64,000 nt of DNA, from positions 1,322,001 through 1,386,000 of the forward strand of contig NC_080569.1 of assembly GCF_030253575.1 (NCBI RefSeq). Direction: 5' to 3'. Positions 1 to 64,000 of this stretch are shown piece after piece (positions within the stretch are counted from its first letter, which is position 1; every line of letters starts with the position of its first letter). The translations under genes and the position numbers were made by a program. This DNA comes from Rhododendron vialii (lineage: Eukaryota; Streptophyta; Magnoliopsida; Ericales; Ericaceae). The notes below the pieces were generated by a model. That model worked only from the letters and a program-made list of their open reading frames with translations, made no database searches and was not told the DNA's origin.

Positions 1-367
1 ATGCTATCCAAATAGGGTGCGTAAACGTGACCACTATTGTCTGCAATCAAAGCTTTTAAAGAATGTTGTTTCATTTTGTGAGAGGATGGAGGGATGTTTT
101 TAATTTGAGTGAAATCACTTTACCGCTTGTTGTTTGTTTGACCCATCTGTACACTTGGGTCAAACCATAACACAGAAGGATGAAGTTGTCCCTTTTAACT
201 TACTCTCACATGGTTGCACGGTGCACCCTTCCAACACTCTAGCATGGGATTATTTCTGTTGTTGAGTATTCATATGGATTATGGAATATATGAGATGGTT
301 AAGTATGTGCTGATTTTATTGGACAAGTTTTTGGATCTTTGAGAGGGATTTTAAACCAGCAGCCAAG

Positions 368-2494
368 ATGCAAAATGAAGAGGGACAAAACATGGTATGT
401 GAAGTGATCTCTTTTTTGTGACAGTTAGTACAATTTAACTACTTGGGTCAATCATTATGAATTGGCTGTTTGAATTGTTGATGCTAATAGCTGTTTTGCA
501 TGCTATGGCAGTTCTGCCACAAATAGATTAATTACAGCAAAGGACCATGCATCTTTACAAATCAATGTTGGGCATTTGGATGCAAATGGCATCTACACTG
601 GTCAATTTACCACCTTTGCACTATGTGGTTTCGTTCGCGCCCAGGTTCTTCTTCTTGCTTGTTTTAGTTTTGATTTGTTTTTTCCTTCTTGGCTTTGCCA
701 AAAAAAAAAGCTGCTAAGGCTATATTGACAGTATAGACTTCAGATCTAAGTTGTTATTTTCTTCACTTTGCAAAAAGTTGTAGACTTGTACAGTGATACG
801 AAATTTTGCTCAAGGCATTGGATTTTGTGAAATTGAAGTAATCATACAATGCTTTGTTCTTATGGCCACTTTTTTCACAATGAAAAGAGACTGACCCGCT
901 ACTACAAAGGGATTTATAGCTAGGTTTCAATAGTGGACAGAGTCACAGGTCCACAGTGGATTGTCCGTTGCAACGAGATTGACATTGGTGGTGCACACAA
1001 TTGACCGGGTTGAGGATTGATATTGGAGATGAACATAAATAAGAGAGCAATAGACTTGTACCAAGGATATCCAGTGGAAAGAATATTATTAAAATGTGGA
1101 GAAAAAGATATCCTTTCCAAACCTAACCAAACGAAATAGAGGTTTACGTCCCAATCTATTGGTGTTGGCTCAATGAATCTACTTTGTCCATTGAATTCTG
1201 TTCAAGGCATCGTGTTCTGTGATATCCCATGTAGCACCGACACTGCAAAAGGGCACACTGTCCACATATTGGACACGGGGACACGCCCAAATACGTATTG
1301 GACACGCCACGTGGCGTGTCCAATAATTTTTATTATTTTTTGATCGGGGACACGTCGGGGACACGACTGTGGGTCAAAATGTAATATATATTTTTAATTT
1401 TGAGGGGTTAATATGAAATTATTCAAAAATATTTGGGTTAAATGTTAATTATGCCTTTATTTGGACCATGGTAATCTTATACATTCATATAGGACATGTC
1501 TTCATCAACAATGGAAGAAAAAAAAAAAAATGTATATATGTATTTATGTATATATTTATTTATTTATTTATACACGTGGCGTGTCCCCCGCTGTGTCCGT
1601 ATCCCCATTTTTTTTTTAGAATTGCCGTGTCCCGTGTCCGTGTCTGTATCCGTATCTGTGTCCATGCTGCAAAGGTGATATCCAAGAAACCCTACTGCCT
1701 CTAAAGTCAATTTTGGTGTACTCCTAAAATGAGAAAACATATGGCTGAATGAAAAGCAACTATTGCAAGTACTAGTACCATACCCTAGGAAATAAGGGTG
1801 CAACCCTCTTTGTCCAGGACTCCAGGCAACCCTTCCCTTTCGCTTTTCTAGCTGAGTAACAAAAGAGCTCAGAAGACACCTGCATCATGTTGATTTATAT
1901 TCATATTTTTTATACAGCAGTGATTCTTAAGGTGCTTTCTCGATTTTTCATGTGGCTTTTCCTCGATTGTGTAGTTTTTGCTGATGCAGCATATCTGATG
2001 AGATAATGGTAATTGCCATCAATGAGAAAACAGTACCCATCCCAGTTTGCTCCCATCAACACAGAAAAAGAAAAGAATAGGAAACAAAGTGAACTATGTC
2101 CATGAACGCCTGAAATAAAATAACTGAATTTTTTTTCTCCAAAATGTGATTAGGCTTTCACCAATTACTTACTAATATCTGGGTGTGTTGGGAACAGCTT
2201 TTCATCTCAGATCAGGGTTTCTTTAGTTGTTTTATAACTTCTTACCTTGGATTCTCCGACTCTCTTTCGACATTGTTTTGTATGATACGTGAACTGATGA
2301 CGACAAACATAAATAATGTTTAAATGCATTGTCATTCTGTTTAAAGTAAGGCCCCCATGTTGTTTCGTTGGACTTGCTGTAGATGTGTGGCAAGTTGATG
2401 CTTGACATGTTGGTTTGTTGTACTGCAGGGTGATGCTGACAGTGGGCTCGATCGTCTGTGGCAGAAGAAGAAAGCTGAACTGCGACAACAATAG
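368..2494 (+). CDS. RPS21: 40S ribosomal protein S21 (eS21) gene; exons 368-394, 512-644, 2429-2494
   Basis: Small-subunit ribosomal protein of cytosolic ribosomes. The first exon reads MQNEEGQNM and is followed by a GTATGT donor. The main exon reads [13 protein letters not shown], then [18 protein letters not shown] and ALCGFVRAQ, ending at CAG/GTTCTT. The last exon reads [21 protein letters not shown] and a stop. These match the eS21 family from end to end, and the phases of the last two exons agree. Odd point: the family has about eight residues (DLYIPRKC) between the first two blocks. Joining 394 directly to 512 gives a stop, and I find no segment in 395-511 encoding that stretch. Either a 23-nt microexon has been lost, it lies where I cannot recognise it, or the assembly is wrong here. 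The last intron (645-2428) holds a MITE. Identity is firm; functionality is uncertain. Confidence 0.72.
1228..1674. mobile_element. Mutator-type MITE with GGACACG-rich ends, in the RPS21 intron
   Basis: A 447-bp element flanked by a perfect 9-bp direct repeat GTGATATCC (1219-1227 and 1675-1683), the target-site length typical of Mutator-like elements. The ends are inverted: TGTAGCACCGACAC on the left against TTGCAGCATGGACAC read inward from the right. Both subterminal regions are built from short CGACAC/GGACACG/GTGTCCG words on opposite strands, with an AT-rich centre. There is no coding capacity, so it is non-autonomous. Confidence 0.7.
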
Positions 2495-3334
2495 ATGAGG
2501 GGTAAATGATGACTTTGGTTTGACTTTTGCATTTTAGAAGCTTTCTTGCTTAGTCAGCAGAAAATTTTTGTGTTGTCCTTGTGTGATGGTGCAAGCTTGT
2601 CGCCTTTATTAAGTGATCTTTGATTTGGTGTAAGTGATTATGTTTGTGATGGTGCGTACTTTTTTTTTATTTTAATGTCTGGTGTCTTCTCAATATCTGA
2701 TAGCATAAGTATTGAAAGATGATCGATTCTCCTTTTGTTGTTGAAAAGAATGCATCCAGTGAAGGATTGCATTGATTTAGTTAAAAGTGTTGAAATGTTA
2801 GTGGATTCTATCTGATCATTCGAAGCCCGAAAGCAGATGTGCCTGAACTTACTTGGAAAACTCATTTGGGTTATGTTAGTGTCGCTCATTAGGTTTCTTT
2901 CGTGTGTGAGTGATGCCACTAGATTCTTAGAGAATCCCTAGCAACAAAGACATTTACTACTTGTCAATTTGAGCAAGGGTTGGGGTTACATTCCTGTTGG
3001 TCCTGGCTGTGTTACTCGCATCTTGCTGCAAGGGTTTCAATCCCATAGGCATGTTAGGTCTAAGTTTGTCAAATGGCATATCAACCTTGAATTCAGTCTA
3101 GTTCGAGTTCGACGATTGATCTGAAAGATCCATCTCCATACTGGAGGATTCTAGCTGTCAAACAAGGTCAAAAAGTTTACATCGTGTGGCTTAAACTAAC
3201 ATGGGGTGAGAAACATTGGGCTTTCTGAAGAGATGACTATGCCCATCCTAACGGAGGACAAGTTAAGGGGTTCAATTTACGTTGGGAAGTGCCAAGAAAG
3301 CTAAGAGGGAAGTAGTACAGAAACACAGCATGTT
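2495..3334. other. RPS21 3' flank, no gene recognised
   Basis: Probable RPS21 3' untranslated region passing into T-rich intergenic sequence. Reading frames are short and have no recognisable domain or splice context. Confidence 0.5.
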
Positions 3335-3339
3335 GCAGC

Positions 3340-3828
3340 TGTAATGACCCGTTCCAGCTGACTTGTTAACCATTTACCTAACACGTGGCTCAAAAGGTTA
3401 ACCTCAAATTATACAGTAGTTGGTGGGCGTTTTCTTATAAACCATTTCATCATTTCCCACTTTTCCGATGTGGGACATGGCTTGTGTGGGGTTCTCACAA
3501 TCTCCCCAACTTGGCTGTGCAACGTTCTCGTTGCATTGGCCCAACAACCTTCCCTGGTGGCCAGGGTGTGGCACTTCGGTCTGTACAACACAATCAGTGT
3601 GCTTGCACCAGATTCTAGAGGTGGCTCTCACCATGTAGACCAGGATTGTGCTCTGATACCAACATATTGTGAGAACCCCACACAAGCCATGTCCCACATC
3701 GGAAAAGTGGGAAATGATGAAATGGTTTATAAGGAAATGCCCACCAGCTACTGTATAACTTGAGGTTAACATTTTGAACGACATGGTTAGGCGAATGGTT
3801 AGCAAGTCAGCTGGGATAGGTCGTTACA
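3340..3828. mobile_element. TRIM-like LTR element with inverted terminal LTRs
   Basis: A 489-bp element bounded by TGTAATGACC and GGTCGTTACA, with a 5-bp direct repeat GCAGC on both sides (3335-3339, 3829-3833). About 155 bp at each end are near-identical but inverted (3340 to about 3498 against 3828 to about 3669). The complement of 3651-3661 is TGGTATCAGAG, the initiator-tRNA-Met primer-binding site of plant LTR elements, lying just inside the right-hand LTR on the minus strand. There is no coding capacity. An ordinary TRIM would carry direct LTRs, so this is an inverted derivative. Confidence 0.65.
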
Positions 3829-3833
3829 GCAGC

Positions 3834-5067
3834 TCCATTGCGAAAGAGGGAGAAAGAAGTGTTAGCAATTGCTTAGTTCATTGATCTTTTGCCTGTTGAA
3901 GAAATATCCACGTCTTCAGCACGGCCACACATTCTAAAAGATCAAAAGCAATCCCCACTTACCCTGAAGTTAAAGTTGGTTATACATACTTCTTCTCATC
4001 ATGTGATACATTTCCTCTTCACCTCTCCTCCGTTATGCTGCCTCCCACGAACAGTAACGTCGTACCGATACATTCTTCATTAATGGAAAAATCAGTGACT
4101 TTAGAATTGCTTCTGGTATTAGATGTCCAACATCAGTTTGTTCTCCACAATACGTGTTGGTTATCGTTTCCTTTCTACTTTGTTTTCATTTTCTGCAGCA
4201 TACAAAAACACTAGGTTTATGTCTTAACTTTTGAAAATTATTTTTGAGAAAATTTCGTGAAAGTACTCTCCTGAGAGCAACGAATTTGTGTATACTAACT
4301 TCCAGTATGTTGGTTTCAGGATAAAGTGCCTCCGAAGAGGGCAACAAAAACATGTGGTTTTCTTAGTGTACTTAAACTCATCATCACATGTCTTTTTGAA
4401 CATGGATTTAATCATACCTGTTGCGAATAATTCATACCAAACGAAAACATCTCCACCCGACACACATCATTTTTTCACGCCACGAATGATCCTAATAGTA
4501 AAGTCAATTTTATGCACAATGTCAAATAGTTACAAACTCGTGTCTTATCTAAATTAAAACAAAGAACTGCTCCAGTAGTCATCATGTTGTGGATAAGAAC
4601 ATGTATCCTCCAAGAAAAGGACCACGAAATCCGAAATGAACAATACAGACACTTATATATGCTTGAAAAAGAGTGATCACAAAAATGTGGTACGTAGAAT
4701 ACGTCCAAGGAGGTATTGGATGGTGGGGAGGCACTATGATTTGCTAAGTGAGGTGTGCTCCACCCAGTCATGGAAAACAGAGAGCCCATGGGGATTTTGC
4801 TTTCTCCTCCATTATCACAAACTTACCATGGGAGAGAAAGAAAAAAGGTTAAAACTGCACTAGTACTGTCGTCTAGCTAGAATTGCCATGGTAGTAGTAG
4901 GAGGAGGAGAGAGGGCACTTCATCTGTTTGGCATCATGTTGCAAAAAGGAAATCTATGATGGAAGGCGGATGCGGCGAGCGACAACTGCATAGAATGGTA
5001 TACTAGTAGTTAAACTAGTAGCTAATGACACGGATAGATTACAATTCACAAGCACCATTTTTATATA
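3834..5067. other. Intergenic, no gene recognised
   Basis: AT-rich sequence with short unrelated reading frames, and a purine-rich GTAGTAGGAGG stretch near 4890. I see nothing supportable as a gene or an element with defined ends. Confidence 0.5.
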
Positions 5068-5075
5068 AAAAAAAG

Positions 5076-6745
5076 TTCGTTTAGAATGATGCGACAGTGG
5101 TAGTTTCGTACTTATGGGTTACAATAGTGAGTGTTTTTATTGGACATGTGATAGGTGCGTAAATATGTCTATTTACGTCCCCTAATTTAGGCTTGTTATG
5201 TCCATTTAGTACGCTACTTGGGATTTCATACTTGTTAATTGCGTTTCAGGATTCTCGGAGCCGATGATTAACATTTGGAGCTAAAAGCACAAAATCATAT
5301 TTAACACAAAGCCGATGCCTATCCAATTGATCCAGAGACGACCAAATTATATTGGATAACGAGAAGTACCCAATCAAATTCCTGGCTACCTTATGGAAAT
5401 TTGAAGCATAAAGTTATATAGTCTCTGCATGTGATTTGTGGCTGGGAATTGGGCCATATATTTGCCAAGATTTGTAACAAAATGGGGGAGTTTGGAAAAG
5501 GTGGGCCCATTAATTGTAATTTCTGGAAAGACTTGAGGCTGGAAAAATACAATTCTCGGTGAAGCGGCAACTATATAGACTATACCAATGGAACTTTATT
5601 CTTGCATGCTTATTTATTTTTACTCCATGAGTAGCTAAACCCCTTGACTAGGGTGATGAGGAGGTCTCTCTAAGTAGCGTAGTTAGATTTTTAGGATTTT
5701 ATATTCAACTTTTGATTGTATGACTTGGATGTTTCATAGTTTCAATGAATGTTTTAATTCTTTCAATCTTCGCACCGTATTTATATTCGTGATATTAAAT
5801 ATTGTCACACAATGGTTTTTACTGTTTCGAGAAAGGCTTTAAGATAGACTATACAACGTGAGATGGGTCGTGCAGTTGTTAAATTCAATGAGACAATCCG
5901 TGCCGTGTTGAGATAGTCTATACGGAGTACGAATCTTGATTATATTTTTGGGGATTATCGATAGGAATTGCTACCCTACGGTGGTCTGGTTTAATGTTGA
6001 ATATGAACCCTAGGTTTCGAAACAATTATGTTACAAGGGGAGACTGAATCAAAAATCTTAGTCCATTCTCTTATCAGTTTACAACTCCTTTAATCGCTTT
6101 CTAGTTTATTTTTAGTTTAATCAAATCCAAATCCAAATCCAACTTCTTTTTACTTTCTGAATTAAATTAGAAATTAATTGAAACTACTGCAACTCAGCTT
6201 TTTACTCCCTGCGGACGATCCTGGACTTAACCACTGTTCTTCGGAATACTAGTTAATTCCTTGGTTTTATAAATTATATTTTTGGTACGAAAACGACAGA
6301 CCAAAGAACAACAATAGGATATTATCATTCTGCGTGGTTGAAAGACACAAAACTCGTTGAATCATGTGCATAATATCACTTATAGGCTCATGGTTAGGCA
6401 AATTGATCGCCCTATGCTATATGTTGTATTGATAGCATTACATTAGTCTAATAGGCTCTGCACTCCAACATGAAGACTTTGTTCAGAATGATGTGGCAAT
6501 GACATTTTCAAACCTACGAGTCACAATAGCAGTTATTGTTTTGATTTACAATGAAAGAACTTCCAGGGACGCTGTTATTCTGCGTAGTTGAAGGATACAA
6601 ACCTCATTGAATGATGTGCATGAAAATCATTTGTAGAGGCTTATAGTAACACAAATTGATTGCCCGGGTGTAAAAAAAATGCAATATATTGTGTTGATAC
6701 CACTAAATTACTTTGGTGGGCTCCACACTCCAGCACGATGAATCA
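5076..6745. repeat. Tandem duplication of a ~260-bp unit, first copy split by an LTR
   Basis: The second unit (about 6482-6745) begins near CAGAATGATGTGGCAATGAC and ends near CTCCAGCACGATGAA. The first unit has the same landmarks but is split: its start lies at 5076-5147 (AGAATGATGCGACAG) and its remainder at about 6299-6476 (ATTCTGCGTGGTTG to CTCCAACATGAA). The intervening 1.15 kb is a solo LTR. Copies are visibly diverged, so the duplication is old. Confidence 0.6.
5148..6298 (+). mobile_element. Old solo LTR, Ty3/Gypsy type (Tat/Athila-like)
   Basis: Starts TGTGATAGGTGCGTAAATA and ends near GGTACGAAAACGACA. The 3' part has wording typical of LTRs of large plant Gypsy elements: GACGATCCTGGACTTA, then CCTTGGTTTTATAAATTA. 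No internal domains flank it. Limits come from comparison with the uninterrupted repeat unit downstream. No convincing 5-bp target duplication is left, which agrees with considerable age. Confidence 0.5.
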
Positions 6746-7485
6746 TTCATTGCGTGTTTCTCACCGGATTGTAGATGAACGGAGTGCTCTTATGGATTCG
6801 AAACATCTTTTTTGTGACGTTTTTATGCGTCTATAACAATACTGTTGCGGATAAAAGGACGGCAGTGGACATACATTGTACTATTTGAACATCTTGAATT
6901 ATGTTCCTATGGTGTCCACAAGCCCTAGCTACCTAGATCTCTCCTTCATCTATCTAATCCAAAAATCCTTTTTAGAATTGATTGTACAACTTTAACTTCA
7001 ATGGGGAATTTGAATTGATCTCTTGATGCTCTGTTTCAACTTTCAACATTTAGGTGCCTCTTTGAAATGGCTTTTTGATGCCTCCTGCTTGAAAAGTTTT
7101 GTTTTTTTCTTTTTTCTTTTCAATTAGCAAAGCTTGTGAACCACTAGGGTTGCTTTCAGGAGGAATGAGTTGGTTTTTTTCTGTTATGATTTCCGCGTCA
7201 CATATCTATTTTATCACAAACAAAAAGGGTGAGATTGATACCCCAAAGAAAGAAATGGGATTTACTCAACTTTTCTCAAGATCTTTTTATTTTATTTTTT
7301 TGCCTTTTTGTTTCGGAGAAAAGAAAAGAGGAAAGACCTATTGCTTGAGGCTTGAGGACAAATTTCAATGGTTTCGAACCAGATACTAAATTCATCTTGT
7401 CGAAGATATAATACCCGATGGGATATAACATGGTCTCCACTTAACTTCAATCAAAATACTGTATTATAAACATGCTAAAAACATA
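6746..7485. other. Intergenic, no gene recognised
   Basis: Contains a T-rich reading frame at 7099-7389 of low complexity and no recognisable domain. Nothing else is supportable. Confidence 0.45.
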
Positions 7486-7494
7486 TGCCAACCA

Positions 7495-7835
7495 GTGGCG
7501 GATGCAAAAGATTTGACGTAGGTGGCACTTTTCAATCACAATCTTGGAAAATATTCTCACAGATAGAGAACAACCAAATAATACCAAACTTAAAAAACAT
7601 TTTTCACTATGCATAGAAAATTCTAGCACACTTTTTTTGCAAAAAAATTCCAAAAAACACGAGCCCAAAAACTATGATATTATACACATGAAAGTGTAAT
7701 TTTTGAAGATTATTAGGAAACTTAGACACATTTAGGATGAATAATAATATTATTTGTAAGGAGATAACTAAAAGAAGTAGAAAACTAGGGGTTATATTGA
7801 AACTATACCAAATCCCTTACTAGATCCGCCCCGAG
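7495..7835. mobile_element. Small non-autonomous DNA transposon with 9-bp target duplication
   Basis: A 341-bp AT-rich element with inverted ends (GTGGCGGATGC on the left, GATCCGCCCCGAG on the right) and a shared direct repeat TGCCAACCA at 7486-7494 and 7836-7844. Nine bases suggest a Mutator-like origin; because the boundary base is ambiguous, an 8-bp hAT duplication is also possible. No coding capacity. Confidence 0.55.
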
Positions 7836-8171
7836 TGCCAACCATGGAGAAAACATCCGATGATATGTCATTTCACCCTAACGTACATGTGTATCAAGTT
7901 ATAGAAAGATCTAAAGTAAGTGCCTTGGAAGAACAAGCTGTGACATTTTCTTTCGTGAATTCTCTAGTCTCAACTTGAATGACTCGCCTTCGACCTAGTC
8001 ATGGGGGAGAGGATCAGTTAACACAAAAACATATTTTCGATAGAAACTAAACTAATCAGGCACTAGTAACATATATATAAATTACTCCATTTTCATGGTC
8101 GTGCATCATACGCCATTTCCCAAATCAAGAAAAGTTAGTGCGGGCCTCAACACGGATGTTACCAACCATAT

Positions 8172-8177
8172 TGTCTC
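8172..8177 (+). promoter_or_regulatory. Candidate auxin response element upstream of GH3
   Basis: One TGTCTC core about 210 bp upstream of the GH3 start codon. A TATA-like CTATATATTT lies at 8248-8257. Many GH3 genes are auxin-induced through such elements; a single hexamer is weak evidence by itself. Confidence 0.3.
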
Positions 8178-8291
8178 AATTAGGGTATCAATCATGCAGA
8201 AAAAGAAGACGTTTTCGATAACTTTTCAGATAGCCAGAATTCCACATCTATATATTTGCCCTTTGGGTTCTTAAACTATTGAACGAGAAGT

Positions 8292-8323
8292 AGTTCTACT
8301 GTTTACTTTTTAGCAGTAGAACT
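8292..8323 (+). promoter_or_regulatory. Perfect 10-bp hairpin in the presumed GH3 5' UTR
   Basis: AGTTCTACTG at 8292-8301 pairs exactly with CAGTAGAACT at 8314-8323 across a 12-base T-rich loop, about 60 bp before the start codon and downstream of the TATA-like box. It could fold in the leader RNA. No function is known. Confidence 0.4.
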
Positions 8324-8383
8324 GTCAACTCTACCTTATTTACTAGTTAATCTTTCTTTCCAAACTTTTGTTCTGGTAGTATA

Positions 8384-11253
8384 ATGGACGGAAAGAAACT
8401 AGAATACAAAGGCGAGGAAGCGTTAACCGAGCTTGAGAAGCTAACAATGAAGCCTGGCGAAGTTCAAGAGAGAATTTTGAGAGGGATCTTAGAAAGAAAT
8501 GGAGAGACTGAGTATTTGAACAAGTACATGACCAAGGGATCAAAAGATGTCGGAGAATTTAAGCGGTGCGTACCGGTTATAATGTATAATCGTATCCGAC
8601 CCTATATCCAAAGGATCGCCAATGGCGAAGACTCTTCCCTCATTACCGGTCACCCCATAACCGAGATGTTATGCAGGTCTTTCTCTCCCTCTTTACTTTG
8701 CATTGGCTAAACTGCTCTTAATATCTTTATGAGCAAGAGCTAAAGTAGCTCAATCTTTTTTTTCCTGTCTGGGTTTCTCATTAAACTTTGGGTGTGTTTC
8801 TGCATTTGCAGTTCTGGCACTTCTGCTGGAGAGCCTAAGTTGATGCCATCAATTGCTGAAGATCTGGACCGTCGAACATTTCTTTATAACCTCATCATGC
8901 CCATTATTAACCAGTTACATGTCTCATTCCACTCTATTTTTCGATCGATAACCCATCCTAGATATGGCTATATCCAAATTTACCATGCGGTACTAGGATC
9001 CGAATCGTAGTACCTATCTAAAAATAGCTAGCCACAAACTTCAATACTTCACCATCAATTTATCAATTGAATTTACTATACCATAATGTTATGACGATGA
9101 CATTTTGATGTCATATATAATCACAAAATCGAGGAATTATCTTTTGATACGAAATAAGAGAACCAAAAAAGCCTCCATGATCATCAGTCTACACAGGAAT
9201 CCTTTTGATTCAATCTTAATTTCAGGTATGTCCCCGGGCTTGATGAGGGAAAGGCTATGTATCTCTACTTTGTGAAGGCAGAAATGTCAACACCTAGTGG
9301 CTTACCCGCTAGAGCGGTGCTCACAAGCTACTACAAGAGCAAACACTTCAGGTGCCGATCGCCAGACCCTTACAACAACTTCACCAGCCCTAATCAGGCC
9401 ATCTTGTGCATTGACAGCAACCAAAGCATGTATTGCCAGCTGCTAGCCGGTCTTATCCACCGCCACCAGGTTTTGTATACAAAATTTATGAAATGAATGA
9501 CGATAGAGACACTTAACCACCATACAATCACGTGAGATCCATACACGTTGTAGTCATGGATCCCACATGATTGAACGATGATTAGGATCCTAGGGCACCA
9601 TGTAGCCCTGCCCCTCTCAAGAGAGGGATTTGTTTTTGTTTTTTTTTTGTGTGCAAGATTACACATAGATTACATGAGTGTGTCCAAAATTATTGTCCTC
9701 TTATTGGTCTGTCTCTTGAAATTTCTAAAGCAGAAAGATGAGGATTTGGGATGCAGAAATCTTTTGTTGTCCTGTTTGAATATTCATTTCTTAAGTACTC
9801 TTGGAGCAGGTCTTGCGCCTTGGAGCAGTCTTCGCCTCGGCTTTTCTTCGTGCCATCTCCTTCCTCGAGTGTAATTGGGCCAACATGTGCAACGACATCC
9901 GAACCGGTCATCTGGACACTACAATCACAGACCCTGCTTGTCGATCGGCCATGTCGGCCCTACTTTTGTCGCCGAACCCACATCTTGCAAGTGAGATCGA
10001 GCGCATTTGCGGCCGGCCGTCATGGAAAGGGATAGTGTGCCACCTTTGGCCTAGGGCCAAGTACATCGAGGCAGTGGTCACGGGGTCCATGGCACAGTAC
10101 ATCCCGTCCCTCGAGTACTATAGTGATGCGAAGTTACCCTTGGTGTGTCCAATGTATGCTTCATCCGAGTGTTATTTTGGAGTGAATTTGAAACCCTTAT
10201 GTGACCCTGCGGATGTGGCATTTACCCTTTTACCAAATATGGGTTATTTCGAGTTCTTACCATTGGGTGATAATGGGAAATTTACACCGATGGAGGTGGA
10301 TGAAGAAGACGATCAGGTGCCCAAGGATAAGCTTGTCGACTTGGTGGACGTTAGGCTTGGCTGTTACTATGAGCTGGTGGTTACCACATTTGCCGGTAGG
10401 CGCTCATACTTTTCTGCTTTCATGATAGGTTAATGGCCCGGCCGGGGTAAAAAAATTGCATATTTTCCAACAGAAGGTCTACATGCATCTGTGTAAGTGT
10501 TTGATGGATGTGGACTCATGTGTATGGAACGGTTTCGAACACAGTTGGTTTCAGACACAATTATATCCGGAGTTGTATTTTAAAGTTGTATTAGTAGCAC
10601 TGCTCATTTTCCAATGTGCAGCGCGTTCCTTTGGGTCCATCCACTCACGTAACTGATGGTTTTGTTTTTCGTGGCTGATATTAGGATTGTACCGATATCG
10701 CATCGGTGACGTCCTCCAAGTGACTGGATTCCACAACAAAGCCCCACAATTCCGATTCATCTGCAGGAGAAACGTCGTACTCAGCATCGACACCGACAAG
10801 ACCAATGAGGAAGATCTACACAGGAGCATTACAAAAGCAAAAAAACTGCTCGAACCCCACAATGCCCTACTAGTGGAATACACTAGCTATGCCGACGCCT
10901 CGTCCTTACCAGGACACTACGTCATCTTTTGGGAGATCAAAGCTCCATTTGCCAGTACTCCAGATAACGATTATGCTACGGTGCTTCAAGAGTGTTGCGT
11001 TGCTGTGGAAGAAGAGCTGGACTACATTTACCGGCGTTGCAGGGCCCACGACAAGTCGGTGGGGCCGCTGGAGATACGTGTGGTCAAGCCGGGCACGTTT
11101 CATGGGCTGATGGACTTGTGCGTTGATCAGGGCGGGTCAATTAATCAGTACAAGACCCCGAGGTGCATCAAGTCTGATGCTGCCCTGGAGCTGCTTAACT
11201 CTAATGTGGAGGGCTGTTTTTTCAGTCCTAGGGATCCTGCATGGAAGCCTTGA
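8384..11253 (+). CDS. GH3-family acyl acid amido synthetase (five exons)
   Basis: Exons 8384-8676, 8812-8913, 9226-9469, 9810-10395 and 10685-11253, all GT-AG and in phase, give 597 residues, a normal GH3 length. GH3 enzymes adenylate a plant hormone acid (auxin, jasmonate or another) and join it to an amino acid in the cytosol. The three ATP/AMP-binding motifs are intact: [10 protein letters not shown] at residues 98-107 across the first splice junction, YASSE at 329-333, and YRYRIGD at 411-417. The C-terminus [12 protein letters not shown] is characteristic of plant GH3s and closest, from memory, to the GH3.17 and GH3.10/DFL2 types. Substrate cannot be assigned without the acyl-binding residues being aligned. 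The start is the first ATG in frame with [14 protein letters not shown]; no break is seen. Confidence 0.93.
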
Positions 11254-11551
11254 AATGTTTGGGATACTGGGTAGGGTATAATAAGTTCAAGTGCTGGGTT
11301 TTTTTTTTCCCCAGTTTTGCATCTTGTACTACTTTTGAGTTACTATAAATTCTGTTATTTGGTTTCAATTTTTTTTTTGGAAAATGCTCTCGAAAAAGTG
11401 CATGAACATTAAAACTTGTTGGTTAAAATAACTCTAAGATGGAAATCAGTTTCCATGTTATGAACACTTCATTAGTAATTCTAAGTGACTGTTATCTGCA
11501 TAATGGAATGGATTTATGGAACGAAAGGATACGTGCAGTGCTCATCTCTAT

Positions 11552-11839
11552 GGGCCGGGCTGCAAATGAATCGAGCTACTCGCGAGTAGCTCAAGGCTTG
11601 GCTCGTTAGGGTTCGGCTCCACTCGTTTAGTAATTAAGCCAAGTTCAAGCTTTGGGCTGGTTTAGTAAACGAGTCAAACTTAACACTCCAAAACTTGGCT
11701 CGAAAAAGTGGGCTCGGCTCATTTATAGAGACTCATTTAATAAATAAATATATCAAGCTCACTCGTTAAAGGCTCGACTAGTTTACAGCAGAGCCGAGCT
11801 CGAAAACAACAAAGCTTGACTAGGCTCGTTTGCAGCCCT
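11552..11839. mobile_element. MITE-like repeat rich in CTCG words, GGGCTGCAAA termini
   Basis: Inverted ends GGGCTGCAAATGA (left) and CGTTTGCAGCCC (right) bracket a region full of GGCTCG/CGAGCC words, a widespread plant MITE pattern. No clear target duplication was found. A related CGAGC-rich stretch lies at about 20820-20950. Confidence 0.5.
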
Positions 11840-12348
11840 CCTGCTACAGCTACATTGGAGACCCAATCTATGATTCTACATGACATCTGGTGTATATACC
11901 TACACCATACTTGTAAGTACATTATATGAACATTTATATCTAATCTAATGGAATTCTCCGGGCAATTAATTTACTTTGTTTTTGTGTCACGGTCGATTCC
12001 AAAAGTATGCCTTGATAAAATCATAGGGTACTCTTGAAGAATCGCAACGTGATATCCTTAATGCCCTTCAACGCCCTAGCAATGATATTTTGGAGGACGT
12101 TGAGTTGGGGCATCACGTGATGTGCGCAGGATTTGAAACATTGGTTTGCGCTCATAAGTAATAGTTGACGATAAAGTGGATTTACCCGACAGTACGTAGT
12201 ACTTGTCCGCATCATCATCAGCGTGCCCGGCCGGCCAACATGCGCATGCAATTTTCTCCCTTGTAAAAGTGGTGACTGATCATATATACATACATATACA
12301 TATATATGTACTATGAAGTGATGGGATTATTAATTGCAACACATCATG
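11840..12348. other. Intergenic, no gene recognised
   Basis: No recognisable coding, RNA or repeat feature beyond a short CATATATA run near 12285-12310. Confidence 0.45.
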
Positions 12349-12357
12349 CATACAAAA

Positions 12358-12749
12358 CAGAAAGTCTACACACACAGTAATCTGTGCATAGATTGTGCAC
12401 AGATCTTGTTGTGGGGTCCACCACGGGTCCCACACAAATCATCCGAGCCGTTTATTAACTGTAAAACATTTTTTCAAAGGCCCCTAGAAAAAATAAGCTC
12501 AATCCGATACCTATAGGTGCTCGATCCAACTATATAACTTTTCATTATCCGAAAATCTGAATGAAAAGTTAGATGGTTGGATGAAACACCTATAGGTATC
12601 GGATTGAGCTTACTTTTTACGGAGACCTTTGGAAAAATATTTTACATTTAATAAACGGCTCGGATGATTTGTGTGGGACCCATGGTGGGCCTCACAACAA
12701 AATCTGTGCACAATCTGTGCACAGATCTACTGTGTGTGTAGCAGCTCTC
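12358..12749. mobile_element. Mutator-type fold-back MITE, family M1, copy 1
   Basis: A 392-bp element with a perfect 9-bp target duplication CATACAAAA (12349-12357, 12750-12758). Ends: CAGAAAGTCTACACACACAG on the left, and GAGAGCTGCTACACACACAG read inward from the right. The two halves are long inverted copies of each other, e.g. CAATCCGATACCTATAGGTG on both strands. A second copy lies at 39847-40236. Confidence 0.8.
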
Positions 12750-12758
12750 CATACAAAA

Positions 12759-14440
12759 CACCAACAACATCATCGTGTACTGATTTGGATTGGTGCATGT
12801 ACAGCACTAGTCATATCATGTCCCGCAACAAGGTCAGATTTTCCACAAGCAAGGGATTTTGGTTGGATCATGATCAATTCATCTACCATATCCTTATTAT
12901 GCTCCTGATCCCTTTATGTTGACTACTACATAGATACTTTAAAGAGTGCCGCGCGCTATTCACCTAGCTAATTCATACCCACTAGACCTAGAAAGAGAGA
13001 AAAAACAAAGTCAATTAAAGCAGTACAACACTTAACCCGCAAGGGATTGGTGGAGTAGTCATATGGCAATTAGGAACCTCAGAAAGTCTTAGATCCAGGT
13101 TGATGTTCTCACCCAGGTGCTATCAATTCCTTTCTTGACCTAGTTTAAAATACTTTAATTGAGTCTGCTAATGTACAATGGAATTGGTTCTCAGAATTGA
13201 ATTAGTTGGTTCATCGAGCAGATACCGAATTGTATGTCAAAAAACATCAAATCTTGGCAATATTTGTGAACACTTTCTGCTCAAAGTCAACTAAAATTTT
13301 GCATCATTGGAAGGAGACCGGTGGAAATCCAACTAGAAAATTCTGTTCTTATAGAGGAAGAGTAATATCTTCATTGATAATAAAGATTACAATCTATTAT
13401 GTACATTTAATATAACTAAAAACTGAACTATTGCACAAGATTGAAACAAATAACACATCATATTAAATGAAGAATATACCAACGATAAGTTGATCAAATT
13501 CCGCTTTGATTAGAGAGATGTGTGATTGCAATAGAAAAGATAAGGGATTTTTTTTCATTGTATGTCCCTAATCTATATAATATAGAGTTGCGGTTTTTGA
13601 ATTCTCTATATTTTGGATCATCGGATTTGTACATATTTTTTCTAGCTGAGATATACGGGTAGTAAGACTAGAAATATACTTGGAAAGAATGAATATTTGG
13701 AAGAAGGATGAAAGAAAAACTAAAATTAATATTTCCTAATATTATTCTGATTCCTAACAGTTATCAGTCAAAAACGATTACTGTAATCTAGGGCTGTCTC
13801 TCTCTCCCTCACACGTTAATTCCAAAACGGATTCCAATTTTGAATCTAAAACTATTTTCTCTCTCACATATGTTAGCTCTCCCTCCCTCCCTCTCTCCCT
13901 GTCATTTTTTGAAATGTATTCAGATTGCTAAATGTTTAGTTAGTTGAGTGGTTGAGGGAAAAAAAATTGATTAATTATATATTTGGTTATTTGATTCATT
14001 ACAATATGCTGGTGGCAACAAATGTATTGATTTTGTTGCATCTTAATTCTAAGTCATAGTTTCATCTTCACCTTCATCGGGTTGAAAGTTGAAAGTCAAC
14101 GAAAATATATATGTGCCTGTGTTTCCGCATTGAAATTAATTTTCTTATTTAACTTAATTTTCTATTGTACATATCGCAAGGGTGTAGGGTCTATCCATAC
14201 TTAAACAAAAGAGAAGTTGTTGCGATGGATGATTACATTGATCCAATGGTTTAGGCTCATTCTACTCCTTTCAGTAAAGTGCTCACACTTTTTGCACATA
14301 TTACACAATTACTGTGTGAGTTTATTTACTCCTAACAACTGTACATTAATGTCTCTATGATTTTTCAAAAAAAGAGAGAAGAATACCAAAACTTTTCAAA
14401 TTTTGTGCTAATTTGAAGAATATATATATATATATATATA
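12759..14440. other. Intergenic, no gene recognised
   Basis: AT-rich sequence with CT-rich low-complexity runs near 13795-13900 and an (AT)n run at about 14421-14441. No gene is supported. Confidence 0.45.
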
Positions 14441-14798
14441 TCGGGGCGGTTCTGGAGACACCCAAAAAAACACCTCATAGTTTCCGATCAAATTTTGATG
14501 ATCCGAGCCGCTCAATGTAATCAGAACGTGATTTTAAGGGTACCCACGAGAAATCAGCAAAAAAATGACCGAGAAGGGCTTGATCCGAACAGTTTTTAAC
14601 TGTTTTTTATTGAACGGTTCAAATAAAATTGCTCAAATCAAGCCTTTCCTGATCATTTTTTTTGTTAATTTCTCACGGGCACCCTTAAAATCGCATTCTG
14701 CACACATTGAACGGTTTGGATCATAAAAATTTGATCGAGAACTATGAGTTTGAGATTTGGGGTGTTCTTTTAGGTATTTTTTTGGGTGTCCCTTGAAC
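14441..14798. mobile_element. Fold-back MITE, family M2, copy 1
   Basis: Two long inverted arms: GATGATCCGAGCCGCTCAAT and GATTTTAAGGGTACCC on the left recur inverted on the right as TTGAACGGTTTGGATCAT and GGGCACCCTTAAAATC. The termini share GACACCCAAAAAAA. It sits between AT-rich runs. A second copy lies at 29437-29796. Confidence 0.65.
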
Positions 14799-14805
14799 AT
14801 ATATA

Positions 14806-15442
14806 TAGGGGAGCATTCCGGGGACACAAAAAAAGACACTCCATTTCAACCATTGAAGCCAATGGCTAAGATTAGAAGTTCACAAAGAATTACTATTGGC
14901 CGCAAAGAATGACATCCAGGCACAAAAAATTACTCTTGGCTGTAAAGAATTACATTTGGCCGCAACGAATTACTCGTGACCGAGAATTCCTTTTAGTTGC
15001 ATCGAATTGCACTTGGTAGCATCGAATTGTACTTGGCTGCATCGAATTGCTTTTGTTCGCATCAAATTGCACTTGGCCGCTACGAATTGTACTTGACCGT
15101 GAATAATTACTCTTGGCTGCTACGAATTGCACTTAGCCGCATCAAATTGCTCTTGGCCGCTATGAATTGCTCTTGGCCGCATCGAATTGCACTTGGCCGC
15201 ATCGAATTCTTGCAATTCTTTGCAGCCAAGTGCAATTATGTGCGGCCAATTGCAATTCAATGCAGCCAAGAGCAATTCCTTGTGGCCTATAGTAATTCGT
15301 ACTGGCCAGAAGTAATTCTTCGCGGTCGAGAGTAATTCGATGTGGCCAAGAGTAATTCTTCGGGCCAAGAGTAATATTTTGCGGCCATGAGTACTTCACG
15401 GCGAGGAGTAATTTTTTGCGGCTAATAGTAATTCTTCGTGTC
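14806..15442. repeat. Inverted minisatellite: ~20-bp unit array turning on itself near 15212
   Basis: From about 14880 the sequence is a degenerate tandem array of a 20-bp unit of the form TTGGCCGCATCGAATTGCAC. Near 15212 the orientation flips, and the array continues to about 15442 as the reverse complement (TGCGGCCAATTGCAATTC, then CGCGGTCGAGAGTAATTC). The array is therefore one large imperfect palindrome of more than 500 bp. Its left edge has GACACAAAAAAAGACAC, resembling the end of the neighbouring MITE, which suggests it lies inside a DNA-transposon-like element. Reading frames through it are simply repeats. A second array of the same unit lies at 41640-41985. Confidence 0.75.
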
Positions 15443-16780
15443 AGATTCTTTTTCTTTTTAACTAATAGGTAAGAGAACAAAATTGCTATTCAATACAACT
15501 TGAGCTATTGGTTTAGATGATTTGGAGTTTCATAATCTGTATGGGATTAAAGATTGCAGATTTTTTTGTTGGAGTCTTTTGGGTAGACAGAGTTTCAAAC
15601 TCTATTTCATACTTGGTTATATGTAATCTTGAAACTATTTGGCTTTTCTATTTTTCTAGGTCAGTTAAGGAAACAAGTGAGATAGAGTCACTTTTGAGTG
15701 AGTGGACGTTCAAAAAATTGAATTCGAGTTGAAATCCGATATGATTATACATTCTTAATATCTTTGATGCTATTCCTGAATGCAACTAACGGAATTAAAT
15801 AGGTTTCGTAACATTTGTTGTGTTAGACTATTTTATGAACTTGGTTAGATGGATCATGTTTGAAGCTTATTTTTAAAATGAAAATTTCCGAGAAATAGAT
15901 TTTGTTGGGAGAAGGAAATTTTTTCTACTTCACGGTTACTTGTAATGCTCCTCTCGCATGAGGTGGAACCATAAGCATATCCGGAACTAATCTCATGTGA
16001 GATGACTTAAAAAAAAACTGTTGTATCCACACAAAAAACTTTCGAAAAAGTGTGATTTGATACTTCATTTAGACTATGTTTAGAAAACATTAGGCACGGG
16101 CAATTACTAGTCTCTAATAGGAAGAATGCTTTTTATACTCCTTTCACAAATCCATTCCATAGATTCAAGATTTGTTTGTGTTTGTGTTTGAGGTTGGAAA
16201 TAAATTACTACTACACCAATTAGGCTCGAGATCTATGCATGCACTTATCCTAGGTTTGAATGGAAACCATACAACAAACCTTGAGCCACAAGAGACAACC
16301 CAGGGCCGAAAACATAAATTTACGTCAATGACAGCTGTTGCCAAAAGGATTCAAAGGTAGGGGCAAACTTTCAAAGGCAACCAATTCTAGGACATAGACA
16401 AAACGTGAAAATGAAAGCAAAATGTTTGTTTGAAGTCCCGAGCTTTATCATTATGATAAGCTTCAAACAAAATGGGAGACCAGATCAGTATAGGAGTCGA
16501 TATGGATTTTCCATACATAAAGTAATGTAATGATTTCCATATGGAAAACCACCGCGACAATTTTTTATCCTCTTGCACAGATTCTGATAACAGGTGATTT
16601 TTGGATTCTGCACCCACCAAATCATTTTTCAAATACATTATTGCAGAATGCATTCCATAATCTGTAATCAAACAAGCAAACTACTATAATGCACAATGAG
16701 AACACAATGGCTCCCAAACAGCCTCATATGTTTCGAGGAGGTGAAGGATAAAAGTACAACAAATCACAAACACACTGTGG
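15443..16780. other. Intergenic and COAE 3' flank, no gene recognised
   Basis: No reading frame with a recognisable domain. The last few hundred bases probably contain the 3' untranslated region of the minus-strand COAE gene. Confidence 0.45.
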
Positions 16781-20515
<3,735 letters not shown>

Positions 20516-20586
20516 GCGCATCTAGTGTAGTGGTATCATAGTACCCTCCCACGGTACTGACCGGGGTTCGATTCCCCGGATGCGCA
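20516..20586 (+). tRNA. tRNA-Gly (anticodon CCC)
   Basis: A complete 71-nt cloverleaf without intron. The acceptor stem GCGCATC pairs fully with GATGCGC, then discriminator A. The D arm is TAGTGTAGTGGTATCATA, the anticodon stem-loop is GTACC-CTCCCAC-GGTAC with anticodon CCC, and the T arm is CCGGGGTTCGATTCCCCGG. The internal A and B boxes are intact, so it should be transcribable. Confidence 0.95.
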
Positions 20587-20706
20587 ACTCTGGATTGTGA
20601 TTAATTTTTTTCCCTCTTCTTTTCTCCTTATGACTAAAGATGGGTTTGGATTAAAAACTTAAATGCATTTTTTGTTGTTCTTATTAAACATTTTTTTGCA
20701 TTTGTT

Positions 20707-20750
20707 TACCCTCCCACGTACTGACCGGAGTTCGATTTCCCAGATGTGTA
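20707..20750 (+). pseudogene. Decayed tandem copy of the tRNA-Gly 3' half
   Basis: TACCCTCCCACGTACTGACC followed by GGAGTTCGATTTCCCAGATG repeats the anticodon arm, T arm and acceptor 3' side of the tRNA 190 bp upstream, with mismatches and a missing anticodon-stem base. The 5' half is absent. Downstream flanks of both copies are alike (TTCTCCTTATGACTAAAG against TTCTCTTTATGACTAGGG), so the whole segment was duplicated, not just the tRNA. Confidence 0.75.
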
Positions 20751-21264
20751 ATCCTTGATTGCCAACAATTTTTTTTCACTCTTCTCTTTATGACTAGGGT
20801 GGTTCTGGATTAAAAAGTTAATTTAATAAACTAGTCTCAAACTCAAGTTCGAGCTTAATTTAATTAAGCGAATCGAATTGAACCAAGTCACAAGTTATTC
20901 GAAGTAATCGAGCCGAACTTTAACGAGCTGTTCGATTCGTTTGTTTACTATCGAACCCTATTGTCTGTGTGTGTGTTTGTTTCCTTCTCTAAAAATTTTC
21001 CCAGCACAATCGATTGCCCAAAAAAGGAAAATCGAGCAGCAGATACTATAATGAAGTCGTAGGAGGCTCGTAAATCACGATGCAAGCAGAGATCAAGCTT
21101 GGAATTTTGTGAGAAGAGGAAAAAGAAAACACGAATCAGAGAGGTCAGTGGCTGCGGCGTTTTCAGGTATTCAAACAAACCTCAATTGAAAACTTTTGGG
21201 GTAAATAAGAGAGAACTCGGAGAGGCATTCAAAACTCAATTCTCAGACCATTCTCCGATCAACC
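20751..21264. other. PPR upstream region
   Basis: Holds the flank of the duplicated tRNA segment, a CGAGC-rich degenerate repeat (about 20820-20950) related to the element at 11552-11839, and the presumed promoter and 5' UTR of the PPR gene. Confidence 0.4.
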
Positions 21265-22671
21265 ATGTTACCACTCCCAGGAACAACCACCACCGCAGCA
21301 AGCAGATTAATCGTTCTATTAGACACTTGCGCTTCAACTATCCACATCAAACAAATCCAAGCCCAACTCATCCGGCAAAACCTCTGCGAGGACTCAACCA
21401 TTGCCTACGGTTTCATCACCGCTTGCCAATCCGTGGGTCTCTTGGACTCCGCCCATCGTCTTTACTCCCAAATCAAAAAACCCGACGTCTTCATTTCGAA
21501 CACCCTCATTAAGTGCTCGTCTCGCGCCCAATCCCCTCACAAATCCATATCCGTGTACACCCGAATGAATAGAAATGGAGTCTTTCCCGACCACTACACT
21601 TTCCCTTTTGTTCTCAAGGCTTTGTCTGACCTTCGTGATGTTAAACGAGGGCAATGCGTGCATACCCAGGTTGTGAAAATGGGTCAGTTTAATGATATCT
21701 ATGTGCAGAACTCGTTGCTGAATGTTTACGCATCGGTTGGCAGTATGGACTTGTGCCAGAAGGTGTTCGATGAAATGCCGCAGAGAGATGTGGTATCTTG
21801 GACGGTGATGATTACTGGGTATCGAGAAGCTGGACGGTTTGACAACGCGCTGAATGTGTTTGAACGAATGGAGCTTGCGGGTGTACGGCCGAATCAAGTG
21901 ACCATGGTGAATGCTTTGTCTGCGTGCTCGAGTTCCGTGGCTCTTGAGGTGGGTATTAGGATACATGGTTTTGTAAAGAGGAGCGGGTGGGAGTTAGATG
22001 TGATTTTGGGGACTTCTTTGATTGACATGTATGGGAAGTGTGGGAGAATTGAAGAAGCGTTGGGTGTTTTCCAAAGCATGGAAGAGAAGAATGTGTTTAC
22101 ATGGAATACCCTTATTAAAGGGCTAGCTTTAGCCAAGAGTGGGGAAGAGGCGGTTTGGTGGTTTTCCCAAATGGAGCAAGGAGTAGTCAAGCCAGATGAA
22201 GTCACTTTGATTGGAGTGCTTTTTGCTTGTAGTCATTCTGGATTAGTACAAGTGGGAGAGTCAATCTTCCGTTCTTTGGTTGATGGGAAATATGGATTCG
22301 CCCCCAGCATCAAGCATTATGCTTGTGCGGTTGACTTGTTTGCACGGTCTGGACATCTTGAAGAAGCTTCGAAGATCATAAAAGAAATGCCATTTGAGCC
22401 CACAAAACCTGTTTGGGGAGCACTCCTAGCTGGCAGTAGAGCTCATGGAAACCTAGAAATGAGCGAGTTTGCAGCTTGGAAATTGATAGAGTTACAACCA
22501 GAGAATAGTGGTTACTATGTTATTCTTGCAAATATTTATAGTCTGATGGGAAGATGGATTGACGCCGAAAAAATTCGGGAGCTGATGAAAGAGAGGGGAC
22601 TTAAGAAGGATCTCGGTTGTAGCTCAGTTGAGCATCAACCTCTGGATTCCGTCAATGAGTTGGTAGCATAG
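21265..22671 (+). CDS. Pentatricopeptide repeat protein, PLS class, E subgroup
   Basis: An intronless 468-residue protein, typical of plant PPR genes. PLS-type repeats run from about residue 25 to 385, with recurring signatures such as DVFISNTLIKCSSRAQSPHK, DVVSWTVMITGYREAGR and NVFTWNTLIKGLALAKSG. The end carries the E region (PVWGALLAGSRAHGNLEMSE to GRWIDAEKIRELMKERGLKK) and stops soon after GCSSVE with no DYW deaminase domain. Such proteins bind organellar RNA sequence-specifically and usually assist C-to-U editing in mitochondria or plastids. A target peptide is not obvious from the short N-terminus. A longer overlapping frame starting upstream at 21099 is in another phase and was rejected. 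Fragments of related 3' ends occur at 22800-23000 and 38262-38462. Confidence 0.9.
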   Translation: MLPLPGTTTTAASRLIVLLDTCASTIHIKQIQAQLIRQNLCEDSTIAYGFITACQSVGLLDSAHRLYSQIKKPDVFISNTLIKCSSRAQSPHKSISVYTRMNRNGVFPDHYTFPFVLKALSDLRDVKRGQCVHTQVVKMGQFNDIYVQNSLLNVYASVGSMDLCQKVFDEMPQRDVVSWTVMITGYREAGRFDNALNVFERMELAGVRPNQVTMVNALSACSSSVALEVGIRIHGFVKRSGWELDVILGTSLIDMYGKCGRIEEALGVFQSMEEKNVFTWNTLIKGLALAKSGEEAVWWFSQMEQGVVKPDEVTLIGVLFACSHSGLVQVGESIFRSLVDGKYGFAPSIKHYACAVDLFARSGHLEEASKIIKEMPFEPTKPVWGALLAGSRAHGNLEMSEFAAWKLIELQPENSGYYVILANIYSLMGRWIDAEKIRELMKERGLKKDLGCSSVEHQPLDSVNELVA

Positions 22672-22799
22672 CAAGTCAAGTGCATTCATGATGAAAGAGA
22701 ATTAACATCCAGTCTGTCCAAACAGGATAGTAAGACTTTTGTTGAGTATTTGATTTTCACCAGTTGTCGAACATTATGCCGCTGATCCTACTACAGCTG

Positions 22800-23000
22800 T
22801 ACGGGGGAACATGGAAAACTGGTTGTGGGGTTCATGGGAACATAGAATTGAGCCTCTTTGCTGCAAAGTTGTACAGTTGACACCTTAGACTTAGAGATTT
22901 GGGCTGTCTTAACTGTGGGCAGGGATGGGAAGACTGAGAGATGATGAAAAAGCATCCGAAGAGGTGAAAGAGAGTGGATTTTAGGAGTTGTCTTGCACAG
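22800..23000 (+). pseudogene. Decayed PPR E-region fragment just downstream of the PPR gene
   Basis: In one frame it reads VHGNIELSLFAAKLYS and a stop. This aligns with AHGNLEMSEFAAWKLI of the intact gene, and further on GRDGKTERDDEKASEEVKES resembles the GRW...AEKIRELMKE block. Several stops and frame changes make it non-coding. It is likely the remnant of a second, tandemly arranged PPR gene. Confidence 0.6.
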
Positions 23001-25151
23001 CTGGAGAGCTTCAGCGCCAGGATCTATTGCCTCATTGTGTAGAAGTCCTTTGCCGTGTAACTGTAAGATGATATCTTTCTACACTTCCATTTGAAAACTT
23101 GTTGCTTTATAGCATTTATTAATTATTTGGAATAGAGGAAAAAGAAGGAATTCGCGGCTCTGTGTCAAGGTCAGATAAGTGGGTTCAAGATGTGAATTAC
23201 ATGCTTTCAAAATTTTCCTTTTTCCACATAAACGAAGTTCCATTCTTTCGACACAAAGTATGATTCTCTGCACTACAAGAAAAATTGATTTGATGCAGTC
23301 CTTCAGAAACTGATATCTGTAAGTTTGTGCATTCATTGATCCCTTTGTACCTCTGTTTGTACTCCAAAATTTCCTCCCAATCATGTTATTATGGGGTTTC
23401 ACTTTACTCTAGAATTTTAAAATGTTCAAAGTGAATCTAGTATATTGGTTTGAACTTTGAAGAATGACACCAAATCAAGAAATGTGAAATGAGTCTTTGA
23501 TATATATTGGTGTTGCTTTTCATGAATCATGAATGTTGATCATTGAGGAAATAATATGTGCACGAGACTTGGGCATCTATGCTTTTCAAAGCCATATGCG
23601 CCATTCAGATGAGATTTTGTAGTTTGTTGTATGAGAGTTGAAACTTCAATAAAAACATGTATAAGGAAAATGCTAACAACCGCCCTAAAGGCCGTGGATA
23701 ATGTGAAATTGGTGCATCGATATCCAAACAATGTATATATTATCCTTGGCGGCTAGCAAACTGTGTATAAAGCACGAGTTGCCTTTAGTATTCCTAGCCT
23801 TTTTCTACACATTTTCGTCCAAAATGATGATATATTGGGTCTGCCTCCGAAACACATCGTTGTGTTGGTATGTACTCCTATATGTAGTTGATGGTATGCA
23901 TTTCTTTACTGTTCCGATTTGTTCTCCAGTGTTGATTTTGATGACTTGGTTTATTCCTTATATGCAGCATAGCTGTTGTGTTTAGCTTCTTTTTTTCTTG
24001 CATTAGCGATTTATGTTAGGGTTTTACTGTTTGTGGATTTTGTGTTTGTGTGTGGTTATGGTTATTTTGATTTTTTTCCCCTTGTGTTGGGGAGTTAACA
24101 TTTTAGATTTTCTAATATGGTTAAGAATTGGTGCTATCATGTAGCCGTATATTATTTTGGCTTTTAGCTTGCTGTTAAATTTGATCCAATCTTGTTCCTA
24201 TGTGTTTCATGTCCCCAAGTCATCCACTATTTTAGCACAGCAGTTAAATTCCAGCCAGCTCTGCTGGAAAAGAATTGTTCACAGTATTTTCAGCCGGGAT
24301 TTCCAGATGAACTTAGATTCCTAGTGTCTGGGGTGTTTAACTGTTCTAGAGGAGATGTTTTAACTTTTAAGTTTTAACCCTTCAAATTGATGAGGACAGC
24401 AGTTTAGTTGTGCAGGTCTACTGCTTTCTTTGGGTTCTTTTTCCCTTATTTGGTGTAATTTCTTTTTTGATCGGACCCTTATTTGTTATAATTTGAGTTC
24501 ACATAGCATCCAATATAATTTGTCGTTTCCTTTTAAAAGTCCCATATTCTCATCCTTAGTTACCATGGTCAATATGCTTTCCATTTAGATGCCAATACTA
24601 AAGACTTGCGATACAGAACCATCATTTTATGCAAGTCTTCCCCTGTACATCGCTTATCTTGTAAGAGTTGGAATATTTTGGTCTCTCACTTGGTTATTGT
24701 AGCTGAAATTGTTGTTGAAATTACAAGAGGCCCAGACGTTTTGTTCCATCCAGGGAGAGTGGTAGGTTGAGTTTCGTTCATTCCACTTCATTAGTCCTTG
24801 CATAAATTGCTGAACTATCAAGATTTTCTTACAATAATACTTGTTCTTTGGGATGTACTATTAAACCTTGATGTCAGAAATTTGTTATTTCAATTCCTAC
24901 CATTCCAGTGAACTTAGGTCTGGAATTTTTTTGTTGCTCTTTGTTTCATGGATAATGTTTGGAGCCTTGGGTTAGTGTTTTACGATTAATTTTGTATGCA
25001 TTTTGGATTTTTAGTCTGGGTGACGAGCTGGTGCTTTTGTATATATGTCATCTCTACTGCACAGCCATGGTTCTTATTGCACTGGTGTTTTGTTTTGAAA
25101 GAGTTTTTGTTGGATGGATGTGTGTTGCAAAAACTAGCATTGGTTTATATC
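23001..25151. other. Intergenic, no gene recognised
   Basis: T-rich sequence with many short reading frames, none with a recognisable domain. Some stretches have exon-like composition (e.g. 24190-24376), but no splice-consistent gene model could be built. Confidence 0.4.
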
Positions 25152-25477
25152 TATGTATATACACTCCGGTTCCCCTGAGGGATCCCGGATGAGAGGGCTG
25201 GTGCGGGACTCCCATCTCAGCCGTTGGATCTAATCCAACGGCTGTCATTTTAAAGAGCCACACACGGATCTAAACACGGGTGGGTCGGGTAGAAACTATA
25301 GGATCCGGGTTCTAACAAAGCAACATCTCACCCGGCTCCTCTCATTTCTTCTGCGTTTCAACGAGACCACAAAGAGAGAGAGAGAGCGACGAAACTCAGG
25401 CGATTTGGCGATTTCGACGAAGACTACGAAGAACTCAGACGATTTCGACGAAGAACAAGAAGAAGAACACCACAAGG

Positions 25478-25585
<108 letters not shown>

Positions 25586-26099
25586 TGTCTCTCGTTCCGT
25601 ACGAGAACCAGAAACCCTAACCCGTTTATTAGGGCTCTTCTTCGTGAACACAGGAGAACACCACAAGTCTGGCTTTGAAGTTAGGGTTCGATTTAGGGTT
25701 TCTATTGATTTGAAGCCCTAATTTGTGGTTCGATTTTCCCCAAAAAAAAAAAAAAACCATTTGATGTGTACAGCTTTGTGGTACAAGAGATTTGCTACCT
25801 TTGTGGTGTGTACAGCTTTTACCACAAAATCGAATTGTAAAGCAAAAATAAAGAATTGCATGATTTCTACCTGTTTTTTGAATTTTATGATTGGCATTTT
25901 GTACTTTATATTGTGTTGTCTAGCTTTTGCCTGGTTTTTTTTGGACTGCCTTGATTTTGGACTGGTTGTATATGCTTCTTGAAGGATTCTAGCCTTAATT
26001 CTTTGTGGTTCAAAAAAAAAAAAACCTACTTGTAGGGTTCGAAACCCGTTCGAAATCAGCAAAACCAAAAATTACGGTTTCCCTTTTCTGCAGAAATTA

Positions 26100-27824
26100 G
26101 GGTTTTTTTTGTGACAATTGATAAAAGAAATGTGCTATCAATCAGAAAGGTTCCTTGAAAACAAATGCTGGACTAAAAAAATTCTGAAAAGTTGGGATGG
26201 AGCCAGGTGTTCCCCAGCATCTTTTGCAGAAGTAGTTTCCTGAACTTTTTATATATGTCTGGTCTGCATGACAGTTGAATGGTAATGTCCTTGCTGAAGC
26301 TGTGATACTCTTCCATAGCTGTTTGCTTTGAAGATGGTATTCTATCAAATTTCTGTCAAGCTTTTTATTGCTGTTGTCAAGTGTAATCAAGATGTTCACT
26401 GCTGTCAAGTTGTTTTCTGCTGCTATCAAGTTGATTTTTGTCCAGTGCTACGGTTGTTTTTCTAAAGTTGGATAGTAACTGTTCAGTTTAACGGCCTGTT
26501 TTGTGCTTGTTATGGTTGTTTTGTGCTTGATGTTCTGTCAGACCAGCAACACTTTGTTGTTGATCAGTTTAAGCTGTCATGGTTATTTGCTGCTGGTTGC
26601 TGTTTACTGCTGCAGACTGCTGCTGTTATGGTAGCAGCTACTCACTGTTGATGTTGTTTCCTACGGGTTCTATGACCTCTTTCTATGAGGTGAAGCCCCA
26701 TGTTCATTCCACCTATTCCATGAGGAATTCATCTTGTGCCATTCGGTGGATTGAGCGGATGCATATTGGCATTTTGTTATCCTTTTGTTACTATCACTTT
26801 GGAAACAGCGCATTTCAGCTAGCTTATGTAGCCATTTGGTGTAAACAATTTTTCTTTTACTCTTGTTTGTTTTTCTTTTTTTCCTCCTGGGGTATGCCCC
26901 TTGTAGGCTGTATATTCGGTTGTCCTCCTTTTATTTCAAGCTATTTTACCCAAAAAAACATTTGTTGTAGTTTGACTGTGGCCAGCTTTTGTGTTTGGTG
27001 TGAAGTAATTTCTGATTTGTGTTTGGCCAGCTTTCTACTGTGACATGTCCATGGGAGGGGGGCATAGGACGTGTTCTCTTATCTTCTCTGGTTCTTGATC
27101 ATTCTCTGGAGAGGAAAATAATGGTAAAAAACCGAAAAGTTCAGAACCGGAGTGTGTGAATCGTGAACAAGACCACCATTTGATAATATGAGAACTATGA
27201 AAGTTAAGAACGGAATGCATGAATGCAAAAACTTGAATGCCATATAGCAGAGCACCATCCTATATTTTGTGCAAGACCTGCAAAGGGTTTTCCAGTAACC
27301 AATAATGTGTGATCTACTTGTTTTTTTGTTCTGAAATTCGTAATGTAGAGCTTTTAGTCATCTAACACCTAATTGTCGAATATTCGTAATGTATCGGGTG
27401 ATGCGACTGTGAGAGGTTCTGATCCAAAGCAGAAACCATATTCTAATCATTAACTTTGGCACCAAGGAAAGCAGGAGCTCCAATTGAGGATTGTCTTTAC
27501 TTCCCATCTAATTATCGAACTCATACCTTGTGGAAATTTCTGTCAGTGGGATTCCATTCAAGAAACACAACCACCACCATAACTACTGAAATTCCCCATT
27601 TTCCTTGTGATTCAAACTAATCTCCAACCAAGAAACAAACACAAAAAAACATGTCTATGCCATTCCATGTGCCAGAATGAAAGTAACCATGTTCATAACA
27701 AATTTTCAATCCATTCATTCAGAAATCAATACAAAAAACATGTCCATGCCATTCATCCTTCGGTGGCTTCCAAGCAAATATTAATTGAGATCATTCTGGA
27801 ACATTGCCATTACATTCATATGAA
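26100..27824. other. Interior of the 25-29 kb element, no gene recognised
   Basis: Sequence between the left TIR and the captured gene. The longest frame (26579-27043, +) is Cys/Phe-rich low-complexity sequence without a recognised domain. Simple GCTGTT-rich stretches lie near 26390-26650. Confidence 0.4.
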
Positions 27825-28362
27825 CTAAGGCAGGTATTTCATGTTCCTCATGTTCGGAACAGTTTCAGCGTTCTTCGCGAACCACACAACAATGCATAAA
27901 ATTAATAACATAATCAAACACTTTGTTTTGTAGTCAAACACTTTAGCTTCAACTTCTTGTAATTTCTTTCCCAGCTTCTTGTTCTCTCTTGTAAGTTCTT
28001 CCACATCCTTCCTCAAAACTTGATTATCTCTTCTCAAGTCTGAATTTCCCTCTCCATATTCTTCTTGTCAGCTTGCAACATTTGTTTTTCCATGTCTCTT
28101 TCAGGGTCTATCCAATAGAAGAAACCACATCCATTAGGTAGCTGGATAATTTAAAAAAAAAAGGACATCAGTTTTTAATGGATGGAATAAATAATAAATA
28201 ACGAAAACAAAATATTACTACCTTATAGTTTACACAACCTAGAAATCTTCTTCCCTGAATAGCCTCTATTTTTGAAGTTCTTATAGGTGATGGTATTCCA
28301 CATTTGCAAGGAGGGCCTTCAATTATGCTATTGAAATGGGAAGGAGAAGAAGAAGAAGACAT
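27825..28362 (-). pseudogene. Captured GRF-type zinc-finger / coiled-coil gene inside the DNA transposon
   Basis: Minus-strand exon 28362-28222 encodes MSSSSSPSHF, then CKCGIPSPIRTSKIEAIQGR and RFLGCVNYK, ending at a GTAGTA donor. The next exon starts at 28141 and reads GCGFFYWIDPERDMEKQMLQ. Together they form the CxC...C...CGFF-W zinc ribbon of plant GRF-type proteins. A coiled coil follows (VLRKDVEELTRENKKLGKKL), then a hydrophobic tail LIMLLILCIVVWFAKNA. The zinc-finger part and the coiled-coil part are in different frames, with a one-base shift near 28040 (MEREIQT then stop in one frame, DLRRDNQVL in the other). It is therefore broken, or uses another splice site. The family is common in plants, often inside mobile elements; its function is poorly known. 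Confidence 0.7.
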
Positions 28363-28554
28363 CTTTGTACTGCAAAACAAATATTTGATTTACTAACCAG
28401 TCAGCTATACTGCATGACTCTCTACAAGATACCAATCTCTACTGTCATGCTTCATAAACTAAAAATGAAAATAAGTACATAGAGCAGTACCAGATTTCGA
28501 GCCAATCTAAATTATGAAATGCCATTATAAACCACCACTAATTATGAAAACCTA

Positions 28555-28617
28555 CATATCACTGAATCTCACAGCTAAATATCACTGAATCTCACAGCTA
28601 AATATCACTGAATCTCA
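28555..28617. repeat. Three copies of a 23-bp tandem repeat
   Basis: ATATCACTGAATCTCACAGC followed by TAA, repeated three times, the last copy shortened. Confidence 0.8.
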
Positions 28618-29436
28618 GCTACATTAACTGAACAATCCACCCCCACGAGAATGACAGATGTTCTGCAGTTTGTCCACATTTATGTGTATTTCTCGTAGCT
28701 ATATGTGTTTAGTAGTTTTACATGAAACCTACATACGTGGATAATATTCCCAACTGCAGCTTTTTCTCTTTCGAATTTATATGCCCAACTTCCTCTTTTT
28801 GCCAATCTAAAATTAATGTCCACAATCTAAAGTACAAAATGCCAATCAAAAAATTCAAAAAATCAACAAAATGGTTTTTTTTTTTATTTATTTGGGAAAA
28901 TCGACCCACAAATTAGGGCTTCAAATCGATAGAAACCCAAAATCGAAACCTAATCGCAAAACACAAAAATCAAACGGATTCGAGAGAGAGATAGACAAAG
29001 AGAGATCGGGAGAGAGAGAGACCTTTAGTTTGACGAAGAACGAAGAAGAAGAAGAACATCAAAGCCAAACTTGTGGTGTTCTCCCGTGTTCACGAAGAAG
29101 AGCCCTAATAAACGGGTTAGGGTTTCTGGTTCTCGTACGGAACGAGAGAGAGAGAGAGACCTTGTGGTGTTCTTCTTCTTGTTCTTCGTCGAAGAAATCC
29201 GTCTGAGTGCTTCGTCATCTTCGTCGCTTTTCTTTCTCTCTCTTCTGTCTGTGTTTGAAACGCAGAAGAAATGGGAGGAGCCGGGTGAGATGTTATTTTG
29301 TTAGAACCCGGATCCTATAGTTTTTACCCGACCCACCCGTGTTTAGATCCGCGTGTGGCTCTTTAAGACGACAGCCGGAGTCCCGCACCAGCCCTCTCAT
29401 CCGGGATCCCTCAGGGAACCGGAGTAAGTATGTATA

Positions 29437-29789
29437 GAGTTAGGTTTCGGTAAGGGATCCCTCATTTTATTAAAATGTGGGACTCCCCTTCCCGATTGAA
29501 TTTCGATGATCCGAGCCGCTCAAAGTGATCAGAACGTGATTTTAAGGGTCCCCGTAAGAAATCAGCAAAAAAAATGACCGGAAAGGGCTTCATCCGAGCA
29601 GTTTTCATTAAACGGTTCAAAAAAAACTGCTCGGATGACGCCCTTCCCGGTCATTTTTTTTGCTGATTTCTCGCGGGGACCCTTAAAATTACATTCTGCA
29701 CACATTGAACGGTTCGGATTTTCAAAATTTGATCGGGAAATGAAAGTCCCTCATTTTGTTAAAATGAGGAATCCCTCACTTGAAAATTC

Positions 29790-29796
<7 letters not shown>
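29437..29796. mobile_element. Fold-back MITE, family M2, copy 2
   Basis: Same inverted arms as the 14441-14798 element (GATGATCCGAGCCGCTCAA, GATTTTAAGGGTCCCC, and inverted AGGGTCCCCGCGAGAAATC). Its termini are different: inverted CCCTCATTTT-TTAAAATG. It abuts the right end of the large transposon and ends in an (AT)n run. Confidence 0.65.
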
Positions 29797-29821
<25 letters not shown>

Positions 29822-29823
<2 letters not shown>

Positions 29824-31809
29824 TAAAATGCAAAATTTCAAGTCTTTCAATTAGGACCTATTATATTAAAATTTTATATTCCTTTTGTTAGGAAAAGAAA
29901 AGTAAGACAATACAATCGAAGTATGGTTCTTTTTTATACAAGACCTACATTGAGGTTGAATTTCTATCAAAGGGTTTGAAGATGCCATAATTAGATCAAA
30001 CGGCATAGATTAATGCATTTGGGGTTCTGCTTCTTGAAATAAGGTCTGACTTTTTTCGATTAAATAATCGTAGGATACGTACAAAATTAGGATACGCGTA
30101 TAAACTGTAGGATACGCAGTTGTTTCGTAGGATTTTTATACAAAAAGGATACATGATGGGATATATATCGTTCTTCAAAGGAGACGATACAAATCGTATG
30201 ATATGTATTGTGTATCGTAGGTTCTTAACAACTATGATCCCGATACGATTTATACAATTGAAAAAACGATACACGATATGTATCCCGATTTGAAAACATT
30301 GGTGATTTCTACATCGCGTTTCTTAAATCTATTAGCTAGTTTTTGATATTGTGCAATATAATTGCCTATACCTCAATCATAATGATGTCTGGAATTGAAA
30401 TGCACATGAGCCGAAACATCTTTGTAATGCGTCAAGAAACAAGGAACAACTTTGTAATCAAGTGCAGAGCTATTGCAATTGTAAAGTGTAATACTTGTTA
30501 TGGTATGGATGTTAGTTGATGCAGTTACATTTTCTGTCTTCGGCATGGGTTTGGCGGATAAAGAAGAGTGCAGACATTTTCTTACTGGCTATGTAAATTT
30601 TTATTCTTCATGTTGGTTGATTTTAGAGTTGCAGCAGATTATTCTGTCAGCTTGGGACCCCTCTGATTTCAAGCTGATCGCACTTGTCCCTTGCTACATG
30701 TTTGCCCAGGTTAGTAATAAGGAAATTCATGTGTCTTTTCTTTATTACTTGGAAAAGAAAATCAGATTATCTGTTTGTATCTTTTTCTACTGGAGTTCTC
30801 TATGCTGCTAACCGGGTGTTATCATGTCAAATTATCAACACTATGAGCATCTCCAACCCTTATTCTTCTTTGTAATTGAAATATTGAATCAAATTTGAGT
30901 AAAACCCTCCAAAAATTCACTGCACTCCTTAAGTTAAACCTAAGGTCGGTGTTCGTTAAGGCATGATGGATTTCTAGGGGATGACGAGGCTATAAATGTC
31001 TATGCGAGCTCGGCTACCATGATGGAAGCTTTAGTTCCTTTGAAGCCTTATGGGCTAAAAGAAGGGGGTTTTGCAGGGTAGAAATCCTTACGGATTACTT
31101 AATAGTGCCAGATGCTTTGTATTTTTCGGTCAAGGCTGATATTCTTGTGTTTCCTTTTTTCGTTGGATTTTATTAGTTTAGCTAATGAATTTCAATACGT
31201 ACCCGTAGCAAAAGTTCCTTGGCAACTAATAAGGGCAGCTCATATTTTAGCTAAATCTATAAGGACTTCGCAGTGGTAATGCAATCTGAAAAAAAAGAAC
31301 ATCGCATTTCTTTTCACAAACCGAAAGGAATTCGCATGCCGGTTACATTCATGATAACTACTAGCAACTGTAGAATAATTTGGAAGAAAAAAGAGCCTTC
31401 CCGCACTCTCTCTTTTGACTCACCAACCCATAAGTGGTTCAAAATGAAACACAAAGAGACCAGAGTTAAATTACAACATACAGACTTCTACTCCGGTGGT
31501 CAAACGACCTGAACCTCGATATACCAAAACTTATTTCCTATATGACTCAAAGAGGACACCTTCCAACAAAAGCACTGAACTAAGGGATTTTTTTTTTTTT
31601 TTTGCACTCTTTGTTAATTTGTAGCATGCTTTTCCTTGTTCTTATTCACGTGGAATTATCAAACTATCCTTGTGTCTTAATTCACTTTCCAGTTTCCACA
31701 TATGAAGGATAATTTTCTCAATTCACATGAATAATGACACGAGAAGAAGTGCTAAAAGATAAAAGAGGAGTGCAAAAATTACTTCCCTAAATTACAGAGC
31801 AATTGCAGA
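29822..31809. other. Intergenic; degenerate GATACG repeats at 30060-30300
   Basis: At 30060-30300 short words (AGGATACG, CGATACGA, TATGTATC) recur on both strands, a pattern seen at transposon ends. From 31110 to 31300 the sequence repeats, with drift, at 41440-41640 (TTTTTTCGTTGGATTTTAT, CAGCTCATATTTTA), and belongs to the duplicated 3' flank of the GST units. No gene is supported; see the findings for a weak exon-like stretch at 30500-30712. Confidence 0.45.
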
Positions 31810-32932
31810 TTAATTGTTGGGTTGCATTGCAAGAACCTTAAGCCAAGCTGGCCTAGCCAGGATATCGGTGCACCAGGCGTTGACATGGGGCCGTGAATCA
31901 AACAGTTTCTTGACTTGGGTACCCATCAAGTATTGAATGTTCGGGAGGTGGTGCAGATCCGCCAAGGTGAAGTTGTCTCCACCCAAGTACTTGGACTGAC
32001 CCAATCGAACCTCGTATATGTCCAAAACTTGACCCAGTTTGGCCTCCTGCACCTCCACCACCGCCGTGTCCGTTGTCATCCCAAAGATCAGCTTGATAAC
32101 AAGCTCCCAAACCAGCTTTGAAGCAACCGGGTCGAACTGGTTGGCCTCCACCTGCATCCACATCGATAAGATTGCCATCTTCTTTCCATGACAGATCAAT
32201 TGGGTCCCCTTGTCTTCATATGCGTGTGCAACGTATAGGTTAATTGCCCTAGACTCTGCACATTTAGATATGAAAGTCAAATCAAATATGTTTGTCTAAA
32301 TTCGCTACTTTGAATAGCAGGATATATAGTTCTGCCATAATCTAAATTTTGCAAATTATAGGGTTGGTGAAGAGAACATCGTTTGGCAAAAATATCGAAT
32401 TGATCGCTACATGAGAACCACAAAATCATAAAATTTGTCCTAAAATCTAGAAACACAGGTCTTCATAAATTCATAAGAAATACTTGTAATCAGATTCTAT
32501 AACTCCCAAATACCCCAATGAGTCTCACTTTTTTGAAGGAGACATCTTCTCATTTAGTTTTACAGATTAATGGTTTTTTTTGCCAAGATTGAACTGATAT
32601 TAATGGATCTGTTTGTATTAGTTAGGTAGTAATCCATACCAAAGAGTGTCATATCTCCATCTTCAAATGCCGGCACTTGACCAAACGGCTACATCAGGGG
32701 GGAAACAAAAATTAATAGAAGCCAACAAATATAATGAAAACAACTAACTACTCTGTTCATGGCCGGCCTTGTTTTTCCTTTATGTGCTTACATTGAGAGA
32801 AATGAATGGTTCCTTTTTGTGGTGGCCGGCTCTCATGTCAACCGGAACTAACTCGAAGTCGAGCTCTTTCTCGTAGAGGCAAGCGAACACTCTCCGGGAT
32901 GCGGTTGTGAATACGGCTCCGTGGACCTTCAT
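31810..32932 (-). CDS. Phi-class glutathione S-transferase A (three exons)
   Basis: Exons 32932-32792, 32688-32640 and 32255-31810 (141, 49 and 446 nt) give 211 residues; this exon pattern is diagnostic for plant phi-class GSTs. The product joins glutathione to electrophiles in the cytosol. The thioredoxin-like N-domain has [12 protein letters not shown] and PFGQVPAFEDGD (glutathione-binding cis-Pro loop) then ESRAI. The helical C-domain has KYLGGDNFTLADLHHLPNIQ and ARPAWLKVLAM. Odd point: the catalytic serine expected at residue 9 is threonine here (GAVFTTASRRV, against GAVLSTASQRV in the sister genes). It is first in position and last in transcription direction of a four-gene minus-strand array. 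No break is seen. Confidence 0.92.
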
Positions 32933-32941
32933 TCTCGCGGT

Positions 32942-33426
32942 TTGGACTGAGATAGGATTAGCTTAGTCTTAGTGAGTGAGCAGTGAATGGTCAAAGTCCA
33001 AGAGAAACTGAGGAGAGAAGAAGATTGATGAGTGTGCTAAGGACTTCGGGAGCCGATGAAGGTATTTTTATAAGGGGCTGGGGTGATCTCGTTTCTCGTT
33101 TTCTCAGATTCTGGATTGCTCCAAGACAATGCACCGTAAAATATTACATTTTATTAGGCTCGTTGAGGTAACTGCTTATGTAAGAAATTAAACGACATGG
33201 CAAAATAGAACCAAACCCATTTTTTCCACAAACCAAAAGCAGTTCGCGTGCCGGTTACATTCATGATAAACAAATGACAACACTTACAACATACAGACTC
33301 GAGGTGGTCAAAGCGATCTGACCTTGACATACCAAACTTATTTTGAATATGACTCAGAAAAAGAGGCACCTTGACATACTAAACTTATTTCTTGTTCTTA
33401 TCCATGTGGAAGAGCAAAATGGTAGA
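32942..33426. other. Spacer between GST A and GST B
   Basis: Promoter side of GST A and 3' flank of GST B. It contains the GST-unit 3' block with ACAACATACAGACTCGAGGT then GGTCAAAGCGATCTGACCTT (about 33288-33330), found in related form after the other copies. Confidence 0.5.
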
Positions 33427-35204
33427 TTAATGGTTGGCTTGCATTGCAAGGACCTTAAGCCAAGCCGGCCTAGCCAGGATATCGGCGCACCATGCGCTGA
33501 CATGGGGGCGTGAATCAAACAATTTCTTCACTTGGCTACCCATCAAACGATGAATGCAAGGGAGGTGGTGCAGATCCACCAAGGTGAAGTCGTCTCCGCC
33601 CAAGTACTTGGACTGAGCGAGTCGAACCTCGTATATGTCCAAAACTTGAACTAATTTGGCCTCATTCTCATGCACCGCCGCCGCATCTGCGGTCCCCCCA
33701 ATCATCGGCTTGATAACAAGCTCGAAACCCAGCTTCGTAGCCGCCGGATCAAACTGGTGAGCCTCCACGTCCATCCACACCGACGCGATCGCCATCTTCT
33801 TTCCATCATAGATCAGTTGGGTCCCCTTGTCTTTGTAGGCGTGTGCGATGTGTAGGTTAATTGCCCTCGACTCTGCAAAATTGCGATATAAAAGTCGAAT
33901 GGAATAGATTTCTCTAAATTTTCTAGCTAGTTTGAATTTCAGCATAGTTCTACCATAATCTCAATTTTGCAAATTATAGAGTTGGTGAAGAAAACATCAT
34001 TTGGCAAATTATCGAATTGATCCTTATATGAGAACCACAAAAATCATAATTTGTCTTCTAAGCTAAAAACACATGTCTCCGCAAAGTTATAAGAAATCAA
34101 ATGTAATCAGATTGTATAACTACCAAATTTAGAATGGGTTTTATTTTTTTTGGGGCTAAGATTGAATTGATATTAGTTGATCAGTTTGTATTAGCTAGGG
34201 AGGTAGTAATCTTTACCGAAGAGCGTCATATCTCCCTCTTCAAACGCCGGTGTGGGGCTCCATTCTGAATAGTACACCACTTCTGACCAAGGGTTCGAGA
34301 TTCGCTTCTAGTCTCTTTCTTCACCTTGCAAAATGAAGCATGACTAAAGACCACACCGGAGGTTTTCCGGGATGGCCCTCTGGTGCAAGAATCAGTTCAC
34401 TTGCAGAGAGAAATTAGGAATTAAGAGCTAGGGTTTTTTCTGTGCGTACCTCTTCTAAGAAGGCATAATGGGATATTTATAGGGAACCTCTTAGCTTGAT
34501 CTCCAAGATTGCACCAACGCTCGACATGCGTCGGCTGACATCACTCTTACGTCACGTTTTAGGGTTTTGTAATCGTTTGTAGGATGAGCTGGCACCTTCA
34601 CGTGCTCCCTATCCTTATCCTGATAACCGCTCGGATGATGTCACGAACGTCACCACGACCAAGGTTGTTGTTCCCATGCAGGTGAGCTAGAATGATGGCT
34701 ACGCTTGTTCGGCACCGAGCGTGTTATGCGACCATCAGAGGATCTCCAACCGAACGCGTTTCCCGTTCGTATGGGTGCTGGAGGCCGAGGCGATTAAGCA
34801 AGTCGTAATTAACAGGACCCTCGGCTATGGAGGCCTTCGGCGTTCCAAACGTCGAGGGTAAAATGACTCGGAGTTGATCGGGACACTGGATCACGTTCAG
34901 AAATGGCACGAGCCATTTTGCTCGGCCTGCTACAGCCGGCACTTGACCAAATGGCTACATGATCAGGGGAGAGAAAAATTATACAAGTCAACAAAGAAAA
35001 TGAAAACATAAGTAATTACTCTGTTTTTTTTTTTGTTGTACAATTCTTACGTACGTTGAGAGAAATGAAAGGTTGCTTCTTGTGGGCGCCGGTTCTGATG
35101 TCGACTGGAACTAACTCGAAGTCGAGTTCTTTCTCGTAGAGGCAAGCGAGCACTCGTTGGGTTGCGATTGATAATACATCTCCGTGGACCTTCATTGTTG
35201 CCAT
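33427..35204 (-). pseudogene. Phi-class glutathione S-transferase B, exon 2 split by a solo LTR
   Basis: Exon 1 (35204-35055) encodes [20 protein letters not shown] and continues to PFISLN. Exon 3 (33872-33427) is fully open and ends ARPAWLKVLAMQANH. The 49-nt exon 2 is interrupted: its first 20 nt (PFGQVP) lie at 34954-34935 and the remaining 29 nt at 34245-34217, separated by 684 bp plus a GCCGG target duplication. The splice sites around all three exons look normal and the catalytic serine is present. The coding sequence seems otherwise undamaged, which suggests a recent insertion. As it stands a normal mRNA would not encode a full GST unless the inserted piece were spliced out. Confidence 0.88.
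34251..34934 (-). mobile_element. Solo LTR inside exon 2 of GST B
   Basis: A 684-bp insertion bounded by TGTGGGGCTC and GGCCTGCTACA (TG...CA) with a perfect 5-bp target duplication GCCGG (34246-34250, 34935-34939). On the minus strand it contains a TATA-like CCCTATAAATATCCC, so the LTR is probably oriented with the gene. No internal region is left. Family not assigned; Gypsy is possible. Confidence 0.85.
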
Positions 35205-35847
35205 TTCGGCTGGAGATAGATTAGTGAGTATATAAATAGTGTATTGTCAAAATCCTAACAGAAACAGAGGAGATGGTAATGGACTTTGTGGGTGTGGCAA
35301 GGACTTAGGGAATTGATGAAGGGATCTTTATATTGCGGGGTTTGGAGAGATCACTTAATTACCTCGTTTTTCCTAAGTCTAAAATATTAACACTAGATTT
35401 TAGGATTAGGTTTGTCGGGGTGCTTGTTGGGGTTACTGTTGGATATCTTCACGTTTTCCACAAGAGGTGAATTTGGCCAAAGAAAATCTTCACAGGCTCC
35501 ATTAACGAGGAGGAGTTCACTTTGGAATTTTCTTCTTTGGCATGACTGTAAACATGGGTTTGTTTCCCCTATAAATACCCACGTAGTTTGATATTGTAAA
35601 GTATCACAGGGTTCTGAGAGTTTATGAGTTTGCTTGGACATACACTGAGATTGGGTGAGGGTTTCTAAATCCTCCAAATACAAATACAAATCAGCTGTTC
35701 ATGGAGTAGTAGGCGATTTGCTGAACCACGTAAAATTTGTTGTCTCTATGTTCAATTGGGTGTGTGTGTTTCTTTGTGTGTTTTGGTTTGATCCTTATGG
35801 CACAACAGTTGCCGCTTATGAACTGTGTAATTAGACAACTACTTTAA
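35205..35847. other. GST B upstream region
   Basis: Promoter side of GST B, then unrecognised sequence. A short reading frame on the minus strand (35393-35689) has no known domain. Confidence 0.4.
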
Positions 35848-36236
35848 GAGCAACTTTACCAGCAAAGTTAAATTAGCTTTTTAGCCATTTTAACTCATCA
35901 AAAGAGGAAAAATAGTTCTACACCAGATTAGGTAAACAAAGAGCTAACATGAATTTGTAAACAGTGCTTCGGCATTTTTACCTGGCAACTGTTCACCAGC
36001 TTTGGAATATAAAATATTATTTTCTCTCTCCTCTCTTTGTCCCTTTCTCTTCCTGTTTCTTTATTTTTTTTAAACTGTACTTTGTTATACTGTTTGAGAA
36101 AGAAATAAGTATATTTTAATAGATGATAGGTTAAATAAATAGTGTTGGTGTAGTGTTAAAAGAAATATAAGTAGGTAAAATAAAAAACGTGCACTGTTCA
36201 CAAGTTTTTTTTACCTAATTACTGATAAACTTGCTC
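35848..36236. mobile_element. Tourist-like (PIF/Harbinger) MITE
   Basis: A 389-bp AT-rich element with inverted ends GAGCAACTTTACCAGC (left) and GAGCAAGTTTATCAGT (right, read inward) and a 3-bp TAA duplication on both sides (35845-35847, 36237-36239). Confidence 0.7.
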
Positions 36237-36251
36237 TAAGTTTAAGAGAGA

Positions 36252-36601
36252 TGCTACGTACAATACATCAAACCACTATACTATCAATATATTTTTTGTG
36301 GAGTCCGTTTCGAGTCCAACAAAAATACAGAAAGATGTATGTAAATTTTAAAATAATATTTTATGAGGCTCTGTAAAAATCAGTTCCAATGAATATCAGT
36401 AAGCATTATTTATGGATACGTAGGTTGAGCAGTTTCACCTCCTACAAATTCACAAATAATATTTACCGATATCCGTTGGAGTTGATTTTTTACAGAGCCC
36501 CATAAAATATTATTTTAAAATTTATGAGCATTTTTTTGGGACTTAAAATGGGCGCCACAAAAAATATAATAGATAGTATAGTGGTTTGATGTAGTGTACC
36601 T
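36252..36601. mobile_element. Fold-back MITE
   Basis: The left arm ACATCAAACCACTATACTAT recurs inverted at the right as ATAGTATAGTGGTTTGATGT. The inner arms also match (AAATTTTAAAATAATATTTT against AAATATTATTTTAAAATTT). Starts about 15 bp after the Tourist-like element. No target duplication is certain. Confidence 0.65.
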
Positions 36602-37844
36602 AATCTTATTGTAAGTTTAATAACACTGATCATACAGTGGTGGACCTACCATGCATGACCGAATACTGCTGCTACTATTAAGTTTGCGTTTTTTTTTAAC
36701 TTATAAGTCTGAATCTTATTTTAGTATTTTTTATTTTTTGTAACTTTTTGTTAAGTTTTTAGTCGTAATTTTTAAATTAATTATTCACCTTGATGAGACA
36801 AATAAAAAAGTATAAAAATATGTTTATTATTCATTAGCATTTCAAGAGGGTGACCCTGTGCGATCCGTCCCTCTACATATGCTGATTATACTATAATTGA
36901 AGATTGGTGCGTTAATGGAAGTCTCTTTGGTGCGTTAATTAAGCCTCTTTAGTCGTACGACTTTTGGTTTTGGTTGACTGTAATGAAATGAAAGCAAACT
37001 AGTGCTAGTTCGCATCCCGGTTGAAAGGAGATGACAGTTGTGTGATTTAGGTGAAAATTATGAGCACTTAATCGGGAAGTGAAAGAATGCACTACAGCCT
37101 TTAAATTAAATGAATCTAAGCCGTTCTAATAACTTGTTCCCACACCCTTCTGTTTTATAATAGAGATGTGAGCCAGCCAACGGATTTTTTTGCCCTTTTG
37201 ATCGGTCAATGGGTAAAACCCAACACCAAAGAGCTTAGATATTTCCAATTGAAAAAGCGAAACCGACGGCCACGGGCCTTTCCATTCGAATAATCTGAGT
37301 CGTTTAATATAATAAATTTTTAAAAAAATTGAGTAGGTCTGTGAAAATTTCCAAAATCTAAATGAAAAAAGAATAGAAGATTGAATTCAGTATCTACACA
37401 CATCGAATTAAGCTGATTTTTCACAAGTTCATTTTACTTTTTAAAAAAAATTATTGAACGGATCAAATCATCGGTGTAAAATCCGTAGCAGGTTCCGCGT
37501 CGCCATTGATGCGAGAGGTCGGTTTCGTAGCAGTTTTGATTTTCAATTGATTAAGCTTGGGGGAAGCTCAACCACGTAAATAAAAAAATGTTTGTGGCTT
37601 GGGGTCCCTTTTAGAAAAGAGGTAGAAAGTCATTCTCATCCTTGATTTAGACACAGCAAAATAATAGTATTAATTTCCGAGCATAATTAAAAAAGAAAAA
37701 ATGGAACCCTCACAAAGGTGTGATTTAGAACCTATGAGGAGCAATGCTCCAAGAGCATAAAATAATTTCTCCGTGGTTTGGTGCACTTTTTAAGCAACTA
37801 TGTTCCCTCACTTAAAAAAGATAGATAGACAAACATTGCCAGTA
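36602..37844. other. Intergenic, no gene recognised
   Basis: AT-rich. A region at about 37250-37490 has partly inverted halves and may be another decayed fold-back element. No gene is supported. Confidence 0.4.
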
Positions 37845-38160
37845 CTATTTTATGGGTTATTATATTATCAACACATGAGCCTCACTTTACGTTAACCATC
37901 GTTTCTTTGTGTAACGCTGAACTTAAATATCATAACCCACCTTTTATATTGATGAAATCCTTTTAGCAAAAACAACAGATAGACAGCCAAATTCAGAAAA
38001 AAAACAACAACTAATAATTATTATTAAACGGGCCACCTAGTGGCCGAGGGCACAAGGCTCTCTCTCTAGTACTGCTGGGTCTAGAAAAGAGTTGAATGCA
38101 CAAAGTCTTATTCCTCAACCACTTACGTTGTTTCTGCGAGCAGTTACAAGTAACCACCCA
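37845..38160 (-). mobile_element. Au-like SINE repeat, copy 1
   Basis: On the minus strand 38029-38150 has the Au-SINE order: a block related to GGAAACAGCCTCTTTGC, a block related to AAGGCTGCGTACATT, the CAGACCC-like block, then AGAGAGAGCCTTGTGCCC. Its neighbour at 37845-38028 is also shared with the copy at 54483-54815. Strongly diverged, therefore old. Confidence 0.5.
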
Positions 38161-38261
38161 CAAATTGATAAAACTTTCAGACAAACCCACAAATAGAATT
38201 TAGGCATTGTCACATTATGGGCATATTGGTTGCTCATAGTACTTTTTTGGGGTCAAAAGTG

Positions 38262-38462
38262 GGGAGCTGATGAAAGAGAGGGACTTGAGAAGGATTTTAG
38301 GGTTGTGGCTCAGACGAGCTTCAACCTCAGAATCCCGTCCGTGAGTTGCTAGCATGGACAGTCCACTGTGTTCATGTATCACTGATCAAGTAATTAAGAT
38401 AACATATCGTCATATAGTGTAATAGTGGTCCAAACGGGATGACATTAAGCCTTTTGTTAAGA
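38262..38462 (+). pseudogene. Duplicated 3' end of the PPR gene
   Basis: GGGAGCTGATGAAAGAGAGG and AGAAGGATTT...GGTTGTGGCTCAG match the last ~95 bp of the intact PPR coding region at 22577-22671. Similarity goes on into its 3' flank (GTCCAAACGGGATGAC against GTCCAAACAGGATAGT). Small differences destroy the frame. It lies about 16 kb away, directly beside GST C on the opposite strand. Confidence 0.75.
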
Positions 38463-38638
38463 CGTTTGAAGCTTGAAACCGAATCAAGAAAACACAAGAT
38501 CAATTACAACATAAGAAACTTCAACTCGAGATGGTCAAAGCGATTTGACCTTGACTTTAAAACAAACGACATCAGATTATGGGAAATCATTTTATTGCGT
38601 GAAAAAAGTATTTCCCCAACTTAAAAAGCACTCGTCGA

Positions 38639-39662
38639 TTAATTGCTGGCTTGCATTGCGACGACCTTAAGCCAAGCCGGCCTAGCCAGGATATCAGCGC
38701 ACCACGCGCTGACACGGGGGCGTGAATCGAACAGCTTCTTGACTTGGGTACCCATCAGCAGTTGAATGCACGGGAGGTGGTGCAGATCCGCCAAGGTGAA
38801 GTCGTGTCCGCCCAAGTACTTGGACTGAGCCAGCCGAGCCTCGTATATGTCCAGAACTAGACCCAGTTTGGCCGTCTTCTCATCCACCACCGCAGCAGCG
38901 GCTGTCATCCCAAACATGGTCTTGAAAACAAGCTCCCAACAGAGGCTCGAAGCCACCGGGTCAAACTGGTTGCCCTCCACTTGTATCCACATGGATGCAA
39001 TCGCCATCTTCTTGGCATCCGAATACATCAACTGGTTTCCCTTGCCGGCGTAAGCATGTGATAAGTATGAGGTAATCGCCCTTGATTCTGCAAATTCAAT
39101 ACCAAAGTCGAATGATGTTAGGTTTCTCTGTGCAACTTGTAGGGTCTCTGTGTATAGACACACGAAGGACAATTCATCGACAGAAGATCGAACAAAAAAA
39201 ATCATACTATTAGCTGTCTAAAACAAAACAAATGATCATCTGAACAAATTCTACAAATTGAACCATTTTTTAGCTCCAAGGTTAAAGGGACATTAATGGA
39301 TCTGTATAGAGTAGGTAGGTAGTAACCATACCGAAGAGTGTCAGATCTCCATCTTCAAATGCTGGAAGTTGACCAAATGGCTACACGAGGGGAGAAAGGG
39401 AGAAATTTTTACAAGTCAAATTAACAAAGAAAACGAAAACAACTTAGTAGCACTACTCTGTTCATGGCTCATTTGAGAAGACGTTGTTTTTCTATAGTTT
39501 TTGTTGTACAATTAATCTTACGTTGAGAGAAATGAAAGGTTCCATTTTGTGGCCGCCGGTGCTCATGTCAACCGGAACTAACTCGAAGTCGAGTTGTTTC
39601 TCGTAGAGGCAAGCGAACACGCGCTGGGACGCGGTTGATAACACGGCTCCGTGGACCTTCAT
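38639..39662 (-). CDS. Phi-class glutathione S-transferase C (three exons)
   Basis: Exons 39662-39522, 39380-39332 and 39087-38639 (141, 49 and 449 nt) give 212 residues. Starts MKVHGAVLSTASQRVFACLY with the catalytic serine at residue 9, then PFGQLPAFEDGDLTLFE, KYLGGHDFTLADLHHLPCIQ and a final AWLKVVAMQASN. An in-frame ATG at 39710 would add 16 residues not seen in the family, so 39662 is preferred. The most compact and undisturbed member of the array. A GNQLMYSDAKKMA segment is one residue longer than in copies A and B, shared with copy D, which groups C with D. Confidence 0.93.
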
Positions 39663-39846
39663 TTTCGCCGTTTCCGACCGAGAAAGCTTGGTGAGGGAAC
39701 AGTGACTCATGAAAATCCTAAGAGAAACAGATCGAGGAGTTAAGTAAGAACTTTGGGGGTATGGTAAGGACTTTGGGAGGATGAAGGGACTTTTATAACG
39801 TGGGAATAGAAGTGATCACTTTCCTCGGTTTTCCCAATTCTAGAAT

Positions 39847-40236
39847 CAGAAAGTCTACACACATACACTTTGTGCACAGATTGTGCACAGATTTTATTGT
39901 GGAGATCACCACGGGTCCCACACGAATCATCCAAGCCGTTCATTAAATGTAAAACACTTTTTTAATGGACCTCATAAAAAATAAGCTCAATCCGATACCT
40001 ATAAGTGCTCGATCCAACCACATAACTTTTCATTAACCGAAAATCTGAATGAAAAATTAGATGGTTGGATGAAGCACCTATAGGTATTGGATTGAGCCTA
40101 TTTTTTACGGGAACCTTTGAAAAACTGTTTTACATTTAATGAACGGCTCGGATGATTTGTGTGGAACCCGTGGTGGGCCCCACAAAAAAATCTGTGCACA
40201 ATATGTGCACAGACTGCTGTGTGTGTAGCAGCTCTC
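39847..40236. mobile_element. Mutator-type fold-back MITE, family M1, copy 2
   Basis: A 390-bp element closely resembling 12358-12749, in the same orientation, starting CAGAAAGTCTACACACATAC and ending GTGTGTAGCAGCTCTC. It has a perfect 9-bp target duplication TTCTAGAAT (39838-39846, 40237-40245). It sits about 180 bp upstream of the GST C start codon, where it could affect the promoter. Confidence 0.8.
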
Positions 40237-40245
40237 TTCTAGAAT

Positions 40246-41237
40246 GCTCCAATTTGAGAGTGGTACTGGTGTAGGTCTCCGGCACTCCACCGTCCCATGA
40301 TGCTAATATTTTTTTTGGTTAGTTGAGCTGCGCTGGGCTCCCTTTGACCTAAATTTCGGAGTATCATCTTGTCATTGTTTATTAGTACAATTTTTGGTTG
40401 AAATTGTGTATCTAATCTCTCCTTTTGAGGCAAAATGTTTGCTAAGCAGCCTAAGAAACATAAGTACTTATTTTTTGAATTAAAAGTGATGTATTATGAG
40501 AGAATGACCTGTCTCGTGAGGGGAAAATGACGACCAATGACCTATTTTGATAATTAATACCCGTCAAGAACATTTTCAGCATTAAGAAATGTAAGTATTT
40601 AAAAAATAATAATCTAAGTGGAACATGATAATTTAGATGAGTTGATCAAGATAAAAACTACCATGAGCAGGATTATGCTTATTTTGATCCCCATTTTCTT
40701 ATGAGCAAAGTCATAGTTGAATATTGTAGTCAATGAGCACAACATTAGCTATGACGAAAGGAATCGAAAAAAATAAGTTCATTGTAGTTAAGAAAACACA
40801 AGATCAATTACGATCTTTCTTGGTCACGAAGGACTACGATTTCCTCTTATTTCACAACCGTGCATATCCCATATCAATTACAACATAAGAGATTCTACTC
40901 GAGATGGTCAAAGCAATCTTATCTTGGCAGACAGAGAATATTTTCGATGACTCAAACACAGACATACATTAAAGCAAAAGACATTAAGTTATGGAAAATA
41001 GTTTTGGCACTCTCATTCTTATTAGTTTTTTTTTTTTTTTTTTGATCCGCCTCATTCTTATTAGTTTACTCTCTTTTTCTTGTTCTTACTCACATGAAAT
41101 TATTATAAAACCATCCTTATTTTTTCACTTTCCACGTACGAAGGAATGAAGGATAATTTTCTTAATTTAAATGAATTATGACAAGAAAAGAAGTGGAAAA
41201 GGATCTTTATTTCCCTAAATTAAAGAGCAATTGTATA
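40246..41237. other. Spacer in the GST array
   Basis: No gene. Contains another copy of the GST 3'-flank block (TTACAACATAAGAGATTCTA then CTCGAGATGGTCAAAGCAAT near 40877-40915), showing that a further GST unit once ended here. Confidence 0.5.
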
Positions 41238-41375
41238 TTAATTGTTGGCTTGCATTCCGACGACTTTAAGCCAAGGCCAGCCTAGCCAGGATATCGGGGC
41301 ACCACGCGCTGAGATGGGGGCGTGAATCAAACAGTTTCTTAAACTGGGTACCCATCACTTGAATGTTGGGGATGT
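41238..41375 (-). pseudogene. Phi-class GST exon 3 fragment
   Basis: The complement matches the last ~45 codons of the GST genes, including an MGTQ-like start, the KKLFDS region, LAW-like residues and a final NN then stop, with small frame-changing differences (e.g. in the CCAAGGCCAGCC stretch). The rest of the gene is missing; the sequence ends abruptly near 41375. It is the relic of a fifth array member. Confidence 0.8.
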
Positions 41376-41639
41376 TGAAATACGTTCATTTGAAGCCTTT
41401 GCAAAAATAAGTTCATTTGAAGCCTTTGCAATATGCTGAAAGAACGGTTTGTGTTTTCCGGCCAAGGCTGATATGCTTGTTATTCCTTTTTTCGTTGGAT
41501 TTTATAATTTTAGTTTAGCTAATGAATTTTCTTATGCACATGTAACAGATCGAAGTTCCTAGCTAGGTTGTAAGTGGCAGCTCATATTTTAACTGAATCA
41601 TCTATAATGAATTAGTAGTGGTAATGCAAAACTTTGCGC

Positions 41640-41985
41640 CCACGAGTAATTTTTTGCGGTCAAGGGTAATTTTTATGGCCATAAGTAATTCTTTCCGGCC
41701 AGGAGTAATTTTACGCGGCCAGGAGTAATTCTTTGCGGCCAAAAGTAATTTTTAGTGGCCAAGTATAATTTTTTGTGACCATAAGTAATTCGACGCGACC
41801 ATGAGTAATTGTAATTCTACGTGGCAAGGAGTAATTCTTCGCGGCCAGAAGTAATTAATTTTTTGCGGCCAGGAGTAATTCTTTATGGCTAGGAGTAATT
41901 CTCTGCGGCCATAAGTAATTCTTCGCCTTCGACCATCATGCATATAGTAATCACGCTTTCAAAACTATGCGGCCATGAGTAATTT
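41640..41985. repeat. Second array of the ~20-bp minisatellite, one orientation
   Basis: About 16 degenerate copies of a unit like GAGTAATTCTTTGCGGCCAG. The unit is the same as in the right-hand half of the inverted array at 14806-15442, but without an orientation switch. Confidence 0.8.
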
Positions 41986-42297
41986 TTAGGATTCCGACGA
42001 ACAATTAACAACCCAAAGATAAAACCCAAATCACGGCCAAACTTTCTTAATGTTTGCGTCCATCGGAAGTAGAGTTAACCGTTTATATTCGAAGTTTCCC
42101 AAAGATAATGAAAGTATAGTATAGAACACTGATAATCAAAGAGAGGATGAGAGAGGGAGAGAGTTTTTTTAGGTTAAAAGCAAAAAAAAGGTTAGAAATA
42201 GAAATAGAAATCTTATACAGGGATAAGTTGCACCTTTTCATAAAAGACACAACTCTTGGATGATGTCCATGTTTCCTGAAAAAAATACTAGAACCAA

Positions 42298-42853
42298 CAG
42301 GGACGGATTCAGGAATGTATCCTAGTGGAGGCACCTGTTAATTATAATGACGAAAGTTTATTTTTTTAGTCAACCATAGTATGATCGTTCAAAATTATAG
42401 CATGCAATACTAATTACAAAAGTTTATAAAGTATATTTTAAGTTAAATTAGGTAAAAATAAGCACAAAATTTCAGACAAAATTTTTAAAGTATGTTTTAA
42501 ATGAACATTAACAAATTTTAGAATGATCGAGTTAGTTTTGTTAATGTCTTTATTTTAAAATATTTCTCCGAGACAGTTAAAAACAAAGAGAATTAAAAAA
42601 GAATAGCTCCAAATAGACAAACAGTTCATAAAGTAACAAGTATAAATGCATCATATGATGAAATTAAGACAGAAAACTAATTCTATATGTCATTTTCGGG
42701 ATATATACAAGTGTGTATGTTTATAAATTAGCATATTTTCATAATTATGCTAATTTATACATAAATATTCTTAAAAAATATTTTTATTTCAAATGGGGGC
42801 ACGCGTTCGAGTGGGGGCACGTGCCCCGCGTGCCCCATGTCCGTCTGTCCCTG
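42298..42853. mobile_element. Non-autonomous hAT element
   Basis: A 556-bp AT-rich element with inverted ends CAGGGACGGA (left) and CAGGGACAGA (right, read inward) and a perfect 8-bp target duplication AGAACCAA (42290-42297, 42854-42861). CAGGG ends with 8 bp are the hAT signature. It is inserted in a GST 3' flank: the sequence resumes as CCCATTTTTTCCACAAACCA, also found at 33218. Confidence 0.85.
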
Positions 42854-43171
42854 AGAACCAACCCATTTTTTCCACAAACCAATAGCAATTCGCATGCATG
42901 ATAAATAGTACACTAACAACAGTAGAATAAAAGTTGGAAGAAGAAAGCACCTAATTTCCACTCTCTTTCTCTTTTTCTCACCAACCAAATGACAACACTT
43001 ACAACATACAGACTCGAGGTGGTCAAAGCGATCTGACCTTGAAATACCAAACTTATTACCAATATGACTTATTACAAAAGCTCTAAATAAAGGGAAATGG
43101 ATTTTGCACTCCTTTTTAATTCGGCAGCATATTTTTTCCGGTTCTTATTCACGTGGAAGAGCAATGGTAGA

Positions 43172-46100
43172 TTAGTTGTTGGCTTGCATTGCAAGAACCT
43201 TAAGCCAAGCCGGCCTGGCCAGGATATCGGCACACCACGCGTTGACATGGGGGTGTGAATCAAACAGTTTCTTAACTTGGGTACCCATCAAAACTTGAAT
43301 GTTGGGGAGGTGGTGCAAATCCGCCAAGGTGAAGTCGTCTCCGCCCAAGTACTTGGACTGAGCTAGTCGCGCCTCGTATACGTCCAGAACTTGACCCAAT
43401 TTGGCCTCCTTCTCATCCACCACTGCGGCGTCCGTTGTCATCCCGAACATGGGCTTGAAAACAAGCTCCCAATAGAGGCTCGAAGCCACCGGGTCAAACT
43501 GGTGAGCCTCTGCTTCCATCCACATCGATAGGATGGCCATTTTCTTCCCATCCGAATATATCAACTGGTTCCCCTTGTCGGCATATGCATGTGCGATGTA
43601 CAAGTTTATTGCCCTTGATTCTGCAAATCCAACATCAAAGTCGAATTGTATAGGTTTCTCTGTACTCTTGAATTTGAGTTATTATATATAGGTTTCTATG
43701 TTAGAAAAGAGAATTGCAAACAACTTTGCTTTCATTGATCTGTAGCTAGCAACTGTATTTAAAATTTAAAATATAGGTCTAACATGCATGATATAAACTA
43801 CAAGACTTGATGTCTAAGAAATTCAAACCAACTAGAAAACATTTAGAATAAAGAAATTTATACTAATTGGAGTAGTAAACACGAATAATGACCTGACTGA
43901 AAAGGAAACTTAATAATAAAACCTAAGAACATGGAAAACATAATACTACTGTATTAATTTCTTAATACTTATGCTAACACGGTCAGTGAAAGAGAACATT
44001 TTTTTTGTCACTCGATAGATTTATAGCCTACTCCTAATGGGATGAGAAAAGGGTACCGCTAAGCGGCAAACGGGTAAGGCAAGCCCCAACCACCACACTA
44101 AACACTCGTGCTCCAGGCGAGAATTGAAACCCTGCCTTCCATTTGGAAGAGGTGAAGAAGTGGTTACTGTTGGAGTTTTTCAAAATAAAAGGTTGCGGGA
44201 GGTTATTCGTGAAAAGGTGCGACACCTTTTCACATGGGGTATGACTTTACGTGAATAGTTATTACACCTATTAACTTAGGGTGTGACTATTAGAATGGGG
44301 TGTGATTGTTAGGAAGGGATGTGATACATGGAGGTGCCTCCATGAGGCATGACTCTTCCTAATTAATTATTTGCATGAAAGGGTGCCTACTAAAAGGCAT
44401 GATCCTTTCTCATAATTAATTGTCTCCAAAAGACATACCCTTTCTAATGTGTGTTTACAAAAGACACAACCTTTCACGTAAGGGTGCCTATAAGTCTATA
44501 AATAGGCCATTGGTTAATTCATTTGACACACCAATAAAATATCCAGAAACTCTCCTGCTTCTCTGTCTCGTTGTTTTCTATACTGTTATTCCGTTATTCT
44601 GCAGAAACGGAATTAACAGTACTTGGTTCAATTGATTCTCATAGGCTCGGTATTCTGTCTGTCCTTCGTTTGTGCGGACGCAGGCAGAAGATCATTGATC
44701 GGGCTTCGTTTTATCCTCAGAACAGATTCGCTGTAACCCGGTGCACACCTATTGATGGGGGCGAATACTGTTTTCGGAAAGCGACGACGTAACGTGACTC
44801 GAAGCGGTTTCCATCAGTTTGTTCAAGTTTCAGAAGGCTCCAGATTTTGAAGGTTCCAATTTTTGCACCAACAATCGAAAACAGTATTCTACCATGGCTT
44901 CAAAATCGTTGCGAGCGTTGACACAAGATTTCGTGAAATTGGACAAGTTTGATGGCGGTAACTTCAGACGTTGGCAAAAGAAGTTGCATGTTTTGCTTAC
45001 GACTCTCAAAGTCGTGTATGTTCTCACCAACCCCTTTCCGGAGGAGAATGAAGATGAAACATTGGAGGAGGCTCGTGTGAGGAAGAAGTTTGAAAGTGAT
45101 GACTACATTTGCAAGGGTCATATTCTGAATGCACTTTCGGATGCTTTGTTCGATGTGTATTCGGATACGGAGACTGCAAAGGAGATGTGGGATTCCTTGG
45201 AAGGGAGGTATTTGACTGAAGATGCAACAAGTAAGAAATTTCTGGTCAGTCAATTTATGAACTACAAAATGATTGATAACAAGTCTGTGATTGATCAGTT
45301 GCATGAAATTCAGCATATCTTAAATCAGTTTAAGGTTAAGAACATGAACATGGATGAATCGATCATAGTGTCATCTGTGATTGATAAACTTCCTCCCTCC
45401 TGGAAAGAGTATAAGAAAACTCTTAAACACAAAACTGAAGATCTTACGCTGGAACAATTGGCTGTCCATCTTCGGGTGGAGGAAGAGTCAAAGCGTCAAG
45501 AAAAGAAGGAACTTGGAGATAATATTTCCAAGATCCATGTAGTGGAGGGAGGAAAGAGTACCAACAAGGGTAAAGGTAAACAGAAGCAGAAAGCCCGAAA
45601 GGGCGATGACCGTGGTGATGAACCAAAAGGAAAAAAGCCAAAAGTTGTATGTTGGCGTTGCGGTCAGCCAGGGCACTTTAAGAAGGACTGCAAGTCCAAC
45701 AAGAAGAATGATCCAGGGGCATCGAGTTCAAAGAATAACTTTGTGGCTGTAATATCTGAGATTAATGTTCTCGAGGATGCTGATAACAGGTGGATCGACT
45801 CAGGGGCTACAAAGCATGTGTGCAATGATAAGAGGTTCTTCACCGACTATGAATCGGTTGAAGATGGTACAGTTCTTTACATGGGTAATTCATCAACTGC
45901 TCTTATCAAAGGCAAAGGAAAAGTGGACTTAGAGTTCACTTCTGGGAAGATTCTGACTCTGACTGATGTTTACTATGTACCAGAAGTTAGGAAAAACCTT
46001 GTATCTGGAAGCCTGCTTAATAAGCATGGTTTCAAGTTAGTGTTTGAGTCAGGCAAATTTGTTCTGTCTAAGAGTGGTACTTTTGTTGGGAAAGGCTATT

Positions 46101-49100
46101 TGTACGAGGGCATGTTCAAGCTTAACATTAATAACACAGTTGCTATTTCTGCTTACTTGATTGACTCTCTTTCTTTATGGCATAATCGGTTGGGGCATGT
46201 TAATACTAGGAAAATGGATACTATGGTTAAATTAGATTTGATACCTAAATATGATGTTGATATGGTTGATAAATGCAAAGTGTGTTCACTTACTAAAATA
46301 ACCAGAGTTCCATTTCCTAAAATTGAAAGAACAACTACTCTGTTAGAACTTGTTCATAGTGATGTGTGTGACATGCATAGCACTCCAACTAGAGGAGGTA
46401 AGGAATATTTTGTAACTTTCATAGATGACTATTCCAAATATTGCTATGTGTATCTATTGCATTCAAAAGATGAAGTTCTTGAGAAGTTTATTGCTTTTAA
46501 AACCGAAGTTGAAAATCAATGTGGAACAAAGATAAAACGTTTAAGGTCTGATAGGGGTGGTGAATACCATTTCCCTGATTACTGTGAATCAGTTGGGATC
46601 ATTCATGAGAAAACTGCACCTTATACTCTATAGCAAAATGGAGTTGCTGAAAGAAAGAATCGGACTTTGACTGAGATGGTTAATGCTATGCTTAGCAATT
46701 CAGGATTAAGTAGTGGTATGTGGGGCGAAGCCATACTTACTGCTACTTATATTTTGAATAGGGTGCCTCTCAAAAAGTCTAATATAACTCCTTATGAGTT
46801 ATGGAAAAGAAAGAAACCGAACCTAAGTTATTTCAAAACTTGGGGATGTAGAGCAATCGTTAGATTGCCGAAATCCAAAAGGAAGAAGTTGGGTGAAAAA
46901 GGAATTGAATGCATATTCATTGGTTATGCTTTACATAGTAAAGCATATCGGTTTCTGGTTTCTGAGCCAAATGATTCAGTTGGAGTAAACACCATTATTG
47001 AATCACGTGATGCAGTATTTTATGAGAATAGGTTCGTATCTATTCCAAAGGTGCCTAATCAAGAGAATGAGCCAGACTCTCTGGAGTCTGACATAGAGGC
47101 GGAACCTACGGAACATGACGGACTTAGGAGAAGCAAAAGGGCTCGAGTTGCTAAGTCATTTGGTCCTGACTTCATAGTTTATCTAGTTGAAGGAACTAGA
47201 AAGATTGCAGATAATCATTTCATGATTTCGCTTCATGTGGAATCGGATCCCTTGACCATCGGGGAGGCTATGAAATCACAAGATTATGCTTTCTGGAAAG
47301 AAGCAATCCAGGATGAAATGGATTCTATTATGGGTAATAATACCTGGGTTCTTGCTGATTTGCCTCCGGGTTCCAAAGCCATTGGCTGCAAATGGATTTT
47401 CAAGAAGAAAATGAGGGTCGATGGTACAATCGACAAGTTCAAGGCACGGTTGGTTGCCAAGGGCTTCACGCAAAAAGAAGGTATTGATTATTTCGATACT
47501 TATGCTCCGGTGGCAAGGATCTCTACAATTAGAGTACTAATTGCGTTGACTTCCATTTATAAACTTGAGATTCACCAAATGGATGTTAAGACTGCATTCC
47601 TAAATGGTGAGTTGGATGAAGAGATTTATATGGAGCAACCGGAGGGTTTTGTTGTGCAATGTCAAGAACACAAAGTATGCAAACTTGTTAAGTCTCTTTA
47701 CGGACTTAAACAAGCACCTAAACAGTGGCATGAAAAGTTTGATAAGGTGATTGTATCAAACGGGTTTAGGATACACCAGTCTGATAAATGTGTATATAGT
47801 AAATTTAGTGGTAATCAAGGTGTAATCATATGTTTGTACGTGGATGATATGCTTATCTTTGGGACTGATCTAGAAAGCATTCAAAGTACAAAGGATATCC
47901 TTTCATCTAGTTTTAGTATGAAGGATATGAGTGTTGCTGATGTAATTCTGGGAATCAGAATTAAGAGACAAAAAGGAAATTTAATCCTTAGTCAGTCTCA
48001 TTACATTGAGAAAGTTCTAAAGAAGTTTAATCACTTTGATTGCACGCCGATTTCTACACCATTTGATCCACATGTTAAGTTGTATCCTAATACTGGTAGA
48101 GCAATTTCACAACTAGAATATTCTAGAGTGATAGGAAGCTTGATGTATGCCATGACTTGCACAAGACCAGATATTGCATACGCTGTGGGGAAACTAAGTA
48201 GGTACACACATAATCCAAGCGATGTCCATTGGCACGCAGTTAATCGGGTATTGAGGTATCTAAAGAAAACTATAGACTATGGGATGGTTTATAGTGGTTA
48301 TCCTTCGGTTCTAGAAGGATATACTGATGCTAGTTGGATAGCCAAGAATGAAGATCACTTGTCAACAAGTGGATGGGTCTTCACACTTGGTGGAGGAGCA
48401 GTTTCTTGGGGATCTAAGAAACAAAGTCTCATTACAGACTCAACTATGGCAGCTGAGTTTGTAGCACTAGCAGCAGGGAGCAAAGAGGCAGAGTGGCTGA
48501 GAAGTATGTTGTGGGAGATACCCATGTGGCCAAAACCTATGCCACCTATATCTTTGCATTGTGATAGTCAGTCGACTCTATCACGGGCTTATAGCCAGGT
48601 GTATAATGGAAAGTCCAGGCATATAGGACTTCGACATAGCTATGTGAGGAACTTGATTACAGATGGGGTGATAACCATTGATTATGTAAAATCAAGTCAA
48701 AACTTGGCTGATCCTTTAACAAAAGGTCTTGCAAGGGATTTGATGTGGAGAACATCACAGGGGATGGGACTCAAGCCCATTGAAATTTAATCACTCTTGG
48801 TGGAAACTCGACTCAACGCTTGAATAACATCAAGTCTTGGGTTCAATGAGCAAAGTACACCATAAGTTGTGGTTGCAAGCATTTTCCGATTTTATCCATC
48901 CCATGGTAAATGCTTGGTACCTGTAATGTAAACATGGAGGTTAAGCTACTTAGCTTTTAATAGACTTCTAACGGTTTGTTAGGTTTCAAGTGCTGTAGTT
49001 ACAGGGGCACTTTCAAAGTCTACCTATATGAGTGTGAAGGTGGTGCCGCCTTCTATGGGTTCAAGGGCTAGGACTCTAGAGCGCTCATGAAATTCAGGAT

Positions 49101-50637
49101 AAAGACACATGGCCAAACCACGTGTCGGCAAATTTGAATACTTGAGTCAAACAAGATGCGTGCGTGAGACGCGTCCGGTTGGTCATTTAAGAATCGCTAG
49201 TTCAAAGACAAGACTACTATGCTTTCCGACTAACTTTGATGTGTTTTCACTAGGTGAATGGTTCAAGTCGTGAGACACCTTCATTGATGCACAAGTCTTT
49301 TCAAAGGAACCAAGAAAACTTTTTCTCTATTTCGAAAATGGTGGGGGATTGTTGGAGTTTTTCAAAATAAAAGGTTGCGGGAGGTTATTCGTGAAAAGGT
49401 GCGACACCTTTTCACATGGGGTATGACTTTACGTGAATAGTTATTACACCTATTAACTTAGGGTGTGACTATTAGAATGGGGTGTGATTGTTAGGAAGGG
49501 ATGTGATACATGGAGGTGCCTCCATGAGGCATGACTCTTCCTAATTAATTATTTGCATGAAAGGGTGCCTACTAAAAGGCATGATCCTTTCTCATAATTA
49601 ATTGTCTCCAAAAGACATACCCTTTCTAATGTGTGTTTACAAAAGACACAACCTTTCACGTAAGGGTGCCTATAAGTCTATAAATAGGCCATTGGTTAAT
49701 TCATTTGACACACCAATAAAATATCCAGAAACTCTCCTGCTTCTCTGTCTCGTTGTTTTCTATACTGTTATTCCGTTATTCTGCAGAAACGGAATTAACA
49801 GTACTTGGTTCAATTGATTCTCATAGGCTCGGTATTCTGTCTGTCCTTCGTTTGTGCGGACGCAGGCAGAAGATCATTGATCGGGCTTCGTTTTATCCTC
49901 AGAACAGATTCGCTGTAACCCGGTGCACACCTATTGGTGGGGGCGAATACTGTTTTCGGAAAGCGACGACGTAACGTGACTCGAAGCGGTTTCCATCAGT
50001 TTGTTCAAGTTTCAGAAGGCTCCAGATTTTGAAGGTTCCAATTTTTGCACCAACAGTTACGAGCGTGTTCGTGAAAGAGAACATCATTTGGCAAAATATT
50101 GAATTAATCAACACACACACATGTTTAGATACGTGAACGACAATTCATCACATACGATCGAACCAAACAAATCATACTTTGCTGTCTAAAACAAAACAAA
50201 TATGATTTGATGATGCAACTACCTATTCAGTCTTGAATAACCATCATCCCAACAAATTCTACAAATTGAACCTTTTTCTCTATGGATATGTACGTATAGA
50301 GTAGCTAGGTAGGTAGCAATCCATACCGAAGAGTTTCAGATCTCCATCATCAAACGCCGGAACTTGACCAAATGGCTACATGAGGGAAGAGAGGGAGAAG
50401 TTTTTTAGAAGTGAAACAAAGAAAATGAAAATCACTCTCTGTTCATGGCTCATTTGAGAAGATGTTTGTTTTAGTTTGTTGTACAATTAATCTTACGTTG
50501 AGAGAAATGAAAGGTTCCTTTTTGTGGCCGCCGGTTCTCATGTCAACTGGAACTAACTCGAAGTCGAGCTCTTTCTCGTAGAGGCAAGCGAACACTCGCT
50601 GGGATGCGGTTGATAATACGGCTCCGTGGACCTTCAT
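43172..50637 (-). CDS. Phi-class glutathione S-transferase D with a ~6.7-kb, transposon-filled second intron
   Basis: Exons 50637-50497, 50375-50327 and 43620-43172 (141, 49 and 449 nt) are all open, in phase and bounded by GT-AG, giving 212 residues. Starts MKVHGAVLSTASQRVFACLY with the catalytic serine at residue 9. Continues PFGQVPAFDDGDLKLFE, KYLGGDDFTLADLHHLPNIQ, and ends AWLKVLAMQANN. Closest to copy C (shared GNQLIYSDGKKMA length). Intron 2 spans 43621-50326 and contains a SINE interrupted by a near-complete Copia element in antisense to the gene. Long introns are tolerated in plants, so correct splicing is possible, but premature polyadenylation or silencing of the intron is an obvious risk. 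The shorter frame at 43172-43603 is just exon 3. Confidence 0.9.
43986..44167 (-). mobile_element. tRNA-derived SINE in GST D intron 2, split by the Copia element
   Basis: On the minus strand the body starts at about 50070, is cut at the Copia insertion, resumes at 44167 and ends in a poly(A) of eight at about 44000. A box-B-like GGTTTCAATTCTC and the tail CTATAAATCTATCGAGTGAC are visible. A 14-bp target duplication GTGAAAGAGAACAT flanks the whole (43986-43999 and 50071-50084). The unsplit length would be about 178 bp. Confidence 0.75.
44168..44873 (+). repeat. Left LTR of the Copia element
   Basis: 706 bp, TG...CA. Contains CTATAAATAGGCC (TATA-like) near 44496 and AATAAAATATCC near 44534, so promoter and leader lie within the LTR. 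Confidence 0.95.
44894..48790 (+). pseudogene. Copia gag-pol region
   Basis: In order: gag starting MASKSLRALTQDFVKLDKFD; a CCHC knuckle CWRCGQPGHFKKDC (about 45650-45690); an aspartic protease WIDSGATKHVCN (about 45790); an integrase zinc-binding region LWHNRLGHVN with CKVC (about 46178-46290) and an integrase core; a reverse transcriptase with LYVDDMLIFG (about 47836-47865); and RNase H ending near GLKPIEI. The order protease-integrase-RT-RNase H is that of Ty1/Copia. About one break is present; otherwise it looks complete. Confidence 0.93.
49350..50055 (+). repeat. Right LTR of the Copia element
   Basis: 706 bp, same length as the left LTR and identical to it by eye except for one substitution around 49937. 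Confidence 0.95.
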
Positions 50638-50957
50638 TTTTGCCGGATCGACTGAGATTAGCTCAGTGAAAGATTAAAGTCCAAGAGAAAGAGAGGAGGA
50701 GGATTGGATAGGGGGTAAGCAGAGGACGATAAGGTTTCTTTTTTTATAGTTACGGTTTGTTCTGTTTGTTTAGTGGCCAGCTGTTGCCCATGTCGGCAAT
50801 TTTGTTTGGTGGGGTTAGTTTTGTTTTTTTGCCAAGTGGTATGGCGGAGTTTGAGGTAGTCAGTAAGTTAGTACACAGAATATTCAAAGGCTATCATAGT
50901 CCTGAACCAACAACGCTCTTAATGGGACTCGAATCATGGGAGGACCTCCCACGGGGG

Positions 50958-51831
50958 TGTTGGAAATAGGTTGCTCCAAATTCTAAACTGTTGGCAAAAT
51001 CTCCACAAACACTGAAATACATTTCAAGTCACGACTATAGTCGTTTTCCTAAAGACGGTATTTGCCTCTACCAAACATTATGCAAAGGGTTACAACAAAT
51101 TTGCCTTCAAGATAAATCGATGCCTGAACTCGAAATTTTTTCCCGTTTGCGTTTGCACTAACGAAAATGGATAGAATATCTGCTAGACGAATATACAAGA
51201 ACCGTTAAAACTACTGAATTATGTTTTATGCAGCAAAATAGAATGCTAGAAAAAATAGAGAGATGTGCGAGAATTTCGGCTTTTGTGTGTGCACTAAATT
51301 CTGAAAAGTAGTGGTCTATTTATAGGCTACTACGCACCCATTGTGAATGGGTATGCACCCGATCTATCCTGACCGTTGGATAAGATCCTACGGTCTTGAT
51401 CGACTAGTCACATCAAACTAGTGTATTGTTTCATTCACATCCAATCAGATTTGATCCCAATCCGTTTGATCGTGCCCGTTCACGGCCGATGGCTGCGATC
51501 GTAACTCCACGAACCAGTGTATCTGTGGGCTCGAGTTTCACCCAATCGGAATCGCACCGTATGACTCACCTGCCACGCGTGTGACATGTGACATCCACTG
51601 TCACCTTACTGCTAACTTGCAATAAGAAAAGGCACCTACAAGGCACCGATGTGCTAAAGTGCAAAGTGCGCCGACAAAGCGCCACACAACCAATGCTGTG
51701 CACTCATGGCTCGGGCGCGAAGCACCATTGGGTTGCACCATACTATATCATTATTTAAACATATTAGGAAAGCTCCCTAATATATACCACTCTAACTTTT
51801 CTCAACTAACGAATGTGGGACAAAACCTACA
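50958..51831 (-). mobile_element. LTR-like remnant upstream of GST D
   Basis: Bounded by TGTTGGAAATAGG and AAAACCTACA (TG...CA). On the minus strand it shows a TATA block GCCTATAAATAGACC followed by a T-rich leader, as in plant Copia LTRs. No target duplication or partner LTR was found, so extent and family are tentative. Confidence 0.4.
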
Positions 51832-52072
51832 AAGAGGAAAACAAGCATTCTAAAGGAAACAAGAAAATTTTACAAAACCAAAACAACGACTCATTTATTT
51901 TGAAAATCTCTAACAAGGGGAAGGACCAAGAAATACCATTGGGCTACAAATCTTTTGGCGTTTGGTGGTGTATAAAAGGATCCGGTTTCTCGGTAGTGCA
52001 ATTGCACTAAATCCTCTTCAGCCTCATCTCAACCATTCATCTCAAGAATTAATGGCGTAGATTTTAAAAACA

Positions 52073-52269
52073 ATGGCTTTGTTTGATTGGAAGTTTAGTT
52101 TAGTTTAGTTTTGGTAGTGGGTGGAGAGAGAAATATGATAATGATTGAAGAGCGGAATAATGATTGGAGAGAAATGGAGAGAGATGAAAAAGTAATAATT
52201 GGAGAAAAAAATAGGGTAATGATTGAAAAACTAAACTAAAACTAAACTAAAATGTGAACCGAACACAAC
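52073..52269. mobile_element. Short MITE with TTTAG-rich inverted ends
   Basis: The left end GGCTTTGTTTGATTGGAAGT and following TTTAGTTTAGTTTAG mirror the right end CTAAACTAAAACTAAACTAA then CGAACACAACC. About 197 bp. Target duplication unclear. Confidence 0.55.
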
Positions 52270-52421
52270 CAACTAATTTCGAGAAGAGTAATTTCTTCCC
52301 GGGAAGAAATTTTCAACGAAATCTAACTAGTAAAAATACTTTTGGGTGACGAGCGGGTACCACATGATGGCATACCTGTTGGCGATCCCAGCCTTCCAAA
52401 CGTGTTTTGAATGGTCCAAAT

Positions 52422-52470
<49 letters not shown>

Positions 52471-52605
52471 CCACTTTCCCTCCTCTTTTTCTTTATCTTA
52501 AATCCAAACCATTCAAAATACGTTAGAACGGTTGGAATCGCCGACGAAATACCACTTGTATGGTACCCGCTCGGCACCCTAAAACTTCTCGAAACGTGAA
52601 ACTGC
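52270..52605. mobile_element. Fold-back MITE with a central (CT)n run and a 22-bp palindrome at its edge
   Basis: The left arm GAGCGGGTACCACATGATGG and TTTTGAATGGTCCA recurs inverted on the right (ACCATTCAAAATACGT, TATGGTACCCGCTCGG). The centre holds a (CT)n tract at about 52425-52464. At 52290-52311 a perfect palindrome with core TTCTTCCCGGGAAGAA marks the left edge. Confidence 0.65.
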
Positions 52606-53291
52606 ACCGACGCCCCATGTGACTAAAAAAGGAGGGTTCTTTTTTTCTTTAAATTGATGGACAAAGTCAATCCCATTGAAAAAAGGAGTATTCAATTTCA
52701 TTGATTCATGAGCTACTCTCCCCTTTGGCCTAGCTTTCCGAAAGTTTAGTAGATAAGTTTTTTTTATTACCCCGTCATTATTTATCTACTAAACATTGTG
52801 TCCCAATAGGTTAGTGCTCCACCACGAAAAGGGATGTAATTTCAAACAAAATTTATCTACTAAACATTATTTTTAGGCTTCTTAATTCGCACCCATTTGC
52901 ACGACATGAGGTTTTCCACTTTCTGGTTTGATTGCCAATCACCGCCTGATTATCTTTGCGCCAAGTGAGTTTTCACTTTCGTTACCAATAACACCTCGAT
53001 ATTAAATGAGTTGAGCTTGAACCCTTTAAAATTCGACTCTGCTCTGCTTGTTTAAATTTCAGTTCAGCCCGTCAATCAAATTATTTTAGAGTCTTTTGAC
53101 TGGATAAGATGGTGCCACGTGCGTTTACATGGCGTTTTGCTATATTCCAATTGGCAAGACACATACTCCATTTTATAGCCGCTGTGCAATGTCTTGGAAT
53201 TAGGTTGAGAATAAAAATAGTTATAATCTCACCTAGCTATTGGAATTAGGAGGAGAATAACTACTACCTTGTGCACCCCGTGGGAAAGGGC
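52606..53291. other. Intergenic, no gene recognised
   Basis: No reading frame or repeat of note. Confidence 0.45.
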
Positions 53292-53304
53292 AAAGACATT
53301 ATTC

Positions 53305-53520
53305 TTTTTTTTACTCAGGTATCTGGTCAGCTTACGACCTTGATTAATCATAGAAGACTAATCTCACTTCCCATTTGAGAGGGTTTCAAATAAAATCTAA
53401 GCAAAGCTTTGTATCGATTGGTTCCAAAGAAGTTGATAGCACTTGAGAGGTTTCGAACTTGAGACAAAAAATTCTTAAGTCACGGGTCTTGACCACTAGA
53501 CCAATCCATTGAGGTTGGAT
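53305..53520 (-). mobile_element. tRNA-derived SINE
   Basis: On the minus strand: a box-A-like TGGTCTAGTGGTCAAGACC, a box-B-like AAGTTCGAAACCTC, a body ending CAGATACCTGAGT, then poly(A). Flanked by a 13-bp duplication, AAAGACATTATTC (53292-53304) and AAAGGCATTACTC (53521-53533), with two mismatches. Confidence 0.75.
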
Positions 53521-53849
53521 AAAGGCATTACTCGTCTGGCCTCCGGTAAAGTTTTTTAACGGAGTTTTGAAAGTGAAAGAGGCTTTGAAATTTAGTCATA
53601 AAAGATACTGGACGAAATAAAGATTAGATTTGTTTGTAATTTTGCATGTTGGGTATCCAAAATGCCTAGCAGTACTAGTGGGATCTTCTAAGGCTGTGAA
53701 GGGCAAAATCGCGTCACGCTTAGCTGCTTTTGATGTTCAAAAGAATCAAAACTATTGGTTGTGTTTGTGATAAAACAAGTACACTTGTTTGAACGGAATT
53801 TTTTATTGAGAAAATAAAAGAAATTAAAACAGGGGAAAATAGTACTCCC

Positions 53850-54291
53850 ACCACCGTTCGGGTCAGACGGTGGTGGTGTTAAGCCTGAGGTGCTGTTGGT
53901 GGCGGCGGCTTGGTGCTTGGGCGACAGCGACAATGGTGCTGTTTGTTTATTAATTAGGGTTGGTTGTGGTGTTTGGGCTAGGTTTGGTCCTTTTTTGGGC
54001 CAAGCTTGGTCCATTTGTTGAGTTGATTTTTTGATTTGGGCAGTTTAGGTCTTTTTTATGTGCATAATACTCCAGTACTAATTTGATTAGTATTAGACTC
54101 ATTTAGGGTGTTTGGACTTCAGTGGACTTCGGCCCAATTGGGTGTTCTCGATTGGTTTTTTGCTAATCGTAGGATTATAGGTCTTTGATTGGGCAGATGA
54201 ATGTTCTTTGAAAACGATGTTGTTTCTTTGCTCCTTCTAATCTTGTAAAAATTTCAAGATTAATGAAATTTTGTTGCTGTTAAAAAAAAAA
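53850..54291 (+). mobile_element. Probable LINE/L1 3' end
   Basis: Ends TTCAAGATTAATGAAATTTT, then GTTGCTGTT and a run of A's (54282-54291), the usual 3' end of plant L1 elements. Coding parts are not recognised; the left limit is approximate because such copies are 5'-truncated. Confidence 0.4.
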
Positions 54292-54482
54292 GCTTTTCTT
54301 TCTCTTAAGAAGCTATCAGATCCATATGACTACTGAGATTGGTTATTGATTTTGATACCGCATTGCATTTGGATGATCTTCGCTATCAAATTCAAATATG
54401 TAGTCCATACTCATTTTTATTGGTACATTTAAAGCAATTATGGTCATGAACCTACTTAAAAAGAGGATGAACATTATTTATT

Positions 54483-54815
54483 TATTTATTGGTTATTACC
54501 ACCGCATGACTCGCATGAGCCTCACTTTTTTGTGCTAACGCTAAAATAAAATAGCATTACCCACTCTTAACATTAATGAATCCCTTAAGCCAAAAAAAAG
54601 AACGACGGAGAGACATCTAAATTCACTAAACAAATACTGATCCTTAATTACAAAAGAGCTACCCATGGTGCACGAGGCTCTCGCTAGTATATTGCTGGAT
54701 TTGGAGATTGGTTGAATATACACAGTTTTACCACTCAAGTGGAGAGACTGTTTCCGTGATTCAAACCTGTAAACCATCCGAATGGAAGAGCGGCAAATAC
54801 AGCGTGGCTCATGAA
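54483..54815 (-). mobile_element. Au-like SINE repeat, copy 2
   Basis: On the minus strand: a box-B-like AGGTTTGAATCACGGAAACA, CAGTCTCTCCACTTGAGTGG, the CAAATCCAGC block, and GAGAGCCTCGTGCACCATGG, the standard Au-SINE order. Shares its neighbouring sequence with 37845-38160. Confidence 0.6.
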
Positions 54816-55406
54816 GTTGATTTTTTGCCAAAATACATCCAACCCGTTGGCCGTTGATTTTTATAAACGCATGTGAATAAATGAAGTAGATTTTACCATA
54901 TTTACACAAGGGTAATGCAATCACAAGATGAAATTTAGGAAAAAATTTGATCAATGCTAGTGAGTTATGGTAGAAAGATATCTGCAGTAATCAAAATGCA
55001 GGTGATCGAGTTAAATGTGGTTACATATATATTTGTAAAAAGGAAAAACACAAGCCCAAAAACTCTATATATACAATTGGTACCATTACTTGCTGACATA
55101 CGTACAAATGTCCCAGGGCATATGTTAGCAAGACTGTATGAAATAAGGTGGACAGCCGATCAAAGTAAAAAAATAAGGTGGATTAATCTCATCATTCCAA
55201 TACCATGATCTTGGATCGAAGCTCTTATTTTATGGTAGCTGTTGTGCTAGGCTTTGGGTTATTGGGATATTCTAGGGCCTAGTATCGGGAACATATTGGG
55301 AAATGCACAATCGGAACCGCCGCGGCCTATAAATTGTTTATTTCAATAGCTTAAATTGCATATAGCTATGTTGATAATGACTCATAGTGAGTGGGGGCTA
55401 TCGTCA
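54816..55406. other. Intergenic, no gene recognised
   Basis: Nothing recognisable. Confidence 0.4.
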
Positions 55407-55408
55407 TA

Positions 55409-55644
55409 CTCTCTCCGTCCCATTTTTATTGTTCATTTTCGTTTTTCGTGTCGTTCTTTCAACACTTATATCTCCCAATCTATAATGTTTTTTATAATTT
55501 TGAAAACTTTGTATTATAGATCTAATCGAAAACTATCAAACAAGATCCATATTGCATATTTTTGAAGATTTATATTGGAAGATATAAGCGTTGAAAGAAC
55601 GGCACGAAAAACGAAAATGGACTATAAAAATGGGACGGAGGGAG
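55409..55644. mobile_element. Stowaway-like (Tc1/mariner) MITE
   Basis: A 236-bp element with inverted ends CTCTCTCCGTCCCATTTTTA and, read inward from the right, CTCCCTCCGTCCCATTTTTA. TA lies on both sides (55407-55408, 55645-55646). Inner arms are also inverted (CGTTTTTCGTG against CACGAAAAACG). Confidence 0.85.
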
Positions 55645-55646
55645 TA

Positions 55647-56448
55647 TTAATTAATACTATATATCACCGCGGCTAAAAGTACATAAATATACAAAAACAG
55701 GTCATTTTTTACATGGGAGAAATAGGGTTTTGGGAATTAGCTGGTGTTATAGAAATTATTGGTTTGAACTCATGTCAAATGCACGGGAGTACATTGTACT
55801 TGTTAGTAATTGGCTGCCTACTACTCCACTTGCTACAAAGTCTTTGCTTCAGAATTAATAAATTTTTGCTTTCTCGATATCAATTCTTATATCCAGTTCA
55901 GCCTAATGAACAGTAAGAATTGATCTCTCCCAAAGTAGTCAATTCAAGAATAAGTCAGACCACTGATACGGATACATTTTAAAGGTACATACTAAAATCA
56001 TGTTCGTTGGATATAGATTGACATATTTTCGAAAAGAATAATGTTTCAAAAAAATGTGAAAAACAAAGTTTGAAACACTGAATTAGAACCTATTTTTCGC
56101 AACATAAAAACATGCTTTGTAAAAACATGAATTGATATTCGATGAACATGTTTTCAACATAATTAGTGATCTCAACGAATTTGAGTAATCTGGATCATTA
56201 TAAAATGGGCTAAAATCCCACAAAAAAAAAAAAAAAAAAAAAAACTTAAACAAGATATATAGTCCAGTCCCAGAAGGGTTTCTCATCCAACGGCCTTGGA
56301 TAGGTCAACGCATCTCATCTTACTCAGATGCAAATCAACACTAATTTTTCCTCTTTAATATAATTTCATGCTATATCTTACTATAATCAAACACAATACA
56401 AACACTTATTATGATATACATAGCTACTTAATAATATTACAAGACACA
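55647..56448. other. Intergenic, no gene recognised
   Basis: AT-rich, with a poly(A) run at about 56221-56243. No gene is supported. Confidence 0.4.
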
Positions 56449-56566
56449 TCACTCGGTCACATCCGACTACATCACTCTCACATATGTGTGGGCCCACTCA
56501 TTTAATTATAAGATGGGATCCACACATATGCGAGAGTAATGTGATGGGATCAATATGGCCGAGTGC
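56449..56566. mobile_element. Very short fold-back MITE
   Basis: CACTCGGTCACATCCGAC and CTCTCACATATGTGTGG recur inverted as CCACACATATGCGAGAG and CAATATGGCCGAGTG within 118 bp. Confidence 0.55.
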
Positions 56567-56770
56567 ATTATTGATTACAATCGGATCGTTGATCTGATCA
56601 TCAAATTCACCAAAACAAAGATTGAACTTTCGTTAAATCATACGAAAGTTGATCAAAAGTTCTGGCAACCCTCAAATTGCATTCTAGTCATATATAGTGG
56701 ACATAAAGTACTTGGCTCAAACTTTATTTTGAAAAACAAGAATATTTTTTCCAGATTATTAGTATAAAAA

Positions 56771-56837
56771 TTGTTGGACGATTTCTCCACCACCTTTGCC
56801 CAAGCCGGCCGCGACGTAATGGCGGCACACCATGCGC
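56771..56837 (-). pseudogene. Fragment of a phi-class GST C-terminus
   Basis: In one minus-strand frame it reads AWCAAITSRPAWAKVVEKSS, matching the final AWCADILARPAWLKVLAM block of the cluster genes but clearly more diverged. Cut off at about 56837, where GGGGCGGACCCAGGATTTG, a transposon-like end, begins. An outlying relic of the GST family. Confidence 0.6.
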
Positions 56838-57173
56838 AGGGGCGGACCCAGGATTTGATTACAGTGGGGTCAAATATCTACCACATGATGGGATGGTGAT
56901 GGTCATTGACTTGATAGATTATTCAGTGCCCTTGGAGCCACCATGTGGCGGTGCCCCAAGTCTCTCTCCACCACACATTGTTGTAAGATCCTCACATATA
57001 GTCTCGGACCTTACAAAAATGTGTAATTAAGGAGAGACCTGGGGTGCATTGAATAATTTTTCCATTGACTTTCTCTCTCTGCGGTTACCTGTTGGCCAAG
57101 CCACCCCTTCTCTCTCTCTCTCTCAAAACGGACCAAATAGAAAACCCCCGCCCTCTTGAGAAACTTTGTTGTA

Positions 57174-57600
57174 TATCGGGTATACCACAAGTGATGGTAT
57201 TTCCTCCGGTTCTTTTCCAATTTTTCGATCACACTTGGATAATCAGCTTCGTTCATTTCATAGAGTTTGGCGCAAACCATAATCCTATCAAAAACTGTGT
57301 TCATCGGATTTTAGTAGATATATGATCAGCACATATGAAAATTGACCAAAAAAAACAAAATTGAGTTCCAATTCAGTGTGCTTTTAGATCCAATTTTGAT
57401 TTTCTTCAATTTTCACGTGTGCCAATCATGTATCTATGAACGTTCGATGAGCACGATTTTTGATATGTATAAGGTTCTCGCTGAACTCTATAAAATGAAC
57501 GAAGCCGATCATCCAAGTGTGATTGAAAAATTGTCGAAAAATTAAAATCGGACCGGAAGGGATACTACCATCCCTTGTATACCCGGTATAAAAAAAAAAA
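57174..57600. mobile_element. Fold-back element with ~140-bp arms
   Basis: The left arm (about 57174-57305) and right arm (about 57435-57592) are inverted copies. Both arms read inward give the same peptide-like string (YEMNEADYPSVIEK and YKMNEADHPSVIEK), a by-product of the inverted repeat or the trace of a coding origin. Ends GTATATCGGGTATACC and GTATACCCGGTATA. Confidence 0.65.
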
Positions 57601-57925
57601 AAAGCTTCTCCCTTCTTCTCTTCTCTCTCTCTCTCTCTCTCTCTCTCGCTCTACGTACTTATGAACATAAATTAACGGACACACGCTCCAGGCTATCTGA
57701 AGTTCTGAACCCAACTCGTACGAGTTACGACCTCCAATATTTTAATCCTTGCTTAATTTCATCATCGATCTGTTAAACAATCCCACCCCGGCCCCTTTTA
57801 TTTCGTCTCTTCGATCTTCTCGACATTACTCACAGAATCGTTCCAGCTCTTTTCCTCCGATCAACTTAATTAGGCTGGCTACCGGGTATTTCTTTTTTGT
57901 AGCCCTCAAAGCCTAGCTAGAAGAT

Positions 57926-60147
57926 ATGCCGGAATCAGAAGTTGGAACACCGTCGACAGCAACACCGGGGACGCCAGATGCATCACACCGAGTCCACTCA
58001 ATGTCCAATGATAGACAGTCAATGCCCCGAAGCAAGTGGTTGCCCAGATGCAAGTGCCTGTCATGTCTTCCTTCACAGGCTTCACTAGACGTCTCCCTCA
58101 CCCGCAAGGTAGTATATCTTTCTTAACTGTTTTACTTACGCCTTATGCCTGGTTTTTACTTCTATTTGATATTATCTCTATATTTTTAAGGCAGATTTTT
58201 ACGGTTAGTGAGGCTCGAAAAATGATAAGAGGAGAACTGGATGGAGATCGAACATGTTGGATTTCAGGAAAAAAAAAAATTCGATTCTAATATGCAAAGC
58301 CGAAGCAACTTTTGGTCTCGTCACCTATTCTCTGAAGCTGTGTGAACTTTTACAATTTCAAAAATACCCTTTCCAAATACATACAAACACCTCCTAACTG
58401 TAAGGGTAAAAAAGACATGATTAATTGGCTACCCACGTTCATAAGTGCCTCTGTTCGTAACTGTGAATTTTTAGAGAGATCGAGAAGCTAATTCTACATT
58501 TCATTTCTTGAATTTGGAATTTGTTATAGATCACAATCAATCTAATCTCTTTACACAATAATAGAGAGAGAATAATCAACACACTTAACAACTAACAAAC
58601 TTTCCTGTTTAACCACGGGACAAGTATAACCAACTGTGAGCCGGCTAAGCCTAGCTAAGCCGGCTTTGAGCTAGATGAACTGAGTTGGGCTAACTTGGCT
58701 GCAGCTTCATGATTTGATGTACTTAACACACCCCCGCAAATTGATGTGGGAAGGATTGGCAGCCTCAGTTTGGAAGCAATCCGTTGGAATCGTGCAATAG
58801 TAATTAGGGGTTTAGTAAGGATATCTGCAATCTCTATCTAAAGTTGAAGGAATATACTTCACCACTAACTATTTTTGAAGCACTAATTAGGGGTTTATGC
58901 CTGTGCCTACTTAAACGATCGCACACGCAAATAACATTGGACTCACTTGTAATATATCAATCCTTACCCAATAAACCCAACTACGCAAACAAAAATAATA
59001 AAAATAATCCAAGAATATTCATAGGAATTGCCTATGTCTAAAGGCACGGCACGACGTAATAGCGAGTTTGCAACTATTCAGAATTACAAATGGGCTAGAA
59101 ACAAAGACAAACAATAGAATTACAAATGAGCTAGAAATAAAAACAAACAACAACATAGTAAAAAAATGGTTCCGCCGCCTCAGATATGAAAAAAAATAAA
59201 AATAAAAAGGTCTCACCTCTGAGATATGAACAGCAAGAATTAATGGTGACAGATGAATAGAAAGGAGGGAAGAAAGTTTAAGAGAGAGAGAGAGAGAGAG
59301 AGAGTTTTTGAGGAAAGACGTAGAGGAAATTGTGTGATTGGTATAAGTGCTCTATTTTTGCTCTAAAAAAGGTTATGTATTTACAAAAATACCATTTTAT
59401 AAATGGAGGGTGGAGATTTATGGGATATAAATTTCAATAGTTAAGATTTATGGATGTAAGATTCATATATATTGGTAATCAATACGTACTATTTTGGAAT
59501 AATTGTGCTTTACTCGTCGTCAGCTAGCATGCATTACTTTGTTGATTCAATAATTTAATTTGTTTGGTGTGGTGTTGGGGGCGGGCGCATGCAGTTGGGA
59601 GCAGAGTTTGTGGGGACTTTCATACTGATATTTTCGGCGGCAGCTGGTCCAATTGTTAACCAAAAGCATAATGGAGTGGAGACGCTGATAGGGAACGCGT
59701 TATGCGCTGGGCTGGCAGTGATGATTGTGGTTTTGTCTACGGGTCACATTTCTGGCGCTCACTTGAACCCCTCAGTCACCATTGCGTTTGCAGCGCTCCG
59801 TCACTTCCCATGGCTCCAAGTCCCACTCTACATAGCAGTGCAGGTTTCGGCATCTATATGTGCTGCTTTTGTTCTCAAAGGTGCTTTCCACCCTTTCATG
59901 TCTGGTGGTGTCACTGTTCCTTCCGTAAGCAATGGCCAGGCTTTCGTGCTTGAATTCATCACCACCTTCATTCTTCTGTTTGTTATCACTGCCGTTGCCA
60001 CCGACACCCGTGCGGTAATTAAGCATTTCTGCACATATATATATGCACTTACATTTACAACTCTCGATCCACTTGTTCTTGATTGTCGTTATCATGTAGT
60101 ACATACGTGCATGGATTGATCAGGGTACGTACGTAGAACGACTGTAG

Positions 60148-60184
<37 letters not shown>

Positions 60185-62088
60185 AAGGTACACCATAACC
60201 TACAATTTCTTCACCCTTTCCTCTCCATGTGGGGTATTCTTAACAGGTTGGCGAATTAGCAGGAATAGCAATCGGAGCTACAATATTGCTTAACATTCTA
60301 ATAGCCGGGTTAGTGATTCTTCATTTTCAAATTACCCCCCCCCCCCCCCCCCCCCCCCTCGCTCTCTCTCTCTCTTAAATTACTCCATTCGTCCCAAATT
60401 CTTGGTCCTCTTTCCTTTTTTGGAAGTCTCAAAAGATTAGTTATATATTTTAATGTAATATATTTATAGTATCAAATATGAATATTGTTTAATAGATCTC
60501 AATGAGTTCTTTTATACAAAATTAGGAATTGCTCGTGTCCAAAGGCACGAAGCAATGCGTTTTGAGCACAAAATGTTTTTTGTCATAAAAAGTTTTTGTT
60601 TTCGATCCCTCATCACTATTTTCATTGGTAGTGTACGACACTACTAATGATCATCCAAATCACATAAATTTGAGCCAACAAATTCAAATCCAATATCATG
60701 TTGCATTCATAAGATCATATGTTATTTTCTTTTTGTATATGACTGTAAGAAAATCAACCTAAAAGGAAACAAATTAAAAAATATATTAAATTGAATGTAA
60801 GGAAAATTAACTTTAGACAGAAATCAATTATTGAGTTGATTTAAATTCAAGAAGATAATCAAGCTTTTTAAGGAAACAACTTAAAAACAATCAATCGAAA
60901 GAATTTACCAGTCATAAAGTTATGAGGTTTATATTAGGAAGTATGCTCTCGATCAGACGGATATGATCTATTGAAAATTCGATCCGATGGATGGTTGTAG
61001 AGGGTGTTGGATTTGTATAGATAGACAAAAACTACTCTGTTTTATAACCTAGATTTTTAAAATCACCAAAAAAAATTATAGATTATAAGATATAATTAAT
61101 TGAAAAGTAGCACGTACTTTCAAAAAAGACCAAGATTTTGGGACAGAAGAGTAATATTATTTTTTTACTTCCTACGTCCCCTTTGTCACCTTTTTACAAT
61201 CCAGTATTTCATTTTGAGTTGTTCCTTAATAAGTGTCAATTTTGTAAAATTAGTGGGTAAAAATTAGAACATTTTTCATTTTGCCTCTAGAAAAGTATGT
61301 TCCATTTTGTAGAGTGTAATGATAATATCTCTATAGAGGGTAAGTAGAGAAAATTATAACTTTTAGAGTGTAATGATATTATCTCTATAGAGGGTAAGTA
61401 GAGAAAATTATAACTTTTAAAGTGTAATGATAATATCTCTATAGAGTGTAAGTAGAGAAAATTAGTGTAATGATAATATTTCCATATGTCAAACTACGAC
61501 AACAATTGACATCCACACGTTTGTCATCCTATTAGACAATGATCTGTCAAACTCACATTGATCAAACTTTTTAACAGAAAAATTCTTCACTCATTTAACT
61601 CAGCTAATAGCTAACACTATATATATCATCAAGAATGAATAGGCTGAACGTACTCTTTAATGGTCTGCTCCAAAAAAAGTTGACTGTCGGGATGGTAGAA
61701 TGTGTAGACTTTTAGATCCCTAGCATCCATAGTGCAGTGGCCAAAAGTGTGTCGACATGTAAGATGAACAAAGTGAGACTCAATTTGGGGTGTTTATCAT
61801 TTTCAAGTAACATCCTGGTAACTGAATGTGTTGATCACTTTCGCCATATATACACATTTGCATGCGATCCATCGATTAATACATTTTTACAGGCCTTCCA
61901 CTGGTGGTTCAATGAATCCGGTGAGGACAATGGGGCCAGCGATTGCAACAGGGAATTACAAATCAATATGGATATACATGGTGGCACCCACACTCGGGGC
62001 CCTTGCAGGCGCAGGTGTCTACACACTAGTGAAGTTGGGAGCGGTTGAGGGTGAAACCCCACGCCCGGTCAGGAGCTTCCGCCGCTAA
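57926..62088 (+). CDS. NIP5;1-like nodulin-26-like intrinsic protein (boric acid channel), four exons
   Basis: Exons 57926-58108, 59595-60014, 60247-60308 and 61893-62088, in phase with GT-AG introns, give 286 residues. An aquaporin-family plasma-membrane channel with six membrane helices. The two pore loops read [10 protein letters not shown] (NPS, residues 119-121) and [13 protein letters not shown] (NPV, 230-232, with the selectivity-filter Arg 233). The NPS/NPV pair and the C-terminus PRPVRSFRR are typical of NIP5;1, which imports boric acid into roots. The N-terminus keeps the Thr-Pro-Gly motif (ATPGTP) linked to polar localisation in Arabidopsis. The linker [10 protein letters not shown] between the Cys-rich KC motif and DVSLTRK is shorter than in relatives and seems locally out of register. 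No AUG-stop minimal upstream frame was seen in the 320 bp before the start. Introns 1 and 3 carry transposon remnants. Confidence 0.93.
58446..58850 (-). mobile_element. 3' end of a Ty1/Copia element in NIP intron 1
   Basis: On the minus strand: RNase H C-terminal coding ([20 protein letters not shown]), a purine tract GCGGGGGTG, then an LTR starting TGTTAAGTACATC (58729) and ending GAGGCA (58446). The remaining part of the element is gone. A truncated, old copy unrelated to the young one at 44 kb. Confidence 0.7.
59274..59306 (+). repeat. (GA)n microsatellite in NIP intron 1
   Basis: About 15 GA units. Confidence 0.8.
60152..60180. repeat. (AT)n microsatellite in NIP intron 2
   Basis: About 14 AT units, 66 bp before exon 3. 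Confidence 0.85.
60337..60358 (+). repeat. Homopolymer of 22 cytosines in NIP intron 3
   Basis: 22 uninterrupted C residues, 28 bp after the exon 3 donor, followed by a CT run. Long poly-C is rare in plant DNA and prone to sequencing error. Confidence 0.9.
60383..61151. mobile_element. Stowaway-like element, 769 bp, in NIP intron 3
   Basis: Inverted ends CTCCATTCGTCCCAAATTCT and, read inward from the right, CTCTTCTGTCCCAAAATCTT, with flanking TA (60381-60382, 61152-61153). Much longer than a usual Stowaway MITE, so it probably holds inner insertions. Confidence 0.6.
61311..61466 (+). repeat. 54-bp tandem repeat, about three copies, in NIP intron 3
   Basis: Unit starts AGAGTGTAATGATAATATCT and ends AAATTATAACTTTT. 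Copies at 61311, 61365 and 61419 (the last truncated), nearly identical. Confidence 0.85.
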
Positions 62089-63033
62089 GGATGCAACACG
62101 ACTTCTCTCCCCCCCTCTCCAGTCTCTCCCTCCCCTCTCCCTCTCCCTCTCCCTCTCCCTCCGTGTGTGCGCAACAAGGGCCTTGCTTAACCATTCCTAT
62201 CACTATTACTATTATCATGCTAGAGCTCTATTATCAGTATTTGCCATCGAGACTTTTCTTCTATAATAACTTTATTTTTTTACGCAACTGATGTAGAAGT
62301 TGCGGTTTGTAAATTGAACGGTTCAAATCAGGAAAATATTAACTTGATGGCTTTTATTTAAAGAACACAAGAGAGTTGGACGAAACATTTATTCTTCTCT
62401 ATCAAAAACCAAAGATAAGGATAAAGGCCAATTATATTACTTTTCATTCTATCTTAGTACTGTTACTGGCAACAACACATGCACACTTCTATCGAACAGC
62501 GCCACATGTTGATTCAAATCCTGGCTTTGCTTACTGTAGGTATGTAAGACGACCACAAGAACTAGTACTGTGAATTTTTTTTTCTCAAGTTGGAAGGCAG
62601 AGTAGCTATTTTTCGTTGGCTTCTAGGAGCATCAAATTACATTTGAAATGGACAAAATAAAATAGGTATTCAGTGCACGGAAAGTCCAGTAAAGTGTATA
62701 GAAAAAGCTGGGGAGTAAATGATAAAGGAAGTCAAAAGAATTTTGATTGCATGGGAGGGCAATTGGGTCATTCTAGCATATTTGGTAATCAATGACTGTG
62801 GCAAGAACAAATGTTCCCGTGGCATTAACTGCCTCCTAAACAATTTGTAAGGTGTGCTACGTACTGCTATCTCATATATCACTTGAAACATGTTCTTGAT
62901 CTTGGTAACGGATGAGTTTGTGACGTCATATATATGAACGTTTGTCTTGATCAATGTGGCTGGCCATGGTAATGAATACCAGAAAGTCTATGTGCGCCCA
63001 CCACGGTGGATTCATGCGATGACTGTATCACCG

Positions 63034-63097
<64 letters not shown>

Positions 63098-63291
63098 ATC
63101 TCTCTTTTTGTGATAAGAATCATATATCCAATTGTAATCTTGCATATTTCTCTTTATTATATCCTTGGATTAGGAGATTTGATTGTGATTTCTTTGATTG
63201 AAGGAGATTTTGATGTACTCTTGCATAAACAAGTCAGCTTGAAGGAGGTTTACAGGATTTTGGGCTTGTTGAGCTATTTATTTTTTAGAGC
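62089..63291. other. NIP 3' flank, no further gene
   Basis: A (CCCTCT)n-like run just after the stop (62105-62162) probably lies in the NIP 3' UTR. No other gene is recognised. CAGAAAGTCTATGTG at about 62990 resembles the left end of MITE family M1 but is not followed by the rest of it. Confidence 0.45.
63042..63095. repeat. (TA)n microsatellite
   Basis: About 27 TA units without interruption; reading frames of Tyr-Ile repeats here are artefacts. Confidence 0.9.
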
Positions 63292-63964
63292 TGTACATAG
63301 AATTTTTATATTCATCTCAAAATTAATTAGCAATGAATTGAGAGATTCCAAATATTATTAAGTAATTATTCATTTTACTATCAAGCAATGTGAGATTTTA
63401 TTTCCTTAACATCTCCCATCACGTGCAACAACATTTGAAATCTATCACGTATAATCTCTTTTTGGGTCTATTATGCATTGTGCAGCCTTTAATTTGGTTG
63501 GTCATCACGGGGCATGGTCGGATTGTAAATTTTTTTAAATGTGGGGTGGAATAGGCTCCGTTCTGATACCATGTAGAAATTTTATATCCATCTCAAAATT
63601 AATTGGCATTGAGTGGAGAGGTCTAAATGTTATTAAGTGATCACCGATTTCACTCCCAAGCAATCTCTATTTATTGCCAATTAATTTTGAGATGGATATA
63701 AATTAAAGTTTCTACATGATATCAAAGTGGGGCCCATTCCACTCCATATTTTAAAAATTTTATAATTCACACCCACGATGGCAAACTAGTAAAAAAGTTT
63801 CACGATGATAGACCCAAAAAGAGGCTATACGTGACAGACCTTAAATGCGATTGCACATGAGGGAGGATGCATGTTAAGGAAACATATATAGTCTCACATT
63901 AATTACTTGGAAGCGGAATGGGTGATCATTTAATGACATTTGAGACTCATATAAAATTTCTACA
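63292..63964. mobile_element. Two TRIM elements fused head to head
   Basis: A minus-strand copy: short LTR at 63411-63292 beginning TGTTAAGGAAATAAAATCTC, an internal region, then PBS complement at 63562-63571 (TGGTATCAGA) next to a partial LTR (63572 to about 63655). A plus-strand copy: partial LTR ending TTTCTACA at 63716, a PBS-like TGATATCAAAG, an internal region with GATAGACCCAAAAAGAGGCT also present inverted in the first copy, then a full LTR 63872-63964 (TGTTAAGGAAAC to TTTCTACA). The symmetry point is about 63660. No coding capacity; both copies are diverged. Confidence 0.7.
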
Positions 63965-64000
63965 CTGTACTGCTATAGCGCTTGGTGTGCTACTAGTAAT

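Follow-up and report, generated by a model that had tools for sequence, protein, structure and literature searches.

Organization of the locus

The window analysed here is a stretch of 64,000 nucleotides from Rhododendron vialii (contig NC_080569.1), and all coordinates given below are positions within it. It contains a non-autonomous Helitron copy of 2,539 bp on the forward strand (13572..16110), with an A (13571) before its initial TC, the tetranucleotide CTAG at 16107-16110 and a T (16111) immediately after it. From left to right, this copy comprises a 5' arm with a TA run at its end (13572..14440, forward strand), delimited by comparison of copies and by its end sequences; a palindromic MITE that lies within this TA run (14441..14800, limits approximate, no strand assigned), which is an additional insertion and not part of the array; the left terminal repeat of a foldback element, which starts with GGGGAGC after the TA run (14808..14880, forward strand); a palindromic array of a 20-bp unit; and a 3' arm (15441..16110, forward strand). 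The array in turn consists of a left arm of forward units (14881..15208, forward strand), a centre (15204..15228) and a right arm in which the left-arm units are reversed and which ends in a unit mirroring the outermost one on the left (15214..15440, reverse strand). The 3' arm directly adjoins the array; at this join, the foldback element lacks its right terminal repeat.

The array spans 14881-15440, with its units running forward up to about 15208 and in reverse beyond. At a threshold of at least 13 of 20 identical positions, there are 13 forward and 0 reverse unit matches to the left of 15205, as opposed to 0 forward and 9 reverse matches to its right, which confirms the central reversal reported in a preliminary description of this DNA; the turn, which had been put at about 15212, is indeed found near 15209-15213. 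The best unit match in 200 mononucleotide shuffles was 14/20 and the mean of the maxima was 11.9; single matches of 13-14 are about at chance level, whereas the row of matches of 16-20 and their order are above chance. The units are of the GCAAAGAATTACTCTTGGCC and GCATCGAATTGCACTTGGCC types. Based on the main inverted pair (15065-15208 and 15214-15357; 144 nt, 75% complementary) and the outermost among those listed (14881-14913 and 15408-15440; 33 nt, 88% complementary), the palindrome is 560 bp long and asymmetric, with about 330 bp on the left and about 230 bp on the right. Thus, of the palindrome of more than 500 bp that had been placed at 14806..15442, the part from 14881 to 15440 stands, whereas 14806-14880 is not array and instead matches a transposon end. 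The predicted folds are much stronger than those of shuffled sequence, with z-scores of -14.5 for 14806-15442 folded as DNA (20 shuffles) and -18.2 for 14881-15440 folded as RNA (100 shuffles), and in neither case did a shuffle equal the native fold. The long hairpin predicted for the palindrome is a plausible candidate source of small RNAs.

The inversion is shared across the family

We searched the genome (13 contigs, 532.6 Mb) and assembled a comparison set of 40 further stretches, of which one (L048) is a neighbouring stretch and the other 39 (L009-L047) hold arrays. A rough first look yielded 655 candidates genome-wide for the array, 283 for the Helitron 5' arm and 200 for its 3' arm, with 40 scored for each. 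In 38 of the 39 fetched array loci, the units switch from forward to reverse with the same polarity; L025 is one-sided at the threshold used, while additional pieces or a second change of direction are seen in L015, L029 and L038. The preliminary reading had been staked on arrays elsewhere sharing the inversion or common ends, and it survives this comparison. Since these 39 loci were picked by the array itself, which favours inverted ones, we also fetched six loci by the Helitron 3' arm only: five of them carry an inverted array, and the sixth, L053, is truncated.

The arrays also share a common centre, AATTACTTTATGGTCTCGCAATTCTTTGC, which with up to 3 mismatches occurs in 72 places genome-wide and in none of the reversed control. 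In the 39 loci formed by 38 fetched loci and the window, it is present in 28, flipped in 2 (L042 and L043) and below threshold in 9, including the window copy, from which about 10 bases of it are absent; L049 also carries it flipped. Furthermore, the order of the unit variants is mirrored: the consensus of the outermost unit is the ACTATTGGCC variant on both arms (45 usable of 47 arrays), the outer units being mainly of A type and the central units leaning to G type, GCACTTGGCC (45 arrays). On the left arm, this lean extends farther from the centre than it does on the right arm.

These observations bear on the proposal that the array is an ordinary minisatellite inverted once, locally, at this place, or else an assembly error. 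One-direction arrays of the unit do exist, as at 41638-41990 of the window and in L057. However, the shared polarity, the 72 shared centres and the mirrored variant order rule out a local inversion, and the recurrence of the direction switch in 38 of 39 loci makes an assembly artefact very unlikely; the probability of this proposal as a whole is in our estimate practically nil.

Within a copy, the two arms resemble each other no more closely than do arms taken from different copies (excess 0.001, reached by 28% of 2000 permutations), and this permutation test of arm likeness thus gives no sign of within-copy correction between arms. The simplest reading of the sequences is that the palindrome would predate its spread, with the arms then drifting apart independently. 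One could alternatively suppose that the palindrome is kept by selection or inter-arm repair, its hairpin having a function in small RNA production, as a replication stop or in presenting AATT/GGCC-core protein sites. The very strong predicted fold is in line with this, as is the AATT core being the best-kept part of the unit (entropy of 0.21-0.28 bits versus 0.43-1.58 elsewhere, over 1,272 units). However, ongoing inter-arm correction finds no support in the permutation test, and the AATT conservation may in part reflect CpG decay elsewhere in the unit and the consensus used for picking units; we accordingly regard such a selected hairpin as highly improbable.

A foldback element with two-ended copies

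The 75-bp left flank of the array reads GGGGAGC...GAAGTTCAC and is preceded by a TA run. The ends of the foldback element have the form GGGGAGCGTTCC, and the inner 36 bp of the terminal repeat has 70 near-copies in the genome and 0 in the control. In four short elements (L064, L065, L070 and L071), arrays of the same unit are enclosed by two inverted copies of the terminal repeat, one at each end, although the right end of L070 is cut short. These elements display the defining organization of foldback transposons, namely long inverted ends of tandem short repeats that face each other. The left flank of the window array together with its first unit aligns with the reverse complement of the right end of the complete element L064 at 86/98 positions, reaching about 20 bp into the array, and the first 80 bp of this alignment alone score 77 compared to a maximum of 35 in 1000 shuffles. 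L064 is 325 bp long, and its left and right ends are identical at 122/140 aligned bases; the corresponding figure for L065 is 124/140. A census of 73 sequences found the terminal repeat at both ends in 4, at one end in 49 and at neither in 20, with a score threshold set by us and a non-random sample in which many sequences were chosen for an end or an array.

Two of these elements have flanks resembling target duplications: L071 lies between ATTATATAT and ATTATATAA, and L064 between TATAAAGAT and TGTAAAGAT, each amounting to a 9-bp duplication with 8/9 positions matching, in L064 once one extra C is set aside. The chance of such a match per pair is about 0.02% for random sequence and about 0.5% for A+T-rich sequence (about 0.0002-0.005), and the ease with which TA-rich flanks match is a caveat on both duplications. 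The 9-bp target duplication typical of MULEs is thus seen in two copies only, with one mismatch in each. Judged by these features, the two-ended elements appear to represent a foldback element of Mutator-like habit. The window copy, which has its 3' arm adjoining the array in place of the right terminal repeat, does not possess both ends of a foldback element and is a one-sided remnant.

The preliminary description had suggested fold-back duplication as the origin of the array, repeats of an undescribed DNA transposon as its source and a flank resembling the end of a MITE. Each of these suggestions finds support in the four short elements: their unit arrays face each other inside, the 75-bp flank is inverted at both ends, and this flank is the terminal repeat itself, bordered in two elements by the target-duplication-like 9-bp flanks. 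Hence, its interpretation is supported with respect to a foldback transposon origin, while it missed both the one-sidedness of the window copy and its location inside a Helitron. The repeat probably reverses at its centre because the palindrome is the inner body of a small foldback transposon. On this reading, the change of direction is the layout of the foldback element and precedes its capture; it is not a local inversion of a minisatellite.

We found no Helitron arm beside L064, L070 and L071 in the short flanks fetched (about 20-90 bp). The left flank of L071 aligns with the end of the Helitron arm with a score of 34, which was reached by 6 of 500 shuffles, and may be either a decayed Helitron arm or just TA-rich DNA. 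L073, which follows a TA run, and L074 have a single end, and their fetched flanks likewise show no Helitron arm; L072 belongs to the Helitron-borne copies.

The carrier is a non-autonomous Helitron

Homology with the 40 further stretches extends beyond the array, from about 13571 to about 16111. Alignments to other copies start at 13569-13574 in many loci and stop at 16091-16133, most commonly at 16111, and the limits so defined are A|TCTATATAATATGGAGCAGCGG on the left and a hairpin followed by CAATTACTAG|T on the right. The 5' junction A|TC is kept in 17 of the 21 family loci with a match at that end; L039 was set aside from this count as it looks like a related but different Helitron family. 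At the 3' end, CTAG is kept in 16 of 26 loci with a match there and is followed by T in 16/16, the ends in the remaining loci being diverged, cut short or different by one base. By eye, the flanks of the copies differ from each other except in the duplicated pairs L012/L021 and L060/L061. We assign the element to the Helitron class because of its TC and CTAG ends between A and T along with these differing flanks, i.e., it has the 5' TC and 3' CTRR ends of the class and, judging from the flanking bases, inserts between A and T without target duplication. In several copies, the 3' end is also preceded, at a distance of about 10 bp, by a G+C-rich hairpin with a stem of the CCGTGCCTTTAGGCACGG type identified by eye; it is partly lost in other copies, and the window copy is without the left half of the hairpin before CTAG. 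With up to 3 mismatches, the left-end pattern is found 64 times genome-wide and 0 times in the reversed control. As many of the fetched copies sit within the Helitron, describing the array as a stand-alone satellite is insufficient.

No ORF longer than 112 aa is present in the window Helitron (intron-free listing under the bacterial code), and the two longest lie wholly or mostly in the array. The RepHel domain (PF14214) has 95 matches in the genome, a count of the domain irrespective of element ends.

The nested MITE contains an inverted pair (14461-14565 and 14657-14761, 79%) and is flanked on both sides by TA repeats. Its relatives are found at 29489-29878 of the window and in L013, L021, L023, L028, L032, L036 and L040. 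We do not claim a relationship between this MITE and the foldback end, their best local score being 34 against a maximum of 37 in 500 shuffles. Immediately next to the array, other Helitron-like ends are seen in L039 (near 3042) and, on its left side, in L015, L022 and L043, as if the A/T sites in the TA run attracted further Helitron insertions.

Proposed joining of the foldback element and the Helitron

L065 combines the two elements: the Helitron 5' arm continues up to the TA run, after which comes a foldback element that has both terminal repeats. No Helitron 3' arm was found in the next 0.8 kb to the right of it. L065 shares with L073 and L029 a native centre, AATTGCGAGACCATAAGTCATTC, L073 being without a Helitron arm in the flanks fetched. 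Allowing up to 3 mismatches, this centre occurs in 48 places in the genome and in none of the control. All five copies chosen by the native centre (L076-L080) have the left terminal repeat and the Helitron 3' arm, of which L076 retains just 42 bp, together with arrays in which 7 to 19 units were found. In 28 of the 39 loci of the window's set, the native centre is flipped relative to the terminal repeat, and the window copy most likely belongs to this flipped-centre lineage, whose arms are longer. Finally, a compact Helitron form (L060-L062, 3/3 fetched) consists of a 5' end of about 173 bp, the palindrome and a 3' end of about 176 bp, with no terminal repeat; it may be a deletion product or an older form.

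According to the explanation that we consider probable, a foldback element landed in the TA run of a Helitron and lost its right end, and the Helitron amplified it. The Helitron ends, two-ended foldback copies, shared centres, mirrored variants and native-centre Helitron copies can be read in the sequences themselves, and together they suggest the following order of events. A non-autonomous foldback element, a Mutator-like MITE with inverted ends made of the 75-bp terminal repeat and tandem 20-bp units, would have entered a non-autonomous Helitron at its TA run, after which its right terminal repeat would have been lost. The unit arrays would then have grown by unequal exchange or slippage, and the rolling-circle transposition of the Helitron would have spread the palindrome, with the flipped-centre, longer-armed lineage arising later. 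A Mutator-type transposase and a RepHel partner presumably acted in trans.

The reverse history is also conceivable, wherein the palindrome was born inside the Helitron when rolling-circle replication switched templates in a fold-back manner, and the two-ended elements escaped from it later. It could account for the compact form without a terminal repeat, and for three (L050, L051 and L052) of the five inverted arrays retrieved through the 3' arm, which are without a terminal repeat in the stretch fetched. However, the interior of a Helitron would not supply the two-ended elements with their matching repeats and target-duplication-like flanks, and the Helitron copies that keep the repeat hold, with the exception of L065, one end only, which is a degraded state. 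Moreover, the compact-form arrays are by eye without the usual outermost units, as predicted by internal deletions. Hence, we consider an origin within the Helitron unlikely and favor insertion of a foldback element into it.

Relationship to known elements

For comparison, we drew on extracts of published accounts of elements sharing one or more of these features. MuTAnT of Medicago truncatula comprises short foldback elements with ends starting with GGGG, which are found in TA runs and have 9-bp target duplications (PMC4486113). It resembles the present element in these GGGG ends, TA-run insertion and 9-bp duplications and in having many one-ended copies. However, its published terminal mask, GGGGTTTGCTAGAACA, shares by eye little beyond the GGGG with the present GGGGAGCGTTCCGGGG, so that by terminal sequence our element falls outside MuTAnT, and neither 20-bp tandem units nor Helitron carriage is among the features described in the extract of that account (PMC4486113). 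The Tm1 Mutator/Foldback family of root-knot nematodes has been likened to foldback (FB) elements, and it parallels the present element in its composite inverted ends with tandem motifs of about 14 bp, 9-bp duplications and MITE-like forms (PMC3169594). This likeness is one of description, and the extract describes no Helitron location (PMC3169594).

On the Helitron side, Mothra of rice is a high-copy non-autonomous Helitron with TC...CTAG ends and a 3' hairpin, which matches the present carrier in its ends, the hairpin and tandem blocks varying in number, order or orientation (PMC4683698). It differs in having two blocks of six direct repeats each, with no foldback-derived head-to-head 20-bp palindrome in the extract of its description (PMC4683698). 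Tetris of Drosophila virilis (PMC4079207) and the Cg_HINE elements of the oyster (PMC7492417) resemble the present array in linking dispersed satellite-like arrays to tandem repeats inside a transposon. However, Tetris belongs to the foldback elements and has 220-bp repeats, and the extract describes no Helitron carriage for it (PMC4079207), and the Cg_HINE elements are Helentrons with central repeats, for which no carried foldback element is described in the part consulted (PMC7492417). Among the matches listed from the open-licence literature, judged by title and the opening of the abstract, none named a foldback element carried by a Helitron. Thus, the components are known separately. Their combination, in which a Helitron amplifies a one-sided foldback remnant as its own palindromic core, is a new variant.

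This suggests a route to dispersed palindromic minisatellites in a plant-type genome, which would lead from a foldback element via Helitron capture and array growth to rolling-circle spread, and a single genome holds sequences resembling the intermediates of several of these steps. A simple tandem-repeat search alone would class such elements as minisatellites, and their long predicted hairpins are candidate sources of both small RNAs and genome instability. One may speculate further, though we doubt that it is so, that Helitrons serve as second-stage carriers of foldback elements, whereby a one-sided remnant, presumably immobile on its own, regains mobility and its hairpin persists by aiding the carrier. 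If true, the hairpin would aid the Helitron by acting, for instance, as an additional replication stop or a fold-back priming site, and two transposon classes would together become a source of dispersed palindromic minisatellites.

Arrays outside the Helitron

Dimers of the unit number 3,433 genome-wide with up to 2 mismatches (control 0), and not all of them are in Helitrons. Neither a Helitron arm nor a terminal repeat was found with the one-direction or nearly one-direction arrays at 41638-41990 of the window and in L057, L058 and L059, or with the palindromic arrays in L055, L056, L063 and L075. Therefore, the unit also spreads or survives by other means, and these armless arrays may be remnants or may have been spread by other carriers.

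The second array of the 20-bp unit in the window (41632-41990) runs entirely in one direction and has no match to a Helitron arm nearby. L055 and L056 are related stretches of more than 2 kb, with palindromic arrays of the unit between other flanks. L063 has two palindromic arrays (562-954 and 4763-5138) in a local duplication with no Helitron arm found, the centre of the second being the perfect palindrome TTGCACTTGGCCAAGTGCAA. L067 and L069 differ in their left flanks and share the flank to the right of the array (TCATCCTTTGATAAATTTC...), and are perhaps another composite family.
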